A DNA stretch of 64,000 nt. Origin: Flavobacteriaceae bacterium PS02336. Its GTDB lineage: Bacteria > Bacteroidota > Bacteroidia > Flavobacteriales > Flavobacteriaceae. Both the position numbers and the translations under genes were made by a program. The notes beneath the pieces were generated by a model. That model did not search any database, was not told where the DNA came from, and was given only the letters and a program-made list of their open reading frames with translations. Positions 1-64,000 of the stretch are shown one piece after another; the stretch's first letter is position 1, and every line of letters begins with the position of its first letter. The stretch is from positions 310,001 to 374,000 of the forward strand of contig JASCOF010000005.1 of assembly GCA_029960065.1 (NCBI GenBank), given 5' to 3'.

Positions 1-834
1 AGCAGCATTAGCCAAGTTGATACTTCCACGAGGAGAAGCTCCAAAACTGATAAGCGGTTTTAAATCGGCTAATTTGTATTTTTCTGGGTAACGCGTTGCG
101 AAAATTATATCTAAGATGTATTTCTCAATTTTTTCGTCCATATAAACTTCACGAACTGCTTCTTGGGCACGTAAAATCTGATCTACAGACACAACTGGAT
201 TTACTTTTTCGTAAGATCCCTTTAAGTTTTGACGAATTACAAAACGCTCCTCATCAATTTTTGGGTAGTCAATTACGGTTTTTAACATAAAACGGTCAAC
301 TTGCGCTTCAGGAAGTTGGTATGTTCCTTCTTGCTCAACTGGGTTTTGTGTTGCCAATACTAAAAACGGACGATCTAATTTGAAAGTAGTGTCACCAATA
401 GTAACTTGTTTCTCCTGCATTGCCTCTAAAAGTGCTGATTGCACCTTTGCTGGAGCACGGTTAATCTCATCGGCAAGTACGAAATTGGCGAAAATTGGTC
501 CTTTTTTAATTGAGAATTCGTTTGCTTTAATATTGTAAATCATGGTTCCGATAACATCGGCAGGTAATAAATCGGGCGTAAACTGAATACGGCTGAAAGA
601 ACCTTGAACCGCTTGAGATAATGTATTTATAGCCAAAGTTTTTGCCAGACCCGGAACTCCTTCCAATAAAATATGCCCTTGTCCAAGTAATCCAATTAAT
701 AGACGCTCGACCATATGTTTCTGACCCACAATAACTTTGTTCATTTCCATTGTAAGAAGGTCTATAAAGGCACTTTCTCTTTCAATTTTTTCATTTATCG
801 CTCTAATGTCTAAAGTCGTTGTATTTTCTTCCAT
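1..834 (-). CDS. MoxR-family AAA+ ATPase (partial, cut by window edge)
   Basis: This reverse-strand gene starts with ATG at 834 and runs off the left edge, leaving the first 278 residues. It is an AAA+ ATPase of the MoxR family, a chaperone-like remodelling enzyme. Walker A is GVPGLAKT at about residues 59-66, Walker B is FVLADEINRAP at about 118-128, and the downstream motif ATQNPVEQEGTYQLPEAQ is characteristic of MoxR. In Bacteroidota these genes usually head operons with DUF58 and von Willebrand A-type (Bat) proteins. That part would lie outside the window, so the context is family knowledge and not seen. The family assignment is secure; the client is unknown. Confidence 0.93.
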   Translation of the reverse strand, partial: MEENTTTLDIRAINEKIERESAFIDLLTMEMNKVIVGQKHMVERLLIGLLGQGHILLEGVPGLAKTLAINTLSQAVQGSFSRIQFTPDLLPADVIGTMIYNIKANEFSIKKGPIFANFVLADEINRAPAKVQSALLEAMQEKQVTIGDTTFKLDRPFLVLATQNPVEQEGTYQLPEAQVDRFMLKTVIDYPKIDEERFVIRQNLKGSYEKVNPVVSVDQILRAQEAVREVYMDEKIEKYILDIIFATRYPEKYKLADLKPLISFGASPRGSINLANAA

Positions 835-1046
835 ATAAATATTTTTAAAACCTTGATTTTTACGCCTAATTTTTGAGAGTGCAAATTGAATATTTTTTAA
901 GAAGTAAGATGTTAAAGAATGGTTAAAACTTCGACCAATGACCTAATTTTAAGGACTAATTGTGAATCTATTTTTATATTTTTAAGAACTTTGATGATTA
1001 TGTTTTATTAAAGCATAATTATTACCAAAAATAACGCATAACTATT

Positions 1047-1922
1047 ATGAGCAAAACAGTCTTATCGCCTATAATTTCGGGCACTATGAATTGGGGAGTT
1101 TGGGATAAAAACCTTACAACTAAAGAAATGGAAAACATGATACAAGTGAGTATCGAAAACAAAATTACGACTTTTGATCACGCGGATATTTACGGTTCGT
1201 ATACGACCGAAGCCGATTTTGGAAAAGCCTTTCACGCAAGTAAAATTGATCGTGAAAAATTACAATTAATTACAAAATGCGGTATTCAGATGATTGCTGA
1301 TAAACGCCCTGAAAACAAAATCAAACATTACAATTATTCGAAAGACTATATTATTAAGTCGGTCGAAGGATCTTTAAAGAACTTAAAAACAGATTACGTA
1401 GACGTTTTTTTATTACACAGACCAAGTCCGTTAATGCAGGCAGATGAAATTGCAGAAGCGGTTGAGAAATTAAAAGGAGAAGGAAAAATTATTGATTTTG
1501 GACTTTCAAACTTTACCAGTTCCCAAACTGAATTGATTCGTCAGAAAACAGAAGTTAGTTATAATCAGGTACAATTTTCGGCAACACATTATGAAGCAAT
1601 GACAGACGGAAGTTTGGATTATATGCAGACACACGGAATTCGTCCTTTATCCTGGAATCCGCTTGGAACTGTTTTTAGAGAAGATACAAAACAAACACGT
1701 CGTCTTAAAAAATTGTTTTCTACTTTATTAGAGAAATATCACTTAGGTGCAGATACACTTCTTTTATCTTGGATTTTAAAACATCCTGCAAAAGTTATTC
1801 CGATTGCGGGAACTGTTAATGTTGCCAGAATTCAATCTTTATCAAAAGCAGTTGAATTAGAAATGGATACAGAAGACTGGTTCGCGATCTGGACAGAAAG
1901 TATGGGCGACGATGTGCCTTAA
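1047..1922 (+). CDS. aldo/keto reductase
   Basis: This 291-residue cytosolic NAD(P)H-dependent oxidoreductase belongs to the aldo/keto reductase superfamily and resembles the YdhF branch. The catalytic tetrad can be read as D44 and Y49 (in TTFDHADIYG), K77 (in LITKCG) and H124 (in FLLHRPSP). The C-terminal LSWILKHPAKVIPIAGT segment is the usual cofactor-phosphate binding region. The length is normal for the family. An SDR oxidoreductase follows 134 bp downstream on the same strand, beyond an inverted repeat, so co-transcription is possible but not shown. The substrate cannot be deduced. The ATG at 1047 is the first plausible start, placing MSKTVLSPIISGTM at the N-terminus. Confidence 0.9.
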   Translation: MSKTVLSPIISGTMNWGVWDKNLTTKEMENMIQVSIENKITTFDHADIYGSYTTEADFGKAFHASKIDREKLQLITKCGIQMIADKRPENKIKHYNYSKDYIIKSVEGSLKNLKTDYVDVFLLHRPSPLMQADEIAEAVEKLKGEGKIIDFGLSNFTSSQTELIRQKTEVSYNQVQFSATHYEAMTDGSLDYMQTHGIRPLSWNPLGTVFREDTKQTRRLKKLFSTLLEKYHLGADTLLLSWILKHPAKVIPIAGTVNVARIQSLSKAVELEMDTEDWFAIWTESMGDDVP

Positions 1923-1978
1923 TTTTTAGTTTTCAGTCGCAGTGACAGTATTCAGTTAAACGCGTAAAAAAAATAGTT

Positions 1979-2039
1979 GCCATAGATTAAAAGAATTTTC
2001 ACAGATTGAAAAATCATTTAAATCCTTTTAATCTGTGGC
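1979..2039. repeat. imperfect inverted repeat between two oxidoreductase genes
   Basis: GCCATAGATTAAAAG (1979-1993) and CTTTTAATCTGTGGC (2025-2039) form arms that match at 14 of 15 positions, with a 31-nt spacer. No U-tract follows, so it looks more like an extragenic palindromic repeat than a terminator. It lies just before the ATG of the following dehydrogenase. Confidence 0.7.
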
Positions 2040-2056
2040 AAAATGAAATCAACAAA

Positions 2057-2812
2057 ATGAAAAAAACAGTTTTAATTACTGGCGCCACAAGCGGAATTGG
2101 AAAAGCAACCGCTCAGACTTTGGCAAAAAACAATTATAAAGTAGTGCTTTGCGGAAGACGTAAAGACCGTTTGGAAGAACTTGAAAAAGAACTTTCAGCT
2201 TTTTCAGAAGTACATTCTTTAGCATTTGATGTTCGAGATAAAGAGGAAGTTTTAGAAAAAATAAGTTCTTTACCAAATGATTTTGCAGCAATCGACGTTT
2301 TAATTAATAACGCGGGAAATGCGCACGGTTTAGATCCGATTCAAAACGGAGATTTAGACGATTGGGATGCCATGATCGATATTAATGTAAAAGGACTTTT
2401 GTATGTTTCAAAAGCGATAATTCCGCAGATGGTCGAAAGACAATCCGGACATATTATCAATATTGGTTCAACTGCTGCGAAAGAAGTGTATCCAAACGGA
2501 AATGTATACTGTGGTTCTAAACATGCTGTTGATGCGATTACTGCGGGAATGCGAATCGACTTAAATCCATTCGGAATTAGAGTTGGCGGCATTCATCCCG
2601 GAATGGTTGCAACAGAATTCAGCGAAGTTCGTTTTAAAGGAGATGTGGAAAGAGCTTCAAATGTCTACAAAGGATTTGATCCGTTACAGGCAGAAGATAT
2701 TGCCGATATTATTCATTTTGTAGTTTCAAGACCGTATCACGTAAATATTGCCGATTTGGTTGTGATGAGCACGGCGCAAGCTTCTTCGACAATTGTCAAG
2801 AAAAATATTTAA
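2057..2812 (+). CDS. short-chain dehydrogenase/reductase (SDR)
   Basis: A classical SDR oxidoreductase of 251 residues. The N-terminal Rossmann motif TGATSGIG is at residues 8-15, followed by the structural motif NNAG and the active-site motif YCGSKHAV (YxxxK). The sequence resembles the YdfG/serine 3-dehydrogenase-like branch, so a small hydroxy acid or hydroxy amino acid is a possible substrate; this is inference. The start is placed at 2057 because the beta strand that precedes the glycine motif begins there (MKKTVLITGA). An in-frame ATG at 2006 would add 17 residues, but that extension is encoded by the inverted repeat at 1979-2039. Confidence 0.9.
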   Translation: MKKTVLITGATSGIGKATAQTLAKNNYKVVLCGRRKDRLEELEKELSAFSEVHSLAFDVRDKEEVLEKISSLPNDFAAIDVLINNAGNAHGLDPIQNGDLDDWDAMIDINVKGLLYVSKAIIPQMVERQSGHIINIGSTAAKEVYPNGNVYCGSKHAVDAITAGMRIDLNPFGIRVGGIHPGMVATEFSEVRFKGDVERASNVYKGFDPLQAEDIADIIHFVVSRPYHVNIADLVVMSTAQASSTIVKKNI

Positions 2813-2824
2813 AAATAGATGATT

Positions 2825-2901
2825 AGACTTCTTAGAAAGTTAGATCTTTAGATTATCTTAGGAATCTGAAAATCATAAATCTAAGAAGTCTAAAAATCTA
2901 A
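2825..2901. repeat. inverted repeat with dispersed TCTAAGAAGTCT words
   Basis: AGACTTCTTAGA (2825-2836) is the exact reverse complement of TCTAAGAAGTCT (2880-2891). The 22-base word at 2880-2901 recurs identically at 11195-11216, downstream of porZ. This marks a dispersed extragenic repeat family in this genome. Confidence 0.75.
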
Positions 2902-2916
2902 GAAATTCTAAAGCAA

Positions 2917-4062
2917 ATGATTAATAAGCGCCTTTTAATTAAAAATCTTCTCGCTCATAATGACGAAAGCAGTTTTTATGATAAAAAAAGGCAGTTGAAT
3001 CTTCATTCGCGAGAAGGAAAAGGCAAATTCTTAAAACACATTTGTGCGTTATCCAACTCAAATCCAAACAATAATTCTTATATCGTAGTTGGAGTTGAAG
3101 ACCAAGATAACGAAATTGTCGGCGATGATTTCTTCGATGACAGCCGAATTCAGAACTTAGTAAATGCTTTTTTAGAAAATCCTCCAAAAATTCAATACGA
3201 AAATGTCCCTTTTCCAAATCTTCCAAAAGACAAAGTAATCGGTCTGGTTACTATCAAACCTAAAAGTAAAATCTCTTATTTTAAAAAAGGAATTCACACC
3301 ATTCTTGCTAATAGCGTTTTTATAAGGCGTGGCAGTAATTCAATTCCTCTAGAAGAACACGAGGAAATTGAAAAAAGCAATCAGAATACAGAAACGGTAA
3401 TCGGAATTGAAAATAGTTCTCGCAACAGTATTCAATATACTTTAGATGGCGTTATCGATTTTATGAATTTCAGACATAAAGACATGTCTCCAAAATACTA
3501 TGTCTTCAAAGAATTGTTTGTAATCTGCTGGGCTGGAGTTCCAAAAACAATGCGAGAAAAAACGTTTCTTTCTCGCGTTGATATAGAATTAATCAACGAA
3601 CAAATTAAGCTTTTTTATTCTGCGCAGGATGTTGTTACAATAGAATATAACGATGATACTTTTACCATTACAGAATATGTTCCGCTTGGTTTGAATGACA
3701 AGACGAGTTATTATCCTTTAGAAGAACAAACCATTCATTTTTTTGATAATGGTTATTATAAAATAGACCGTCAAATGCTTTTTCAGCCGCCAGAATTCAA
3801 TCGAAAAATGCTGTATCATATTTATAATTCGAATATGGCGCTGCTGGCGAAACTTCAAAAAGAGATTACATTATCGGATCGCGAAATGAAAGATCTCGAA
3901 AATCTTCCTTCCACTTTTATGATTTGTCATTTGAATGGTTTTGAAGATGCCAGACAAAAACTGATTGATGCCAAATTGCTTTTGAAGCCTTACAAACACA
4001 TTTATTCTTCATTTAAAGAAGCATTGAGAATTTTGCGTAAAATGAAATATGATGTTCAGTAG
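2917..4062 (+). CDS. AlbA_2 / Schlafen-type ATP-binding domain protein
   Basis: A 381-residue protein. Its first ~150 residues resemble the AlbA_2 (divergent AAA_4, Schlafen-like) domain: an acidic N-terminal helix, then HICALSNSN, then a strand-rich IVVGVEDQDNEIVGDD segment, and IRRGSNSIPLEEHEEI closing the domain. In other proteins this domain occurs with winged-helix regulators or nuclease-like functions. The C-terminal ~220 residues are not recognised and no catalytic motif is obvious there. The gene stands alone between two repeat clusters (2825-2901 and 4109-4185), which fits accessory DNA. Function is unknown; a regulatory or nucleic-acid-linked role is inference from the domain. Confidence 0.75.
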   Translation: MINKRLLIKNLLAHNDESSFYDKKRQLNLHSREGKGKFLKHICALSNSNPNNNSYIVVGVEDQDNEIVGDDFFDDSRIQNLVNAFLENPPKIQYENVPFPNLPKDKVIGLVTIKPKSKISYFKKGIHTILANSVFIRRGSNSIPLEEHEEIEKSNQNTETVIGIENSSRNSIQYTLDGVIDFMNFRHKDMSPKYYVFKELFVICWAGVPKTMREKTFLSRVDIELINEQIKLFYSAQDVVTIEYNDDTFTITEYVPLGLNDKTSYYPLEEQTIHFFDNGYYKIDRQMLFQPPEFNRKMLYHIYNSNMALLAKLQKEITLSDREMKDLENLPSTFMICHLNGFEDARQKLIDAKLLLKPYKHIYSSFKEALRILRKMKYDVQ

Positions 4063-4108
4063 AAAAGGTTCTAAGGTGCTGAGATGCTAAGGTTCTGAGA
4101 TTTTTTCT

Positions 4109-4185
4109 GTAGAGACGCACCGCAGTGCGTCTACATTCATTATATCGACAAAGATTGTGTTAGACGCACTGCGGTGCATCTCTAC
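4109..4185. repeat. pair of mirrored palindromic elements
   Basis: A 26-bp palindromic unit at 4109-4134 (core GACGCACCGCAGTGCGTC) is followed by a second unit at 4159-4185 that is its reverse complement with one mismatch (core TAGACGCACTGCGGTGC). Each unit can form a hairpin on its own and the two can also pair with each other. It resembles REP-type extragenic palindromes. Coding features are absent from 4063-4212. Confidence 0.8.
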
Positions 4186-4212
4186 GATATAAATTTGCTA
4201 ATATTTATTTTT

Positions 4213-4956
4213 CTATTGAAAGTTCAAATACTTTTTTACTTCATCATAAGTAAAAATAAGTTCTTTTGGGCCGTCTGCATAAGAAGCGGCTTCATATGAA
4301 TTGTAATATAAAAGCAACCCTTCTGAAGTGTAAAATATATTCTGCGGAAGCTGGAATTTATCATTTTCAAACATTAAACCTGTGGCGTTAATATTTGCTT
4401 TTTCGGGTATTTTATATTTGGCTCGAAAAGCCTTTTCGGCGAAAGCCTTAAACTCTTTTTCGTTTTTAAATAATTGGTTATTGAAAATAGTTTTTCCAGT
4501 TTTCGGATTGAATAATAAAGAGCGATAACCCTGATAACCATGAGCGCCTCCTGTAAAAGTATAATGATCAATTTTTAGGTTTAAGATCTGTTCAGACTTA
4601 AACTCTACATTCCCAATTATTTTAGCTTCCCAGCCAAAAGTGTCTTCTGGGAATTTCTGATGCATTTCTTCATAAGAAGCAATAAAAGATTTTGCCAACG
4701 ACTTATAGTCATCAACTTTTACTGAATCTTCTTCAAAAAATACAATCTCTTTAATGACAGTAAAAACCTTTTTGTTAATGCTGTCTGATATTACTTTAAT
4801 ATTTTTGGCAACTGGAACTTCTATTGTGATACTCGGGCAATCATTTTTGCATGGAGTAGTAGATTTTTCTTCAAATGTTTCATTTTCAAATGAAAACTCT
4901 TTTTTGCAACTTGTAAAAATCAAACACAAAAAGATTATAAATATGTAATTTTTCAT
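4213..4956 (-). CDS. lipoprotein with DUF4163/DUF3298-type domains
   Basis: A 247-residue secreted lipoprotein. The signal peptide ends in the lipobox FTSC with C17 as the lipidated residue. The mature part has a DUF4163-like strand-helix region (about 35-125) and a DUF3298/RsiV-like C-terminal half with the typical IDHYTFTGGAHGYQGY segment and a tail predicted to be an edge strand (ELIFTYDEVKKYL). Related domains occur in RsiV-type anti-sigma proteins and in peptidoglycan-related enzymes; no enzymatic residues stand out here. It is divergent from the sulfur amino-acid gene at 5061, with a TACCTTTG promoter element at 4979-4986. Confidence 0.85.
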   Translation of the reverse strand: MKNYIFIIFLCLIFTSCKKEFSFENETFEEKSTTPCKNDCPSITIEVPVAKNIKVISDSINKKVFTVIKEIVFFEEDSVKVDDYKSLAKSFIASYEEMHQKFPEDTFGWEAKIIGNVEFKSEQILNLKIDHYTFTGGAHGYQGYRSLLFNPKTGKTIFNNQLFKNEKEFKAFAEKAFRAKYKIPEKANINATGLMFENDKFQLPQNIFYTSEGLLLYYNSYEAASYADGPKELIFTYDEVKKYLNFQ

Positions 4957-4978
4957 ATCAAAAAGTGTTAATTATCTA

Positions 4979-4986
4979 CAAAGGTA
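4979..4986 (-). promoter_or_regulatory. -7 element TACCTTTG for the lipoprotein gene
   Basis: Read on the reverse strand, the sequence is TACCTTTG, a perfect match to the Bacteroidota TAnnTTTG -7 box, 23 bp upstream of the ATG at 4956. No clear TTG -33 box is seen at the usual distance. Confidence 0.55.
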
Positions 4987-5019
4987 AGAAGTTGTATCCC
5001 GATAAAATAAATTAAGCGG

Positions 5020-5027
5020 TAAATTTG
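5020..5027 (+). promoter_or_regulatory. -7 element TAAATTTG for the CGS-type gene
   Basis: A perfect TAnnTTTG match 33 bp before the ATG at 5061. A TTG lies at 4992-4994, giving a slightly long 25-bp spacer. It is divergent from the element at 4979-4986, so the two promoters share a ~50-bp region. Confidence 0.55.
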
Positions 5028-5060
5028 TAAAAGAATTAAGGATTTAAAATTTATAACTAT

Positions 5061-6203
5061 ATGAAATTCAATACAAAAGTAATACATGGTGGTCAGCATC
5101 ATGATCCAAGTACAGGTGCAGTTATGCCGCCAGTGTATCAAACTTCAACATTTGTACAGACAAGTCCGGGAAAACCTTTGGCAGATTACGAATACAGCCG
5201 AGCTTCAAATCCTACTCGTACGGCTTTAGAAGACGCATTGGCAAGTATTGAAAACGGAACAAGAGGATTGGCATTTTCATCTGGTTTGGCTGCGACAGAC
5301 TGTGTTTTGAGATCTTTTAAAGCAGGAGACGAAATCATTGCGATGGATGATTTATATGGCGGAACCTATAGAATGTTTTCGAGAGTTTATAAAGATTCTG
5401 GAATTAAATTTCACTTTGTTGATATGACAAATATCGAAAAACTGAAAAGCTTAATCAATGAAAACACCAAATTAATCTGGGTAGAAACACCAACAAATCC
5501 ATTGATGAAATTGGCAGATATTCAAGAAATCGCAAAAATTACACAAGACAAAAAAATTCTTCTTGCTGTAGATAATACTTTTGCAACTCCATATTTGCAG
5601 AAACCTTTAGATTTAGGCGCTGATATTGTAATGCATTCGGCAACAAAATATTTAGGAGGACATTCTGATGTTATTGCTGGTGCTTTAATTGTGAAAGATG
5701 CTGCTTTAGGAGAACAATTGCATTTTCAGCAATTTGCAACTGGAGCAACACTTGGACCAATGGACAGTTTTTTGGTTCTTAGAGGAATTAAAACTTTGGC
5801 TTTAAGAGTGCAGAGACATTGTGAGAATGGAGAAAAAGTGGTAGAATATTTAAGTAATCACCCCAAAATAAAAACGGTTTATTATCCAGGTTTAAAAAAT
5901 CATCCTTTTCATGAAATTGCTAAAAAGCAAATGAAAGCTTTTGGAGGCATGGTTTCGTTTGATTTTAAATCAGGAAAGAAAGAAGATTCTATTGCATTTT
6001 TAGAAAAACTAAAAGTATTTACTTTGGCAGAATCTCTTGGTGGAGTAGAATCTCTAGCTAATCATCCCGCTTTAATGACGCATGCATCTATTCCGGCAGA
6101 TAAAAGAGCTGAAGTTGGTATTACTGATGATTTAGTTCGATTGAGCGTTGGTATTGAAGATGCAGAAGATCTAATCGCAGATTTGGAACAAGCTTTAGCT
6201 TAA
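5061..6203 (+). CDS. cystathionine gamma-synthase-type trans-sulfuration enzyme
   Basis: A 380-residue PLP-dependent enzyme of the Cys/Met metabolism family. The Schiff-base lysine is K196 in SATKYLGGHSD. Other family marks are YEYSRASNPTR (about 43-53), the phosphate-binding AFSSGLAATD (71-80) and VETPTNPL (141-148). The N-terminal VIHGGQHHDPSTGAVMPPVY is typical of cystathionine gamma-synthase or gamma-lyase, and by sequence alone the two cannot be separated. It acts in the cytosol in methionine/cysteine interconversion. It stands alone with its own promoter element and is closed by a strong 19-bp stem terminator. In many Flavobacteria this type is annotated as cystathionine gamma-synthase. 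Confidence 0.9.
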   Translation: MKFNTKVIHGGQHHDPSTGAVMPPVYQTSTFVQTSPGKPLADYEYSRASNPTRTALEDALASIENGTRGLAFSSGLAATDCVLRSFKAGDEIIAMDDLYGGTYRMFSRVYKDSGIKFHFVDMTNIEKLKSLINENTKLIWVETPTNPLMKLADIQEIAKITQDKKILLAVDNTFATPYLQKPLDLGADIVMHSATKYLGGHSDVIAGALIVKDAALGEQLHFQQFATGATLGPMDSFLVLRGIKTLALRVQRHCENGEKVVEYLSNHPKIKTVYYPGLKNHPFHEIAKKQMKAFGGMVSFDFKSGKKEDSIAFLEKLKVFTLAESLGGVESLANHPALMTHASIPADKRAEVGITDDLVRLSVGIEDAEDLIADLEQALA

Positions 6204-6221
6204 ATAGAAAATCCAATAAAT

Positions 6222-6275
6222 AAAAAATCCCAAATTCCAATTTTTACTTTTTGGAATTTGGGATTTTTTATTTTG
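6222..6275. terminator. bidirectional terminator, 19-bp perfect stem
   Basis: The arms 6222-6240 and 6251-6269 are perfectly complementary around a 10-nt loop and start and end in A- and T-runs, so it can stop transcription from both converging genes (5061 and 7080). Its arm contains CCCAAATTCCAA, a word shared with the hairpin at 18005-18064 and with a single arm near 39154. Confidence 0.9.
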
Positions 6276-6288
6276 TTATTATTTAAAA

Positions 6289-7080
6289 TTAAAATTCTAA
6301 ATAATAAATATATCCGAAGTTAAACCAAACCTGCCAGTCGTTAGATTTGTTTTCTTTGTATATGTCTTTATTAGGGTTTAATCCGTCAATCCAGTCTGAA
6401 TTATACATTTGAAAGCGGGTTTCAAACATTAAATCACTCATTGTTGTTAACTTATAATGTACACCAACTGCTGCTGTTGCAGATAAAACAACACCGCTTT
6501 CTGTAGAAAATCCGTGTGCACGTCCGTCAGATGGAGTAAGATACTTTCCTGGAGTCACGCTAGGAAGTGTTATATCTCCTAAACGAGAACCTACTTTTGT
6601 TGAATAATAACTTACTTGAAAACCTAAACTTCCATACGGACTAAAACTACCAATTGTGTTTTCGAAGTCGTGAATTTTCATGAAAGGAGAAAATTCTATT
6701 TGAGCACCCAATCCGAGAATGCTGGAATTTGCGTGCATGTTTTTCAGCTGCTGCGCAAATAATCCGTCAGGCTTTCTTTCAACCCATTCTCCAAAATGTT
6801 TTAGGGTAGTTCTGCTGAAATTTAAATCAGATCTAACTTTAAAGTGTTCTGTGAAATAACTCTCTCTATTGTTGTTAGCAGAAAAGTTTATGAAGTGCAT
6901 AATTCCAATCCCAAAACCAGAGTTTCCGGCGTTGGTTTCGAAGTTGTGTCTTTCGCCAAAATCAGACTGTAAAGTCACTGGTCCTGCATAGATTCCGATC
7001 TCTTGAGCTAGTCCTTGCGCTGATACAGCGGTGGATATGCCGAGTAAGGCAAATAATGTGATAAATAGGTGTTTAGACAT
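6289..7080 (-). CDS. outer-membrane beta-barrel-type secreted protein
   Basis: A 263-residue protein with a cleavable signal peptide (MSKHLFITLF through STAVSAQ, cut near residue 22). The mature part alternates short hydrophobic strands, glycine-rich turns and aromatic residues and ends in WFNFGYIYYLEF, i.e. an aromatic final residue preceded by an alternating strand, as in outer-membrane barrels. I recall similar proteins in Flavobacteriia carrying an uninformative family label (THC0290_0291), but I cannot confirm that here. The function is unknown. It converges on the CGS-type gene and shares its terminator; a good promoter lies at 7104-7133. Confidence 0.8.
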   Translation of the reverse strand: MSKHLFITLFALLGISTAVSAQGLAQEIGIYAGPVTLQSDFGERHNFETNAGNSGFGIGIMHFINFSANNNRESYFTEHFKVRSDLNFSRTTLKHFGEWVERKPDGLFAQQLKNMHANSSILGLGAQIEFSPFMKIHDFENTIGSFSPYGSLGFQVSYYSTKVGSRLGDITLPSVTPGKYLTPSDGRAHGFSTESGVVLSATAAVGVHYKLTTMSDLMFETRFQMYNSDWIDGLNPNKDIYKENKSNDWQVWFNFGYIYYLEF

Positions 7081-7103
7081 TTTCTAGGGCTTAAAAATCT
7101 CGG

Positions 7104-7133
7104 CAAATATATAAAAAACATATTCGATTCAAA
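7104..7133 (-). promoter_or_regulatory. promoter TTTG-N18-TATATTTG
   Basis: On the reverse strand a TTTG (7130-7133) is followed after 18 bp by TATATTTG (7104-7111), matching both halves of the Bacteroidota promoter. It lies 23 bp before the ATG at 7080 of the barrel-type protein. Confidence 0.7.
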
Positions 7134-7305
7134 ATATTAAATCGTTCTATTGAAAAATAACTATCAAATTACTTAATTTACTAACTTTTAGTTGGTGATT
7201 TGCATGTAAAGACCTACATGTAAAATGTGTTTTTTTGCAATGTTTGAAAAAAACACAAATCGCTTCAAAAAAGCGAAAAATATAACATCGAATCATTATT
7301 TGATA

Positions 7306-7313
7306 TATCTTTG
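7306..7313 (+). promoter_or_regulatory. -7 element TATCTTTG upstream of gdhA
   Basis: A perfect TAnnTTTG match 89 bp before the glutamate dehydrogenase ATG. The 12-bp palindrome GAAAACGTTTTC begins 12 bp downstream, near the expected transcription start, and could be an operator or part of the leader. No -33 TTG is seen at the right spacing. Confidence 0.5.
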
Positions 7314-7402
7314 TGTGTTAAAACGAAAACGTTTTCTTAAAGTTTTTATTGTTTAAGAAATAGAAAAATTAAATCACAATTATCTGAAAATTTATTTCAA
7401 AT

Positions 7403-8746
7403 ATGGAACAAAAAATAAATGAATTTATGGCTCTTGTTGAGTCAAAAAATCCAAATGAGCCAGAATTCCTTCAAGCAGTTAGAGAATTTGCAGAAACTGT
7501 AATCCCTTTTATATCTGAGCGTAAAAAATATGATGGTAAGAATATTCTTTTAAGAATTGCTGAGCCAGAACGTTCTATCATTTTTAGAGTTCCTTGGGTA
7601 GATGATAAAGGAGAAATTATCGTAAACAGAGGTTTTAGAATTCAGATGAACTCTGCAATCGGACCCTATAAAGGAGGAATTAGATTTCATCACTCTGTAA
7701 ACTTATCTGTTTTGAAATTCTTGGCTTTCGAACAAGTTTTCAAAAACAGTTTAACTACGCTTCCAATGGGTGGAGGAAAAGGTGGGTCTGATTTTGATCC
7801 AGAAGGCAAATCTGATGGTGAGATTATGCGTTTCTGCCAATCATTTATGACAGAATTATGCCGTCATATTGGACCTGACTTAGACGTTCCTGCTGGAGAT
7901 ATTGGTGTTGGTGCAAGAGAAATTGGTTACTTATTTGGTCAATATAAAAGAATTAGAAATGAATTTACAGGAGTTTTAACTGGAAAAGGTTTGGCTTACG
8001 GAGGTTCATTAATTAGACCAGAAGCTACTGGATATGGAGTGGTTTACTTTACAGATCAAATGCTTCGTACTATTGGACATGAAATTAAAGGTAAACGTGT
8101 AGCAATTTCTGGTTTTGGAAATGTCGCTTGGGGAGTAGCTTTAAAAGTAAATGAACTTGGAGGGAAAGTAGTTACCATTTCTGGTCCTGACGGATATATT
8201 TATGATGAAGATGGTATTTCTGGAGAAAAAATTGACCATATGCTTGAAATGAGAGCAACTGGAGATAATAGAGCTGAAAGATATTTGGAAAAATATCCAA
8301 ACGCAGTTTTCCATAAAGGAAAAAGTCCTTGGGAAGTAAAAGTGGATATTGCTATTCCATGTGCAACTCAAAATGAATTGAATGGAGAGGATGCTCAAAA
8401 ATTAATTGATAATGGGGTTTTATGTGTAACTGAAGCAGCAAACATGCCTTCTACTTTAGATGCTATTAAACTTTTCTTAGACAATAAAGTATTATTTGCT
8501 CCAGGAAAAGCGGCAAATGCTGGTGGAGTTGCGGCTTCTGGATTAGAAATGACTCAAAACTCAATTCGTTTAAACTGGACCAGTGAAGAAGTTGACTTGA
8601 GATTAAAGGATATTATGATTGGAATTCACAATCAGTGTAAAAAATACGGTGCTGAAGAAGACGGATATGTAAACTACGTAAAAGGAGCAAACATTGCTGG
8701 ATTTGTAAAAGTTGCCGACGCTATGCTTGCGCAAGGTGTAGTTTAA
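7403..8746 (+). CDS. gdhA: NADP-type glutamate dehydrogenase
   Basis: A hexameric small-type glutamate dehydrogenase of 447 residues, which interconverts 2-oxoglutarate plus ammonium and glutamate in the cytosol. The substrate-binding segment GPYKGGIRFH (88-97), the motif PMGGGKGGSD with K126, and D166 in PAGDIGVG are present. The Rossmann glycine motif is SGFGNVAWG near residue 235. The length and motifs fit the GdhA type used mainly for ammonium assimilation; NADPH preference is inferred from overall similarity. It is monocistronic, with its own promoter element and terminator. The start at 7403 gives the usual N-terminus. Confidence 0.97.
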   Translation: MEQKINEFMALVESKNPNEPEFLQAVREFAETVIPFISERKKYDGKNILLRIAEPERSIIFRVPWVDDKGEIIVNRGFRIQMNSAIGPYKGGIRFHHSVNLSVLKFLAFEQVFKNSLTTLPMGGGKGGSDFDPEGKSDGEIMRFCQSFMTELCRHIGPDLDVPAGDIGVGAREIGYLFGQYKRIRNEFTGVLTGKGLAYGGSLIRPEATGYGVVYFTDQMLRTIGHEIKGKRVAISGFGNVAWGVALKVNELGGKVVTISGPDGYIYDEDGISGEKIDHMLEMRATGDNRAERYLEKYPNAVFHKGKSPWEVKVDIAIPCATQNELNGEDAQKLIDNGVLCVTEAANMPSTLDAIKLFLDNKVLFAPGKAANAGGVAASGLEMTQNSIRLNWTSEEVDLRLKDIMIGIHNQCKKYGAEEDGYVNYVKGANIAGFVKVADAMLAQGVV

Positions 8747-8763
8747 AATAAAATTACAATATT

Positions 8764-8803
8764 AAAAATGCCTTCGGTTTATTAAAATCGAAGGCATTTT
8801 TTA
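8764..8803 (+). terminator. terminator after gdhA
   Basis: AAAAATGCCTTCG (8764-8776) pairs perfectly with CGAAGGCATTTTT (8789-8801) around a 12-nt loop and is followed by more T residues. Confidence 0.9.
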
Positions 8804-8836
8804 TTGATGCCAAAAATTAAATAATCTCGTTTGTAG

Positions 8837-8844
8837 TATATTTG
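8837..8844 (+). promoter_or_regulatory. -7 element TATATTTG upstream of porZ
   Basis: A perfect TAnnTTTG match. It overlaps the in-frame GTG/ATG-type starts around 8842, which argues that translation begins at the ATG at 8866 and leaves a short leader of about 15 nt. Confidence 0.6.
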
Positions 8845-8865
8845 TCTAATCGAATATATGAAGTG

Positions 8866-11148
8866 ATGAAAAAAGTACTTTTCTGCGTTTTCTTTTTAAT
8901 ACTAATTCAGTTTTGTCAGGCGCAAAATAAGCTGTCTTGGCAAGGGTATTTTTCATTTAATGAAATTAAAGATGTGTCGGAATCTTCGACAGGTGTTTTT
9001 GCTGCTTCAGAAAATGCTTTGTTTTCAAATAATACAGTAACAAATGTCTTGAAAACTATAACAACAGTTGATGGACTATCGGGACAGACTATTTCTTCGG
9101 TTTATTACAGCGAAGCATTCAAAAAAACTTTAGTAGGTTACGAAAATGGGTTAATGATTTTAATTAACGAAAGTGACGGAAGTATGCTGAAAATTGTTGA
9201 TATAATTAACAAACAGCTTCCGGCAAATGCAAAAAAAATCAATCATTTTATGGAATATAACGGTTTGGTTTATGTTTCTTGTGATTTCGGAATTGTACAG
9301 TTTAATTTGAATACTTCCCAATTTGGCGATACTTATTTTATTGGTGATAATGGTGCCGAAATCAGCGTTAAGCAGACTACCTTATTCAATGGGTTTATTT
9401 TCGCTGCAACTTCAAGCGGAATAAGAAGAGCTGACATTACAAATACAAATCTAATCGATTATAACCAATGGACAGTCGTAAATACAGGAAACTGGTCCAG
9501 TGTAGAAGCTTTAGATACAGAACTTCTTGCGATAAATGATTCGGGAAATATCCATCGGTATAATTCAAATACATTTATAAGTTTCTTGCAGCTTCCTCAA
9601 GCTTCTGTTGATATGAGAGCAAAAAATCATAATTTATTTGTTACAACAGCAAATACAGTTTATGTATATAATAATCAAATGGTTTTAAGCCGACAGATTG
9701 CAAATTCTCAGGTTCTGGACAATACTTTGAATTTTAGTTGTGCAACTGCAGTTGGAGACAGAATTTTTATCGGAACGAAAGAAAAAGGAATGTTTTTTTC
9801 TACGCTAAGTAATATGAATGTTTTTGAAAATAAAACACCAACTGGTCCTGTTAAGAATAATATTTTCTCTATCGATGTAAGTCCAAATGCGCTTTGGGCT
9901 GTTTATGGAGATTATGATACTTCGTATGATCCTTATCCATTAGATAATTATGGAATAAGTCGCTATAATGTTTCTGGATGGTTGAATATTCCTTATTCTG
10001 AAGTTTATGATGCAAAATCTATTACAAGAGTTCTTATTAATCCAAATAATGAAAAACAGGTTTATGCGAGTTCTTTTTTTTCTGGATTATTAAAAATTGA
10101 GAATGAAGTACCCAATTTTTTATATAACGAAAAAAACAGCGGACTGGAATCTATTTCAAATGCAGGGGCAGATTATATCGATGTTCGTATCAATGCGAAT
10201 GCTTACGACAAATCAGGAAATCTTTGGGTTACTAACAGCCGTATCAATAATGGCTTAAAAGTATTAAAAACAAACGGGCAATGGGGGAGTTATTCGATGA
10301 CCTCAATTTTTGATATTGCTGAAAATATTAGTTATTCGAGCATAGTTGTGGATCGAAATAATGTAAAATGGATAGGAACTAATCGTGATGGAGTAGTCGG
10401 TTTTAACGAAAGTACAAATACATTTAAAAAAATGACTTTTGGTGCTGATGTTGGAAATCTTCCTATTGCAGACGTGAGGGCAATTGCTTTGGATGCAAGA
10501 AACCAGCTTTGGATTGGAACTACAAAGGGATTGAGGGTTTTGTCTAATATCGGAAATTTTCAATCAGAAAGTCAGTTAAAGGCAAATCCTATCATTATTA
10601 CGGAAGATGATGTGGCACAGGAATTACTGTATGAGCAGTTTATTACTTCTATTGCTGTCGACGGATCTAATAACAAATGGATTGGAACGGCTGATTCTGG
10701 TGTTTTTATGGTTTCTTCAAATGGTCAGGAAACAAAATATCATTTTACAATAAACAATTCTCCGCTGCCGAGTAATTATGTAAATGATATTAAAATAAAT
10801 AATAAAACAGGCGAAGTTTTTATTGTGACCAATAAAGGAATGGTTTCTTTTAACGGAATTGCAACTGGTGCAAACGACAATCTTAATAATGCATATGTTT
10901 ATCCAAATCCAGTTCGTCCTACTTATTCAGGAACAGTAAAAGTAGCAGGATTAATTGATAAGGCGAATGTAAAAATTACAGATATCGAAGGAAATCTGGT
11001 TTTCGAAACAACATCTTCAGGCGGAACAATCGAATGGGATACAACCGCATTCGGAAAATACAAAGTTGCTTCAGGAGTTTATATGGTTTTTATTTCCGCG
11101 CAAGACGGAGGAGAAACCAAAGTCAAAAAAGTGATGATTATTAGATAG
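8866..11148 (+). CDS. porZ: PorZ-like type IX secretion protein (beta-propeller plus C-terminal sorting-type domain)
   Basis: A 760-residue exported protein. Signal peptide at 1-20 (MKKVLFCVFF through FCQAQ). Two beta-propeller regions follow, with two-component-regulator-propeller repeats such as VKWIGTNRDGVVGF, QLWIGTTKGLRVL and NKWIGTADSGVFMV. The last ~80 residues form a type IX sorting-type domain starting at AYVYPNPVRP and ending KVKKVMIIR. This architecture is that of PorZ, a surface component of the type IX secretion attachment complex that binds A-LPS in Porphyromonas. The recO gene follows 72 bp downstream. The start at 8866 is chosen because upstream in-frame codons overlap the promoter. 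Confidence 0.78.
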   Translation: MKKVLFCVFFLILIQFCQAQNKLSWQGYFSFNEIKDVSESSTGVFAASENALFSNNTVTNVLKTITTVDGLSGQTISSVYYSEAFKKTLVGYENGLMILINESDGSMLKIVDIINKQLPANAKKINHFMEYNGLVYVSCDFGIVQFNLNTSQFGDTYFIGDNGAEISVKQTTLFNGFIFAATSSGIRRADITNTNLIDYNQWTVVNTGNWSSVEALDTELLAINDSGNIHRYNSNTFISFLQLPQASVDMRAKNHNLFVTTANTVYVYNNQMVLSRQIANSQVLDNTLNFSCATAVGDRIFIGTKEKGMFFSTLSNMNVFENKTPTGPVKNNIFSIDVSPNALWAVYGDYDTSYDPYPLDNYGISRYNVSGWLNIPYSEVYDAKSITRVLINPNNEKQVYASSFFSGLLKIENEVPNFLYNEKNSGLESISNAGADYIDVRINANAYDKSGNLWVTNSRINNGLKVLKTNGQWGSYSMTSIFDIAENISYSSIVVDRNNVKWIGTNRDGVVGFNESTNTFKKMTFGADVGNLPIADVRAIALDARNQLWIGTTKGLRVLSNIGNFQSESQLKANPIIITEDDVAQELLYEQFITSIAVDGSNNKWIGTADSGVFMVSSNGQETKYHFTINNSPLPSNYVNDIKINNKTGEVFIVTNKGMVSFNGIATGANDNLNNAYVYPNPVRPTYSGTVKVAGLIDKANVKITDIEGNLVFETTSSGGTIEWDTTAFGKYKVASGVYMVFISAQDGGETKVKKVMIIR

Positions 11149-11178
11149 TCTGATAGTCAAAAGTCAAAAGTGAAAAAG

Positions 11179-11216
11179 TCTAAGAAGTCTATTATCTAAG
11201 AAGTCTAAAAATCTAA
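11179..11216. repeat. dispersed repeat copies between porZ and recO
   Basis: TCTAAGAAGTCT occurs at 11179-11190 and 11195-11206, and a 22-base word from 11195 is identical to 2880-2901. It is preceded by AGTCAAAAGTCAAAAGTG, similar in style to the repeats between sdhA and sdhB. Confidence 0.7.
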
Positions 11217-11220
11217 AATT

Positions 11221-11934
11221 TTGCTCGTCAAAACCAAAGCCATAGTAATCTCCTCTTTAAAATTTCAGGAAAAAAGCTTGATTGTAAAATGCTTTACACT
11301 TTCAAGCGGACTGAAATCTTATTTTGTGCGCGATGCTTTTTCTAGCCGAAAAGCAAGTCAGAAGATTGCTTATTTTCAGCCGTTTTCGATTTTAGAAATT
11401 GAAGCTGTTCATAAAAATAAAGGAACGCTGGAAAATTTTAAAGAAATTAAAAGTGCAGTTCCGTTTCAGAGCATTCATACTGATATTGTGAAAAGTACAA
11501 TGGTAATGTTTCTTTCAGAAATGTTGCATCATTCTATTCAGGAAGAAGAAAAAAACGAACCGCTTTTTGTGTTTTTAGAAACGGCGCTGACTTGGCTGGA
11601 TCATCATGATGAAATTTCTAATTTTCATTTAATTCTACTTTTAGAAATTACAAAATATTTGGGCTTTTATCCAGATCTTTCAGAAGTTAATATGCCTCAT
11701 TTTGAAATGAATGAAGGTGTGTTTACACTTTTTCAAGGTGCAAGTATACTTTCGGAACATGAAACGAATCTGTTTAAAAAATTAATAGATTTAAAATTCG
11801 ATAACGATCAAAAAATCTTTCATGTTGTAGAAAGACAAATCCTTCTAAAAATTCTAATTGATTATTACACGCTGCATTTGGATGGATTCAAAAAACCGAA
11901 ATCTTTAGAGATTTTAAAAGAAGTTTTCTCTTAA
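11221..11934 (+). CDS. recO: DNA repair protein RecO
   Basis: A 237-residue RecO, which loads RecA on SSB-coated single-stranded DNA in the RecF(O)R pathway and anneals complementary strands. The N-terminal OB-fold is recognisable in MLVKTKAIVISSLKFQEKSL and LKSYFVRDAF, followed by a helical C-terminal half (FLSEMLHHSIQEEEKNEPLF, LLLEITKYLGFYPDLS). It lacks the four-cysteine zinc motif found in some RecO proteins. The start is a TTG at 11221; the product from it begins exactly at the conserved N-terminus. It may be co-transcribed with porZ, since no terminator separates them. Confidence 0.92.
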   Translation: MLVKTKAIVISSLKFQEKSLIVKCFTLSSGLKSYFVRDAFSSRKASQKIAYFQPFSILEIEAVHKNKGTLENFKEIKSAVPFQSIHTDIVKSTMVMFLSEMLHHSIQEEEKNEPLFVFLETALTWLDHHDEISNFHLILLLEITKYLGFYPDLSEVNMPHFEMNEGVFTLFQGASILSEHETNLFKKLIDLKFDNDQKIFHVVERQILLKILIDYYTLHLDGFKKPKSLEILKEVFS

Positions 11935-12032
11935 ATCAATAAAAACGGTATTTTTTGTTGCGGAATCTACTTGAAATTTCTTGAAATCAGTCTTTTTTCC
12001 GTTATCTTTTATCTATTTTCCTCAAAATTCCT

Positions 12033-12040
12033 TACTTTCG
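12033..12040 (+). promoter_or_regulatory. -7-like element TACTTTCG before ileS
   Basis: TACTTTCG matches TAnnTTTG at seven of eight positions, 25 bp upstream of the ileS ATG. No convincing -33 element is seen. Confidence 0.45.
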
Positions 12041-12064
12041 CACCTCGTTTAAGAAAAGGATAAA

Positions 12065-15000
12065 ATGAGTACAAAATTTACTGAATACAAAGGACTTGAC
12101 TTGCCAGCTGCGGCGTCAGAAGTTCTTGATTTTTGGAAGAAAGAAAATATATTTGAAAAGAGTGTTACAACTCGCGAAGGTGCTGAACCTTTCGTATTTT
12201 TTGAAGGTCCGCCTTCAGCAAACGGATTACCAGGAATTCACCACGTAATGGCACGTGCGATTAAAGATATTTTTTGCAGATATAAAACTCAAAAAGGTTT
12301 TCAGGTTAAAAGAAAAGCCGGTTGGGATACTCACGGTTTACCTGTAGAATTGGGGACCGAAAAAGAATTAGGAATTACAAAAGAAGATATTGGCAAAACG
12401 ATTTCTATCGAAGAATATAACGAAGCGTGTAAAAAAACCGTTATGCGTTATACCGATGTATGGAATGATTTGACCGAAAAAATGGGTTATTGGGTTGATA
12501 TGGAAGATCCATATGTAACTTATAAACCAAAATATATGGAATCAGTTTGGTGGCTTTTGAAACAAATCTACGATAAAGGCTTGTTGTACAAAGGATACAC
12601 GATTCAGCCCTATTCTCCAAAAGCAGGAACGGGATTATCTTCTCACGAAGTAAATCAGCCTGGAGCTTATAGAGATGTTACAGATACTACAATTGTAGCG
12701 CAGTTCAAGACTTTACCAGAAACGCTTCCAAGCTTTTTACAAGGTTTTGGAGATATTCACATTTTAGCTTGGACGACAACTCCTTGGACGCTTCCATCAA
12801 ATACAGCTTTGACAGTTGGACCAAAAATCGATTATGTTTTAGTAAAAACATTCAATCAGTATACTTTTGAACCAATCAATGTTGTTTTGGCTAAAAACTT
12901 AGTTGGAAAACAATTTGGAAAAGGATTTTTCTTAAGTGAAGATGATGCTGATTTTGACAATGTTAAAAACGGCGATAAAAAACTTCCGTACAAAATTTTA
13001 ACCGAAGCAAAAGGAGCAGATTTAGTAGAAATTCGTTACGAACAATTATTGCCTTACGTATTGCCATATCAAAATGCTGAAAATGCATTTAGAGTAATTG
13101 CCGGAGATTTTGTTACAACAGAAGACGGAACAGGAATTGTGCATACCGCGCCGACTTTTGGTGCAGATGATGCTAAAGTAGCAAAAGAAGCAAAACCAGA
13201 AGTGCCACCAATGTTGGTTTTAGATGAAGAAGGAAATGCAGTTCCATTAGTAGATTTACAAGGAAAATTCACCTCTCATTTAGGGGATTTAGCTGGTAAA
13301 TACGTTAAAAACGAATATTACGATGCAGGACAAGCTCCAGAGAAATCTGTAGATGTTGAAATCGCTATTCGTTTAAAAGAAGAAAATAAAGCTTTTAAAG
13401 TTGAAAAATACGTGCACAGTTATCCGCACAGCTGGAGAACAGACGAGCCGTTGCTATATTATCCCCTAGATTCATGGTTCATTAAAGTAACCGATGTAAA
13501 AGATAGAATGTTCGACCTGAACGAAACTATCAATTGGAAACCTAAATCTACTGGTGAAGGACGTTTTGGAAATTGGCTTAAAAATGCCAACGACTGGAAC
13601 TTATCTCGTTCTAGATATTGGGGAATTCCGTTGCCAATTTGGAGAACTGAAGATAAAAAAGAAGAAGTTCTTATTGGTTCTGTTGAAGAATTATACAATG
13701 CGATCGAGAAATCTATCGAAGCTGGTTTTCAAAAAGAAAACCCATTTAAAGGTTTCGAAATCGGAAACATGTCTGAATCAAATTATGATTTAATTGATTT
13801 GCACAAAAATGTTGTCGATCAAATTACTTTGGTTTCGGCTTCAGGCCAGCCAATGAAACGCGAAAGTGATTTAATTGACGTTTGGTTCGATTCTGGAGCA
13901 ATGCCTTATGCACAATGGCATTATCCTTTCGAAAACCAAGATAAAATTGATGGGAATAAAGACTTCCCTGCAAATTTCATTGCAGAAGGAGTAGATCAAA
14001 CACGTGGATGGTTTTATACTTTACACGCTATCGGAACTTTAGTTTTTGATAAAGTAGCGTATAAAAACGTTGTTTCAAACGGTTTGGTTTTAGATAAAAA
14101 TGGAATTAAAATGTCTAAAAGTAAAGGAAATACGATAGACCCTTTTAAAACCATTGCAGAATTTGGTCCTGATGCCACACGCTGGTATATGATTATGAAT
14201 GCAAACCCGTGGGATAACTTGAAGTTTGACCTTGAAGGAATTGCTGAGGTTCGTCGTAAATTCTTCGGAACTCTTTACAATACATATTCGTTCTTCTCGT
14301 TATATGCAAACATCGACGGATTTAAATATGCTGAAGCTGAAATTCCGTTAAACGAAAGACCAGAAATCGATCAATGGATTATTTCTGAGTTGAACACTCT
14401 AGTTAAGTTTGTTGACGAATGTTATGAAGATTATGAGCCAACAAAAGCGACAAGAGCTATTTCTGAATTTGTTCAGGAAAACTTAAGTAACTGGTACGTT
14501 CGTTTGTGCCGTCGTCGTTTCTGGAAAGGAGAATACGCCAAAGATAAAATCGCAGCTTACCAAACGCTTTATACTTGCTTGTTAACAATCAGTAAATTAA
14601 GCGCTCCAGTTGCTCCTTTTTTCATGGATAAATTGTACAGAGATTTAACAGCTTCTACGGGAACCGAGGATTTTGCTAGTGTTCACTTGGCAGAATTTCC
14701 AAAATTTGTCGAAAACTTTGTTAATAAAACGTTGGAAAGCAAAATGCAGAAAGCGCAAACTATCTCTTCTTTAGTTTTATCACTACGTAAAAAAGAGATG
14801 ATTAAAGTGCGTCAACCTCTGCAAAAGGTAATGATTCCAGTACTTGACGAGAACCAGAGAGCTGAAATCGAAGCGATTTCTGACCTTGTAAAAGCCGAAG
14901 TAAACGTGAAAGAAATCGAACTTTTAGACGATGCTTCAGGTATTTTAGTAAAGCAGATTAAGCCAAATTTTAAAGCTCTTGGCCCACGTTTTGGAAAAGA

Positions 15001-15466
15001 CATGGGCTTGATTTCTAAGGAGATACAAGGGTTTTCGGCTGATCAAATTAATCAGTTAGACAAGCAGGGAACGCTAGATATTGTTATTTCTGGAAATAAT
15101 GTAACTTTATCCTTAGAAGACGTCGAAATAACATCGCAAGATATCGAAGGATGGCTGGTTGCAAATTCAAACGGAATTACGGTCGCGCTTGACATCACAA
15201 TATCTGAAGAATTAAAAAATGAAGGTATCGCGAGAGAATTAGTAAACAGAATTCAGAATATCCGTAAAGATTCAGGATTTGAAGTTACTGATAAGATTAA
15301 GGTACAAATAAAAAGAGACGGTATTTTAGAAGATGCTGTTTCAAAAAATGAAGGCTATATTAAGTCTGAAACATTAACAGACGAACTGGTTTTTGTTGAC
15401 GCTTTAGAAAACGGCACAGAAATTGAGTTTGATGACATTAAAACAATGATATTAATTTCAAAATAA
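12065..15466 (+). CDS. ileS: isoleucyl-tRNA synthetase (long, eukaryote-like type)
   Basis: A cytosolic class I aminoacyl-tRNA synthetase of 1133 residues that charges tRNA-Ile. The HIGH-like motif is GLPGIHH at about 54-60 and KMSKS is at 682-686. The editing (CP1) domain contains AWTTTPWTLPSNTALTVG, and the C-terminal anticodon-binding domain is complete. The length and sequence type match the IleRS2 form found in Bacteroidota, often associated with mupirocin insensitivity (family knowledge, not shown here). The DksA-like gene follows after 7 bp, so the two are almost certainly co-transcribed. Confidence 0.97.
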   Translation: MSTKFTEYKGLDLPAAASEVLDFWKKENIFEKSVTTREGAEPFVFFEGPPSANGLPGIHHVMARAIKDIFCRYKTQKGFQVKRKAGWDTHGLPVELGTEKELGITKEDIGKTISIEEYNEACKKTVMRYTDVWNDLTEKMGYWVDMEDPYVTYKPKYMESVWWLLKQIYDKGLLYKGYTIQPYSPKAGTGLSSHEVNQPGAYRDVTDTTIVAQFKTLPETLPSFLQGFGDIHILAWTTTPWTLPSNTALTVGPKIDYVLVKTFNQYTFEPINVVLAKNLVGKQFGKGFFLSEDDADFDNVKNGDKKLPYKILTEAKGADLVEIRYEQLLPYVLPYQNAENAFRVIAGDFVTTEDGTGIVHTAPTFGADDAKVAKEAKPEVPPMLVLDEEGNAVPLVDLQGKFTSHLGDLAGKYVKNEYYDAGQAPEKSVDVEIAIRLKEENKAFKVEKYVHSYPHSWRTDEPLLYYPLDSWFIKVTDVKDRMFDLNETINWKPKSTGEGRFGNWLKNANDWNLSRSRYWGIPLPIWRTEDKKEEVLIGSVEELYNAIEKSIEAGFQKENPFKGFEIGNMSESNYDLIDLHKNVVDQITLVSASGQPMKRESDLIDVWFDSGAMPYAQWHYPFENQDKIDGNKDFPANFIAEGVDQTRGWFYTLHAIGTLVFDKVAYKNVVSNGLVLDKNGIKMSKSKGNTIDPFKTIAEFGPDATRWYMIMNANPWDNLKFDLEGIAEVRRKFFGTLYNTYSFFSLYANIDGFKYAEAEIPLNERPEIDQWIISELNTLVKFVDECYEDYEPTKATRAISEFVQENLSNWYVRLCRRRFWKGEYAKDKIAAYQTLYTCLLTISKLSAPVAPFFMDKLYRDLTASTGTEDFASVHLAEFPKFVENFVNKTLESKMQKAQTISSLVLSLRKKEMIKVRQPLQKVMIPVLDENQRAEIEAISDLVKAEVNVKEIELLDDASGILVKQIKPNFKALGPRFGKDMGLISKEIQGFSADQINQLDKQGTLDIVISGNNVTLSLEDVEITSQDIEGWLVANSNGITVALDITISEELKNEGIARELVNRIQNIRKDSGFEVTDKIKVQIKRDGILEDAVSKNEGYIKSETLTDELVFVDALENGTEIEFDDIKTMILISK

Positions 15467-15473
15467 TTATAAA

Positions 15474-15854
15474 ATGATAGATGAAATTACAAGATACTCT
15501 GATGCTGATTTAGCAGAGTTCAAAGAGATAATCCAAGCAAAAATAAAAAAAGCGCAAGAAGATCTTGACTTGATCAAAAGTGCCTATATGAACGATTTGA
15601 ATAATGGTACTGACGATACTTCTCCAACTTTTAAAGCTTTTGAAGAAGGAAGTGAGACTATGTCTAAAGAAGCGAACTCTCAGTTGGCTATCAGACAAGA
15701 GAAATTCATTCGTGATTTAAAAAACGCGCTTTTTCGTGTTGAAAATAAAACTTACGGTATTTGCAAAGTAACAGGTAAATTAATCAGCAAAGAAAGGCTT
15801 AAAATCGTTCCTCATGCAACAATGAGTATCGAAGCTAAAAATTTGCAGAGATAA
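15474..15854 (+). CDS. TraR/DksA-family protein with degenerate zinc finger
   Basis: A 126-residue protein with the DksA/TraR layout: a long acidic coiled-coil region (about 10-85) and a C-terminal globular part YGICKVTGKLISKERLKIVP followed by HATMSIEAK. DksA-type proteins enter the RNA polymerase secondary channel and modulate initiation. Of the four zinc-finger cysteines only the first is kept; the others are T, S and A, as in many Bacteroidota homologues. The fold is therefore probably metal-free. It is coupled to ileS (7-bp gap) and is closed by a terminator. Confidence 0.88.
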   Translation: MIDEITRYSDADLAEFKEIIQAKIKKAQEDLDLIKSAYMNDLNNGTDDTSPTFKAFEEGSETMSKEANSQLAIRQEKFIRDLKNALFRVENKTYGICKVTGKLISKERLKIVPHATMSIEAKNLQR

Positions 15855-15870
15855 AAATAAAATCCTTGAT

Positions 15871-15901
15871 AAAAAACGCTCCTTTTAGGGGCGTTTTTTT
15901 T
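15871..15901 (+). terminator. terminator after the ileS-dksA-like unit
   Basis: AAAAAACGCTCC (15871-15882) pairs with GGGGCGTTTTTT (15888-15899) with one G-T pair and a short loop, followed by a T-run. Confidence 0.9.
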
Positions 15902-16094
15902 TGTTTAATGTTTTAATGATTTGTGGTAGTTAAATCCATTTTTGGTTTGAAAGAAAATGTTTATGTTTAAGAATTGTGCTTAAAAAAACAGGGTTTGCTT
16001 TTTGTAAGAATTGAAATCTTACTCGTCTGATACTGTGAAAAAAAAAGGACTGTCTTGGTTAGAGACAGTCCTGCAGTAAAAAAAAGTAAAGTTA

Positions 16095-16475
16095 TTAAGC
16101 TAGATTTTTTTCAACATCAGCTTTGTGTTTTCTTAAAATAGCTCGGGTCATACCTAAATTAGCTTTTGTTGCATCAGCAGCTAAGTAGATCATAAACTTT
16201 TTGTTTGGAGAAATATCGATAATGTGAATTTGATTCGAAAGTGTAATCAAAATATCTTCAATATCCTGATTAAGGCCTAAGGCTTTTACGGCGTTTAGTT
16301 TTGCTTTTACAACTTCAAGATTGTAAGCTGCTGCAAGTTCAGGGTCGAAACCTGGGTCAATTGTTAGGTTTCCAAAGCTTAATCCAGATTCAATTTCTGT
16401 TACAGCGACAGCAATAAAGCCGTTTACGTTTGTTTTCATTTCATTTAAAAACACGTTTAAAAAATCATTACTCAT
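16095..16475 (-). CDS. Roadblock/LC7-like protein (module 1, second gene)
   Basis: A 126-residue soluble protein that resembles Roadblock/LC7 proteins: NGFIAVAVTEIESGLSFGNL, then a helix (LAAAYNLEVVKAKLNAVKAL), a strand DILITLSNQIHIIDI and KFMIYLAADATKANLGMTRA. It is about 60% identical by eye to the protein at 28717-29091. Roadblock proteins form dimers that commonly bind small Ras-like GTPases such as MglA; no GTPase gene is nearby. It follows the other Roadblock gene at 16509-16865 with a 33-bp gap, so they form an operon read leftward. The cellular role is unknown. Confidence 0.82.
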   Translation of the reverse strand: MSNDFLNVFLNEMKTNVNGFIAVAVTEIESGLSFGNLTIDPGFDPELAAAYNLEVVKAKLNAVKALGLNQDIEDILITLSNQIHIIDISPNKKFMIYLAADATKANLGMTRAILRKHKADVEKNLA

Positions 16476-16508
16476 AGTAATTTAGGTTTAGTTTGTTAAT
16501 AGATTATG

Positions 16509-16865
16509 TTATTTCAGTAGGGAATTTTTGCTTAATTCAGCAGATACTTCTTCGGTAGAACGCATTAATAATGCTAGATTGCTTCCTTCTTTTGAAAAAG
16601 CAACTATAAAGTTAGAGCCGCTAATTTTGTTTCCAACTATAACGCCTTCTGCACTTTTTAAGTACAATTGTTTAAGGGAACCTTTTTCCAGATCAATTAA
16701 GAATTTTTCGCTCATTGATAAAATTGCGGCGCTCATTGCGGCGATACTGTCTCCGTAGTCAAGGTTTAAGGAAGTGATTAATTTTCCTTTTCCGTTTAAA
16801 ATTAATGCTGCTGTTGATTTTGTGCTGACAAGAAAGTCATTCAGTGTAGTTGTGATTTCATTCAT
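16509..16865 (-). CDS. Roadblock/LC7-like protein (module 1, first gene)
   Basis: A 118-residue protein with a Roadblock-type layout: strand TAALILNGKGKLITSLNLDY, a long helix (DSIAAMSAAILSMSEKFLID), then GSLKQLYLKSAEGVIVGNKI and SNLALLMRSTEEV. A homologue lies at 28370-28690 with matching NLDY/NLEY, IAAM/VAAM and GxLKQ positions. It is the first gene of a leftward pair. A reverse -7 element (TATATTTG, 16967-16974) lies about 100 bp upstream. The divergent neighbour is a small basic protein (17046). A role as a scaffold or GTPase partner is inferred from the family only. Confidence 0.8.
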   Translation of the reverse strand: MNEITTTLNDFLVSTKSTAALILNGKGKLITSLNLDYGDSIAAMSAAILSMSEKFLIDLEKGSLKQLYLKSAEGVIVGNKISGSNFIVAFSKEGSNLALLMRSTEEVSAELSKNSLLK

Positions 16866-16966
16866 GATTTGTAGGATTTAGGGAGGAATGTTAAATTCAG
16901 TTTAATTGGGTATTTGGTTTTAAAATTAATCATGAATCATCCTAAACAAGTGTTAATTTTGTTTAA

Positions 16967-16974
16967 CAAATATA
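16967..16974 (-). promoter_or_regulatory. -7 element TATATTTG for Roadblock module 1
   Basis: A perfect TAnnTTTG match on the reverse strand, about 100 bp before the ATG at 16865. A TTTG occurs 26 bp further upstream (17001-17004 on the forward strand as CAAA), a long spacing for the -33 box. Confidence 0.5.
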
Positions 16975-17045
16975 AATTAAATTATGTATCATTGTAGTAC
17001 CAAATCGTTAATAATTTAAATTATTTACTGTAAAAAACTTACATT

Positions 17046-17264
17046 ATGGCTAAAGTATTGAAATTCAAAGAAGTAAACTCTGACGTAGAGCGCAGAATGA
17101 AGGATTTTGAAAAATTACGCATCAAGTTTAAAGCTGATGTAAAAAAAGGCGAAGCCAAGAAGCTTGCTGCCGGAAAAGAGAGCAAGGGAATATTTAAATC
17201 TATTTCAGAATTTTTCTCCGACAGTCCAGCAAAAACAGCTGCAAAAGTGCCTGTGCAAAAATAG
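17046..17264 (+). CDS. small basic protein of Roadblock module 1
   Basis: A 72-residue lysine-rich protein of unknown family. Residues 12-35 form a charged helix (VERRMKDFEKLRIKFKADV) and residues 45-58 a short hydrophobic/basic amphipathic segment (SKGIFKSISEFFSD). It is divergent from the Roadblock pair at 16095-16865. A 47-residue protein at 27937-28080, divergent from the second Roadblock pair, shares the pattern D-V/L-x-x-K-D/E-F-x-x-L/F-R-I and the K-G-I/F-F-K tail. That positional and sequence match supports a real gene. A terminator follows at 17320-17348. Confidence 0.7.
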   Translation: MAKVLKFKEVNSDVERRMKDFEKLRIKFKADVKKGEAKKLAAGKESKGIFKSISEFFSDSPAKTAAKVPVQK

Positions 17265-17319
17265 AATTTCTGGATTTGCATTAGCAGATAAGCTAAGTTT
17301 AGTTTATTAAAAAACAATT

Positions 17320-17348
17320 AACGCTCCCTTGGGAGCGTTTTTTTTGAT
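17320..17348 (+). terminator. terminator after the small basic protein
   Basis: AACGCTCCC and GGGAGCGTT form a near-continuous palindrome (17320-17339) followed by a T-run, the normal form of an intrinsic terminator. It supports expression of the small gene at 17046-17264. Confidence 0.85.
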
Positions 17349-17356
17349 TTAATTGT

Positions 17357-17364
17357 TATTTTTG
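17357..17364 (+). promoter_or_regulatory. -7 element TATTTTTG upstream of lspA
   Basis: A perfect TAnnTTTG match 19 bp before the lspA ATG, leaving a very short leader. It suggests that lspA is transcribed on its own here and not from the ileS operon. Confidence 0.5.
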
Positions 17365-17383
17365 CCCATCAAAAAATCATAAA

Positions 17384-17983
17384 ATGTCATTACGAAAAGC
17401 GTATTTCCTTATATTTCTAGTTTTAATTGTTGATCAGCTTTCTAAAATTTATGTCAAAACCAATTTTATTCTTGGTGAAGAGGTTGTAATTTTTGATTGG
17501 TTTAGAATTCATTTTATTGAAAATGAAGGAATGGCTTGGGGCACAAAAATTCCTGGAGAGTACGGAAAACTGATTTTAACTGTTTTTAGAATTTTTGCGG
17601 TTTTCGGAATTGGCTGGTGGCTTTCTGATGTGGTTAAAAAACGTCAATCAACTTATTTGATTGTGGCTATTGCTTTGATCTTTGCAGGAGCTGCAGGAAA
17701 TATTATAGATTCTGTTTTCTACGGCGTTATTTTTGACGACAGTACGCATAATTTAGCAACCATTTTTTCTCCGGTTCCATATGGAACGTGGTTTCATGGT
17801 TTGGTCGTAGATATGTTTTATTTTCCTATTTGGGAAGGTAATCTTCCAACATGGCTTCCTATTTTTGGCGGAAAGCACTTTGCTTTTTTTAATGCCATAT
17901 TTAATGTTGCTGATATGGCAATATCTACAGGAGTTGGGATTCTTTTGGTTTTCAATAAAAGAGCATTTCCTAAACACGCATAA
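17384..17983 (+). CDS. lspA: lipoprotein signal peptidase (signal peptidase II)
   Basis: A 199-residue inner-membrane aspartyl protease that removes the signal peptide from prolipoproteins after lipidation. Four membrane segments can be seen, and family motifs are DQLSKIYVKTNF (17-28), ENEGMAWG (46-53), AGNIIDS with catalytic D109, and FNVADMAIS with catalytic D177. The stretch 114-165 is a longer periplasmic insert than in E. coli LspA, usual in Bacteroidota. The window encodes several lipoproteins that would be its substrates (for example at 4213 and 52748). A large hairpin at 18005-18064 follows. Confidence 0.97.
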   Translation: MSLRKAYFLIFLVLIVDQLSKIYVKTNFILGEEVVIFDWFRIHFIENEGMAWGTKIPGEYGKLILTVFRIFAVFGIGWWLSDVVKKRQSTYLIVAIALIFAGAAGNIIDSVFYGVIFDDSTHNLATIFSPVPYGTWFHGLVVDMFYFPIWEGNLPTWLPIFGGKHFAFFNAIFNVADMAISTGVGILLVFNKRAFPKHA

Positions 17984-18004
17984 TTATTTTAAAATTCAAA
18001 AAAT

Positions 18005-18064
18005 AAATTCCAAATTCCAATATTTGAAGTGTTCATTGCACGCAGGTATTGGAATTTGGAATTT
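18005..18064. terminator. 18-bp perfect inverted repeat, likely terminator
   Basis: The arms 18005-18022 and 18047-18064 are perfectly complementary with a 24-nt loop. The arm word AAATTCCAAATTCCAA belongs to the same family as the terminator at 6222-6269. It lies between lspA and the helicase gene. Confidence 0.75.
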
Positions 18065-18120
18065 TTCATTATTGGGGTTTAATATTATTGTGTTATTTTT
18101 ACGTTACAAAAAATCAAACT

Positions 18121-21100
18121 ATGCAAAGTCCGTCTTTCTCTATTTATGATGCTTCTGCAGGATCCGGAAAGACATACACATTGGTGAAAGAATATTTGAA
18201 AATTATTCTGTCTTCGCCTAAAAACGATGCATATCGAAATATTCTTGCCATAACATTCACCAATAAGGCTGTTCATGAGATGAAAAGCCGAATTGTTGGG
18301 AATTTATCTGAATTTGCTAAAGAAGAGCCATCTTCCAAAGCTGTTGATTTGATGGAAGATTTGTCCAGAGAAACGGGGCTTTCAATCATTAAAATTAAAA
18401 CCAAATCGCAGCAAATCATAAAGCACTTAATTCATAATTATGCAGCTTTTGATATTTCTACAATTGATAAATTTACTCATAAAGTTATACGTGCTTTTGC
18501 ACACGACTTAAATCTTCCAATGACTTTTGAAGTTACATTGGATACCGAAAATTTATTGGTTGAAGCAGTTGATGCCATTATCGCGCAAGCTGGAGAAGAT
18601 GAAACGTTGACAAAACTGCTCATCGATTTTACAATGGAAAAAACGGATGATGATAAAAGCTGGGATATTTCGCGCGAGATTCTCGATACTGGAAGATTGG
18701 TTTTGAATGAAAACAATCGAAATGAAATTTTACACTTTCAAGATAAAACGATTGGAGAATTTGTTGAGATTAAGAAAAAAATGCAGCTACTCTGTAAAGA
18801 GCTGGAAGATGTAAATACCGGATTGGCTGTTGGTGCAATTGAATTAATTGATAAAAACGGAATCGATTCAAAATCGTTCTCGAGAGGCACTTTTCCAAAT
18901 CATTTGGATAGCATTCGAGACGGGAAATTTAATCCAAAAAATAAAACTTTTCATGAGTTTGATGATATTGCAATTAATAAAACTGCAAAAGACAGAGCTT
19001 TAATAGAAAATATTATCCCTCAATTACTTCAAATATTAAAAGAGGTTTATCAAAATTTTGAAAGAAGAGATTTTTATAAAGCCTTCTTAAAAAATATAAC
19101 GCCGCTTTCGTTGTTGAATACTGTAAGCAATGAGCTGGCAAAAATCCAGTCGGAACAGAATATTTTGTCGATTTCTGAGTTCAATGCTATTATTCACCGC
19201 GAAATTCAGAATCAGCCGGCACCTTTTATTTATGAGCGTTTAGGAGAGCTTTATCGTCATTTTTTTATTGATGAATTTCAGGATACTTCTGAAATGCAAT
19301 GGCAGAATCTAATTCCGTTAATTGATAACTCGCTTTCTGGTTTAGATGATTTAGGTAACAAAGGAACATTGATGATTGTTGGCGATCCAAAGCAGTCTAT
19401 TTATCGCTGGCGCGGAGGAAAAGCAGAGCAGTTTATTGAATTGAGTAAAGACGTAAATCCTTTCAATAATCCAGATAAAAAGATTGAGCATTTAAATACA
19501 AATTACCGTAGTTACAGCGAGATTATTGAATTTAATAATGCTTTTTTTAAGTTAATTTCGACCGAATTTTCAAATGCGGATTATAAAGATTTGTATGAAA
19601 ATCACAGTTTTCAAAATACAAATTCGAAACAAGGAGGTTATGTGAATATTTCTTTTCTTCCGATGACAGATAAAAATGATTTTGCTGATGAAGATGAAAT
19701 TATTGAGAAATCTGATTTATATGTTCTTGCAGTTTTAAATACCATTCAGGAAGTTGTAAAACAAGGGTTCGAATACAAAGACATCGTAGTCCTTACTCGT
19801 AAAAGAGGTCAGGGAATTGCTGTGGCTAATTATTTGACGGAGCAGGGAATTCCTCTTTTGTCTTCGGAAACTTTAATGGTTCAAAATGCTTCAGAAGTTC
19901 GATTGATAATTCATTTACTTAGATATCTGGGTAATAGTGCTGATTTGGAATCAAAAGCAAATTTTCTTCATTATTTGGCTTCAACCAAAGATTTGACGAT
20001 GCCTGTTCATGATTTCATTGCAATGGGAATGAATCATAAATTAGAAAAGGAATTTGAGGATTGGCTTTTGGCTTTTGATGTTTTGTTTTCCTTTAAAGAT
20101 GTCCGTAAAAAATCGCTGTATGAAGCAGTTGAGATTATAATTTCTAAATTTATCCTGCCTTCAGAAGGGAATGCTTATGTTCAGTTTTTCTTAGATATAG
20201 TTTTGGAAAGAGATATCAGGAATCAGTCGGGAATTGCAGATTTTCTGGTTTTCTGGGATAAAAATTCGGATAAATTCAGCATTCCTTCTCCAGAGGGAAA
20301 TAATGCGGTTCGGATTATGACCATTCACAAATCAAAAGGATTAGAGTTTCCTGTAGTTATTATGCCTTTTGCAGATGAAGATTACAATAGAAAACCAAAA
20401 GATAAATTGTGGCTCGATACTGAGGAAATTGATTTAGGAGTGCCAAAAGCTCTTGTGGATAACAGTAGTATTGTGGAGAGTTTTGGGGAAAGCGCTTCGG
20501 CAGTTTTTAATTTGAAAAAACAGGAAGAATTGCTGGATAATATAAATGTTCTCTATGTCGCATTAACTCGTGCCGAAGAACAGCTGTATGTGATTTCGCA
20601 GTCTCTTGAAGCAAAAAAAGACGGAGAATATCCGAATAATATGGCTTCTTTCTTTGTTAAATTTTTAATTAATGAAGGGATTTACGATGAAGGGAAACTG
20701 AACTACGAATTCGGAAATAAAGGAAGGCTTTCGAAGGCTTCAAAAACAGTAGATCTTGTAAAATCAATTCCGATTGTAAAAGAAGTCTTAAATCCGAAAA
20801 ACATAAAAATTGCACAACGAGAAGCTTTAATGTGGGGGACGCATCAGCAGGAAGCGATTTCTTATGGAAATATTGTACACGAGATTTTGGCTTTTGTAAA
20901 AGATAAATCAGATATTGAACTTGCGGTAACAAAATCGCTCGAAAATGGATTGATTACTTATGATCAAGTTGATCAAGTTTTGCAGACTTTAGGAGAAATT
21001 GTAAATCACCCAGAGTTGTCTGTGTGTTTCGCTGGAAATCATACGGTGTTAAACGAACAGACTATCGTTCAGAAACAAGGAAGGATTTTAAAGCCAGACA

Positions 21101-21279
21101 GAGTTGTTTTTTTAGAAAATAAAGAAGCTTTTTTGCTCGATTATAAAACTGGAGCAGTTAATGCTAAATATCAGCAGCAAATTCAAGAATATCAAGATGC
21201 AATTGAAGACTTAGGATACAAAGTGTTAAAAAAGGCATTGGTATATATCGGATCGGAAATTGAAGTGGTAAATTTGTGA
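18121..21279 (+). CDS. AddA-type UvrD/RecB helicase-nuclease
   Basis: A 1052-residue superfamily 1 helicase with a C-terminal nuclease. Walker A is ASAGSGKTYT (11-20), Walker B region is FFIDEFQDTSEMQWQ, followed by VGDPKQSIYRWRGG, TIHKSKGLEFPVV and NVLYVALTRAEEQL. The C-terminus has the PD-(D/E)XK motif LLDYKTG with AKYQQQIQEYQ. With the AddB-type protein at 24197 it would form the recombination enzyme that processes double-strand breaks to load RecA. The start is placed at the ATG at 18121, where MQSPSFSIYDASAG begins; an upstream in-frame start would overlap the hairpin region. kbl and an ompA gene separate it from the partner gene. Confidence 0.9.
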   Translation: MQSPSFSIYDASAGSGKTYTLVKEYLKIILSSPKNDAYRNILAITFTNKAVHEMKSRIVGNLSEFAKEEPSSKAVDLMEDLSRETGLSIIKIKTKSQQIIKHLIHNYAAFDISTIDKFTHKVIRAFAHDLNLPMTFEVTLDTENLLVEAVDAIIAQAGEDETLTKLLIDFTMEKTDDDKSWDISREILDTGRLVLNENNRNEILHFQDKTIGEFVEIKKKMQLLCKELEDVNTGLAVGAIELIDKNGIDSKSFSRGTFPNHLDSIRDGKFNPKNKTFHEFDDIAINKTAKDRALIENIIPQLLQILKEVYQNFERRDFYKAFLKNITPLSLLNTVSNELAKIQSEQNILSISEFNAIIHREIQNQPAPFIYERLGELYRHFFIDEFQDTSEMQWQNLIPLIDNSLSGLDDLGNKGTLMIVGDPKQSIYRWRGGKAEQFIELSKDVNPFNNPDKKIEHLNTNYRSYSEIIEFNNAFFKLISTEFSNADYKDLYENHSFQNTNSKQGGYVNISFLPMTDKNDFADEDEIIEKSDLYVLAVLNTIQEVVKQGFEYKDIVVLTRKRGQGIAVANYLTEQGIPLLSSETLMVQNASEVRLIIHLLRYLGNSADLESKANFLHYLASTKDLTMPVHDFIAMGMNHKLEKEFEDWLLAFDVLFSFKDVRKKSLYEAVEIIISKFILPSEGNAYVQFFLDIVLERDIRNQSGIADFLVFWDKNSDKFSIPSPEGNNAVRIMTIHKSKGLEFPVVIMPFADEDYNRKPKDKLWLDTEEIDLGVPKALVDNSSIVESFGESASAVFNLKKQEELLDNINVLYVALTRAEEQLYVISQSLEAKKDGEYPNNMASFFVKFLINEGIYDEGKLNYEFGNKGRLSKASKTVDLVKSIPIVKEVLNPKNIKIAQREALMWGTHQQEAISYGNIVHEILAFVKDKSDIELAVTKSLENGLITYDQVDQVLQTLGEIVNHPELSVCFAGNHTVLNEQTIVQKQGRILKPDRVVFLENKEAFLLDYKTGAVNAKYQQQIQEYQDAIEDLGYKVLKKALVYIGSEIEVVNL

Positions 21280-21361
21280 AAAAATTAATCAGATGTTAAA
21301 GAAATAACGAAGCTTTATTTGTGTTAAGTTGTTAATTTTTAACGTTTTAAATATATTAAAA

Positions 21362-22555
21362 ATGTACGGTAAAATTAAAGAGCATCTGCAAAGTGAGTTG
21401 CAGACAATCGAAGAAAATGGAATTTTTAAAAAAGAGAGAATTATCACATCTCCACAAGGTGCGGAAATTAAAATCTCAACAGGAGAAACGGTTTTAAACT
21501 TTTGTGCTAACAATTATTTAGGACTTTCATCGCATCCAGAAGTGGTACAGGCGGCGAAAGATGCCTTAGATACTCATGGTTTCGGAATGTCATCTGTTCG
21601 TTTTATCTGCGGAACACAGGATATTCATAAAACACTAGAGAAAAAGATTGCTGACTTTTATGGTACAGAAGATACGATTTTATACGCGGCTGCATTTGAT
21701 GCTAATGGAGGAGTGTTTGAGCCTCTATTGGGAGAAAACGATGCAATTATTTCTGATAGTCTAAATCATGCCTCTATTATTGATGGAGTTCGTTTGTGTA
21801 AAGCGTCCCGTTATCGTTATGAAAATAATAATATGGAAGATTTGGAACAGCAGTTAATAAAAGCAAATGAAGCTGGAACTCGTTTTAAATTAATCGTAAC
21901 AGATGGTGTGTTCTCTATGGATGGTCTAGTGGCGCCCTTAGATAAAATATGCGATCTTGCTGATAAGTATGATGCTATGGTTATGGTAGATGAATGTCAT
22001 GCAGCAGGTTTTATTGGTGCTACTGGAAAAGGTACTCTTGAAGCAAAAGGTGTTATGGGACGTGTAGATATTATTACGGGAACACTAGGTAAAGCTTTAG
22101 GTGGTGCCATGGGAGGATATACAACAGCTAAAAAAGAAATAATAGAGATTTTGCGTCAGCGTTCAAGACCTTATTTGTTTTCAAATTCTTTAGCTCCTTC
22201 TATTGTGGGTGCTTCTATTAAAGTTTTTGAATTGTTAGAAAAAGATACAACGCTTCGTGATAAATTAGAATGGAATACCAATTATTTTAAAGATGGTATG
22301 AAAAAGGCAGGTTTCGATATTATCGATGGAGATTCTGCTATTGTTCCGGTGATGTTGTATGATGCAAAATTATCACAAACTATGGCAAATGAACTTTTAA
22401 AACAAGGGATTTATGTTATTGGGTTCTTCTTTCCTGTTGTTCCTAAAGAAAAGGCGAGAATACGTGTACAGTTGTCTGCAGCTCATACAAAAGAACACTT
22501 GGATAAGGCGATAGATGCCTTTACAGTTGTCGGTAAAATGTTAAAAGTTATATAA
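21362..22555 (+). CDS. kbl: glycine C-acetyltransferase (2-amino-3-ketobutyrate CoA ligase)
   Basis: A 397-residue PLP enzyme of the alpha-oxoamine synthase family that cleaves 2-amino-3-oxobutyrate with CoA to glycine and acetyl-CoA in threonine breakdown. Family motifs are [38 protein letters not shown] and the PLP-lysine motif [15 protein letters not shown] with K244. The length and near-complete conservation fit Kbl better than the related biotin or serine palmitoyl synthases. The usual partner, threonine 3-dehydrogenase (tdh), is not in the window. The ATG at 21362 gives [13 protein letters not shown]; an in-frame TTG 33 bp upstream is less likely. Confidence 0.94.
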
Positions 22556-22668
22556 TTACCACTTTGGTCAAATTTTTGTAGGTTTTTTTTAACATTTCAT
22601 TTTGTATTTAAAAAATTTGGTGTTACTTTTGCTTGTAATTAACTAAATTGTAATTAAAAAAATTAAGT

Positions 22669-24132
22669 ATGAAACATCTTAACAAACTTTTAGTTGCTGT
22701 ATTGATGGCGATGGGTTTAAATGCTCACGCGCAAGACAGTAACAATCCATGGGCGATCTCTTTCGGGGTTAATGCTGTGGATACAAGGACTAGTTCGGGT
22801 TCAGGAAGTGGGTTTTTTGACCAACACTTCTCTCAGCCATTCTCTGCAAAAGACAATTGGAATATTCTTCCTTCTTTATCTTACATTGGTGTGTCTAGAT
22901 ATGTTGGTAGCGGTTTTTCTGTTGGTTTACAAGGATCTGTAAACAAAATTGATAAATTCGTTACTTTCAATCCAAGTGCTCCTGGACATGATAGTAGAGG
23001 GAATGTTGTTACAAACCCTGGAGATTTAATGTACTACGGAATTGATGCTACTATTAAATACAGCTTCCAAGAATTAATCAAATCTAAAGTGATTGATCCT
23101 TCGTTATCTGTTGGTGGTGGTTATACTTTCTTCGGAGATAGCAGCTACGGAACTGTTAACCCAGGTGCTGGTTTAACTTTTTGGTTTACAGATGCTATCG
23201 GTCTTGAGTTAGCTACAAGATACAAATGGGCTGTTAGTGGTGATAGAGTGGATGCTTCTGGAACTCCAGATGCAGTTTCTCACTTCCAACACACTGCAGG
23301 TTTAGTTTTCAAATTCGGAGGTAAAGATACTGACGGAGACGGAATCTATGACAAAGATGATGCTTGTCCAGATGTTGCTGGTTTAAAACAATTCAACGGA
23401 TGTCCTGATACTGACGGTGACGGAATCGTTGATGCTTCTGACGCTTGTCCAGATGTATTTGGTTTAGCTGCATTAAACGGATGTCCTGATACTGACGGAG
23501 ACGGAATTGCTGATAAAGATGATGCTTGTCCAGATGTTGCTGGTTTAGCTGCTTTAAAAGGTTGTCCTGATACTGACGGAGACGGAATCGCTGATAAAGA
23601 CGATAAATGTCCTACAGTTGCTGGTCCTAAAGAAAACGGTGGTTGCCCATTCTTAGACGCTGATAAAGATGGTGTTGCTGATAAAGACGATGACTGTCCT
23701 ACAGTTCCAGGTCCTGCAAGTAACAGAGGATGTCCAGAAGTAACTTCTGCTGCATTAGAAGATCTTAAAGTTCAAGCTAGAGCAATCTACTTCAACTCAG
23801 GAAAAGCTACTTTCAAAACTGGTGATAAAGAAACTCCAGCTAGATTAGATGCTATTAAAGAAATCCTTAAAAACTATCCAAACGCGAAATTCTCTATCGA
23901 AGGACACACAGATAGTACAGGTTCTGCTAAAATCAACGACAAACTTTCTCAAGATAGAGCTAACGCGGTATTAAACGCTTTAGTTGAAAGAGGAGTTAGC
24001 CCAGATAACTTAGAAGCTAAAGGATTTGGATCTTCTCAACCAGTTGCAAGTAACAAAACTGCTGCAGGTAAAGCTCAAAACAGAAGAACTGAAATTAGAC
24101 ACATTGGTTCTAAATACCAAGGTAAACTATAA
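22669..24132 (+). CDS. OmpA-family outer membrane protein with thrombospondin type 3 repeats
   Basis: A 487-residue outer-membrane protein. Signal peptide 1-22 ([10 protein letters not shown] through AHAQ). An N-terminal beta-barrel domain (about 25-215) is followed by five calcium-binding thrombospondin type 3 repeats such as [16 protein letters not shown] (about 220-350) and a C-terminal OmpA peptidoglycan-binding domain ([35 protein letters not shown]). It would anchor the outer membrane to the cell wall. Codons use C and A more evenly than neighbours, as expected for a highly expressed gene. It is monocistronic and ends at a strong terminator. Confidence 0.95.
23326..23649 (+). repeat. 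four in-frame 81-bp direct repeats in the OmpA gene
   Basis: The word GATACTGACGG starts at 23326, 23407, 23488 and 23569, an exact 81-bp (27-codon) period. Each unit encodes one thrombospondin type 3 repeat. Such units are prone to copy-number change. Confidence 0.9.
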
Positions 24133-24154
24133 TTTACTTTTGTAAATAAATACT

Positions 24155-24188
24155 AAAAGCCATTCTTAATTGAATGGCTTTTTTTATT
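24155..24188 (+). terminator. terminator after the OmpA gene
   Basis: AAAAGCCATTC (24155-24165) pairs with GAATGGCTTTT (24172-24182), followed by a long T-run. Confidence 0.9.
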
Positions 24189-24196
24189 TTTATACT

Positions 24197-26959
24197 ATGG
24201 TAAATACTTCTTTTCTAAAAAAAATTGCTGGTGTTGTAATTCAGGATTATGCTGAGAAACTTTCTCAAATAACGATAATTCTTCCTAATAAAAGAGCAAA
24301 AGTTTTTTTGATTGAAGCACTTAAAAATGAGACTGATAAAACTATAATTGCTCCAGAAATTACAAGTATTGAGGATTTTGTGCAAGATGTAGCATCTATT
24401 CGTTCAATAGATTCTATCGAGCTTTTATTTGAGTTTTACGAGGTCTATTTGTCTATCACAGAAAAGAAGAATCAGCAGTCGTTTGAATTGTTTGCAAATT
24501 GGGCAAAAACGCTATTGCAGGATTTTAATGAAATTGACCGCTATCTTTTAGAACCTTCCCATGTTTTGTCTTATTTGAAAGATATTGAAGATATAAAAAA
24601 ATGGGGCTTAGAGGTCGATCAGAAAACTAAACTTCTGGAAAATTATATTGATTTTTGGAAACTCCTTCCGTTATACTACGAATCTTTATACAATCATTTG
24701 CTGTTTAAGTCCATAGGTTATCAAGGTTTGGTCTATCGGGAAGCGGTAAATAACTTAAATCATTTCTCGAATACAATTGGAAATCGCATTTTTATTTTTG
24801 CAGGGTTCAATGCTTTGAATGCTGCTGAAGAAAAAATTGTACAGCATTTGCTAGCCTTAGATCAAGCTAAAATTTATTGGGATTCAGATCAAACTTTTTT
24901 AAACGATCCGTATCATGATGCTGGTCTTTTTTTGAGACGTTTTAAAGAAAGTTGGAAACACTATAGAACAAATCCTTTTGAATGGATTGTAGATGATTTT
25001 TCGCAATCAAAAAATATTCGGGTTATTGGAACTCCTAAAACAATCGGCCAGGCAAAGCTTACCGGAAGTATTATTGAAGATCTAATCAATGAAAACCCTT
25101 CGGCGTCTCTTGATAAAGTGGCTGTTGTATTGGGTGAAGAGAATTTATTAGTTCCCGTTTTATATTCACTTCCTTCCTCTGTTGGTGCTTTAAATATCAC
25201 GATGGGATATTCGGGTAAAAATAATCCATCGCAGATATTAGTCGCTAAGTTGTTTAAAATGCATACTAATGCGCTTTCGCGAAAGGGAGGAAGTTATGTT
25301 TTTTATTATAAAGATGTTCTCGATATTTTGACACATCCGTTGGTGGAACCTTTTGCTCATGCTCAGGGACTGGTAAGGATTATCAAAGAAAATAATTATA
25401 CGTTTATCACACATCATAAAATTTTGGAGCTTCATCCAAATCCATCTAAATTTTTTAATCTTTTGTTTGAAAAATGGGAAAGTGGCTCTGTTGCAGTCTT
25501 AAATAATATTTCGGCTTTACTGATTGTTGTTAAAGAACATTTTAGCAATGATAATGAAGAAGAAAAAATCGCAAAAGCATTTGTATATGGCGTTTTTAAG
25601 GTGATTAATAAACTTATAAATTATTATACCAAACATAATCATATTGATAATATTGATACGCTTCATGCTATCTATAAGCAGATTATTGATTTGGCAGAAG
25701 TGTCTTTTGAGGGAGAACCTTTGCGTGGTTTGCAGATTATGGGAGTTTTAGAAAGCCGTGTCTTGGATTTTGAAACGGTTATTATAACCTCGATGAATGA
25801 AGGAAAATTTCCTGCGGGAAAATCGCAGAATTCATTTATTCCTTACGATGTCAAAAGAGAGTTAGGGCTTCCGACTTTCAAAGAAAAGGATGCCATTTAT
25901 ACGTATCACTTTTATCATTTACTGCAAAGGGCTAAAAATATCTATTTAATCTACAATACTGAAAATGAGGGATTGGATGCTGGAGAAAGAAGCCGTTTTA
26001 TTACGCAGTTAGAAGTCGAAAAACAAAGAAATCATACTATCACTTTTGATATTTATAACCCTGTTTTGCCAAATACAGCTTATGAGCCTATTTCGGTTGC
26101 AAAGTCTGAAATGGTAATGGAGCGTTTGAAGGAAATTGCTGCAACAGGTTTTTCACCATCAGCATTGACAAGTTACATTAGAAATCCGATAGAGTTTTAT
26201 TTTCAAAAAATACTTCGAATCCGTGAAGTAGAAGAGGTGGAGGAAAATATTGCGCTGAATACTTTAGGAACAATTATCCACGAAACTCTTAAAGCTTTAT
26301 ATGAACCTTTTATAGGTAAATTTATTTCAGAAAATGATCTTTTAAATTGTTTTAAGCTTTTGGATGACGAAGTTTTAAAACAGTTTAAATTGGTTTACAA
26401 AGAAGGGGAAATCAAAAAAGGAAGAAATCTTCTGGCTTTTGAAGTGGCTAAACGAAATGTTTCTAATTTCTTAAGAATGGAATTGGATTCTGTCAAAAAT
26501 GATGAAGCAATTCAGATAATTGCTTTAGAGCAGACTTTTGAGCGTGAATTTGTACATCCAAAACTGCCTTTTCCTGTTTTGATTAAAGGAAATGTCGATA
26601 GAATTGAACGTCGTAACGGTAAAATAAGAATTATCGATTATAAGACGGGAAAAGTAGAAAAATCTAATGTAGTATTGAAAACATGGAATGGATTAACACA
26701 GGAGCTTAAAAACGATAAAATTATTCAGGTTTTAGCATATGCCTTTATGTTTGAAAAAGAAGCTGGAAATCTGCCAATTGAAGTAGGTATTATTTCGTTT
26801 AAAAATTTAAAATCTGGTTTTTTACCTTTTGGTTATAAAGAAGAAAAAGAGTTAAATGCTGTTGTAACAACAGAGATATTAAATTCTTATTTGGATGAAA
26901 TTGCCAATTTGCTTGGTGAAATATTTGATGTCAATATTCCTTTCGAGGAAAAAATATAG
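24197..26959 (+). CDS. AddB-type PD-(D/E)XK nuclease
   Basis: A 920-residue protein with an inactive-helicase-like N-terminal half (ITIILPNKRAKVFLIEAL near the start) and a C-terminal PD-(D/E)XK nuclease: LPFPVLIKGNVDRIERRNGK followed by IRIIDYKTGKVEKSN. FSPSALTSYIRNPIEFYFQK is a typical segment before the nuclease. It most probably pairs with the AddA-type protein at 18121. The start is set at the ATG at 24197 because the upstream in-frame codons overlap the preceding terminator. The stop TAG at 26957-26959 is followed, in the same frame, by the reading frame of a small membrane protein. Confidence 0.87.
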   Translation: MVNTSFLKKIAGVVIQDYAEKLSQITIILPNKRAKVFLIEALKNETDKTIIAPEITSIEDFVQDVASIRSIDSIELLFEFYEVYLSITEKKNQQSFELFANWAKTLLQDFNEIDRYLLEPSHVLSYLKDIEDIKKWGLEVDQKTKLLENYIDFWKLLPLYYESLYNHLLFKSIGYQGLVYREAVNNLNHFSNTIGNRIFIFAGFNALNAAEEKIVQHLLALDQAKIYWDSDQTFLNDPYHDAGLFLRRFKESWKHYRTNPFEWIVDDFSQSKNIRVIGTPKTIGQAKLTGSIIEDLINENPSASLDKVAVVLGEENLLVPVLYSLPSSVGALNITMGYSGKNNPSQILVAKLFKMHTNALSRKGGSYVFYYKDVLDILTHPLVEPFAHAQGLVRIIKENNYTFITHHKILELHPNPSKFFNLLFEKWESGSVAVLNNISALLIVVKEHFSNDNEEEKIAKAFVYGVFKVINKLINYYTKHNHIDNIDTLHAIYKQIIDLAEVSFEGEPLRGLQIMGVLESRVLDFETVIITSMNEGKFPAGKSQNSFIPYDVKRELGLPTFKEKDAIYTYHFYHLLQRAKNIYLIYNTENEGLDAGERSRFITQLEVEKQRNHTITFDIYNPVLPNTAYEPISVAKSEMVMERLKEIAATGFSPSALTSYIRNPIEFYFQKILRIREVEEVEENIALNTLGTIIHETLKALYEPFIGKFISENDLLNCFKLLDDEVLKQFKLVYKEGEIKKGRNLLAFEVAKRNVSNFLRMELDSVKNDEAIQIIALEQTFEREFVHPKLPFPVLIKGNVDRIERRNGKIRIIDYKTGKVEKSNVVLKTWNGLTQELKNDKIIQVLAYAFMFEKEAGNLPIEVGIISFKNLKSGFLPFGYKEEKELNAVVTTEILNSYLDEIANLLGEIFDVNIPFEEKI

Positions 26960-27253
26960 CGGCTTATCAGAAAATTTTGGAATATATTTGAGTTTTATAA
27001 AACAACACTGATTATAAATTTTATAGTTTCTGCTGCAGCATTGTTTTTGGGGAGTTTAAATTACTTTTTCTTTATAGCAGCTACAATTGGATTTGGATTT
27101 AGTATTGGCTTTAAAGAGTTGTATCGAAAGAATGAATATTTGTTTTATCTAAATAATGGAGTTTCAAAAATCAAACTGCTGGGGTATAGTTTTCTATTGA
27201 ATTTGTTTCTAGTTGTACTTTTTGCTTTATTGTTAATTTCTGTTGTAAAATAA
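26960..27253 (+). CDS. small two- or three-helix membrane protein with no clear start codon
   Basis: An open frame directly follows the AddB stop in phase and encodes RLIRKFWNIFEFYKTT, then hydrophobic segments IINFIVSAAALFLGSLNYFF, IAATIGFGFSIG and LLNLFLVVLFALLLISVVK. No ATG or GTG is present in the frame. A TTG at 27041 would remove the first hydrophobic segment; other options are CTG at 27008 or a rare codon just after the AddB stop. It ends 2 bp before the ATG of the ABC ATPase, so the two are probably translated together and the protein may be its membrane partner. The exact start is unresolved, and read-through from addB is also possible. Confidence 0.5.
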   Translation, partial: RLIRKFWNIFEFYKTTLIINFIVSAAALFLGSLNYFFFIAATIGFGFSIGFKELYRKNEYLFYLNNGVSKIKLLGYSFLLNLFLVVLFALLLISVVK

Positions 27254-27255
27254 TA

Positions 27256-27930
27256 ATGGAGAAGCATATTATTGAAATTAGTGGTATTCAGAAAAAAAAT
27301 GATCATAAAACGATTCTTTCGGATGTTTATCTGAAAATTGAAACAGGAGAAATTGTTGGTTTGCTAGGAAGAAATGGTTCTGGAAAATCTACACTCTTTA
27401 AAATTATTGCAGGTCTTTTGTCTGCTCAGGATAAGAGTATTTTTATAGATGGAATTTCAAAGAATAATTCTTCAGATTTATGGAGTGAAATTAGTTATCT
27501 GTATCAATATCAATTTATTCCGAATCATCTGTCCGTAATTAGGACAATTTTTTTAGCTGTCGCTAAACAAAAGAGAACTCTTTTTTTTGAAGATGTTTTT
27601 ATAAAATCTCTTATAAATAAAAAAAATAAGAACTTGTCTTTTGGAGAGTTACGATATCTTCAGGTAAAAATTATTCTTTTCAATGATTCAAAGTTTGTGT
27701 TGTTGGATGAACCTTTTAGTGGATTATCGCCTATAATGATAGAGGTAGTTTCAAAACTAATTAAAGAAAATTCCGAAAGAAAAGGAATACTTATTACGGA
27801 TCACAATTATGAAGAAGTGATGAGAATTTCGACTAGAATGCAGTTGTTGAGTGAGGGTAAGTTGCAGAATATCAGTAAAAAAGCCGAACTTTTTGAAAAA
27901 GGATATCTAAGAAGTCCGGCTGTTTTTTAA
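27256..27930 (+). CDS. ABC transporter ATP-binding protein
   Basis: A 224-residue ABC ATPase domain. Walker A is GRNGSGKS (38-45), the signature is LSFGE (127-131), Walker B is FVLLDEP (147-153) and the H-loop is LITDHN near 180. The LLDEPFSGLSPIMIEVV segment resembles LptB-like ATPases, but the Q-loop region is atypical (YLYQYQF). It starts 2 bp after the small membrane protein and ends 6 bp before a convergent small gene. The transported substrate is unknown. Only one small membrane partner is visible, which is short for a permease. Confidence 0.88.
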   Translation: MEKHIIEISGIQKKNDHKTILSDVYLKIETGEIVGLLGRNGSGKSTLFKIIAGLLSAQDKSIFIDGISKNNSSDLWSEISYLYQYQFIPNHLSVIRTIFLAVAKQKRTLFFEDVFIKSLINKKNKNLSFGELRYLQVKIILFNDSKFVLLDEPFSGLSPIMIEVVSKLIKENSERKGILITDHNYEEVMRISTRMQLLSEGKLQNISKKAELFEKGYLRSPAVF

Positions 27931-27936
27931 AAGCTT

Positions 27937-28080
27937 TTAGCTAAATATTTTTTTGAAAAAACCTTTTTTAGCTTTTTCTCCAGAAGCAGTGTTATTGATA
28001 TGTCCGTTTTCAATACGAAATCTTCTAAACTTCTCTAGTTTTACATTTAGGTCAAAGCGTAATTCGTCAACAGTTTTCAT
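27937..28080 (-). CDS. small basic protein of Roadblock module 2
   Basis: A 47-residue basic protein: an N-terminal helix (MKTVDELRFDLNVKLEKFRR) and a short tail GEKAKKGFFKKIFS that could lie on a membrane or partner surface. The core DLNVKLEKFRRFRIEN lines up with DVERRMKDFEKLRIKF of the protein at 17046, and both end in a K-G-F/I-F-K motif. It is divergent from the Roadblock pair at 28370-29091, the same arrangement as module 1. The ATG at 28080 is chosen because a promoter (28096-28103, with TTG at 28125-28127) overlaps the longer upstream frame. Confidence 0.65.
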   Translation of the reverse strand: MKTVDELRFDLNVKLEKFRRFRIENGHINNTASGEKAKKGFFKKIFS

Positions 28081-28095
28081 AAATAAAATTTTTTG

Positions 28096-28127
28096 CAAAG
28101 CTATATAAAAACTTCTTGCAATTGCAA
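28096..28127 (-). promoter_or_regulatory. promoter TTG-N21-TAGCTTTG for the small protein
   Basis: On the reverse strand, TTG (28125-28127) is followed after 21 bp by TAGCTTTG (28096-28103), a full match to the Bacteroidota pattern. It lies 15 bp before the ATG at 28080. Confidence 0.6.
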
Positions 28128-28330
28128 CAATCTGCAAATGTTAATTTTAGAAATGAATTTTATGAAACGAAATGTTATGATTTTAAAACAATATGTTTTT
28201 TATGTTAATTTTTATTGCAGATTTTTTGCAAAAAAATAAGATTAATTATGTGATAAATAAAAGTGAGTCAGTCTGTTAGATATTCCTTTTTTTTAACAAG
28301 TGTTTATCGGTCAAATGATATTGATTGAAA

Positions 28331-28338
28331 TATCTTTG
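28331..28338 (+). promoter_or_regulatory. -7 element TATCTTTG for Roadblock module 2
   Basis: A perfect TAnnTTTG match 31 bp before the ATG at 28370. No clear -33 TTG at standard spacing. Confidence 0.55.
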
Positions 28339-28369
28339 ACCCTTCCAAAAACATGACAAATAAAAGAAT

Positions 28370-28690
28370 ATGATTGATTTACAAACACTAGTACAAGAGA
28401 CTGGAGCAGAATCTGGATTGAGTTTTAATATTGATGGAATCTTAAACGAGTCTGTTAATTTAGAATATGACGGAAATGTTGCAGCAATGATCGGAATGAT
28501 CTTAAAGATGTGCCTTGAAATGTCGGAAGACGTAAACAACGGTGATCTTAAACAAGTTATGATTAAAAATAATGACGGAATTGTCGTTGCTACCAAAAAT
28601 GAAGATGATAACTGCATCGCGTTACTTTCTAAGGATTTGAGTAAAATGGGACTATTACTTCGAAAAATGGATTCTGTTTTTAGCAACTAA
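28370..28690 (+). CDS. Roadblock/LC7-like protein (module 2, first gene)
   Basis: A 106-residue protein homologous to the one at 16509-16865: ESVNLEYDGNVAAMIGMILK against SLNLDYGDSIAAMSAAILSM, NGDLKQVMIKNNDGIVVATK against KGSLKQLYLKSAEGVIVGNK, and LSKMGLLLRKMDSV at the end. The protein is shorter at the N-terminus than its paralogue. Roadblock proteins are dimeric scaffolds for GTPases in other systems; whether this one binds a GTPase is unknown. It is followed after 26 bp by the second Roadblock gene, forming a rightward pair. Confidence 0.78.
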   Translation: MIDLQTLVQETGAESGLSFNIDGILNESVNLEYDGNVAAMIGMILKMCLEMSEDVNNGDLKQVMIKNNDGIVVATKNEDDNCIALLSKDLSKMGLLLRKMDSVFSN

Positions 28691-28716
28691 TTATAAACCT
28701 AAATATTTAATACAAT

Positions 28717-29091
28717 ATGTCAGATTTTTTACAAAACTTTCAAAACGATCTAAAAGAAAATATAAATGGATTTATTGCTGTTTCAGTTACTGAAGTTGAA
28801 ACAGGAATGTCTTATTGTTCACTTACTGCTAGACCAGATTTTGATCCAGAATTAGCTTCTGCTTACAACTTAGAAGTGGTTAAAGCTAAACTGAATGCTA
28901 TTAGAGCTTTAGGATTAGATCAAAAAATTAATGATATTTTAATTACACTTACAGATCAAATTCATATTATTGACCTTTCTGAAGATGGAAGATATTTTAT
29001 CTATTTGGCTGTAGATTCTACTAAAGCTAATCTTGGTTTAACAAGAGCGGTTTTGTCTAGATATAAAAAAGATATTATCACGAAGTTATAA
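28717..29091 (+). CDS. Roadblock/LC7-like protein (module 2, second gene)
   Basis: A 124-residue protein about 60% identical by eye to the one at 16095-16475. Shared blocks include NGFIAVSVTEVETG, FDPELASAYNLEVVKAKLNA, DILITLTDQIHIIDLS and STKANLGLTRAVL. The strong conservation between the two copies, compared with weaker conservation of the first genes, suggests that this subunit carries the main binding surface. It ends before a shared terminator with the convergent alpha/beta hydrolase gene. Confidence 0.82.
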   Translation: MSDFLQNFQNDLKENINGFIAVSVTEVETGMSYCSLTARPDFDPELASAYNLEVVKAKLNAIRALGLDQKINDILITLTDQIHIIDLSEDGRYFIYLAVDSTKANLGLTRAVLSRYKKDIITKL

Positions 29092-29115
29092 CAATATTTT
29101 GCCCCCAACAATGAG

Positions 29116-29154
29116 AAAAAGGCTATTTCAACCTCGGTTAGAAATGGCCTTTTT
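29116..29154. terminator. bidirectional terminator
   Basis: AAAAAGGCTATTTC (29116-29129) pairs with GAAATGGCCTTTTT (29141-29154) with one mismatch. It lies between the Roadblock pair and the convergent hydrolase and could serve both. Confidence 0.88.
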
Positions 29155-29175
29155 CGATTTTTAATGTTGGGTTTT

Positions 29176-29952
29176 TTATTCGAAGAAGTCTAATAGAACA
29201 GTTTGTAAAGCTTCTTTGTTTTCAATATGACTCATGTGGCCGTCTTCAAAAGAAACTAATTCTGCTGTTGTGCCTTCAATTTGAGAAAGATTTTCTTCAT
29301 AATTTAGTACAGGATCTTTTTTGCCTAGAATCAATAAAACGGGAAAACGGTCTTCTTTTAAAAGCCATTCGCGGTCTTTGCGTACTTTCATTCCTTCCAG
29401 AGAAGCTATAATTCCTTGTAAAGGTGTTTTTAAAGCTTCTGCTTTTACTTTTTCAATTTCTTTGGCTAATCTTGTTCTGTTATTTTCGCTGAATAAATTG
29501 GCAATGGCTAAACTCACAAAACTAGTGTAATTTTGTTTTACAGCTTTTATGGCGCGGGTTCTATTCAGTTTTTTATCGGCGCTGTCTTCTTTTGAAGTTG
29601 AATTTAGTAAAACTAATTTCTGGATTTTCTGCGGATACAATTCGGCGAAAGCCAAACCAACATAACCGCCCATTGAATGCCCGACAATAATAGCTTTTTC
29701 GATTTTCAAATGTTTTAAAACTTCATTAACGACATTTGCATTTTCTTCCATTTCGTGAACATAACCTAAAGAATCAGAATCTCCGTGGCCTAGTAAATCA
29801 ATTGTAATTACACGATTTTTTTCTGAGAAAAGGGCATCATAATCTTTCCACATTTTTTTGTTTTCTAAAAAACCGTGAAGTAAAACAATTGCATTTCCTT
29901 TTCCTGAATCTGTAAAAGATATTTTGGTGTTTTTATATAGAATATTTTTCAA
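29176..29952 (-). CDS. alpha/beta hydrolase
   Basis: A 258-residue cytosolic alpha/beta-fold hydrolase. The oxyanion-hole motif is LLHGFLENKKMW, the nucleophile elbow is GHSMGGYVG (catalytic serine), the acid is probably D in LILGKKDPVL, and the final histidine is in GHMSHIENKE. The overall size and motifs resemble BioH/MenH/esterase-type proteins, but the neighbours give no pathway hint, so the substrate is unknown. It has no signal peptide. The gene is convergent with the second Roadblock module. Confidence 0.9.
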   Translation of the reverse strand: MKNILYKNTKISFTDSGKGNAIVLLHGFLENKKMWKDYDALFSEKNRVITIDLLGHGDSDSLGYVHEMEENANVVNEVLKHLKIEKAIIVGHSMGGYVGLAFAELYPQKIQKLVLLNSTSKEDSADKKLNRTRAIKAVKQNYTSFVSLAIANLFSENNRTRLAKEIEKVKAEALKTPLQGIIASLEGMKVRKDREWLLKEDRFPVLLILGKKDPVLNYEENLSQIEGTTAELVSFEDGHMSHIENKEALQTVLLDFFE

Positions 29953-30082
29953 AATGATATTTTAAAGTGTGAAGTGCAAAGATAAAAAAGGTAAAATCAT
30001 ATAAGAAATATAAGTTCATTTGAGTTAAAAATAATAGTGATTAGGTTCAGTTTTAAATGAACGTACATCAATTATAAGGTTT

Positions 30083-30115
30083 TAAAAAAAATGGCTTCCA
30101 TTTCTGAAAGCCATT
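30083..30115 (-). terminator. terminator after the AIM24-type gene
   Basis: On the reverse strand AATGGCTT and AAGCCATT (30108-30115 and 30090-30097) form the stem, followed by a run of eight T residues. Confidence 0.85.
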
Positions 30116-30120
30116 CTAAA

Positions 30121-30924
30121 TTAAAAGCGATTATCTCCATCCAAGAGGTTTCCTAATCCTCCAAGTAGACTTCCTTCATCGCGGCTGTTTCCGCCAGATC
30201 TTGGTGCCGATGCAATAATTCGGTCAGCCAATCTGGAGAATGGCAGCGACTGAATGTAAACCGTTCCCGGACCTTTTAAAGTGGCATAAAACAGTCCTTC
30301 ACCACCAAAAATAGAATTCTTGATGCCGCCAATAAATTCAATATCGTAATCTACATCTTTGGTAAAACCAATAATACAGCCCGTATCTACTTTTAGGACT
30401 TCGCCGTGACCCAATACTTTTTTTGCCATTGTTCCTCCAGAATGCACAAACGCCATTCCGTCTCCTTCAATTTTCTGCATGATAAAGCCTTCACCGCCAA
30501 ATAATCCGCGTCCTAGTTTCTGAGAAAATTCTATGCCAACAGAAACGCCTTTTGCAGCGCATAAAAAGGAACTTTTCTGGCAGATAAATTTACCTTGAAA
30601 TTCGGTTAAATCAATCGGAAGGATTTTTCCAGGATATGGCGATGCAAATGAAACTTTGCTTTTAGTATTTCCTTGGTTTAAAAATGCCGTCATAAACAAG
30701 CTTTCTCCCGTAAGAACTCTTTTACCAGCATTTAAAAGTTTGCCAAATAAACCTGAGCCCTGTTGTTGAGAACCATCACCAAATATGGTTTCCATCTGGA
30801 TATTGTTTTCCATCATCATAAAGCTTCCGGCTTCGGCAATTACGATCTCTTGTGGATCTAATTCTATTTCGACATATTGCATTTCTTCTCCAAAAATCTG
30901 ATAATCTATTTCGTGTGCCTGCAT
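30121..30924 (-). CDS. AIM24 / TIGR00266-family protein
   Basis: A 267-residue protein of the AIM24 (TIGR00266) family, with a double jelly-roll-like strand-rich body. Typical elements are EIELDPQEIVIAEAGSFMMM near the N-terminus, LTGESLFMTAF in the middle, FICQKSSFLCAAKGV, and FGGEGLFYATLKGPGTVYIQ near the C-terminus. The biochemical role of bacterial members is not established; yeast Aim24 is mitochondrial. The C-terminal tail is glycine/serine-rich (SAPRSGGNSRDEGSLLGGLG). It is monocistronic, with a terminator right after the stop. Confidence 0.92.
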   Translation of the reverse strand: MQAHEIDYQIFGEEMQYVEIELDPQEIVIAEAGSFMMMENNIQMETIFGDGSQQQGSGLFGKLLNAGKRVLTGESLFMTAFLNQGNTKSKVSFASPYPGKILPIDLTEFQGKFICQKSSFLCAAKGVSVGIEFSQKLGRGLFGGEGFIMQKIEGDGMAFVHSGGTMAKKVLGHGEVLKVDTGCIIGFTKDVDYDIEFIGGIKNSIFGGEGLFYATLKGPGTVYIQSLPFSRLADRIIASAPRSGGNSRDEGSLLGGLGNLLDGDNRF

Positions 30925-31072
30925 AAGTTCTAATTTTTTGTTTTTAAAATTAGACTAAGGATGATTTAGAATGTTACAGTTTTTTAGCGCACTTCAGTCA
31001 TTTTTAAAAAGATAAAACACTTTTGTTATTTTAAATTAGTCTTAATTATGTGTTTTATTACATTAAATTCTA

Positions 31073-31080
31073 TATTTTTG
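31073..31080 (+). promoter_or_regulatory. -7 element TATTTTTG
   Basis: A perfect TAnnTTTG match 23 bp before the ATG at 31104 of a small unknown gene. It overlaps the upstream in-frame codons, which supports the shorter start. Confidence 0.5.
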
Positions 31081-31103
31081 CACCGTTATTATATTTTATC
31101 AGA

Positions 31104-31460
31104 ATGGCATTAGTTAGTGATTTGACCACCAAAATATTATTTGAAACCGAAAAAGGATACAGTTATCAATGTGATTTGACCAATAGTATAATCATCAATT
31201 TTGTTGATACGGTGTCAAGTTATAAGATTCACGATTTTTTGATTTTTCAAAGAAAGGTTAATAGCGTTGACATTCTTAATATGCTTTATGACTTATCTGA
31301 TCAGTCAGATGCGCAGTTGATTGAAACTACCAAAAGAAATTTTTCCAGAAATCTTACGATCTGCGAAATAGTACAGTTAAGAGATTTATTAAACGGAACA
31401 AAATTTACCCTTAACTTACATTCTATGCTTTGCAATATGGTCAATGTAGAGCTTATTTAG
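31104..31460 (+). CDS. unknown small protein
   Basis: A 118-residue soluble protein that I do not recognise. It begins MALVSDLTTKILFETEKGYS and has a mixed strand/helix composition with four cysteines (in SYQCDLTN, LTICEIVQ, MLCNMV) but no obvious metal-binding spacing. It has its own -7 element (31073-31080) and precedes ferritin by 89 bp on the same strand. It may be specific to Flavobacteriia. The ATG at 31104 is chosen over the in-frame start at 31050, because the latter lies upstream of the promoter element. Confidence 0.65.
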   Translation: MALVSDLTTKILFETEKGYSYQCDLTNSIIINFVDTVSSYKIHDFLIFQRKVNSVDILNMLYDLSDQSDAQLIETTKRNFSRNLTICEIVQLRDLLNGTKFTLNLHSMLCNMVNVELI

Positions 31461-31549
31461 ATTCTTACTTAGATTAAATCCAAATTTTCAAGGGGTTACG
31501 GCTGCCTTCTTTAATTTTTGTAATTTTACACGTATAAAAATTAAAGGTC

Positions 31550-32068
31550 ATGAAAGATTTACTAAGAACACGTACTTCATTAGTTGAAGGAATCGAAAAT
31601 ATATTGAACTTACAAGCAAAATTAGAAAGTGATGCTTCTAATAAATATTTAGCTATGGCTGCATGGTTAGATAGAAACGGGTATGCACATACAGCGTCTT
31701 ATTTGTATAAGCAAGCCGAAGAAGAAAGAGAGCATTTTCTAAAAGTTTTTAAATATATTACAGACATGGGAGGGATTGCAGTTACGCCATCTATTCCAGA
31801 AGTGCAGCAGGAATTTGCTTCTCTTAAAGAAGTATTTGAAATTGCTTTGCAAAACGAAATTGCAGTTACTCAAGCAATCAATAAAGTAATCGCTAAATGT
31901 AGAGCTGAAAATGATTATGCTACAGAAGATTTTATGATGTGGTATGTAGCTGAGCAAAGAGAAGAAGAGAAAAATGCAAGAAGAGCTTTAGAGCTTTTTG
32001 ACTTGATCAACGAAAATGCAGCTGATGGAAAATTCCAATTAGATGTGCAAATAGCTAAAATCGGATAA
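31550..32068 (+). CDS. ferritin
   Basis: A 172-residue non-haem ferritin that stores iron in a 24-subunit cage. Ferroxidase-type ligands are visible: E26 (in LESDASNKYLAMAAWLD), E59 and H62 (in EEEREH), E103 (in QNEIAVTQ) and the EQREEEKNAR stretch with E135/E138. The four-helix bundle length matches bacterial FtnA. No bacterioferritin haem methionine is expected in this type. It is monocistronic and closed by a terminator with a long stem. Confidence 0.95.
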   Translation: MKDLLRTRTSLVEGIENILNLQAKLESDASNKYLAMAAWLDRNGYAHTASYLYKQAEEEREHFLKVFKYITDMGGIAVTPSIPEVQQEFASLKEVFEIALQNEIAVTQAINKVIAKCRAENDYATEDFMMWYVAEQREEEKNARRALELFDLINENAADGKFQLDVQIAKIG

Positions 32069-32089
32069 TAAAAGATTTGTAAAATTTAA

Positions 32090-32128
32090 AAAGCCCTTAA
32101 TAATCTAAATTATTAAGGGCTTTATTTT
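32090..32128. terminator. bidirectional terminator between ferritin and pepP
   Basis: AAAGCCCTTAATAAT (32090-32104) and ATTATTAAGGGCTTT (32109-32123) form a perfect 15-bp stem with a 4-nt loop, with A- and T-runs on the flanks. It serves ferritin and the convergent aminopeptidase. Confidence 0.92.
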
Positions 32129-32131
32129 TAT

Positions 32132-33424
32132 TTATTCATTCATCAAAGTTTCAATCTCGTCAACTTCAACTGGAATATTTCTCATTAAGTTAAAAGGTTC
32201 GCCTTTTTCCTGAACTACAACATTGTCTTCTAAACGGATTCCGAATTTTTCTGCTGGAATGTAGATTCCCGGCTCAACCGTGAAAACCATATTTGGTTTC
32301 ATTGGTTCATGAAGCAATCCGTAATCGTGCGTGTCCAATCCCATGTGATGAGACGTTCCGTGCATGAAGTATTTTTTGTAAGCAGGCCATTCTGGATTTT
32401 CGTTCTGAACATCGGCTTTGTCTAATAAGCCTAAACCAAGCAATTCAGAAGTCATGATTTTACCCACTTCAATATGATATTGTTTCCAAAGTGTTCCTGG
32501 AGTCAACATTTTTGTAGCTTCATTTTTAACGTTCAAAACTGCTTTGTAAACCGCTTTTTGACGCTCAGAAAAACGTCCAGAAACTGGAATCGTTCTTGTC
32601 ATATCGCTAGAATAATTGGCATATTCTGCTGCAACGTCTAGCAAAATTAAATCTCCGTCTTTACATTGCTGATTGTTTTCGATATAATGCAAAACATTCG
32701 CATTGTTTCCTGAAGCGATAATTGGCGTGTAAGCAAAACCTTTAGAACGATTACGGATGAATTCGTGAGCCAATTCGGCTTCAATTTCATATTCGGTAAC
32801 ATTTGGTTTTACGAATCCTAATAATCTGCGGAAACCTTTTTCGGTAATATCACAAGCGTGCTGAATCAAATCGATTTCTTCGCTTTCTTTTACAGAACGA
32901 ATTCTTTGCAAAATTGGGTTGCTTTTCGCTACGTTGTGTGCAGGATAACGCTCTTTCCACCATTTTACAAAACGAGCTTCGCGAGTTTCAGTTTCAACCG
33001 AAGCGCGGTAATGTTCGTTGGTATTAATGTACATCGTATCGGCATACGTCATCATTTCGTTCAAAACTTTATGAAAATCCTGTAACCAATAAACCGTTCT
33101 AATTCCAGAAACCTGAAAAGCACGTTCTTTAGTCAGTTTTTCACCTTCCCAAACTGCAATATGATCGTTGGTTTCTCTCAAAAAAAGAATTTCTCTTTGA
33201 CTTTCATATGGCGCATCTGGAAACAAAAGCAAAACGCTTTCTTCCTGATCTACACCGCTTAGATAAAAAATATCTCTATGTTGTGCAAACGGCAAAGTAC
33301 TGTCGGCACTAATTGGGTAAATGTCATTTGAGTTGAATACTGCAACAGAGTTAGGTTTCATTTCAGCCATGAACTTTCTGCGGTTTTTTACAAAAAGTGC
33401 GCTGTTTATTTGATGATATTTCAT
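32132..33424 (-). CDS. pepP: Xaa-Pro aminopeptidase (M24B)
   Basis: A 430-residue metallopeptidase that removes the N-terminal residue before proline. The N-terminal creatinase-like domain (about 1-170) precedes the pita-bread M24 catalytic domain. Metal ligands can be placed as D in LLDVAAEYANYSSDMTRTIP (both aspartates), H in HGTSHHMGLDTHD, and the two glutamates in VEPGIYIP and IRLEDNVVV. The pattern matches PepP of E. coli. It is cytosolic with no signal peptide. It is monocistronic; the large repeat-rich gap at 33425-34224 lies upstream. Confidence 0.94.
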   Translation of the reverse strand: MKYHQINSALFVKNRRKFMAEMKPNSVAVFNSNDIYPISADSTLPFAQHRDIFYLSGVDQEESVLLLFPDAPYESQREILFLRETNDHIAVWEGEKLTKERAFQVSGIRTVYWLQDFHKVLNEMMTYADTMYINTNEHYRASVETETREARFVKWWKERYPAHNVAKSNPILQRIRSVKESEEIDLIQHACDITEKGFRRLLGFVKPNVTEYEIEAELAHEFIRNRSKGFAYTPIIASGNNANVLHYIENNQQCKDGDLILLDVAAEYANYSSDMTRTIPVSGRFSERQKAVYKAVLNVKNEATKMLTPGTLWKQYHIEVGKIMTSELLGLGLLDKADVQNENPEWPAYKKYFMHGTSHHMGLDTHDYGLLHEPMKPNMVFTVEPGIYIPAEKFGIRLEDNVVVQEKGEPFNLMRNIPVEVDEIETLMNE

Positions 33425-34224
33425 AATTATTTCGTTTTTGAACTTCGAATTTCAAAATTACTAATTTTTGAATAAGTGGCGTATAATAGATTTATTAAAG
33501 TTTTCTTATTTGTTTTGAGTTTTGCTGCGAAGGCGCTAAGGCACGAAGTTTTTTTAACCGCAAAGGGCGCTAAGGTTTACGCAAAGCACGCAGGAGATTT
33601 TTGCCAAAAAGCCTCAAAGACACAAAGTTTCCATGCTGTTTTGTCCTCCTGAGCGAAGTCGAAGGATCTGCGCAAAGTATCTCTTTAAATTGTAATGAAA
33701 TAATCTCGCAAAGTCGCTAAAGCGCAAAGTTTTTACACAATCTTGTCATTTCGATCCCGAGGCTTCGGGAGAGAAATCTTCGCAAGTAACTCGACAAAGA
33801 TTTGCACGCATAGTTTTGTCATCTTGACGAAGGAAAGATCACACTCGAAACTCGACAAAGATTTACAATTTTGTCTCACGCAGATTTAGCAGATTTAGCA
33901 GATTTTTTCTTTTCAGAGTCGCAGTTAACCACAATCTTGTCATTTCGACGAAAGAGAAATCTTCGCAAGTAACTCGACAAAGATTGATAAAATCTTACTT
34001 ACATAGAACCTTAGTATCTTAGAATCTTGAATCTTAATTTGGGCGTGCCCCTCCTGGTCGGGCTTTCGGCTATATCTTTTATTTCCGCTCCACTTCATAA
34101 AAAGTGTACATTTCTATCTCAAGAAAAAATTATTTTATGAAAAAAGTTTACAATGAATGAATTTTTAATTGATTGAGTTTTGTAATATTGTATGAAATTT
34201 AAGAATAAAATTATAAAAAGTTAG
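33425..34224. repeat. 800-bp gene-free region built from dispersed repeats
   Basis: No gene is seen. Near-identical blocks occur at 33738-33802 and 33932-33985 (sharing CAATCTTGTCATTTCGA and GCAAGTAACTCGACAAAGAT), with a diverged third copy at 33817-33864 and a fourth related one at 33643-33667 (CTGAGCGAAGTCGAAGGA). Copy one has a hairpin insert TCCCGAGGCTTCGGGA. AACCGCAAAGG with TTTACGCAAAG at 33551-33586 recurs at 36840-36875. A segment at 34041-34086 (GGGCGTGCCCCTCC, GGTCGGGCTTTCGGC) also looks like a family I associate with Flavobacterium intergenic DNA. Confidence 0.8.
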
Positions 34225-35112
34225 ATGGATCAGAACGAAGATGATAAAGAAAGACCATTTGTAGTTATTTCAATCGTTGTCTCTATTTTAATTGTGGTAC
34301 TTTGGTTAGGAAGCTATTTTGTTCTCAGTTATTTGCCAGAAAAAGCTAAAGGAACGGTTGGTGACATGTTTGGAGTTATTAATTCACTATTTTCAGGTTT
34401 GGCATTAGCTGGCATTATTTTAACAATTCTACTTCAAAGGAAAGAGCTTAAATATCAACGAGAAGAATTAAGAGATACTCGTAAAGAATTTCAAACTCAA
34501 AATGAAACTTTAAAAATTCAAAGGTTTGAAAATACATTTTTTCATTTACTTGACCAGCACCATCAAATTGTTAACGCAATTGATTTTACGTACCATTCAA
34601 AAAAGAAAAGAGAGCCACTCACTCTAAATCAAATGTGGAAAAATGCAGATTTGCCAGTAGCAGACTTAGAAAGTATAACAATAACCGGAAGAGATGTTTT
34701 TAGATACAAATACAATAAATTAAAAGAGAAGATAAAAGTTGAAGGTAGTGATTTTCTAGAAATTTATTTAAAAGATTACAACGAAGCAAAAGCTGATTTT
34801 GGACATTACTTTAGAAATTTATATCGTATAATTAAAATTATTGATGAAACTGATTTTTTTTATGATAGCAATAAAGTTAATGAAGATGAAATTTTTAAAA
34901 TAAAATATAGATATGCAACTATCTTGCGAGCACAAATTTCTGATTATGAACTTGCGTGGGTTTTTTACAATTGTTTAAGTGAGAATGGAAGGGAAAAATT
35001 TAAGCCACTTATTGAGAAATATTCTTTTTTTAACAATTTGCCAGAAGAATTGATTGCGACGAAGATTCATCTTAATTTATATAATGTTTCAGCGTACGGA
35101 ACTCAAATATAA
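34225..35112 (+). CDS. putative AbiC-type phage abortive infection protein
   Basis: A 295-residue membrane protein with two N-terminal transmembrane helices (about 12-35 and 45-66), then a charged coiled-coil (about 70-100), then a conserved soluble domain with FENTFFHLLDQHHQIVNAI, GRDVFRYKY, GHYFRNLYRIIKIIDE and YATILRAQISDYELAWVFYN. This layout matches the putative phage abortive infection (putAbiC) family, a class tied to phage defence by association. No nearby toxin or antitoxin is seen, apart from an XRE regulator converging on it. The gene lies in a repeat-rich accessory region. A defence role is family inference, not shown. Confidence 0.8.
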   Translation: MDQNEDDKERPFVVISIVVSILIVVLWLGSYFVLSYLPEKAKGTVGDMFGVINSLFSGLALAGIILTILLQRKELKYQREELRDTRKEFQTQNETLKIQRFENTFFHLLDQHHQIVNAIDFTYHSKKKREPLTLNQMWKNADLPVADLESITITGRDVFRYKYNKLKEKIKVEGSDFLEIYLKDYNEAKADFGHYFRNLYRIIKIIDETDFFYDSNKVNEDEIFKIKYRYATILRAQISDYELAWVFYNCLSENGREKFKPLIEKYSFFNNLPEELIATKIHLNLYNVSAYGTQI

Positions 35113-35160
35113 AATGTGAAAGTGCGGAGATATTAAGTTCAACCATAAGTAAATTGGTTA

Positions 35161-35193
35161 AAAAAACCGAAGTCTGTTTGACTTCGGTTTTTT
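35161..35193. terminator. bidirectional terminator
   Basis: AAAAAACCGAAGTC (35161-35174) and GACTTCGGTTTTTT (35180-35193) pair perfectly with a 5-nt loop. It lies between the AbiC-type gene and the converging XRE regulator. Confidence 0.93.
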
Positions 35194-35207
35194 TTATGCC
35201 GTAAATT

Positions 35208-35615
35208 CTATTTCTTATCAAGTAACTTCTCCAAAAGCGCAACTTTCTCTTTTTCACTTTCAACCAAACGCTCATAAAGTTTTTCATTCTTTTCAATAAC
35301 TTCCAAAAGTTTATCAAGTGGATTAAATGTACAATTATTATGATTTATTGATGAAGACCCATTATCATAACTATTTCCCATAATATTAAAAACAGCTTCT
35401 TCAGAAAAGTTCCTGATTACATCAGCTGGAACACCTAAAACTTCAGCAATTTTCTTTAGTTTTTCTTCATCAACGTTTTCAGTTCCTTCAATAATAGAGA
35501 TGGTCTGTTGACTAACACCAAGTGCAATAGCAAGCGCTTCCTGCTTCATATCTCTCAGTTCTCTAATTCGGCTTATGTTTCTGCCGATATGTTTTGGTTT
35601 TATTGCTGTGCTCAT
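35208..35615 (-). CDS. XRE-family helix-turn-helix regulator
   Basis: A 135-residue DNA-binding protein. The Cro/C1-type helix-turn-helix is at about residues 10-65 (ISRIRELRDMKQEALAIALG followed by VSQQTISIIEG and LKKIAEVLGVPADVI). The C-terminal part, LLEVIEKNEKLYERLVESEK, is a coiled coil suitable for dimerisation. Such proteins often regulate adjacent accessory genes. Here it converges on the AbiC-type gene and is divergent from an unknown gene at 35812. The target is not known. Confidence 0.9.
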   Translation of the reverse strand: MSTAIKPKHIGRNISRIRELRDMKQEALAIALGVSQQTISIIEGTENVDEEKLKKIAEVLGVPADVIRNFSEEAVFNIMGNSYDNGSSSINHNNCTFNPLDKLLEVIEKNEKLYERLVESEKEKVALLEKLLDKK

Positions 35616-35811
35616 GATTCAAAGATATTTAAAATTCTTTTACCTTTTTGGTTTCTTTAGAAAACAAAATTGTATTTGTGAGATACAAATTGTAAATCTT
35701 TTCTCGGATAAAAATACAATTTTTCTGACTATTGTTGATTTTGAATTTAGAATTGTGTAATCTTGGATATTGAAAAGTGTTTATTAAGCACAAGAAAATT
35801 ATAATTGAATT

Positions 35812-36354
35812 ATGTCATATTTAAAAGGAATAGCTGTTCAGTCTTTAAGGCAAGGGATAAAATCACAAAGAGATGTAATCATTGGAGTAGTTGATTCTAC
35901 GATAACTAATTCAAGTTATTTGTCTGATTTTAATTTGAGTTCGATAAATGAAATTATAATTAAATTAGAGGAATTAGTTCAAAGTGATGGCGGAGGATTT
36001 ATCTGGGGGCAAGAATATATTATGATTGATTCTTCTCCTGAAATTTCATTTTGTGAAAATGATTTAGATAAAGAAGCTTTGCCAGATGTTCCAACTATTT
36101 CATTGTTAAATTTGATGATTGAAATTCAGAAACTAAAAACTGAATATCAAGATACTGACAACCTTAAGAAAATAATTGGACAGGTTTTTACCATTGTAAA
36201 ATCAGATCCAGACAATCATAGAAGATTGGCAGAATCAGATACAGATTTTGCAATTACAATTAATGATATCTATGTAGGACTGGTGTTAGTGTCCGAAGAT
36301 TTTGATTTGACTGTAGAGGAATATTTGAATCAATTACAGGCTACTTTTTATTAA
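35812..36354 (+). CDS. unknown 180-residue protein
   Basis: A soluble acidic protein that I do not recognise. It has predicted helices at the start (MSYLKGIAVQSLRQGIKSQR), an EIIIKLEELVQ segment, GGGFIWGQEYIMIDSSPE, and a long C-terminal helical region (LLNLMIEIQKLKTEYQ). No catalytic or binding motif stands out. It lies divergently upstream of the XRE regulator in the accessory block, with about 200 bp between them. It may be co-regulated with that gene. The reading frame is clear and its composition is protein-like. Confidence 0.6.
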   Translation: MSYLKGIAVQSLRQGIKSQRDVIIGVVDSTITNSSYLSDFNLSSINEIIIKLEELVQSDGGGFIWGQEYIMIDSSPEISFCENDLDKEALPDVPTISLLNLMIEIQKLKTEYQDTDNLKKIIGQVFTIVKSDPDNHRRLAESDTDFAITINDIYVGLVLVSEDFDLTVEEYLNQLQATFY

Positions 36355-36371
36355 TATATCAAGAGATATAA

Positions 36372-36830
36372 ATGTCTTTGATTATGACAGCTATGAACTC
36401 AAAAATCAAAATCAGAAAAATACAAAACCAAGATCTACATTTCGTTTACAAAGCAATCTGCGAACTCGAAAATGAAGTTTTAGATTTTGAAGTTTTCGAA
36501 ATGATATTCAATGAAAACATTTCAAACCCAAAAAATCTCTATCTAATTGCTGAAAACGAAAATGAAGGTTTAGGATTTATTAGTTTTCATACTCAAAATT
36601 TGCTGCATCATTGCGGATTGGTTGGTGAAATTCAGGAGTTTTTTATTCATCAGAAATATCGTGGTCAAGGCGTTGGAAGAATATTGATAAATGAGATTTT
36701 GAATTTTGCAGAAGAGCATAATTTAAAAAGTATTGAAGTAACGACTAATAAAAAACGAGTAGAAAACGTGGCGATTTATGAGAATCTCGGTTTTAGTTTG
36801 AGTCATAATAAGTTTACGATTTATAAATAA
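36372..36830 (+). CDS. GNAT-family N-acetyltransferase
   Basis: A 152-residue acetyltransferase of the GNAT fold. The acetyl-CoA pyrophosphate-binding motif is QKYRGQGVGRILINEI at about 94-109, preceded by strand beta-4 (VGEIQEFFIH), and it ends with the VAIYENLGFS motif. It resembles the PhnO-like branch, which acetylates aminoalkylphosphonates or similar amines; this is weak inference. It lies 17 bp after the unknown gene at 35812, so co-transcription is likely. The start could also be at 36384 or 36393, since all three ATG codons are in frame. Confidence 0.88.
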   Translation: MSLIMTAMNSKIKIRKIQNQDLHFVYKAICELENEVLDFEVFEMIFNENISNPKNLYLIAENENEGLGFISFHTQNLLHHCGLVGEIQEFFIHQKYRGQGVGRILINEILNFAEEHNLKSIEVTTNKKRVENVAIYENLGFSLSHNKFTIYK

Positions 36831-36839
36831 TTGGGATGT

Positions 36840-36966
36840 TTTTTAACCGCAAAGCTCGCAAAGGTTTACGCAAAGGTCGCAAAGTTTTGTGTTCAAAGCT
36901 TTGCGACCTTTGCACTTATCCAGCATAACTTAAGATTAAAAATTCTTTGCGGACTTTGCGGTTAAA
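36840..36966. repeat. nested inverted repeats of the CGCAAAG family
   Basis: TTTAACCGCAAAG (36842-36854) pairs with CTTTGCGGTTAAA (36954-36966), and inside that GCAAAGGTCGCAAAG (36870-36884) pairs with CTTTGCGACCTTTGC (36899-36913). The first 36 bp match 33551-33586 with three mismatches. There is no gene in this gap between two GNAT genes. Confidence 0.8.
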
Positions 36967-36999
36967 TTTTAAAGATGCCTAAAAACTTATTTCGCACTA

Positions 37000-37449
37000 A
37001 TGACAATAGAAAAAGCCAACATAACCGACAACGAAATTCTAACTTCAATAACCAAAAAGTCAAAAGCCTATTGGGGATATTCTGCGGAGCAAATTCAGAA
37101 GTGGGATAAAAATTTGACTATTTCACAAGATTATATTAGAGATCATAACGTTTTTAAATTGATAGAAAATGGTTTTATTATAGGATATTATTCTTATGTT
37201 TTTAAAGATGAAAAAGTAATCGAACTCGATAATTTATTTATCTTGCCGGAACATATTGGCAGAGGATTTGGAAAATATTTGCTTCTCGATTTCTTAAACC
37301 GAATTAAAGAAACTGGAGTTGAAAAAATAACGCTCGATTCAGAACCAAATGCCGAAGAATTTTACGTAAAATTGGGATTTGTAAAAATTGGAGAATTTGA
37401 AACTTCTATAAAAAACCGTTTTATGCCGATTATGGAAATGAAATTTTAA
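37000..37449 (+). CDS. GNAT-family N-acetyltransferase (second)
   Basis: A 149-residue GNAT protein. The N-terminal strand-helix (MTIEKANITDNEILTSITKK) and the acetyl-CoA motif LPEHIGRGFGKYLLLDFLNR are present, with KLGFVKIGEFE at the C-terminus. It shares little similarity with the GNAT protein at 36372, so it is not a recent duplicate. The LytTR regulator follows after 14 bp. The substrate is unknown. Confidence 0.88.
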   Translation: MTIEKANITDNEILTSITKKSKAYWGYSAEQIQKWDKNLTISQDYIRDHNVFKLIENGFIIGYYSYVFKDEKVIELDNLFILPEHIGRGFGKYLLLDFLNRIKETGVEKITLDSEPNAEEFYVKLGFVKIGEFETSIKNRFMPIMEMKF

Positions 37450-37463
37450 AATCGAACAACAAA

Positions 37464-38204
37464 GTGAAACAACTAAATATTTCCATAAAACATAATCTTT
37501 TGGTCGGTTTGCTGATTGGTTTATGGCTTTTTGTTTTTGCTTTCATCATAAAACCTTTTGACGACGGAACGATAAATTTAAGAGCTTGGTTTTATATTAG
37601 TTTTAGCTTTAGTTGTATGGCGTTTTTGTGTTATGGGCTTTTGGCAATTATTCAAAAAAAAGTTTATAAAAGAATAGGAAAATGGAATATCAGTTTAGAA
37701 ATAACGGCCATTTCTCTCTTTCATTTGCTGTATTTAATGGGTGTTTTTGCTTTTTATAAAAGTCCAGTTTTAAATGGCGGTTATAGTTTTTCTGAATTCT
37801 TTTCGGTAATATTTATAAAAGTCGCTTTGATTGTGACTCCTGTAATTATTCTCGCAAGACGATATTTGATAAAATTGATTCCGATAAAAGGCGATCTTTT
37901 AATAATTAAAGGAGAAAACAAATTAGATATTCTAAAAATCAACAAAGCTGATTTAGTCTGTATTTCTAATGCACAGAATTATGTTGAGATTTTTTATCTT
38001 GAAAACGGGAAACTTCGGTCGAAACTAATTCGTTCTTCGCTTAAAAAAGTGCAGGATGATTTCGATTTTTTAATCCAAATTCATCGTTCGCATTTAATAA
38101 ATCCGATGCATTTTAAATCCTGGAGAAATACAAATACCATTATTTTGACTCAAATAGAACTTCCGGTTTCCAGAAATTATAAAGAAACTTTATTGACATT
38201 ATAA
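37464..38204 (+). CDS. membrane-anchored LytTR DNA-binding regulator
   Basis: A 246-residue protein. Residues 1-140 hold four hydrophobic segments (LLVGLLIGLWLFVFAFII, FYISFSFSCMAFLCYGLLAI, EITAISLFHLLYLMGVFAF, SVIFIKVALIVTPVIIL), and the C-terminal ~100 residues form a LytTR domain (LVCISNAQNYVEIFYLENGK, FLIQIHRSHLINPMHFKSW, LPVSRNYKETLLTL). LytTR domains bind DNA in response-regulator-type systems; a histidine kinase or receiver domain is absent. It starts with GTG at 37464, 14 bp after the acetyltransferase. The unknown gene at 38228 follows with a 23-bp gap. Confidence 0.88.
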   Translation: MKQLNISIKHNLLVGLLIGLWLFVFAFIIKPFDDGTINLRAWFYISFSFSCMAFLCYGLLAIIQKKVYKRIGKWNISLEITAISLFHLLYLMGVFAFYKSPVLNGGYSFSEFFSVIFIKVALIVTPVIILARRYLIKLIPIKGDLLIIKGENKLDILKINKADLVCISNAQNYVEIFYLENGKLRSKLIRSSLKKVQDDFDFLIQIHRSHLINPMHFKSWRNTNTIILTQIELPVSRNYKETLLTL

Positions 38205-38227
38205 TTTGTGCCTAAAACAAAGTATAA

Positions 38228-38650
38228 ATGAAGTTGAATTTGTATTTTCGTTCTTCTTACCAGATCAAACATAACAGCTTGAATAAAAATCTAAAATACC
38301 TTCTTTCATTCTTTCTGGTTTTTACCATGATTGCGACTGATTGTGCAATAGATTCTCAATCAAAATCAGCAGAATATTATCAATCTGCATTTGTTGTTTC
38401 AAGAAAAGAAATTGAGCTTAAAACTGCTCGTTTATACAAATTCGGACAAGTTGTTTCTTGGAATGAAATAAGATTTTCAATTGTTTTGAATTTTGTTAAA
38501 ACCGAAAATGTTTTTACTTTTCAAATTAAGAAACTGTTGAAACTGCAAAATCTGCTTCATCAAAAACTAACTTCATTTATAAATCAATCGGTTTTTATAA
38601 ATGAAATAATCACTTCAAAACACTTCTATAAAAGTTTATACAACGCTTAA
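38228..38650 (+). CDS. unknown protein with one hydrophobic segment
   Basis: A 140-residue protein following the LytTR regulator by 23 bp, so probably in the same operon. Residues 25-43 are hydrophobic (YLLSFFLVFTMIATDCAI); the rest is charged and helical with LYKFGQVVSWNEIRFSIVLN and LLKLQNLLHQKLTS. No family is recognised. It could be a membrane-bound partner of the regulator. The moderate confidence reflects lack of homology evidence. Confidence 0.5.
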   Translation: MKLNLYFRSSYQIKHNSLNKNLKYLLSFFLVFTMIATDCAIDSQSKSAEYYQSAFVVSRKEIELKTARLYKFGQVVSWNEIRFSIVLNFVKTENVFTFQIKKLLKLQNLLHQKLTSFINQSVFINEIITSKHFYKSLYNA

Positions 38651-38709
38651 GAAAATTTATTTCTAGGCATAGATGAAATAATAATGTCTAATCATTTATC
38701 ATTTTCAAA

Positions 38710-38892
38710 ATGTATAAACAAACTAAAAATACTCGTTTGGAGCAATCTAAGCGACCGCTTCTTCATTGGATAAAAAGAAAATTTATAATTATAATAACAG
38801 CCTTTATGTTAGGAATGGCAAACGGAATGCATACGGAAGATACCCGAATTAAAGGAAATCAAAATTATACGGAGCAGCATAAAAAGGATTAA
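38710..38892 (+). CDS. possible small membrane protein
   Basis: A 60-residue open frame with a positively charged N-terminus (MYKQTKNTRLEQSKRPLLHW), a hydrophobic stretch IIIITAFMLGMANGM and a charged tail. It follows the gene at 38228 by 59 bp. It could be a real small gene of the LytTR operon, or chance coding. No family is recognised. Confidence 0.35.
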   Translation: MYKQTKNTRLEQSKRPLLHWIKRKFIIIITAFMLGMANGMHTEDTRIKGNQNYTEQHKKD

Positions 38893-38951
38893 GGTTTTAA
38901 TTTGAAAATATGTCAATGAGATAATTAGAGAATGCTTTTCTTGTCATGAGC

Positions 38952-38982
38952 CCTTTGTCAAAGTTTAAAACTTTGACAAAGG
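38952..38982. repeat. 15-bp perfect inverted repeat
   Basis: CCTTTGTCAAAGTTT (38952-38966) and AAACTTTGACAAAGG (38968-38982) are complementary with a 1-nt centre. Part of the repeat-rich gap at 38893-39122. No T-run follows directly. Confidence 0.75.
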
Positions 38983-39000
38983 TTTTCTAGGCGCAAAGAA

Positions 39001-39104
39001 TGTCATCCTGAGCGAAGTCGAAGGACACGCTAGTAATTCGACATGCAAAATCGCCAATCTTTGTAGAGTTACTAGCGTGTCCTTCGACTTCGCTCAGGAT
39101 GACA
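39001..39104. repeat. 36-bp perfect inverted repeat element
   Basis: The 36-bp arms at 39001-39036 and 39069-39104 are exact reverse complements with a 32-nt spacer. The arm begins TGTCATCCTGAGCGAAGTCG and contains the core TGAGCGAAGTCGAAGGA, also present at 33651-33667. The spacer-side word (ATCTTTGTAGAGTT) resembles the CTCGACAAAGAT words of the 33.4-34.0 kb region. Confidence 0.9.
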
Positions 39105-39122
39105 AACGTTGCGTTATAAAAC

Positions 39123-39152
39123 AAAAAACCGAAGCATTTGCTTCGGTTTTTT
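39123..39152. terminator. bidirectional terminator
   Basis: AAAAAACCGAAGC (39123-39135) and GCTTCGGTTTTTT (39140-39152) form a perfect stem with a 4-nt loop. It can stop the HMG-CoA synthase transcript from the right and readthrough from the left. Confidence 0.92.
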
Positions 39153-39183
39153 ATTTGGAATTTGGGATTTCTTTTTTTGAAAA

Positions 39184-40545
39184 TTATTCAATCCATTTAT
39201 AATATCTCGCCCCAATCAAAACAGGAATTTCTTTTTCGATTCGGTCAAGAACCCATTCGTTTTTTGGAGTTCTTACACTTTGTTTTTGTTCTTTTTTATG
39301 GAGACTTTCGTAAGTATTGAAATCAATTTCAACGCTTTCAGCTAAATTTTCAAAAAGCTTCACGTTTTCTAAAGCCAATTTCCATTCTGGTTGAATTGTT
39401 CCTTCAAAAACTTTCGATTTCGATCCGCTTCCGTACGCTAAGAAACCGAATTTAGTTCCTGAAATAGCTGCGTTTGTGTCATAAAAATGAGCCAAAGTCG
39501 ACAACAAGCCCATGAAAATAGAACCTGTATAAAGATTTCCAATTAATGAAGAAGCCAATTCAGCAGGTTGTAATTTCTCGGTAACAAAACTTCTGTAATC
39601 TTCAGATTTTGCTACTTCTTTAATTTTTGTTTGATAATCTGCAGGCGCAATATCGTCAGCAATGATTTTTTCGGCACTGTCTAAAGCGTAGATTTCAGAC
39701 AACATTCTTCTTCCTTGAAAAGAATACGGCAAATGCATTACGATGCTGTGCCAAGTGTTGTATAAAGTTTCGGTAGTGTTTTTTAGTTTTTTGAATGAAA
39801 AGTAAGCATTGCGCGTACGATCCATATAACATTGATTCGAATATTGACCGTCAAAAACAGGCTGATCTTTATGGATTTCGATTTCGGCTTCTAAATTGTC
39901 AAACCAAGAATCGTTGTTAGAGTTTTTTGTAATTTCTTCTTTTGAGATAGTTCTATAGGGTTTAAAGAAATCGAAAACACCTTTTGTACTTGTTGCCCAA
40001 TCATTATCAAAAGCAATGATTTTTGGATCTGCCGAAATTAACATGGCAACCGCTCCAGCGCCTTGAGTATATTCTCCGCCAGAATTTAAATCGTATTTTG
40101 CAAAATCTGTGGTAACAACAATTGCTTTTTTAGCTGGGTTCAGTTTTACAAAATCTAAGCAGTTCTGCATTGCATCTACACCGCCAATACAAGCGAAAGT
40201 GAAATCTACAACATCGCATTCTGCCAATGAATCTTCGCCAAATTTCTGCTCCATTAAACTAATTAAATAAGAAGCGATTGGTTTCGAACTATCGATGCCG
40301 CTTTCTGTACCAACATAGATTCGGCTGATTTCTTTTAAGTCAATTTTATTGTCAATTATAAGTTTGGTTAAAGCATTTGCTCCAAAAACAACAGCGTCTT
40401 GATGAACATCTGGAAAAGTCATTTTTAGTAAGCCAAGACCTTTTTCTAATTTTTCTGGTTCGATATTTCTGGCGATCGCCAAAGTTTTTATGGGTAAATG
40501 TATGTTTGCTACGTCGAAAGAAATAGCATCAATTCCTGTTTTCAT
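39184..40545 (-). CDS. hydroxymethylglutaryl-CoA synthase
   Basis: A 453-residue condensing enzyme of the thiolase superfamily that makes HMG-CoA from acetyl-CoA and acetoacetyl-CoA, either for the mevalonate route to isoprenoids or in polyketide-type branching. The catalytic cysteine is C119 in TFACIGGVDAMQNCL, the glutamate is E81 in GTESGIDSSKP, and the histidine probably lies in WHSIVMHLPYSF. The length fits bacterial HMGCS. Other mevalonate genes are not in the window. It is transcribed leftward, opposite to sdhCAB, with a 355-bp gap. It is monocistronic. Confidence 0.94.
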   Translation of the reverse strand: MKTGIDAISFDVANIHLPIKTLAIARNIEPEKLEKGLGLLKMTFPDVHQDAVVFGANALTKLIIDNKIDLKEISRIYVGTESGIDSSKPIASYLISLMEQKFGEDSLAECDVVDFTFACIGGVDAMQNCLDFVKLNPAKKAIVVTTDFAKYDLNSGGEYTQGAGAVAMLISADPKIIAFDNDWATSTKGVFDFFKPYRTISKEEITKNSNNDSWFDNLEAEIEIHKDQPVFDGQYSNQCYMDRTRNAYFSFKKLKNTTETLYNTWHSIVMHLPYSFQGRRMLSEIYALDSAEKIIADDIAPADYQTKIKEVAKSEDYRSFVTEKLQPAELASSLIGNLYTGSIFMGLLSTLAHFYDTNAAISGTKFGFLAYGSGSKSKVFEGTIQPEWKLALENVKLFENLAESVEIDFNTYESLHKKEQKQSVRTPKNEWVLDRIEKEIPVLIGARYYKWIE

Positions 40546-40900
40546 TCTTATTTTTTTGAGCCGCTAAAGGTAAAACTATGTTGCGGAATGACAATTTTTT
40601 ACTTAGACAAAATTTAGATGCAGTAACACTTTTGAAGAAAACAAATGAAATCTTTGAATAAAATAACAATATGATAAAATTTTCCTAATCTACTTAGATT
40701 GAAGTTTTGATTTCAAGGCTTAAAAAGCAGGTTTTTAAAAATTTTATAATGAATTATTTTTAATGAATTTAATTTTTGTACGTAAAAATACTTAGTGACA
40801 GGCTATTTTAAAATCATTATAAATAAGAGCGAAATGGTTGTAGTTCTTTTGTAATTGAGTTATTTTTGTCTAATTTTTTAAAACAAACTACTTAACACTT
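40546..40900. other. divergent intergenic region of HMG-CoA synthase and sdhC
   Basis: This 355-bp gap holds the sdhC promoter (40838-40868) and a weaker reverse -7-like TACCTTTA at 40565-40572. It is AT-rich and no gene or strong palindrome is seen. Confidence 0.5.
40838..40868 (+). promoter_or_regulatory. promoter TTG-N20-TATTTTTG for sdhCAB
   Basis: TTG (40838-40840), then 20 bp, then TATTTTTG (40861-40868), 32 bp before the sdhC ATG. Both boxes match the Bacteroidota consensus with normal spacing. Confidence 0.7.
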
Positions 40901-41566
40901 ATGGCACAATCTGCACAGTTGAATGCTTCCATCTTAAAGAAAGTGGCTATGGCTCTTTCGGGAATATTCTTAATCACGTTTTTAGCGCTGCATGTTTCCT
41001 TAAATTTTATTTCTATTCTTAGTGAAGACGTTTTCAATGAAGCTTCTCACTTTATGGGATACAATCCGCTGATTCAGTATGTAATGCAGCCAGTTTTGGC
41101 ATTTGGAGTAATTTTCCACTTTGTAATGGGATTTGTACTTACGGCACAAAACAGCGCGGCAAGACCAATTGCATACGCTAAATACAACGGAGCTGCAAAC
41201 GCTTCTTGGAGTTCTAGAAATATGATTATTTCTGGATTGGTTATTTTAGCTTTCTTAGGATTGCATTTTTATGATTTCTGGTTTCCTGAAGTAAGCTATA
41301 AATACATAGCAGGTGAAACACCAAATGCTACAAGATATTATGGTGAGTTAGTTCACAAATTTCACGACCCAATCCGTACAGCTTTATACTGTGTGTCTTT
41401 TATCCTTTTAGGATTCCACTTATGGCACGGGTTCGCATCTTCTCTTCAATCTGTAGGGATGCACAACAAATACTCAAGATTTTTAGCAAAAGTAGGTTAC
41501 GGATTTGCAGTTGTAGTTCCAGCTCTTTTTGTAATTATCGCTTTATTTCATCATTTCAATAATTAA
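40901..41566 (+). CDS. sdhC: succinate dehydrogenase cytochrome b subunit
   Basis: A 221-residue membrane subunit with five predicted helices, the single-polypeptide diheme cytochrome b of type B succinate:quinone oxidoreductases. Histidines suited to haem ligation lie in the membrane regions ([43 protein letters not shown]). It anchors SdhA and SdhB at the inner membrane and passes electrons to menaquinone. The gene heads the sdhCAB operon, with SdhA starting 11 bp downstream and a promoter at 40838-40868. Confidence 0.95.
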
Positions 41567-41577
41567 TATCAATTATA

Positions 41578-43578
41578 ATGGCATTAGATTCAAAAATTCC
41601 AAATGGTCCTATAGCGGACAAATGGACAAATTATAAAGATCATATTAATTTAGTAAACCCTGCTAACAAACGTAATTTAGATATTATTGTAGTTGGTACA
41701 GGTTTAGCTGGAGGTTCGGCTGCTGCTACTTTGGCTGAGTTAGGATATAACGTAAAAGCATTCTGCTTCCAAGATTCTCCACGTCGTGCGCACTCAATTG
41801 CGGCACAAGGAGGTATCAATGCAGCAAAAAATTATAAAGGTGATGGTGACTCAGTTTACAGATTGTTCTACGATACTGTAAAAGGAGGAGATTACCGTGC
41901 ACGTGAAGCAAACGTTCACCGTTTGGCTGAAGTTTCTGCAAATATTATTGACCAATGTGTAGCTCAAGGAGTGCCATTGGCTCGTGAATATGGCGGACTT
42001 TTAGATAACCGTTCTTTTGGAGGAACTTTGGTTTCTCGTACATTTTACGCACAAGGACAAACCGGACAGCAATTATTGTTAGGAGCTTATTCTGCAATGA
42101 ACCGTCAAATTGGTCGTGGAAAAATTAAAATGTACAACCGTCACGAAATGCTTGACATTGTTATCGTGAACGGAAAAGCGAGAGGTATTATCGCTCGTGA
42201 CTTAATTACAGGAAAAATAGAAAGACATTCTGCTCACGCGGTAGTAATTGGTTCTGGAGGATACGGAAACGTATTTTTCCTTTCAACAAATGCTATGGGA
42301 AGTAACGCAACAGCAGCTTGGAAAATTCATAAAAAAGGAGCGTTTTTCGCAAATCCTTGCTACACGCAAATTCACCCAACATGTATTCCGGTTTCAGGAG
42401 ATCACCAGTCAAAACTGACTTTGATGTCTGAGTCTTTACGTAATGACGGTCGTATTTGGGTGCCTAAAAACCTTGAGGATGCAAAAGCTATCCGTGAAGG
42501 AAAGAAAAAAGCAACTGATTTATCTGAAGACGAAAGAGATTATTTCTTAGAAAGAAGATATCCTGCTTTTGGTAACTTAGTTCCTCGTGACGTTGCGTCT
42601 CGTGCGGCTAAAGAAAGATGTGATGCTGGTTTTGGAGTTAACAAAACGGGTGAAGCAGTTTACTTGGATTTCGCAGCGGCAATTAAACGTTACGGAACTG
42701 AAGATGCTTATGTAAAAGGTTTAGACGATAAAGATGCTGCTTTGGTAACTAAATTAGGAGCTGCAATCGTGAAAAGTAAATACGGAAACTTATTCCAGAT
42801 GTATTACAAAATCGTTGATGAGGATCCTTATACAACACCAATGATGATTTACCCTGCGGTTCACTACACAATGGGTGGAACTTGGGTTGATTATAACTTA
42901 ATGACTACAATTCCAGGATGTTTCTCAATTGGAGAATCTAACTTCTCTGATCACGGAGCAAACAGACTTGGAGCTTCTGCTTTAATGCAAGGTTTAGCTG
43001 ATGGATATTTTGTACTTCCTTACACTATTGGAGATTATTTAGCTCCGGATATTAAAATGGGAGAAATTTCTACAGACTTACCAGAATTCGTTGAAGCTGA
43101 AAAAGCTGTTGTTGACCAAATCAATAAATTTATCAATAATAACGGAACTCATTCTGTAGATTATTTCCACAAAAAATTAGGGAAAATCATGTGGGATAAA
43201 GTTGGTATGGCTCGTAACGCTAAAGGTTTGACTGAGGCTATCGAAGAAATTGCTGCTTTACGTGAAGAGTTTTATAAAGATGTAAAAGTTCCTGGAAGCG
43301 CTTACGAATTTAATCAGGAATTAGAAAAAGCAACTCGTGTTGCCGATTTCTTAGAATTAGGAGAATTGTTCGCGAAAGATGCTTTACACCGTAACGAATC
43401 TTGTGGTGGTCACTTCCGTGAGGAATACCAAACAGAAGAAGGAGAAGCACTTCGTGATGATGATAACTTTGCATACGTTGCCGCTTGGGAATACAAAGGA
43501 AAACCAAGTGATGCAGTATTACACAAAGAACCTCTTAATTACGAAAACATTAAATTAGTACAGCGTAGCTATAAATAA
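41578..43578 (+). CDS. sdhA: succinate dehydrogenase/fumarate reductase flavoprotein subunit
   Basis: A 666-residue flavoprotein that oxidises succinate to fumarate in the citric acid cycle. The FAD-binding motif [18 protein letters not shown] is at about 38-55, and the covalent-FAD histidine is probably in [15 protein letters not shown]. Substrate-binding residues occur in [21 protein letters not shown] and [18 protein letters not shown]. The length and the single-cytochrome gene order are the Bacteroidota (type B) form. It lies 11 bp after sdhC and is separated from sdhB by 95 bp that holds an inverted repeat. Confidence 0.97.
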
Positions 43579-43596
43579 GAATTTGGTCGGAAGCCC

Positions 43597-43659
43597 AAAG
43601 TCTTAAAGTCAAAAGGCAAAATGTGCCAAGCGACTTTCGACTTTCGACTTTATGACTTT
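43597..43659. repeat. inverted repeat inside the sdh operon
   Basis: AAAGTCTTAAAGTC (43597-43610) and GACTTTATGACTTT (43646-43659) match at 13 of 14 positions as reverse complements. It fills most of the 95-bp gap between sdhA and sdhB and could form an RNA hairpin in the operon mRNA. No T-run follows, so full termination is unlikely. Confidence 0.75.
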
Positions 43660-43673
43660 CAAACTAAAAAGGT

Positions 43674-44420
43674 ATGAAACTTACATTAAAAATATGGCGT
43701 CAAAAAAACGCTCAAGATAAAGGAGGGATTGTAGAATATCCTATCGATGGAATCGAACCAGATATGTCTTTCCTTGAAATGTTAGACGTTCTTAACGAAG
43801 GTTTAATCAATAAAGGAGAAGAGCCTGTAGCATTTGATCACGATTGCCGTGAAGGAATCTGCGGAATGTGTTCTTTATTCATCAATGGAGAAGCGCACGG
43901 ACCAGACAGAGGTGTTACAACTTGTCAGTTGCACATGCGTATGTTTAAAGATGGTGATACGATTTTTATCGAGCCATTTAGAGCAAAAGCTTTCCCAGTA
44001 ATTAAAGATTTAGTTGTTGACAGAAGTTCTTTTGATAGAATCCAGCACGCTGGAGGATTTATCTCTGTAAACACTTCAGGAAATACAATCGACGCGAATA
44101 CTATTCCTGTTCCAAAAGACGATGCAGACAAATCATTTGATGCTGCAGCTTGTATTGGTTGTGGAGCTTGTGTTGCAACTTGTAAAAACTCTTCAGCAAT
44201 GTTATTCGTTTCTGCAAAAGTTTCTCAATATGCATTATTACCGCAAGGTAAAGTGGAAGCAACGGATCGTGTATTAAACATGGTTCACCAAATGGATTTA
44301 GAAGGTTTTGGTAACTGTACAAACACAGGAGCTTGCGAAATCGAATGTCCAAAAGGAATTTCACTTGAAAATATTGCACGTATGAACCGTGAGTATTTAG
44401 CAGCAAGTTTAAAAGGTTAA
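43674..44420 (+). CDS. sdhB: succinate dehydrogenase iron-sulfur subunit
   Basis: A 248-residue iron-sulfur protein that carries electrons from the flavin to quinone. Three clusters can be seen: the [2Fe-2S] motif [14 protein letters not shown] with a later TTCQLH, the [4Fe-4S] motif [13 protein letters not shown], and the [3Fe-4S]-type motif [15 protein letters not shown]. The C-terminal [17 protein letters not shown] is normal for the family. It ends the sdhCAB operon and is followed by a perfect terminator. Confidence 0.97.
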
Positions 44421-44439
44421 TTTAACCGATTATTATATT

Positions 44440-44470
44440 AAAAAACGCTTCCTATTGGAAGCGTTTTTTG
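44440..44470. terminator. bidirectional terminator after sdhB
   Basis: AAAAAACGCTTCC (44440-44452) and GGAAGCGTTTTTT (44457-44469) form a perfect 13-bp stem with a 4-nt loop. The hexosaminidase gene converges on it and ends at 44474. Confidence 0.93.
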
Positions 44471-44473
44471 TTT

Positions 44474-46765
44474 CTATTCATAATACAATTGTGATGCACT
44501 AATTTCCTGTTTTTCTTTTCCTTCTTTCTGAATAAAACAGTTTAAAGTTGTTCCGCCAGTCAAATCAAAATAGCTGATGTTGAGTTTATGAAAACCTTTT
44601 TCTAATTTAATTGAACCATAAGCTTCGTTCATCCAATGAATGCCATCATTATCTACAATTAATTCATCATCTATAAAAAGCTTTGATCCGTCGTCTGAAA
44701 GGGTTGAAAAAGTATAATTTCCTGTTTCTGGAATAAAGATATATCCGCTGAATTTTAAACCAATATAACGCTCTAATTTCGTTTTCCATTTTTCAGCACT
44801 TATTTTGCCTTCTAAAATGCCGGAATTAACAGGTTTTGAAAGTTCTAAATCCTGAACCTGCTTAAATGTGCCTGTAAAATATTCGTATTTCAAACCGTTT
44901 TTCTTCGGCTGAATGGCTATTGAAGGTTTTGAATCTGGATTTCGAACAATGATTTTGTTGATGGAACTTCTTTTGCCGCTTTCGCTGATTTGAATTGTTT
45001 TAATGATTCGATATTCTCCTTTCGGAATATTTATCGTGACAGGTTTTTGATAGAAGTTTGCTGTTTCATCAGGATTATATCCGTCAATGGTATAAAAGAT
45101 TTTTCCGTTTTTGATGGTTGGTTTTAAATCTAAAATATATTTTGATGCAATTAATGCCGTTTCATCAGCACCAAAAGGCGTTGGAACTTTATACAATCTA
45201 TTTTGTAATTCTAGTTTTTCTAAATGGTAAGGCAATTGATTTTGAATAAAATGATTGTAATTTTTATTCGGAGTTTCTGTCCAAGCGATTTCTGCCAAAG
45301 CGAAAATTCTCGGATAAAGCATATAATTTAATTTTGCTGGGCTTGTTAAATATTCCGACCAAAGATTGGCTTGAACTCCAATGATATATTTTTGTTCTTC
45401 TATACTTAAACTGTCAACAGGAGTTGGATTGTAATGATACACTTTTTCTAAAGTACTCAATCGCCCAACGGTAAGCGGTTCATTTGGAGAATAACCTTGA
45501 TTGTAGTCAAAATATACTGTTCCTTCGGGTGTCATTACAACTGGATGTTTGAGTTTTGCCGCGTGAATGCCACCTGATTCTCCTCGCCAGGACATAACAG
45601 CCGCATTTGGTGCCAATCCTCCTTCTAGAATTTCATCCCAGCCGAAAATCTGTCTTCCGTTTGCATTCAAGAATTTTTCAATTCTTTTGATGAAATAACT
45701 CTGCAGTTCATGTTCGTCTTTTAAACCCGAATCTTTTATTCTTTTTTGACAATTCGGACAAACTTTCCATCTCGTTTTTGGACATTCGTCTCCGCCAATA
45801 TGAATGTTTTTACTTGGAAATAATGCCATTACTTCTGTCAAAACATCTTCTAAAAAAGTAAAAGTTTCGTCTTTTCCTGCACAGAAAACATCTTCAAAAA
45901 CACCCCAAGATTCTACAACTTTATAATTTCGATCTGGAAAACAAGCTAAATTTGGGTAAGCCGTAACCGCCGCAGAAGCATGACCTGGCATTTCGATTTC
46001 TGGAATTACATTCACATAATTATCTTCGGCAAATTTTACAATTTCTTTAATTTCTTCTTGTGTGTAAAATCCTCCGTAAGGATTTCCGTCGAAAAAAAAC
46101 GGCGCTCTTTCGAATTTATTTCCAACTAAAGTCTGCGCTCTTTTTGAACCGACTTCTGTTAGTTTTGGGTATTTTTTTATCTCAATTCTCCATCCTTGAT
46201 CGTCGGTTAAATGCCAATGGAAATTATTTAATTTATAACTTGCTATTTGTGCGATAAAATCTTTTATAACATAAATAGGGAAGAAATGACGGCAGACGTC
46301 TAAATGCAAGCCTCGGTAAGAATATCGCGGTTGATCTTCAATAATTACGCAGGGCAATTTTATTTCGGTTGAAATTTTATTTGGAAGAAGCTGTAATAAA
46401 GTCTGAACAGCATAAAATAATCCTTCTTCTTTTCCTGAAACTGAAATTTTGCTTGCAGAAATTTCAATTTTATAGCTTTCTTTCGATTTGAAATTTACAT
46501 CTGAATTAAACTCAATTTTGATATTTGATTTCTTTGAATTTGATTTCGAGTTGAATGCCGATTCTAAAATTTTTGCCGATTTCGATTCTTTATCACTGAA
46601 ATTTTTATTTATAAAATTCACTTGAACTTTTCCATTGATTCGAATGCTGTCTCCGGTCAATTTATAAAAGTTTGGAGCAGGGATTATCGAGATGTTCTGC
46701 TGTGAATTTTGAGCATTTCCATTTAAAAAAGCGACGAAGAAAAAAAGAAAAAGGATTTTTTTCAT
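44474..46765 (-). CDS. beta-N-acetylhexosaminidase (GH20) with C-terminal PA14 domain
   Basis: A 763-residue secreted glycoside hydrolase. Signal peptide 1-18 (MKKILFLFFFVAFLNGNA). Then a GH20b domain, a GH20 catalytic barrel with LNNFHWHLTDDQGWRIEIKK and the catalytic Asp-Glu pair in HIGGDECPKTRW, and C-terminal strand-rich parts ending in a PA14-type carbohydrate-binding domain (ETGNYTFSTLSDDGSKLFID). It removes terminal GlcNAc or GalNAc from chitin, glycan or peptidoglycan fragments. It sits leftward, beside a DeoR regulator read the other way, which could control it. The localisation is periplasmic or surface; no type IX sorting domain is seen. Confidence 0.93.
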   Translation of the reverse strand: MKKILFLFFFVAFLNGNAQNSQQNISIIPAPNFYKLTGDSIRINGKVQVNFINKNFSDKESKSAKILESAFNSKSNSKKSNIKIEFNSDVNFKSKESYKIEISASKISVSGKEEGLFYAVQTLLQLLPNKISTEIKLPCVIIEDQPRYSYRGLHLDVCRHFFPIYVIKDFIAQIASYKLNNFHWHLTDDQGWRIEIKKYPKLTEVGSKRAQTLVGNKFERAPFFFDGNPYGGFYTQEEIKEIVKFAEDNYVNVIPEIEMPGHASAAVTAYPNLACFPDRNYKVVESWGVFEDVFCAGKDETFTFLEDVLTEVMALFPSKNIHIGGDECPKTRWKVCPNCQKRIKDSGLKDEHELQSYFIKRIEKFLNANGRQIFGWDEILEGGLAPNAAVMSWRGESGGIHAAKLKHPVVMTPEGTVYFDYNQGYSPNEPLTVGRLSTLEKVYHYNPTPVDSLSIEEQKYIIGVQANLWSEYLTSPAKLNYMLYPRIFALAEIAWTETPNKNYNHFIQNQLPYHLEKLELQNRLYKVPTPFGADETALIASKYILDLKPTIKNGKIFYTIDGYNPDETANFYQKPVTINIPKGEYRIIKTIQISESGKRSSINKIIVRNPDSKPSIAIQPKKNGLKYEYFTGTFKQVQDLELSKPVNSGILEGKISAEKWKTKLERYIGLKFSGYIFIPETGNYTFSTLSDDGSKLFIDDELIVDNDGIHWMNEAYGSIKLEKGFHKLNISYFDLTGGTTLNCFIQKEGKEKQEISASQLYYE

Positions 46766-46867
46766 AATTGAAAAACTTTAAATTTTAGTAAAAAGGTATT
46801 TTAAAGATATATAAATGGTTTTAAAGTTGAATTTTTGAATGATTTTATTGCGAATACAGCTTTTGGA

Positions 46868-46900
46868 TTGAATGAAATATTTACGAATTGTTTATTTTTG
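46868..46900 (+). promoter_or_regulatory. promoter TTG-N22-TATTTTTG for the DeoR regulator
   Basis: TTG (46868-46870), 22 bp, TATTTTTG (46893-46900), 22 bp before the ATG at 46923. It lies in the 157-bp divergent region between the hexosaminidase and the regulator. Confidence 0.65.
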
Positions 46901-46922
46901 TAATTAGAAAAAAACAATCGGC

Positions 46923-47699
46923 ATGAGCACTGAAAATGAAGTTTTAAATTACAGTAAAGAAGAACGTAAAAATCATATTCTAAAAGAGATCAATCTGCAC
47001 ACGCGTGTTAGTTTTGAAACTCTTTCGGCTAAACTTGGTGTTTCCGAAGATACTGTTCGCCGTGATATTAATGAACTCGACGCTGATGCACTTTTAATTA
47101 AAGTAAAAGGCGGCGCGATGACAAAAGGATATCACTATTCTTCATCCAACCAGACTTATGCTGTCGAGGCAAAGCAAGTTATTGCTCAAAAAGCGGTCGG
47201 ACTTCTTCATGACGGAATGGTTTTAATTGTTGATGGAGGAACTACCATTCGTGAGTTCATCCGATTAATTCCAAACGATCTTAATTTAACTGTTTTTACG
47301 ATTACGGCTCTAACGGCGGTTCAGCTTTTAGATAAACCAAATATCAAAACCATCATGATTGGTGGCAGCATTTCGTCGTACAGTCAAATGTGTGTGAGCG
47401 GTGAAGCTTTTCATCAATTGGCCAACATAAAAGCAGATCTTTTGGTTCTCGGAACAAATGCTTTGGACATTGACGGCGGTTATTCTGATTCTGATTGGGA
47501 AACGGTTCAGGTTAAAAAAGCAATGATTCAGGCTTCTAAAAAAACAGCGGTTTTAACCATTACGGAGAAATTAAACACCGTTCTTAAAATGAAAATCGCT
47601 AGTTTGTCTGAGATAAATTATGTGATTACCGAAGAAGAACCAAATAGTGTTAAACTAAAATCATACAAAGAAAACTTTCCGAATGTGAATGTGATTTAA
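46923..47699 (+). CDS. DeoR-family transcriptional regulator
   Basis: A 258-residue regulator of sugar or amino-sugar metabolism. The N-terminal winged helix-turn-helix (about 15-70) reads SFETLSAKLGVSEDTVRRDI followed by the typical G-G-A-M wing. The DeoR C-terminal domain begins near 85 with the sugar-phosphate-binding VDGGTTIREFIRLIP and LGTNALDIDGGYSDSDWE. DeoR proteins usually respond to phosphorylated sugars. It is divergent from the GH20 gene and convergent with the dipeptidase operon (stop codons overlap), so either could be a target; this is inference. Confidence 0.92.
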   Translation: MSTENEVLNYSKEERKNHILKEINLHTRVSFETLSAKLGVSEDTVRRDINELDADALLIKVKGGAMTKGYHYSSSNQTYAVEAKQVIAQKAVGLLHDGMVLIVDGGTTIREFIRLIPNDLNLTVFTITALTAVQLLDKPNIKTIMIGGSISSYSQMCVSGEAFHQLANIKADLLVLGTNALDIDGGYSDSDWETVQVKKAMIQASKKTAVLTITEKLNTVLKMKIASLSEINYVITEEEPNSVKLKSYKENFPNVNVI

Positions 47700-48766
47700 T
47701 CCCAATGTTTGATTAGAAAATCAATCCAATTTTGATGAAATATCTTTTTTAAATCTTCATAAGTATAACCATGATTTTTAAAAATTAAAACTAGTTTTTG
47801 CAAATCGGCGATCGTATCTAAATCATATGGACATTGTTCTGTTCCAAAAGCGCCATCCAAATCAGAGCCAATTCCGATATGATTGGCATTTCCGGCAAGC
47901 TGGCAAATATGATCCATATGTTTAAAAGCAGTTTCTAAACTACAATTCATTTTTTTAGGATCTGAAATTCCTCTTTCCCAATTTGGCACCATCATCCACG
48001 CATCTAAAGCGCCGCCAATTACAGCTCCTCTAGAAACTAAAGCTTTAATCATCTCGTCGCTATATTGACGATTGTGATTAACTAAAGCTCTACAATTGTT
48101 ATGACTTGCCCAAACTGCTCCATTAAAATGATCCAAAGCCTGCCAAAAAGCATCATCACATAAATGGGTTGCATCGAGAATAATATTCAAACGCTCCATT
48201 TCTTTTAATAAATCAATTCCGTTCTGATTCATTTTTCCAGTTGCATCGGTTCCGTTTGCATATCGACCTGGACCATAATGCGCTGGTCCAACAGCTCGCA
48301 ATCCGTAGTTGTATGCTTTTTCTAAATAGGAAATAGCAACGAAAGAATCGGCTCCTTCCAAACTTAAAATATATCCAATAGGTTTTTTATCGTTTGGAGT
48401 TCCATCATTCCATAAATCAAAATGATTAAGAAGCGATTTTTTATCCGTAATTGCTGTCATTTCTCCAGCTTCTTCCATGCTTTTGTACCACGCAAGTTGT
48501 CCTTGTGTTTGTGCCCAAGCTTGTTCTGGTGAATTCCAACCCGGAATGATACTGTCGGGTTTTACAAATCGTGCAATTTGAGTCGCCACAACAATTCCGA
48601 TATTGCCGCGTCGAAGATCAGGAAAAGAAACTGTTGCGCGTTCGCGGTCGGGTTTGTCTGTCATTCCTTTTTCCAATTGGCGTAAAGTTGGGACATCGTT
48701 TCTCAGGTCTCGATTCCATTCCATCGCATTCATGCTGAGATCTAAATGAGCGTCTAGTATAAACAT
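47696..48766 (-). CDS. membrane dipeptidase (M19)
   Basis: A 356-residue zinc-dependent dipeptidase of the M19 (renal dipeptidase) family that hydrolyses dipeptides, including L-D and D-containing ones. The metal-binding motifs HLDLSMNAM (H7, D9), the bridging glutamate in LSLEGADSF, DATHLCDDAFWQ and ASHNNCRALVNH are in order. There is no signal peptide, so it would act in the cytosol. It is the last gene of a leftward operon with the D-amino acid enzyme 15 bp upstream. Its stop overlaps that of the DeoR gene by 4 bp. Confidence 0.93.
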   Translation of the reverse strand: MFILDAHLDLSMNAMEWNRDLRNDVPTLRQLEKGMTDKPDRERATVSFPDLRRGNIGIVVATQIARFVKPDSIIPGWNSPEQAWAQTQGQLAWYKSMEEAGEMTAITDKKSLLNHFDLWNDGTPNDKKPIGYILSLEGADSFVAISYLEKAYNYGLRAVGPAHYGPGRYANGTDATGKMNQNGIDLLKEMERLNIILDATHLCDDAFWQALDHFNGAVWASHNNCRALVNHNRQYSDEMIKALVSRGAVIGGALDAWMMVPNWERGISDPKKMNCSLETAFKHMDHICQLAGNANHIGIGSDLDGAFGTEQCPYDLDTIADLQKLVLIFKNHGYTYEDLKKIFHQNWIDFLIKHWD

Positions 48767-48781
48767 AATTCAGATTAAAAA

Positions 48782-49873
48782 TTAAATAGTGTTTTTTCGG
48801 CTTCGCGCACCAACTTGCCATTGCGCATAAATTTGCTGTTTTTTATTTACGACTTGAAGATTATCATATAAGGCAACAGTCGGACAAACATGATACGGTT
48901 CTGCGTAAATTATATCGCCGATTTCATATTCATTCTGGCCTTGATTTTCTAAAATCAAATGTTCTTCAGAATGTGCAGTTGCAATCAAATTTTCGTCATT
49001 CAAAATAACCAATCTTTTATCAATCGGATTTTCAGATGAAACGGCTTTATAACCAATATCGACACAGATTGTGTTTTTTGTTGGTTTAGAAATTACAGTT
49101 CCAACGATAGTTAATGCAGGATTAAAATCTTGTTCAGGCAAATTATTTTGATAATTCGAATCCCAAAAAACAAAAGTTCCCGGACTGCATTCTACATTTT
49201 CCTGCGATGCGTAAAATGGAAAAGTATTCGATCCGCCCGCAACAATTTTAAAGTTTTCTGCTTTATCGATAATTCGCTCAAAAGACTTAGAAGCTTCTAA
49301 ATTTCTTTCTTCAACACTTCCTTTTAGATGTCCGTCATAAATGTGGATGCCTTGAAATTGAATGTTTTTTAATTGCGAAATTTCATTAATTAACCCAATC
49401 CAATTTTCTGAAATTGAAAAACCTGTTCTATTCATTCCTGTATTTAAATCTAAATAAACAGACAAAACAAGATTATTTCTTTTAGCAGTTTCATTTAAAT
49501 CTGAAGCCGTTTTCAGATTGTCTACAATGGTTGAAAAATGGATTTCAGGGAATTTTTTAATTAATGAAATCCATCGTTCCGCCTTTAATCCAACGGGTTG
49601 GTAAGCTAAAAGAATGTCTTCGATATTTTGATTAGCAGCCAATTCAGCTTCAGCAATTGTAGCGCATTTTATTTTCTTGATATTGTAAATTTTAAAAAGC
49701 TCTAAAATCTCGGCATTTTTATGTGTTTTGATATGCGGGCGTAATCGCTGCGTGTCGCCTTTTACATATGAAATCAACTTCTCAATATTTTGCCGAACAC
49801 GATCTTCGTAAACTGCTAAAAACGGAGTATCGATAAGTGTTTCAGAATTTATTTCCCACCAGTTCTTTTGCAT
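48782..49873 (-). CDS. PLP enzyme of the D-threonine aldolase / D-serine dehydratase family
   Basis: A 363-residue fold-type III PLP enzyme. The PLP lysine is K49 in RLRPHIKTHKNAE, the phosphate-binding region includes VAGGSNTFPF, and the C-terminus has H328 and C330 in YAEPYHVCPTVALYD. A His-x-Cys pair binds zinc in eukaryotic-type D-serine dehydratases, while D-threonine aldolases have His-x-Asp, so D-serine dehydratase activity is favoured; this is inference. The neighbouring RidA would detoxify the enamine product of a dehydratase. It sits upstream of the dipeptidase and downstream of ridA and the permease. Confidence 0.85.
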   Translation of the reverse strand: MQKNWWEINSETLIDTPFLAVYEDRVRQNIEKLISYVKGDTQRLRPHIKTHKNAEILELFKIYNIKKIKCATIAEAELAANQNIEDILLAYQPVGLKAERWISLIKKFPEIHFSTIVDNLKTASDLNETAKRNNLVLSVYLDLNTGMNRTGFSISENWIGLINEISQLKNIQFQGIHIYDGHLKGSVEERNLEASKSFERIIDKAENFKIVAGGSNTFPFYASQENVECSPGTFVFWDSNYQNNLPEQDFNPALTIVGTVISKPTKNTICVDIGYKAVSSENPIDKRLVILNDENLIATAHSEEHLILENQGQNEYEIGDIIYAEPYHVCPTVALYDNLQVVNKKQQIYAQWQVGARSRKNTI

Positions 49874-49920
49874 GATTCTTGGTTTTTAGCAATTAATTGT
49901 AATCAGATTGAACATAATTT

Positions 49921-49996
49921 TTAAACACATAGAGTCATAGTTACTTTCACTTTCCTTATCTATAAATCTAAATAAATTATGACTCTATGTGTTTAA
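49921..49996. repeat. 19-bp perfect inverted repeat
   Basis: TTAAACACATAGAGTCATA (49921-49939) and TATGACTCTATGTGTTTAA (49978-49996) are exact reverse complements with a 38-nt spacer. It lies inside the leftward operon between ridA and the PLP enzyme. It looks like a dispersed extragenic repeat rather than a terminator, as no pure T-run follows. Confidence 0.85.
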
Positions 49997-50008
49997 AAAA
50001 CTAAACGG

Positions 50009-50476
50009 TTAGTACAATTCAAAAAGTGCTTCAACTTCAACAGGAATATTATCAGGAAGCGATCCAAATCCGACAGCGCTTCTTACGCCGATTCCGTTTT
50101 CTTGTCCCCAAACTTCTGCAAATAATTCGCTGCAGCCGTTAATCACATACGGATGTCGCAAAAAATCTGAAGTACAGTTTACCATTCCTAAAACTTTGAT
50201 GACTCTTTTTACTTTACTCAAGCTTCCAAAATTGGTTACAATGGTAGAAAGCATTGTCAGTCCGACTTGTCTTGCTGCCAGTTTTCCGGCTTCGATATCC
50301 ATATCTTCACCAATACGTCCAATGATTAAAGACTTGTCATCTTGCACAGGTCCGTGACCAGATAAGTAAAGATATTTTCCGTCTACTAAATAAGGTTTGT
50401 AAATTCCCAACGGCTGTGGAGCAGGAGGAAGCGACAAACCTAGGCTTTCGAATTTTTCTTGCGGATTTAAACTCAT
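50009..50476 (-). CDS. RidA-family protein
   Basis: A 155-residue member of the RidA/YjgF family, trimeric enzymes that hydrolyse reactive enamine/imine intermediates such as 2-aminoacrylate to keto acids. Segments LYLSGHGPV, ARQVGLTMLSTIVTNFGSLS, KVLGMVNCTSDFLRHPYVIN and IGVRSAVGFGSLPDNIPVEV are typical of the longer RidA branch. R103-like catalytic arginine is in GVRSAVG. The gene lies 4 bp after the permease gene in the same operon and upstream of the D-amino acid enzyme, so the enzyme and RidA probably act in sequence. Confidence 0.92.
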   Translation of the reverse strand: MSLNPQEKFESLGLSLPPAPQPLGIYKPYLVDGKYLYLSGHGPVQDDKSLIIGRIGEDMDIEAGKLAARQVGLTMLSTIVTNFGSLSKVKRVIKVLGMVNCTSDFLRHPYVINGCSELFAEVWGQENGIGVRSAVGFGSLPDNIPVEVEALFELY

Positions 50477-50480
50477 GATT

Positions 50481-51800
50481 TTAATGTATTAAAGCGTTTA
50501 AAATAAATATAAATACAATTCCTAGAACAGAAACCAGCGATTCCATTACCGTCCAGGATTTAAAAGTGTCTTTTAGACTAATATTGAAATACTCCTTGAA
50601 CATCCAGAAACTCGGATCATTAACATGCGAACACATTAAACTTCCAGCGCCAACCGAAAGAACAAAGAGATTAGGATCTAAATCGTTCGATTGTAGTAAA
50701 GGTAATAAAACGCTCGCAGTCATTAAACCTGCCGCGGTTGCAGAACCCACACAAACGCGTATAATCGCAGCCATCATCCAAGCCAATAAAAACGGATGAA
50801 TGTTTATTTGATTTAAAGTAGCAACAATCGTTTCGTTTACGCCGCTTACAATCATCACTTCTTTTAGACAGCCAGCGCCACCGACAATTAGAACAATTAA
50901 GGCAACGTCTTTTATAGCCTGCGTGTAATCGTCCATGACAGATGACATGCTTCTGTTCATTTTTATTCCCAAAGTATAAGTGCAAAGAAGTAATGATAAA
51001 AGCATAATGATACTAGGATCGCCGATAATTTTACAGATCGAAATTAGTTTTTCATTGTCTGAAATCAACGGAAGTAAAGAAGTAATCGTTAAGCCAAAAA
51101 CGGGAAATAGGGCAGAGAATAAACTTAAACCAAAACTAGGTAATTTGCCTTCATTTGTAATTTCTTCGACATTTAAAATTTCGTGATCAGATTCGGTTTT
51201 GATGTTTTTAAATCGAGTTGAAAACCAAAGTCCAGCAATTAAAATAGTGGGAATCGCGATTATAATTCCGTAAATCAAAACCAAACCTATGTCGGCTTTT
51301 AATATACTGCTCAATGCCATTGGTGAAGGATGCGGCGGCAGAAAACCGTGCGCCACAGAAAGTGAAGCCAGCATAGGAATTCCCAGATACACTTTTGATA
51401 ATTTAAATTGATGTGCAACAGAAAAAATCAGCGGCACTAAAAGCACAAAACCAACGCTGTAAAAGAGCGGGATTCCGATTATGAAACCAGTTATCATTAA
51501 ACCCAGACGTACATATTTTTTACCGGTCCAATTCATTACTGTTTTGGCAATTACTTTTGCAGCTCCAGATGAAACAGCCAATTTACCTATGCAGGTTCCG
51601 AATACGATAATTAAGGTAATTGAACCGAGCATTTCTCCAAGGCCTTTTTGTAAAACAGGCGAAATGGTTTCTATTGGTAATCCTAAAAATAAAGCCGCTA
51701 ACAGCGACGTAATAATAAACGCTATAAACGGATTAATTTTAAACCAGGCAATCTGTAGAATTAAAAAAATAATGCACGCAGTGAGTATGAGAATGCTCAT
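50481..51800 (-). CDS. GntP/GntT-family permease
   Basis: A 439-residue inner-membrane transporter with about 12 hydrophobic segments. It shows the GntP-family marks: FGTCIGKLAVSSGAAKVIAK near the N-terminus, AHGFLPPHPSPMALSSIL, and VCVGSATAAGLMTASVLLPL with MCSHVNDPSFWMFKEYF near the end. This family imports gluconate and also other acids and D-serine (DsdX is a member). In an operon with the D-amino acid enzyme, D-serine import is a reasonable inference. It is the first gene of the leftward operon. Confidence 0.93.
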   Translation of the reverse strand: MSILILTACIIFLILQIAWFKINPFIAFIITSLLAALFLGLPIETISPVLQKGLGEMLGSITLIIVFGTCIGKLAVSSGAAKVIAKTVMNWTGKKYVRLGLMITGFIIGIPLFYSVGFVLLVPLIFSVAHQFKLSKVYLGIPMLASLSVAHGFLPPHPSPMALSSILKADIGLVLIYGIIIAIPTILIAGLWFSTRFKNIKTESDHEILNVEEITNEGKLPSFGLSLFSALFPVFGLTITSLLPLISDNEKLISICKIIGDPSIIMLLSLLLCTYTLGIKMNRSMSSVMDDYTQAIKDVALIVLIVGGAGCLKEVMIVSGVNETIVATLNQINIHPFLLAWMMAAIIRVCVGSATAAGLMTASVLLPLLQSNDLDPNLFVLSVGAGSLMCSHVNDPSFWMFKEYFNISLKDTFKSWTVMESLVSVLGIVFIFILNALIH

Positions 51801-51983
51801 GGTTTGTGGTTGTATTTTAGTTAGTTATAAATGTGGTTGGAATTTCAAATATATAAAATATTTCCACACTTCGCATTTTTTTTGCAAAAACTGCGTTTTT
51901 TTTGCAATTACAATGTTAAAATTATTCACTTCTAAATAAAGAATACAGTGATGTTTTCTACCTTTATAGAAAAATCAAACGAG

Positions 51984-52751
51984 ATGAAAATTGCTTTAAT
52001 TCAAACGGATCTTATTTGGGAGAATGCTCCAAAAAATAGAGAAAACTTCGATTCAAAAATCAATGAAATCGATTCTGAAGTAAATCTCATTGTTCTTCCA
52101 GAAATGTTTTCGACGGGATTTACCATGAATGCTTCTGACGTTGCAGAAACGATGGAAGGAGAAACTGTGGAATGGATGAAATTGAAAGCGAAGCAAAAAA
52201 ATGCAGCCATAACAGGAAGTGTTGTTATTACCGAAAATGGAGAGTTTTACAATAGAATGTTTTTTGTTTTTCCGTCAGGAGATTTTCAATATTATGATAA
52301 AAGGCATTTATTTTCGCTGGCGGGAGAAGATCAATTTTACACGCCAGGAACTCAGAAAGTCATTGTAGATTATTTAGATTGGAAAATCTGCCTGCAGATT
52401 TGTTATGATTTGCGATTTCCAGTTTTTGCAAGAAATGTCGAAAATTACGATCTGCTTTTATATGTTGCCAATTGGCCGAAAGTTAGAACAAATGCTTGGG
52501 ACACTTTACTTAATGCTCGTGCCATAGAAAATTTAAGTTATGTTGCAGGAGTAAACAGAATAGGTTTTGATGATAATAATTTTGAACATAACGGTCATAC
52601 ACAATTAATTGATTTTTGGGGTAATTATATAATAAAGCCACAAGAAACAGCAGGTGTTTTTGTGGCTGAATTGGATAAAAATATAATGCTGGAAACTCGC
52701 AGAAAATTAAATTTTCTAGGAGATCGAGACCAATTTGAACTTACGCTCTAA
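51984..52751 (+). CDS. nitrilase-superfamily amidase (omega-amidase type)
   Basis: A 255-residue carbon-nitrogen hydrolase. The catalytic triad is E40 (VLPEMFS), K106 (YYDKRHLF) and C140 (LQICYDLRFP). The subtype resembles YafV/Nit2 omega-amidase, which hydrolyses alpha-ketoglutaramate. It is cytosolic. The start at 51984 (MKIALIQTDL) begins at the conserved first strand; an in-frame ATG 36 bp upstream (51948) adds an unlikely extension. Its stop overlaps that of the convergent lipoprotein gene by 4 bp. It is divergent from the permease operon. Confidence 0.92.
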   Translation: MKIALIQTDLIWENAPKNRENFDSKINEIDSEVNLIVLPEMFSTGFTMNASDVAETMEGETVEWMKLKAKQKNAAITGSVVITENGEFYNRMFFVFPSGDFQYYDKRHLFSLAGEDQFYTPGTQKVIVDYLDWKICLQICYDLRFPVFARNVENYDLLLYVANWPKVRTNAWDTLLNARAIENLSYVAGVNRIGFDDNNFEHNGHTQLIDFWGNYIIKPQETAGVFVAELDKNIMLETRRKLNFLGDRDQFELTL

Positions 52752-54436
52752 AAGGCTTTCCGTTTCTTTTCTGCTTGTTTTTGCTTTTTAACATCTTCTT
52801 TTTTCTCGACTTCTGGATTAAATGGTACGCTGAGATCGATAGACTGATCTACATCCCAGTTAGACCGGACGTCTATGCCTTTTTGGTAATAAAATACTTC
52901 TTCAGAATAGGTTTTCTTTAAAAAGTTTCCAGTATCGTAGATTTTATTTTTGTTGTCGTCATAAATTATGCGGACTGTAAATTCTTCTGGAACTAGTAAA
53001 TTAAATACAATTTTAGTTTCGCCTTTAGAGTATTCGCTGGCAAGGACATTATCGCCTTTTTTGTTCGTTATTTCGACAATAATTGGAAAACGTTTTACAT
53101 TCTGTAGATTCAGAATTAGATTTCCATAATCTTCAACTTCTTTCGTAGATAATTTAAAAGATAGGGTATCGTTACTCTTTTCATAGAAATCAGTCAAAGC
53201 GCCTGGGAAGAAAGTGAAATTGTATTTTTCTAAAGGTTCTTTTTTGAAATCAACATATAATTTTTGATCAAATTCATCATATTCTGTGGTAAAATCTACA
53301 GCCGTAGAATCTTTATTGACTAATTTGATTTTCGATTTATCAAATTTAACCAATGGAGTTTCGGTTTCTAGAGTAAAACGTTCTCTAAAATTAATTACGC
53401 CATTTTGTACTGCCTTTATATTTAAAGTGTCTTTTTTCAGCGCTTTAATTTTGAAAGAAAACTTTTTAGTATAATTTTCTTTTGAAACTTCCATTGCTAA
53501 TGAATCGGCTTTTAAAGGTTTATACCAAACCTGAAGCGAATCTTTTTTAGGAAATTGGGTAACTATTGTCTCTAAAATGTCATTCCCGTTTTTAAGAACA
53601 ATTTTTGGTTTATCATTTTTGAAATTTTGTTTTCCTTCATACGGCAGTAATAACCTGTTTCCAGAAGCCTGAATTGGTTTGAAAGCCTTTAAGGGTAATA
53701 CTTCTTTGAATAATTCTAATTCATAAACACTATCAGTCGGAATCGTAATATACTGTTTTAAGAATCCTATTTTGTCGTCTTTCGGATTAAATTTATTGTT
53801 GCTTCCTTTGTCTTTTAATGCCACCAAAAGATATTTGCCTGCTTTTAAATTCTCAAATTGAAAAGTTCTCATACTATCCAAAGTGTTCGTTATATAACGA
53901 GGAAATTCTTTGTAAATAGTAGAATCTTTAAACTTGTCGTTTACTTCATAAAGCATTACAGAAACAAAATTGTCTACATATTTTTCATATGAATCTTTAA
54001 TTTTTCCGTTTAGTTTAAGTGAATCAATATAAGGTCCGGTAGAAAATATATATTTAAATTGATTCAATGCATTTCCTTCGTTATTATCCTGAATCGCCTG
54101 CCCAAAATTCAAACTATAAGTAGTGTTTGGCTGTAAAGTATCACGAATTTCAATTTTTATAAATTTACTAACAGAAGTCGGAGTAATGATCGGTTCGTTT
54201 TTGAACGGAGGCGAAATAATTAACTGTTTATTCGTGTTTTTAAGTTTGATATATTCATCAAAATTCAAAGTGATAGTATTTCCTGTAAAATTAGTGCTGT
54301 AATTTTTCGGAAAACTAGATACCAAAACGGGAGCAAGTGTATCTTTTAAACCGCCTGTAATGCTGCCTCTTTTGGCACAGCTTATCATTGAGATTAAAAT
54401 TATAAATGAAATGTATTTCAGAGCGTTTTTCAACAT
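52748..54436 (-). CDS. lipoprotein with N-terminal Ig-like (Big_5) domain
   Basis: A 562-residue lipoprotein: signal MLKNALKYISFIILISMISC with lipidated C20. An Ig-like SbsA/Big_5 domain follows at about 35-130 (APVLVSSFPKNYSTNFTGNT, LNFDEYIKLKN). The remaining part is a repetitive beta-strand protein with segments LKAGKYLLVALKDKG and ILNLQNVKRFPIIVEITNKK, and the C-terminus is lysine-rich (KKQKQAEKKRK). It is found widely in Bacteroidota as a surface or periplasmic protein of unknown function. It is transcribed leftward and shares 4 bp with the amidase gene. Confidence 0.88.
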   Translation of the reverse strand: MLKNALKYISFIILISMISCAKRGSITGGLKDTLAPVLVSSFPKNYSTNFTGNTITLNFDEYIKLKNTNKQLIISPPFKNEPIITPTSVSKFIKIEIRDTLQPNTTYSLNFGQAIQDNNEGNALNQFKYIFSTGPYIDSLKLNGKIKDSYEKYVDNFVSVMLYEVNDKFKDSTIYKEFPRYITNTLDSMRTFQFENLKAGKYLLVALKDKGSNNKFNPKDDKIGFLKQYITIPTDSVYELELFKEVLPLKAFKPIQASGNRLLLPYEGKQNFKNDKPKIVLKNGNDILETIVTQFPKKDSLQVWYKPLKADSLAMEVSKENYTKKFSFKIKALKKDTLNIKAVQNGVINFRERFTLETETPLVKFDKSKIKLVNKDSTAVDFTTEYDEFDQKLYVDFKKEPLEKYNFTFFPGALTDFYEKSNDTLSFKLSTKEVEDYGNLILNLQNVKRFPIIVEITNKKGDNVLASEYSKGETKIVFNLLVPEEFTVRIIYDDNKNKIYDTGNFLKKTYSEEVFYYQKGIDVRSNWDVDQSIDLSVPFNPEVEKKEDVKKQKQAEKKRKAF

Positions 54437-54576
54437 AAGGGTTTTTCAATTTGATTGCACAAAATAACGATTATATTTGCTTTAATTGAAATTTTTTATC
54501 TATTTATTAGGATTTAGAACTTTTATGTTTCTTCCGTTTTTTTACGGCATTTAACATTTAAAACGATATAATTTCT

Positions 54577-54584
54577 TACTTTTG
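54577..54584 (+). promoter_or_regulatory. -7 element TACTTTTG
   Basis: A perfect TAnnTTTG match 24 bp before the TTG start at 54609. A second forward match, TATATTTG, lies at 54472-54479. Confidence 0.5.
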
Positions 54585-54608
54585 ATGTCAAATGTAATTT
54601 TTTAGGTT

Positions 54609-55613
54609 TTGTTAAAACGATTTTCCCTTGTTCTTTTTTTCTTTTTGCTGTTGTCTTGCAGTGAAAACGAAAAACCGGTAGTTTCATTTTATTACTGGAA
54701 AACAGTTTTCAAATTTTCTGAAAAGGAGAAAGAAGTTTTGAGAGACAATCATGTACAAAAACTATATGTTCGATATTTTGATATCGGATTTCATCCAGAA
54801 ACAAATCAGCCCATTCCAATCAGTCCAATCCATTTTAATGAAAATTTGGAAGGATTTACGATTGTTCCCGTAATTTTTATTCAAAACAAAGTAATGCAGA
54901 AGCCTTATTTGGATATTAATGATTTAGCACAAAAAACATTCGATTTTATAGAACAAATCAATACCAAAAACAAAATTGTCTGCGAGGAAATTCAGATTGA
55001 TTGTGATTGGACATTGAGCAGTAAAGAAAATTACTTGAAATTTATAAAGGTTTTTAAAAAACTGTCGAAAAAGAAACTTTCGGCAACCATACGCCTGCAT
55101 CAGGTTAAGTATTTCAAAAAGACCAAAATTCCAAATGTAGATTCGGGAGTTTTAATGTATTACAATATGGGGTCGATTGCGCCAGATTCACTAAATTCCA
55201 TTTATGATCAAAAAGTAGCTCAAAGGTATTTGGCAAGTTTAAAAAAATATCCGCTGCATCTCGATTTGGCTCTGCCTATTTATTCTTGGGGAGTTCATAT
55301 TAGAAATAATAAAGTAATCGGACTTCGTTCTAAAATAGACAGTAATGAGCTGGGGAAAGATCCGAACTTTGAAAAAACTCATTCTATTTTTTTTAGAGTT
55401 AAGAAATCCAATTATAAAAACGGAATTTTCTATGAAGAAAACGATCTGCTGAAAATAGAAGAAATTACAAAAGAAGATTTAAAAGAAATGGCAGAAGATC
55501 TTGATAATAATCTGCCTCAAAAAACAAACGAAATTATATTTTACGATTTAGACGAATTCAATTTAAACCATTATGAAAAGAATATTTTTGAACAAGTTAT
55601 TTCTAAGTTTTAG
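54609..55613 (+). CDS. unknown lipoprotein, possibly TIM-barrel-like
   Basis: A 334-residue lipoprotein starting with TTG at 54609: MLKRFSLVLFFFLLLSCSEN has a lipobox with lipidated C17. The mature part has EEIQIDCDWTLSSKENYLKF, ATIRLHQVKYF, VLMYYNMGSIAP and LDLALPIYSWGV, a pattern of short strands ending in acidic or aromatic residues that looks like a glycoside-hydrolase-type barrel. No catalytic assignment can be made. It overlaps the next gene by 41 bp in a different frame, so the two are translationally linked. Confidence 0.7.
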   Translation: MLKRFSLVLFFFLLLSCSENEKPVVSFYYWKTVFKFSEKEKEVLRDNHVQKLYVRYFDIGFHPETNQPIPISPIHFNENLEGFTIVPVIFIQNKVMQKPYLDINDLAQKTFDFIEQINTKNKIVCEEIQIDCDWTLSSKENYLKFIKVFKKLSKKKLSATIRLHQVKYFKKTKIPNVDSGVLMYYNMGSIAPDSLNSIYDQKVAQRYLASLKKYPLHLDLALPIYSWGVHIRNNKVIGLRSKIDSNELGKDPNFEKTHSIFFRVKKSNYKNGIFYEENDLLKIEEITKEDLKEMAEDLDNNLPQKTNEIIFYDLDEFNLNHYEKNIFEQVISKF

Positions 55614-57930
55614 CCTTGCGCTGCTTTCGATATACGGAATAATTTATGCATGCGCCGGCGGAGACGATTGGGATTTCTTTGGCTACAATTCTAATTTTAC
55701 GCCCGAAACTTTTGCAGACAAATCGTATTCCCCTCTTTTTCTTTCGGGAGGAATTTTTTACGGAATTGGGTTTGATACACAGCACAATTCACGTTTTAAT
55801 AAAAATATAAAATCAGATTGGGTAGATTACCTTAAAGGAAAAACCGATACAACAACCGTAAATTATTTTTTGATTGGAGATGAACGTCCTAAATATTATT
55901 CTGATGAGAAAAATACAATCAAAAACAAAGAAGAAATTACGGATCTTCATGTTTTTTATAAAACAAAAAAAGAAAATAAGAGTTCGCTGAAGTGGGGCAA
56001 AAAGATCAACTTGAAAGACGATAAAATTAAAAACTTTTTAGAGTTCCTGTATTTGGCACAAAAAATAGAAACCGTTTCTATTGGCGAAGATTATTGGAGT
56101 TATGATCCCGTTGTGGCAAAAACATTCGATGATGCCAAAATGATTCAGTCGATAGAAAATGTTTACAATACATTGTCGGATCCTTTTCTTAAAAATAGAT
56201 ATTGGTTTTTAACCATGAAAGCCCGTTTTTACAGCAATGATAAACAAAAAGCAATAGACTTTTTTAATAAAACAGAAAGTGCTGTTGCAAAAAACACGTT
56301 GTACTATCGCGCTCTGTCGTATGTTGCCGGGATCAATTACCAGCAAAAAAAATATGCGGTTTCAAATTATTTATATGCGCAGGTTTTTGATAAATGCCCA
56401 GAATTACGTGTAGTTACAGCTTATAGTTTTCATCCTAAAAATGAAGCCGATTGGAATAAAGCTTTAGCAATGGCAAAAAATAATAAAGAAAAAGCAGCAC
56501 TTTGGGCCATTCATGGTTATTATAAAGATGCAAAACAAGCCATTGAAAAAATTTATGAATTGGATCCTAAAAGCGAACATCTTAATTATCTGGCCACAAG
56601 ACTAGTGAATTCGCTGGAGCAGAAAATCAATAATACTTTTCAGCAGGCTGGAGGAGAAAACCAGCCCAAAAAACAGCTTACATTATCAGAAAACAAATCG
56701 CAGAATCAAGTGCTTGTCGATAAAAATGCGCTGGATTTAATAACAAAGATTTCGGCTGCAGGAAATACTGACCGACCTTATTTATGGGATTTAGCTTTGG
56801 GATATCTGCAGACGTTAAAAGGAGATTATGCCAATGCGGATAAAAACTATATAAAAGCAGAAAAAACATTGCCTAAAACAGAGTTGGCGCGTTATCAAAT
56901 TCGATTATTGCGTTTTGTAAATAATTTGAGCAAAATAGAAAAACTAGACGATACAAATGTAAAAACAGTTCTAGCCGATTTGAACTGGCTGCATTTTGAG
57001 CTTCCGCAAACGTATAAAGGACAAGAATTTCGTTATCAAAATGCTTCTTCGTGGAGCAGAAGTTATTTGTCGAGTCTTTACAAGGAAAAAGGAAACTTGG
57101 TAATGGCTGAAATTTTTGGTGAATCACGTTACAGTTATTTTAACGATGGAAATTCTTTTTATGATAATGAAAAGCAATTACTGGCAATGAAAAGTTTTTT
57201 AGAGAAATCGAACAAAACAGAGATTGAAAAAATTGGTGCTGGAATTTATAGTTTGAAATTGAAAGACATTAATAGTTTTCAGGCAGTTCAGGCTACTTTT
57301 AAAAATAAAATTCCAGAAGCAATCGAGTTTTTGAAACAGGCAGACTCGGTGCAGTATTATAAATTTTTAGGAAATCCGTTTAACGGAAGTATTAAAGATT
57401 GTCACGATTGTGATCATACAGCGTATCAAAAAAGAAAATATACGTACATGGATTTCTTAACGACAATAAAAGAAATGCAGGATAAATTGGAGAAGAAAGA
57501 AGATGTTTATACCAACAATCTTTTGCTGGGTAATGCATTCTACAATATCTCTCATTTTGGAAACGGAAGAACTTTCTATGAGATAAATATTGTAGGTTAC
57601 GGATCGAGCCCGTATTCCTTTAGAGATGCGATGAAAGAAATGATTACCAACAATTCAGTTTCAAAAATGTATTACCAAAAAGCTTTTGCCGCAGCCTCAA
57701 ACAAAGAACAAAAAGCGAAATGTTTGTATTTGATTTCAAAATGCGAACGAAACGATTATTACAATAAAAAGTACAGCGCGATAAACAGTTATTGGGAAAT
57801 TCAGGATGATAAAGTTAATTTTATCGCTTGGGATTCATTTAAGGTTTTAAGAAAAGACTATTCAGATACCAAGTATTATCAAGATGTAATTGCCGAATGT
57901 GGTTATTTTAATACTTATGTGAACCAATAA
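55573..57930 (+). CDS. large exported repeat-type protein of unknown function
   Basis: A 785-residue exported protein. N-terminal signal segment (FLSFSLALLSIYGIIYAC) with a cysteine at the end, followed by AGGDDWDFFGYNSNFTPETF. The rest is helical and contains TPR-like stretches such as NDKQKAIDFFNKTESAVAKN and YLQTLKGDYANADKNYIKAE. A C-terminal part has YYQKAFAAASNKEQKAKCLY. No enzymatic domain is recognised. It overlaps the lipoprotein gene (54609) by 41 bp, so the two probably function together on the cell envelope; methylmalonyl-CoA epimerase follows 10 bp later. Confidence 0.75.
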   Translation: MKRIFLNKLFLSFSLALLSIYGIIYACAGGDDWDFFGYNSNFTPETFADKSYSPLFLSGGIFYGIGFDTQHNSRFNKNIKSDWVDYLKGKTDTTTVNYFLIGDERPKYYSDEKNTIKNKEEITDLHVFYKTKKENKSSLKWGKKINLKDDKIKNFLEFLYLAQKIETVSIGEDYWSYDPVVAKTFDDAKMIQSIENVYNTLSDPFLKNRYWFLTMKARFYSNDKQKAIDFFNKTESAVAKNTLYYRALSYVAGINYQQKKYAVSNYLYAQVFDKCPELRVVTAYSFHPKNEADWNKALAMAKNNKEKAALWAIHGYYKDAKQAIEKIYELDPKSEHLNYLATRLVNSLEQKINNTFQQAGGENQPKKQLTLSENKSQNQVLVDKNALDLITKISAAGNTDRPYLWDLALGYLQTLKGDYANADKNYIKAEKTLPKTELARYQIRLLRFVNNLSKIEKLDDTNVKTVLADLNWLHFELPQTYKGQEFRYQNASSWSRSYLSSLYKEKGNLVMAEIFGESRYSYFNDGNSFYDNEKQLLAMKSFLEKSNKTEIEKIGAGIYSLKLKDINSFQAVQATFKNKIPEAIEFLKQADSVQYYKFLGNPFNGSIKDCHDCDHTAYQKRKYTYMDFLTTIKEMQDKLEKKEDVYTNNLLLGNAFYNISHFGNGRTFYEINIVGYGSSPYSFRDAMKEMITNNSVSKMYYQKAFAAASNKEQKAKCLYLISKCERNDYYNKKYSAINSYWEIQDDKVNFIAWDSFKVLRKDYSDTKYYQDVIAECGYFNTYVNQ

Positions 57931-57940
57931 ATTTGAAACT

Positions 57941-58345
57941 ATGGTAAACAAAATTGAACATATCGGAATTGCAGTTAAAAATATGGATGATGCCAATATT
58001 TTATTCGAAAAAATGCTTGGCGTTCCGTCTTATAAAATGGAAGCTGTAGAAAGCGAAGGAGTATTGACTTCTTTTTTTCAGACAGGAAATAACAAGATCG
58101 AACTTTTGGTGGCAACAAATCCCGAAAGTCCGATTGCTAAGTTTTTGGAGAAAAAAGGAGAAGGAATTCATCACATTGCTTTTGATGTTGATGATATCGA
58201 AGCAGAAATTTCCCGACTAAAAAGTGAAGGTTTTGTGCTGATAAGCGAAGTTCCAAAGAAAGGAGCCGACAATAAACTGGTGGTTTTTCTGCATCCAAAG
58301 AACACAAATGGCGTTTTAGTAGAACTTTGTCAGGAAATAAAATAA
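57941..58345 (+). CDS. mce: methylmalonyl-CoA epimerase
   Basis: A 134-residue VOC-fold metal-dependent enzyme that interconverts (R)- and (S)-methylmalonyl-CoA in propionate metabolism. Motifs: KIEHIGIAVKNMDDAN (metal-binding H7), NKIELLVATNPESPI, EGIHHIAFDVDD, and GVLVELCQ. The length is exact for the family. The methylmalonyl-CoA mutase partner is not in the window. It follows the large exported protein by 10 bp and may share its transcript, although the functions are unrelated. A gap of about 150 bp then precedes the tRNA. Confidence 0.94.
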   Translation: MVNKIEHIGIAVKNMDDANILFEKMLGVPSYKMEAVESEGVLTSFFQTGNNKIELLVATNPESPIAKFLEKKGEGIHHIAFDVDDIEAEISRLKSEGFVLISEVPKKGADNKLVVFLHPKNTNGVLVELCQEIK

Positions 58346-58447
58346 AAAAAATGTCATTTTAATTTTTGAATAAGGTCTTGAAAATCAATTTCGTTTTTGA
58401 GATTCGGATAAAGTTTTAAAATTAAATACAAATGATGTCTTAAAATA

Positions 58448-58479
58448 TTTGGAGTGAATGAAAAATAGTAGTAATATTG
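58448..58479 (+). promoter_or_regulatory. tRNA promoter TTTG-N20-TAATATTG
   Basis: TTTG at 58448-58451, 20 bp, and TAATATTG at 58472-58479, 13 bp before the tRNA start. The -7 box differs from TAnnTTTG at one position. Confidence 0.6.
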
Positions 58480-58492
58480 CATCCTCTAAACC

Positions 58493-58566
58493 GGTCCTAT
58501 AGCTCAGCTGGTTAGAGCACCTGACTCATAATCAGGTGGTCCCTGGTTCGAGCCCAGGTGGGACCA
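58493..58566 (+). tRNA. tRNA with CAT anticodon (Met, or lysidine-modified Ile2)
   Basis: A full cloverleaf can be drawn: acceptor stem 5' GGTCCTA with TGGGACC, D-arm GCTC/GAGC, anticodon stem CCTGA/TCAGG around loop CTCATAA, and T-arm CCTGG-TTCGAGC-CCAGG. The discriminator is A and no CCA is encoded. CAT can be elongator methionine or Ile2 (after lysidine modification); the sequence alone does not decide it. It is a likely integration site for the mobile element that follows. Confidence 0.93.
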
Positions 58567-58577
58567 CTAATAAAATC

Positions 58578-58610
58578 AAGCCTTTGCAGAAATGTAAAGG
58601 CTTTTTTATT
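58578..58610 (+). terminator. terminator after the tRNA
   Basis: AAGCCTTT (58578-58585) and AAAGGCTT (58596-58603) pair around a 10-nt loop and are followed by a T-run. Confidence 0.8.
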
Positions 58611-58694
58611 TTTTCTGACGAACATTTGACGAGCAAAATGTTTTTTATAATCAATTAGTTTTGTTTACTTTTAGGGGAATTAACTGATTGTAAT

Positions 58695-59516
58695 ATGACC
58701 ATTTATATCTACATCTTGTCATTTATCCTAATTTTTGCCAAAATTATTGTTCCTGTATATCTTCTTTTTAGATTATTTTTCATAGTTAAACCTTTATTTG
58801 TAAATCTATATTTTGAAGAGAAATTTAATTATTATGCTGGAATAAACAAAAGCAGGTTATTGATTTTATTACTGCTTTGTTTTTTATCATTTTTCATAGG
58901 AACTTTTCTCGGAAGAGAAGTTTTGAGTATTTCAGATACTTACAAAATCATATTGAATCTCTTTTTACTAGTTCTTACTCAATTTGTATTGTTCTATATG
59001 TTTGAGGTAAAAACTCCAAGAAGTATTTTTAAAATAGTACGAGATTGGTTTGAAAATCCCAAGGAAATATTTAAGCAAAGAGAAGTGATTTTTGAAGAAA
59101 GTAATGTAATGGAATCAATAAATCAGAACGGTGTGAATTTTAAAGACGCAGTAAATCTAACCTATGGAGATATTATTAAACAGATTCATCGAAGAGAGTT
59201 TGATCTAGTAATAGAGAAGTGTGCTAATATTTTTCGGGATAATTCTTCAATTGAAAATCTTTATAAGTTCTGCAATGGAATGGAAATAAAAGAAGGATCA
59301 ATTTTAATAAAAATAGATAATAAAAGAAACTCAAAACAGAACATAATAGAGATATTGACGTCACTTTTCAATATTCAAAAAAATTGGAATTCTCAGAGCA
59401 AAGATAAAACAAACACCAAAATTGTTGATTTTTTGAATAAGTATATTACAATAAATGATGGAGATAAAACTTTACACATTAACGATTTTACACGATTATT
59501 TGAAAAATTGCCTTGA
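58695..59516 (+). CDS. unknown membrane protein at the left of the mobile element
   Basis: A 273-residue protein with three hydrophobic segments in the first 105 residues (IYILSFILIFAKIIVPVYLL, LLILLLLCFLSFFIGTFLG, IILNLFLLVLTQFVLFYMF) and a soluble charged C-terminal half (FKQREVIFEESNVMESINQ, TKIVDFLNKYITINDGDKT). No family is recognised. Its position between the tRNA and the replication genes marks it as cargo or an element-encoded gene. Its base composition is very AT-rich, as in the rest of the element. Confidence 0.6.
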   Translation: MTIYIYILSFILIFAKIIVPVYLLFRLFFIVKPLFVNLYFEEKFNYYAGINKSRLLILLLLCFLSFFIGTFLGREVLSISDTYKIILNLFLLVLTQFVLFYMFEVKTPRSIFKIVRDWFENPKEIFKQREVIFEESNVMESINQNGVNFKDAVNLTYGDIIKQIHRREFDLVIEKCANIFRDNSSIENLYKFCNGMEIKEGSILIKIDNKRNSKQNIIEILTSLFNIQKNWNSQSKDKTNTKIVDFLNKYITINDGDKTLHINDFTRLFEKLP

Positions 59517-59694
59517 TCGCTATGTAAAATTTGATTACTCAAATATGTTTTTTAAAGATAAAATAAGCTAAAATGATTTGTTCTGTTTGGGAATTTATTA
59601 TTATAATTTATTTTAAATATGTAAATTGTTTTTACACGATTTTTTACAAATCCAAACCTCCGTAAACTTGTTTCGTAATTTAAAAATTAGAAAC

Positions 59695-60030
59695 ATGGAT
59701 GCAAGTGATTTTATTTCCAAAATTGATCGATTGGAATTGATTGTACTGGAACTAGCAAAGAAACAAGATGCGTTTATTAAAAAGGCATTGATGAAACTAT
59801 CTTTAAATAATAAAGATGTTTATTCCTCTGAAGAAGCTGCAGAGTTTTTATCTATAGAAGTTAAATACATTTATCAGCTTACCCACCAACGAAAGATTAG
59901 ATATTCCAAGAAAAAAGGTCAAAAGAAAATCTATTTTAGAAAAGCGGATCTTCTTGATTATTTAAACGGAGAGGTCATTAGTACTACTGAAGATCTTGAG
60001 AACATAAATGCTGCTTTGTGGAAAAAATAA
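59695..60030 (+). CDS. helix-turn-helix (excisionase/MerR-like) protein
   Basis: A 111-residue DNA-binding protein. A coiled N-terminal region (IDRLELIVLELAKKQDAFIK) precedes a winged helix-turn-helix: YSSEEAAEFLSIEVKYIYQL, RKIRYSKKKGQKKIYFRKAD. This is the excisionase-type HTH_17 fold used in many Bacteroidota mobile elements to control excision or the adjacent replication genes. The ATG at 59695 is chosen because MDASDFISKIDRLEL begins the usual family N-terminus; an in-frame start at 59626 would add 23 residues. Confidence 0.85.
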   Translation: MDASDFISKIDRLELIVLELAKKQDAFIKKALMKLSLNNKDVYSSEEAAEFLSIEVKYIYQLTHQRKIRYSKKKGQKKIYFRKADLLDYLNGEVISTTEDLENINAALWKK

Positions 60031-60123
60031 GTCGTTCAACTTCTGCAAAATGAACGCATAAAAAACCTTTGTTTTTTAATCAAATTCTTATGACAAGATT
60101 GTAAGGATTATAATTTGAATCTT

Positions 60124-61356
60124 ATGGACTTAGATATTCCTTATATCAGAGTAGGCACTTCCTATTTTAAAATAATAGATAAACCTTTAATATCTGGTGA
60201 TAAAGTAAAAGTAATGGTTCGGTGGAATCGTGAAACAATCATTTCAGATCACGGAAAATCGTTTTTAAACGATATATCCAAACTAGATGGATTTTGCTGT
60301 ATTCCAAATCATTTTGGTTACGAGCAAATTGTAGATGATTTTTATAATACTTATCATGAACTGCCTAACCAACCAATAACTAAGAATTTTTCAATTGATG
60401 AACTCGAAAAATTGATTCCAAATTCATTGCAATTTATTCAACATATTTTTGGAGAACAAACGCAATTAGGCTTAGACTATATAAAACTTTTATATGAAAA
60501 ACCTACGCAAACATTGCCAATTCTTTGTTTGGTAAGCAAAGAGCGATCGACAGGAAAAAGCTCTTTTATAAAGTGGTTGAAATCAATTTTTGGAATGAAT
60601 ATGACCTACATAAAAGGCGATTCATTTGGCTCGCAGTTTAATTCTGATTGGGCGAGTATGTTACTTGTAGCGATTGATGAAGTGTTTTTTGATAAAAAAG
60701 AAATTACAGAACGTTTAAAATATCTTTCTACGACTGACAAAGATAAAATAGAAGCAAAAGGTAAGGATAGACAAGAAATTGAATTCTTTGCAAAATTTAT
60801 TCTTTGTTCTAATAATGAAGATAATTTCATTCAAATAGACGAAGAAGAAATCCGTTTTTGGATTCGTAAAATTCGTACTATAAATACAGAAGATGTATTC
60901 TTTCTTAAAAAACTGAACAAAGAAATTCCGTATTTCTTAAAGTACCTGCAAATAAGAAATTATTTTTCCGAGCAAAAAACCAGAATGTGGTTTAAACCCG
61001 AACAGATTATGACTGCTTCTCTGTTAAAGCTTGTAAATCGAAATAAAGATGAAATACTTATTCTTGAATTGATACATGAATGTTTTGAAAAAATGGAAGA
61101 CGATGAGTTGAAATTAGCTCCTAATGATATTTTCATTCTACTGAGGAAGCAAAACAACCGAATAAACATTTCTGCTAATGAAATAAGAAATATTCTCAAA
61201 CGATGGGGTTTTATACCCGAAGACAATACGAAGTCTTATTGTGGAATTGAATTATTGTCGCATGGTGAATATGTAAAAGTAGATCGAAGAGGGCGTTTTT
61301 ATACCATTAAAAAGATTTTGTTTTATAAAATTTTTGATGCTTTGATGCAAAATTAG
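60124..61356 (+). CDS. primase-helicase (DUF5906-type)
   Basis: A 410-residue protein with an SF3-like ATPase domain in the middle: the phosphate loop SKERSTGKSSFIKWLKSIFG (first glycine of the classical Walker A replaced), Walker B LLVAIDEVFFDK, and the sensor-like FAKFILCSNNEDNF. The C-terminus has a winged-helix-like part (EIRNILKRWGFIPED). It resembles the replication helicases of Bacteroidota mobile elements. The ATG at 60124 is preferred; a TTG lies 9 bp upstream in frame. Its 3' end contains the first copies of the TGATGC repeat array. Confidence 0.85.
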   Translation: MDLDIPYIRVGTSYFKIIDKPLISGDKVKVMVRWNRETIISDHGKSFLNDISKLDGFCCIPNHFGYEQIVDDFYNTYHELPNQPITKNFSIDELEKLIPNSLQFIQHIFGEQTQLGLDYIKLLYEKPTQTLPILCLVSKERSTGKSSFIKWLKSIFGMNMTYIKGDSFGSQFNSDWASMLLVAIDEVFFDKKEITERLKYLSTTDKDKIEAKGKDRQEIEFFAKFILCSNNEDNFIQIDEEEIRFWIRKIRTINTEDVFFLKKLNKEIPYFLKYLQIRNYFSEQKTRMWFKPEQIMTASLLKLVNRNKDEILILELIHECFEKMEDDELKLAPNDIFILLRKQNNRINISANEIRNILKRWGFIPEDNTKSYCGIELLSHGEYVKVDRRGRFYTIKKILFYKIFDALMQN

Positions 61357-61485
61357 TATAAAGTCTTGTAATTGAGCTAAACAGATCTGCATCAAAGCTT
61401 GCATCAAACTACAAAACAATCTTTTTTGATGCAAAACTGATGCAGGACAAAAATAAATTGATGCAGTGATGCAACTATTGATGCA
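61335..61485. repeat. iteron-like array of TGATGCA heptamers
   Basis: TGATGCA occurs on the forward strand at 61343, 61427, 61438, 61459, 61467 and 61479, and as TGCATCA at 61388 and 61400, with a one-base variant at 61335. Eight perfect copies in 143 bp is far above chance. Spacings of 11, 21, 8 and 12 bp between forward starts and 12 bp between the two reverse ones suggest helical phasing in part. It starts inside the helicase gene's last codons and fills the gap to the primase. Confidence 0.85.
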
Positions 61486-61625
61486 GTGTAATATTGATAT
61501 AATCAATTAGTTAGGTGGTGTTTACATCAAAACATCAAAAAAAGCAAAAGTTATAATTCTTTTTTTCATTAGCAAATAAACAGACTTATGCAAAATCAAA
61601 TAAAGATTTATTAAAAAAAACAATT

Positions 61626-62558
61626 ATGGAAAAGTTCAATTGTAAAATTGCAAATCAAATTGATTTGGTCAATTATCTGGAAACATTAGGGCATGAGCCA
61701 TTAAAAATAAAAAATCAGGATTATTGGTATCTATCACCACTTAGAAATGAAAAAACACCCTCTTTTAAAGTGAATCAGAAATTAAATTTCTGGTATGATC
61801 ATGGAACAGGTAAAGGAGGGAATGTAGTTGATTTTGGGATTGAATATTTTAGATGCACTGTTTCGGAATTTTTACAACTTTTAAATAGCAAAAGTATTTC
61901 CTCTGGTATAAGTTTATCACTTAAGAATGAGAATCGACAGTCTTCAAATCTAAGAATTGCAAATGAAAAGAAAGATAATCCACTTGATAAAATTGTCATT
62001 GTTGATGTACGTATATTGGAAAATAAGGTGTTGATGGCTTATTTAGACAAACGAAGCATTTCACAAGAGATCGCAAGGCAACATTGTAAAGAGGTTGATT
62101 TTTGTTTAAATAATCGAAAGTATACTGCTATTGGATTTCAAAATATTTCAGGAGGATATGAATTACGTAGTGAATATTTTAAAGGCAGCAGTTCACCAAA
62201 AGATATCACTTTCATAGATAACCAAGCAAAATCAGTTGTTGTTTTTGAAGGCTTTTTTGACTACCTCTCTTATAAAATGATGAATCAAAAATCGGTTAGC
62301 TTGCAAACAAATTCCCTGATACTTAATTCTCTATCTTTTTTTACCAAGTCGCTACAGTTAATGGAAAAACACGAGAGAGTTGATCTATATTTAGATAGAG
62401 ATACGGGAGGTATAAAATTTACTCGTGAAGCCCTCCAAAGAGATTCTACAAAATATATCGACCAAAGTTTTTTATATGAGCAAAAGAAAGATTTAAATGA
62501 ATGGCTAAGCCGGGGACAGGAAGTTAAGCGAGGTCATAGTTTTAGGCGATCTATATAA
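61626..62558 (+). CDS. toprim-domain DNA primase of the mobile element
   Basis: A 310-residue DnaG-like primase. The N-terminal CHC2-type part keeps the frame SPLRNEKTPSFKVNQKLNF and DHGTGKGGNVVDFGIEYF, but its zinc-binding Cys/His residues are replaced. The toprim domain has VVVFEGFFDYLSYKMMNQK and, further on, the acidic pair in VDLYLDRDTGG. Such shortened primases in mobile elements of Bacteroidota prime replication or conjugative second-strand synthesis. It follows the helicase by 269 bp, most of them the iteron-like region. Confidence 0.88.
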   Translation: MEKFNCKIANQIDLVNYLETLGHEPLKIKNQDYWYLSPLRNEKTPSFKVNQKLNFWYDHGTGKGGNVVDFGIEYFRCTVSEFLQLLNSKSISSGISLSLKNENRQSSNLRIANEKKDNPLDKIVIVDVRILENKVLMAYLDKRSISQEIARQHCKEVDFCLNNRKYTAIGFQNISGGYELRSEYFKGSSSPKDITFIDNQAKSVVVFEGFFDYLSYKMMNQKSVSLQTNSLILNSLSFFTKSLQLMEKHERVDLYLDRDTGGIKFTREALQRDSTKYIDQSFLYEQKKDLNEWLSRGQEVKRGHSFRRSI

Positions 62559-62570
62559 CGTCCGAGTGGT

Positions 62571-62658
62571 AGCCAGCTATGTTTTGGTAAAACCAAAACG
62601 CTGGCTCCTCTCATGCTATGGCATTCGTTGAGAGAATTTTTTTCATGCTGCCGCATTC
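62571..62658. repeat. oriT-like palindrome and direct repeats upstream of mobC
   Basis: AGCCAGC (62571-62577) and GTTTTGGT (62581-62588) pair with ACCAAAAC (62592-62599) and GCTGGCT (62600-62606), forming a hairpin with a 3-nt bulge and a 3-nt loop. Downstream, CATGCTATGGCATTC (62612-62626) and CATGCTGCCGCATTC (62644-62658) are near-identical direct repeats. The placement between the primase and the mobC-relaxase genes fits an origin of transfer. The nick site is not identified. Confidence 0.65.
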
Positions 62659-62680
62659 AAAAAATAAATGATGAAAGATT

Positions 62681-63061
62681 ATGGAACAACAGAATGAAGC
62701 TAAAAAAAATACAGGAGGTAGACCCAAAAAGGCGATAAAGAGAGACCAATTAATGGCAATTAAATGTACACTCTACGAGCGTAATATAATTGAATCCAAA
62801 GCTAAAAAAGTAAATCTTACCGTTTCTGAATATCTTCGTGAAATTGGACTCAAAGCAAAGATTGATTATAGAAATAAAGCCCTTCCGAAAGAAATTCTAA
62901 GCTTTACCGGAGTGCTTAATCACATGGCAGCCAACCTTAATCAGATAGCCAAAAAGAGAAATAGCAATGACGAATTGAGTCCACTTGAACGAGCAGAATT
63001 AAAAGTACAGTCAGGTCAGGTTAAAGATCTTGCCGTCAAAATTAAAAACTTTATGTCATGA
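62681..63061 (+). CDS. MobC-type relaxosome accessory protein
   Basis: A 126-residue basic protein with a ribbon-helix-helix-type N-terminal segment (GGRPKKAIKRDQLMAIKCTL, RNIIESKAKKVNLTVSEYLR) and a conserved helical region (LSFTGVLNHMAANLNQIAKK), typical of plasmid mobilization MobC proteins that help the relaxase bind oriT. It overlaps the relaxase start by 4 bp (ATGA), so the two are translationally coupled. The oriT-like palindrome lies just upstream. Confidence 0.9.
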   Translation: MEQQNEAKKNTGGRPKKAIKRDQLMAIKCTLYERNIIESKAKKVNLTVSEYLREIGLKAKIDYRNKALPKEILSFTGVLNHMAANLNQIAKKRNSNDELSPLERAELKVQSGQVKDLAVKIKNFMS

Positions 63062-64000
63062 TAGGTCGTGTAAGCATAGGCAGCTCGTTTTACCATTGTA
63101 TTAGCTACTGTTTGGAAGATAAAAGAGAATTGTCTGAAGAGAAAAAACTAGCACTTGCAATGCAAGACCGTTTGCAGCATAAAGACCGAGCAGAAGTATT
63201 AGAATATAATAATTGCTTCGGTAACAAGTATGAGCTTACACAGCAGTTTAAAGATGTAAGGAAATTAAGCAGGCGTGTTGAAAAACCAATGTTGCATCTT
63301 ACCCTACGTTTAGCTCCAAAAGAAATATTGACCAAAGAACAATTGAGAGAAGTTGGCAGAGAATGCGCCAAGGAGTTTGGTATTGCCGACCACCAATACA
63401 TCTGCGTACTGCATAAGGATACCAAAGAGCAGCATATTCATATTGCAGCCAATCGAGTAGGTTTTAATGGTAAGGTTGCCAATGATAGCAATAGCTATAA
63501 ACGCATGGCTGAACTTTGTCGTCGTCTTGAAAAGAAATATGATCTTCAAGAAGTATTAAGTCCAAGAGCATTCCTGTCTCCTAAAGATAGGTTATTGCCT
63601 CGGCATGACAGCAGGAAAGAAAAGCTAAAAGTAAATATCCAACAGACATTAAAGTATGCCAACTCTTATTTAGAATTTGAAAGACAAATGAAGGTTTTGG
63701 GGTATAAAGTTCTTAAAGGCAGGGGAATTTCTTTTATAGATGATAAAAAAGTAAAAATAAAAGGAAGCGAAGTTGGTTTTTCATTGATGAAAATTGAAAA
63801 GATATTACATCAGAACCAACAGTATGCCAGGAAAAATGTTGGTGAAGAAAAAAAACATGACAGAAATAGTCAGTCAATATCTAATTCTTTCAATACTGGA
63901 AAGCAAAACGAAGAAAAGCAAAACTATAACTTAGGCAGGACAGGAGAGGGATTTGTTAAAGAGATTTTAGGGTTTACAGGTCAGCTAATGAATTCTGAAT
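63058..64000 (+). CDS. relaxase/mobilization nuclease (partial, cut by window edge)
   Basis: The first 314 residues of a MobA/MOBP-type relaxase, starting with ATG at 63058 (MIGRVSIGSSFYHCISYCLE), overlapping mobC by 4 bp; it runs off the right edge. The HUH-type metal motif is HIH in TKEQHIHIAANRVG (residues 126-128), and H80 (PMLHLTLR) is another conserved position. The catalytic tyrosine is probably near the N-terminus but cannot be assigned. It nicks oriT and leads strand transfer using conjugation machinery supplied by another element. The second half, after residue ~265, is charged and poorly conserved. Confidence 0.9.
   Translation, partial: MIGRVSIGSSFYHCISYCLEDKRELSEEKKLALAMQDRLQHKDRAEVLEYNNCFGNKYELTQQFKDVRKLSRRVEKPMLHLTLRLAPKEILTKEQLREVGRECAKEFGIADHQYICVLHKDTKEQHIHIAANRVGFNGKVANDSNSYKRMAELCRRLEKKYDLQEVLSPRAFLSPKDRLLPRHDSRKEKLKVNIQQTLKYANSYLEFERQMKVLGYKVLKGRGISFIDDKKVKIKGSEVGFSLMKIEKILHQNQQYARKNVGEEKKHDRNSQSISNSFNTGKQNEEKQNYNLGRTGEGFVKEILGFTGQLMNSE

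Follow-up and report, generated by a model that had tools for sequence, protein, structure and literature searches.

The alpha protein of the satellite phage P4 is an SF3 helicase whose C-terminal winged helix binds several short iterons, present in both orientations, at ori and crr; the primase, the helicase and the DNA-binding domain are joined in a single polypeptide, and the iterons form two blocks. The SCCmec helicase Cch2 and the SaPI Rep protein, according to parts of a study of these proteins (PMC7581432), recognise iterons directly downstream of their own genes by means of the C-terminal domain. For integrative mobilizable elements (IMEs), passages of a review hold that replication of the excised forms had never been studied as of 2017 and that their maintenance was an unexplored world (PMC5704250). 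A literature search, with most subscription papers beyond its scope, gave no description of a helicase and a downstream array as a module in elements of Bacteroidota. Replication of SGI1 has reportedly been described since that review.

The window considered here, which is the whole stretch of 64,000 nucleotides analysed from Flavobacteriaceae bacterium PS02336, contains an array of TGATGCA heptamers between the genes of an SF3-type helicase and a DnaG-type primase. Very probably, this array is the origin (ori) of an integrative mobilizable element, with the helicase as a self-loading initiator and the primase as the enzyme that primes. The assignment of the array as origin and of the helicase as initiator follows from an anatomy that is the same as that of SaPI Rep and Cch2, together with a co-evolution that points to the same domain of the helicase; physical binding, opening of the origin, priming and replication of the excised form are what we infer from this comparison.

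The end of the window falls inside an integrative element of about 16.6–16.7 kb at a tRNA-Met gene (Table 1). A second, identical copy of the 51-bp att sequence is found at G000:C33:385152 and a third, with five mismatches, at 412566, the latter indicating that two elements stand in tandem. Given the att repeats at the tRNA-Met gene, a tyrosine integrase and a relaxase, and given that no transfer-machinery genes were recognised among the element proteins scanned, the first element is, as read from its sequence, an IME. Its gene order runs from a protein without a profile match through an HTH_17/excisionase-family protein, which is likely the directionality factor, to the DUF5906 helicase, the array, the CHC2/Toprim primase, the NikA-like protein and the MobB-like relaxase, followed past the window end by exporter-type cargo and the tyrosine integrase. 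The part of the relaxase inside the window matches Bacteroid_MobB with an E value of 1.2e-24, under the cut-off of that model, and the protein is 339 aa at full length in L034. The segment between the primase and mobilisation genes is a candidate oriT by its position only. No packaging genes were recognised among the element proteins scanned, which comprise part of the ORFs. A Rep_3-type iteron plasmid replicon would have a Rep_3 initiator, with its double winged helix, beside its iterons, and no match to such an initiator was obtained in the proteins scanned from the element or from the circular record L197; at the sequence level the locus does not appear to be of this type, the array being flanked by the DUF5906 helicase and the CHC2/Toprim primase.

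Further features of the two elements can be described in passing. A 24-bp exact direct repeat lies near both ends of the first element (window 58615-58638 and L034:19021-19044), possibly as arm sites of the integrase. The cargo (L034:9357-17360) consists of an efflux protein of the outer membrane, a protein of 245 aa rich in glycine, an ABC transporter of the C39-peptidase type and a fourth protein, without Pfam match, that resembles a secretion accessory; taken together, it looks like a bacteriocin or peptide export system. The second element, at the same tRNA-Met gene and in tandem behind the first (G000:C33:385203-412616; L035, L200), has its own HTH protein, a helicase that is 48% identical, a TGATGACA array, a primase-like gene and a DUF5712 protein. 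In other words, the two tandem elements carry different words, TGATGCA and TGATGACA.

Table 1. Positions of the features of the element within the window.
Feature	Position	Strand	Basis or remark
tRNA-Met gene, integration site	58493..58567	+	ARAGORN, Rfam tRNA
att repeat, 51 bp (3′ part of the tRNA and two bases beyond)	58519-58569	+	identical direct repeat 16,633 bp downstream
Protein without Pfam or NCBIfam match	58695-59516		first gene in element order
HTH_17/excisionase-family gene	59695..60030	+	Pfam HTH_17 E 8.3e-12; TIGR01764 excise E 2e-7
SF3-type helicase, putative replication initiator, 410 aa	60124..61356	+	Pfam DUF5906 E 3.1e-20
Helicase C-terminal domain, predicted winged helix, candidate iteron reader	61009..61353 (residues 296-410)	+	AlphaFold of 291-410, pLDDT 87.3
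Predicted recognition helix of the C-terminal domain	61174-61203 (residues 351-360)	+	AlphaFold model
Degenerate first repeat TGATGCT	61335..61341	+	sequence; next repeat 8 bp on; within helicase gene end
Iteron TGATGCA	61343..61349	+	exact match; within helicase gene end
Iteron TGATGCA	61388..61394	-	exact match
Iteron TGATGCA	61400..61406	-	exact match
Iteron TGATGCA	61427..61433	+	exact match
Iteron TGATGCA	61438..61444	+	exact match
Iteron TGATGCA	61459..61465	+	exact match
Iteron TGATGCA	61467..61473	+	exact match; 8 bp past preceding iteron
Iteron TGATGCA	61479..61485	+	exact match
Degenerate reverse pair (ACATCAAAACATCAAA)	about 61521..61541	-	inverted repeat with 61331-61351, 90% complementary
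DnaG-type primase, CHC2 zinc ribbon and Toprim, 310 aa	61626..62558	+	Pfam Zn_ribbon_DnaG E 1.9e-10, Toprim_2 E 5.6e-11
Candidate oriT, strong hairpins before the mobilisation genes	62559..62680	+	single-strand DNA fold -25.9 kcal/mol, z -5.55
NikA/MobC-like mobilisation accessory protein	62681..63061	+	Pfam NikA-like E 2.7e-17
MobB-like relaxase, runs past the window end	63058..64000	+	Pfam Relaxase E 2.6e-35

The first-pass annotation of this DNA had reported eight perfect TGATGCA copies, six forward and two reverse, and a word count finds them at just those places, within 143 bp (61343-61485). It had also set the start of the array at the end of the helicase gene, where the first perfect copy does lie; the array nevertheless opens one repeat earlier, with the degenerate TGATGCT, and extends beyond the last perfect copy to the degenerate reverse pair, a site that in several relatives holds two good reverse iterons (+166/+174 or +169/+177; L055, L061, L073). 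With its degenerate copies the array is some 200 bp long, has repeats in both orientations and reaches back across the stop codon of the helicase. The window holds 19 copies of TGATGCA where 10.2 are expected, such that the 11 copies outside the array are close to background. An equal density elsewhere, which the annotation had named as an objection to its own reading, is not found: across the genome of 5,818,938 bases, three same-strand copies with gaps of up to 25 bases occur in the array only (three overlapping matches; the backwards pattern, as a control, gave 0 matches), and of the nine same-strand pairs with gaps of up to 30, five are those of the array. The element holds two further copies, 246 bp apart, at 67559 and 67805 in extended window coordinates. 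The AT content along the array region has local peaks and no clear melting segment, and an Rfam scan of 58400-64000 returned the tRNA as its sole match.

The gene upstream of the array had been annotated as a primase-helicase; profile searches instead make it a helicase in which no primase domain is recognised. Its AlphaFold model (pLDDT 86.7) aligns with the helicase region of NrS-1 with a Z of 24.3 (rmsd 6.8 over 346) and with the SaPI5 primase-helicase with a Z of 17.6 (rmsd 6.1 over 330), the profile matches 6k9c/6k9e with an E value of 9.8e-15, and K145, the Walker lysine, is invariant in the relatives aligned. Beyond this core, the model of the C-terminal domain has its elements in the order of a winged helix and, among 993 chains re-aligned with a second aligner, comes closest to regulators with winged helices (best Z 8.4, rmsd 3.2 over 88; STIV F93, Z 6.9). 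Foldseek with the C-terminal domain alone gave no significant match, the top rows being ribosomal chains, and the winged-helix assignment is therefore of moderate strength, since what speaks for it is mostly the order in which helices and strands are predicted. Neither P4 alpha nor PriRep1 is among the rows shown for this domain, though a match to either may lie outside those rows.

The association of such repeats with this helicase is a property of a wider family. A protein search found helicase relatives in 35 of the 249 genomes of the bacterial family sampled, and the helicase family is also present in Bacteroides-type contigs and circular records. The loci compared comprise 80 from named genomes, which are the best 80 of 562 confirmed, and 80 from viral contigs, the best 80 of 88; among the former, the nearest helicases are 94–97% identical over the aligned part and belong mostly to Flavobacterium species, by which the genome of the window is probably Flavobacterium as well. 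Repeats were sought in 133 non-redundant loci whose sequence covers the stretch, as the commonest 6-mer on either strand, compared with 100 dinucleotide shuffles, in the 300 bp around and after the helicase stop, with the 300 bp before the gene and a stretch within the gene as controls; in this test any repeated word counts. Close relatives (the window and L005-L117) were repeat-rich at p<=0.05 around and after the stop in 73 of 75 cases, the middle group (L118-L160 and L196-L199) in 28 of 29 and the distant viral group (L161-L195) in 12 of 25, compared with 5/75, 1/30 and 1/27 in the upstream control and 0/76, 1/30 and 0/27 within the gene. The failures are L020 and L027 among close relatives, L118 in the middle group and 13 of the 25 distant viral loci. 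When single 7-mers were counted instead, 18 of 29 loci passed at p<=0.05, with L024 and L030 doing so by way of other repeats. From the repeat test and its controls it follows that the array belongs, with exceptions, to the 3′ side of the DUF5906/SF3 helicase; a lack of the array in related elements, the other objection that had been foreseen, is thus not general. Several copies of TGTTACA, TGTCCCA or TGTCACA were seen behind the helicase gene in the distant viral contigs L164, L171, L176, L177, L182, L184 and L193, among which L177 and L184 fail the repeat test.

Among the close relatives the layout of the repeats is kept while the heptamer itself varies between TGATGCA, TGATGAG, TGATGAA, TGATGAC and TGTTGAG/A. 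Relative to the helicase stop codon, the layout begins with two forward repeats, 8 bp apart, that lie over it (near -22/-14 or -19/-11, with one copy of the pair too degenerate to count in some rows). Next come two or three reverse repeats between about +30 and +57, then forward ones in two groups, of one or two between about +70 and +85 and of two or three between about +92 and +127; the layout closes with one or two reverse repeats between about +155 and +179, directly before the primase gene. Bacteroides-type and viral rows (L197, L198, L129, L033) have other spacings and mostly fewer matches. TGATGCA is found chiefly in Flavobacterium and in Myroides; Chryseobacterium-type genera carry TGATGAG or TGTTGAG/A. 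Sinomicrobium and Galbibacter have TGATGAA, many others have TGATGAC, and TGTTACA or TGTCCCA is seen in some distant viral contigs.

This layout bears on the reading, which we regard as unlikely, that the array serves not as an origin but as an operator, from which the helicase or another element protein controls how the primase-mobilisation operon is transcribed. Multi-site operators are common, the array sits directly before the primase gene, and helicase binding as such would give the same co-evolution as is described below. Against this, the array reaches back past the helicase stop codon, spans about 200 bp and has its repeats in both directions. Moreover, the Bacteroidetes promoter pattern TTG-N17-23-TANNTTTG (-33/-7) occurs in just 1 of 136 such regions, which is weak evidence since the pattern is a strict one, and L031 keeps the array even though the next genes are SRAP and SecB-like ones rather than a primase gene (the same place as L201).

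The origin reading draws further on how the repeats change. When 24 arrays of TGATGAG were aligned with 16 of TGTTGAG/A (7 of 31 A loci, with fewer than five TGATGAG, were left out), 12 of the 225 columns were fixed by class, and 11 of these 12 fall on the third base of a repeat, one for each of the 11 repeats, with those of both strands included. Such switching of the third base in all 11 repeats is to be expected if one protein reads every repeat. By comparison, it is very unlikely that the repeats act through secondary structure, as an origin hairpin or a single-strand initiation site of the kind that, in passages of one report, was proposed for the stem-loop that follows the replication gene of pRN1 (PMC4234260). 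Copies of opposite orientation can indeed pair, and single-strand folds of six stretches from four elements have z values of -1.93 to -6.30; the copies that pair nevertheless differ between elements, forward-forward tandem pairs change as strictly as forward-reverse ones, which pairing alone would not demand, and the heptamer class tracks the winged-helix domain.

The last point comes from trees of the same 92 elements (77 of class A, TGATG, and 15 of class T, TGTTG), on which changes of class were counted. These elements are what remained of 194 helicase loci after those outside 380-430 residues (20, leaving 174), those unlabelled for mixed, few or other motifs (38, leaving 136), near-duplicates (26, leaving 110) and those without a primase over 250 residues (18) were removed. 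Along the helicase, the trees of residues 1-100, 101-200, 201-295 and 296-395 require 8, 7, 6 and 3 changes, while those of the three thirds of the primase require 10, 12 and 12 and that of the upstream gene 11 (88 rows); with labels shuffled on the C-terminal tree, the minimum was 11 changes in 200 trials. Finer classes behave likewise, with 19, 19, 18 and 14 changes for the helicase parts, 24, 27 and 28 for the primase and 31 for the upstream gene, the latter being taken as the nearest upstream ORF of 70-160 aa within 450 bp and checked by profile in part of the rows. The helicase tree stops at residue 395, and with the residues encoded by the array included the C-terminal part needs two changes instead of three. 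From these sequences, the heptamer class appears to follow the C-terminal domain of the helicase, to a lesser degree the rest of the helicase, and not the primase or the upstream gene, which makes the C-terminal domain the best candidate for the binder of the array.

The first-pass annotation had put forward the excisionase-like HTH protein as a possible binder, and this proposal fares poorly. The protein is of a DNA-binding type and its gene lies directly upstream of the helicase, such that a role at the array in excision or regulation can be envisaged; it is, however, extremely unlikely. Near-identical HTH genes stand beside different heptamers (L066 with TGATGAG, L108 with TGTTG), and the identity of the upstream gene across classes rises to 0.957, in keeping with the many class changes on its tree. 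In L031, which has the array, and in L201 the upstream protein is without a Pfam match, in L028 and L033 it is by eye unlike HTH_17, and some 2.8 kb separate the array from the nearer att site. The primase was also considered as a binder and rejected, given the 10–12 class changes on its tree and identities of up to 0.904 across classes.

At high N-terminal identity, pairs of helicases from Chryseobacterium-type loci (31 A and 16 T, with L069, L089, L099 and L103 set aside) show the same dependence. At an N-terminal identity of 0.85-0.90, C-terminal identity is 0.847 in pairs of the same class (98) versus 0.677 in pairs of different class (25); at 0.80-0.85 the values are 0.773 (127) versus 0.682 (47), and at 0.75-0.80 the contrast is small, at 0.710 (35) versus 0.668 (264). 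At 0.70-0.75 the contrast is reversed, with 0.504 (109) in the same class versus 0.533 (77) in different classes. Residues 404 and 405 correlate with class because they are encoded by the array itself. Other class-associated positions, by statistics that ignore kinship, are 369 (S/T versus mostly G), 388, 351 and 374; position 351, the first residue of the predicted recognition helix, is often A/L/V/I versus mostly R/K. Linkage adds to the tracking by the C-terminal part, since the array adjoins the helicase gene, whose residues 404-409 are encoded by the first repeats; linkage would also produce part of the fall from 8 through 7 and 6 to 3 changes between the two ends of the gene. The primase lies about as far from the array in the opposite direction, yet does not track the class.

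Plasmid iteron arrays often serve both as origins and in maintenance or incompatibility. It could thus be supposed that the array is a maintenance or incompatibility site, for partition or the control of copy number, to which either the helicase or a host factor binds, and that replication starts elsewhere. We hold this to be highly improbable: with a host factor as binder the tracking between class and helicase C-terminal domain would go unexplained, and the element proteins scanned include no recognised partition gene. Incompatibility was sought through the co-residence of classes and none was seen, since elements of the same class share one genome in four cases (L073/L092, L111/L114, L055/L060 and L050/L058).

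The overall picture is that of an origin, a reading offered in the first-pass annotation and now well supported by sequence comparison through the repeats behind the helicase gene in most relatives, their kept layout and their concerted change. In the mechanism that we propose, the C-terminal winged-helix domain of the helicase would bind the heptamers downstream of its own gene, whereupon the helicase would assemble on the array and open the excised circle there. The DnaG-type primase, encoded directly downstream, would then start new strands, and the excised circle would be copied and so not be lost while it awaits mobilisation by the relaxase.

Circular records of relatives are of interest in this respect. 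Two of them, one of 15,935 bp from Bacteroides finegoldii and one of 14,960 bp from Phocaeicola massiliensis, contain the helicase gene followed by repeats; the former has no other named replication initiator among its 16 annotated genes, most of which are hypothetical, and the latter none in ten further ORFs scanned of the 20 listed. A third circular record, L198, has 29,827 bp. Such records, whose plasmid gene table is incomplete, may be autonomously kept circles, or excised forms closed by the assembler. Separately, a 124-kb circular Bacteroides uniformis record (L199; pBUN1, NZ_AP019725.1, 102260-107495) holds a helicase relative with TGATGAA/G repeats behind it, then a toprim-domain gene and a MobV relaxase, near a MUN-1 beta-lactamase gene.

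A probable origin and its likely initiator can be named for a family that is found in 35 of the 249 sampled genomes, in Bacteroides-type contigs and in circular records. The switch of the repeats, concerted base for base and tied to one domain, would provide many natural pairs of initiator and origin for the study of a recognition code and of the co-evolution of origins. We lean, if only slightly, towards a broader view still: that self-loading SF3 helicases of a single family are common to mobilizable elements of Bacteroidota, to their circular-record relatives and to phage-like contigs, that an origin geometry of about 10–12 repeats is kept, with every repeat changing the same base whenever the winged-helix domain changes, as a natural and readable code of initiator-origin specificity, and that most such elements are able to replicate after excision.

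It remains to set the locus beside the systems already described. NBU1 has its primase gene beside the mobilisation genes. Passages on Prevotella mobilizable transposons describe a primase gene in the same position (PMC4755523), and the present element further resembles NBU1/NBU2, Tn4555 and related Bacteroidota mobilizable elements, as far as parts of the 2017 review describe them, in its tyrosine integrase and MobP relaxase (PMC5704250). NBU1 is termed a non-replicative unit in a passage of another paper (PMC6764341), and a helicase-iteron module is absent from the passages of these three sources that concern NBU1/NBU2 and Tn4555-type elements.

The likeness to the P4 replicon is partial. 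Unlike P4 alpha, the helicase here is a protein of 410 aa without a recognised primase domain, the primase is a separate one of 310 aa, and one block of repeats was found. SaPI5, for its part, is induced by phage and packaged. A SaPI as an element would have an AEP primase and genes for induction and packaging, whereas the primase here is of the CHC2/Toprim type; as regards the module of SaPI Rep and Cch2, both its SF3/D5-type helicase core and its short-repeat array directly downstream of the helicase gene are found, and the predicted winged helix, which covaries with the repeats, is a candidate for its repeat-recognising domain. The locus shares with SaPI Rep and its ori (SaPI5 primase-helicase, PriRep1; 7ola, 7om0, 7pds) the fold of an initiator helicase, at the Z of 17.6 with SaPI5, and, by comparison with what parts of PMC7581432 describe, the short iterons directly downstream; its candidate recognition domain would have the C-terminal place that this domain has in SaPI Rep. 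It differs from SaPI5, whose primase is there given as AEP (PMC7581432), in a DnaG-type primase on a separate gene and in its mobilisation genes.

Comparison with SCCmec, as presented in parts of the same source (PMC7581432), follows similar lines. In place of the CCPol-MP polymerase-primase and Ccr recombinases, there are a CHC2/Toprim DnaG-type primase, a tyrosine integrase and a relaxase, and in place of a 23-bp direct-repeat region this element and its close relatives have 8–12 repeats in both directions. In common with SCCmec, on the other hand, the element is an integrated mobile island that codes for its own priming activity, and its putative initiator resembles the pattern-2 Cch2, a SaPI5-like helicase of Primase_Cterm/D5 type whose C-terminal domain binds intergenic AAGTG iterons right after its gene (PMC7581432).
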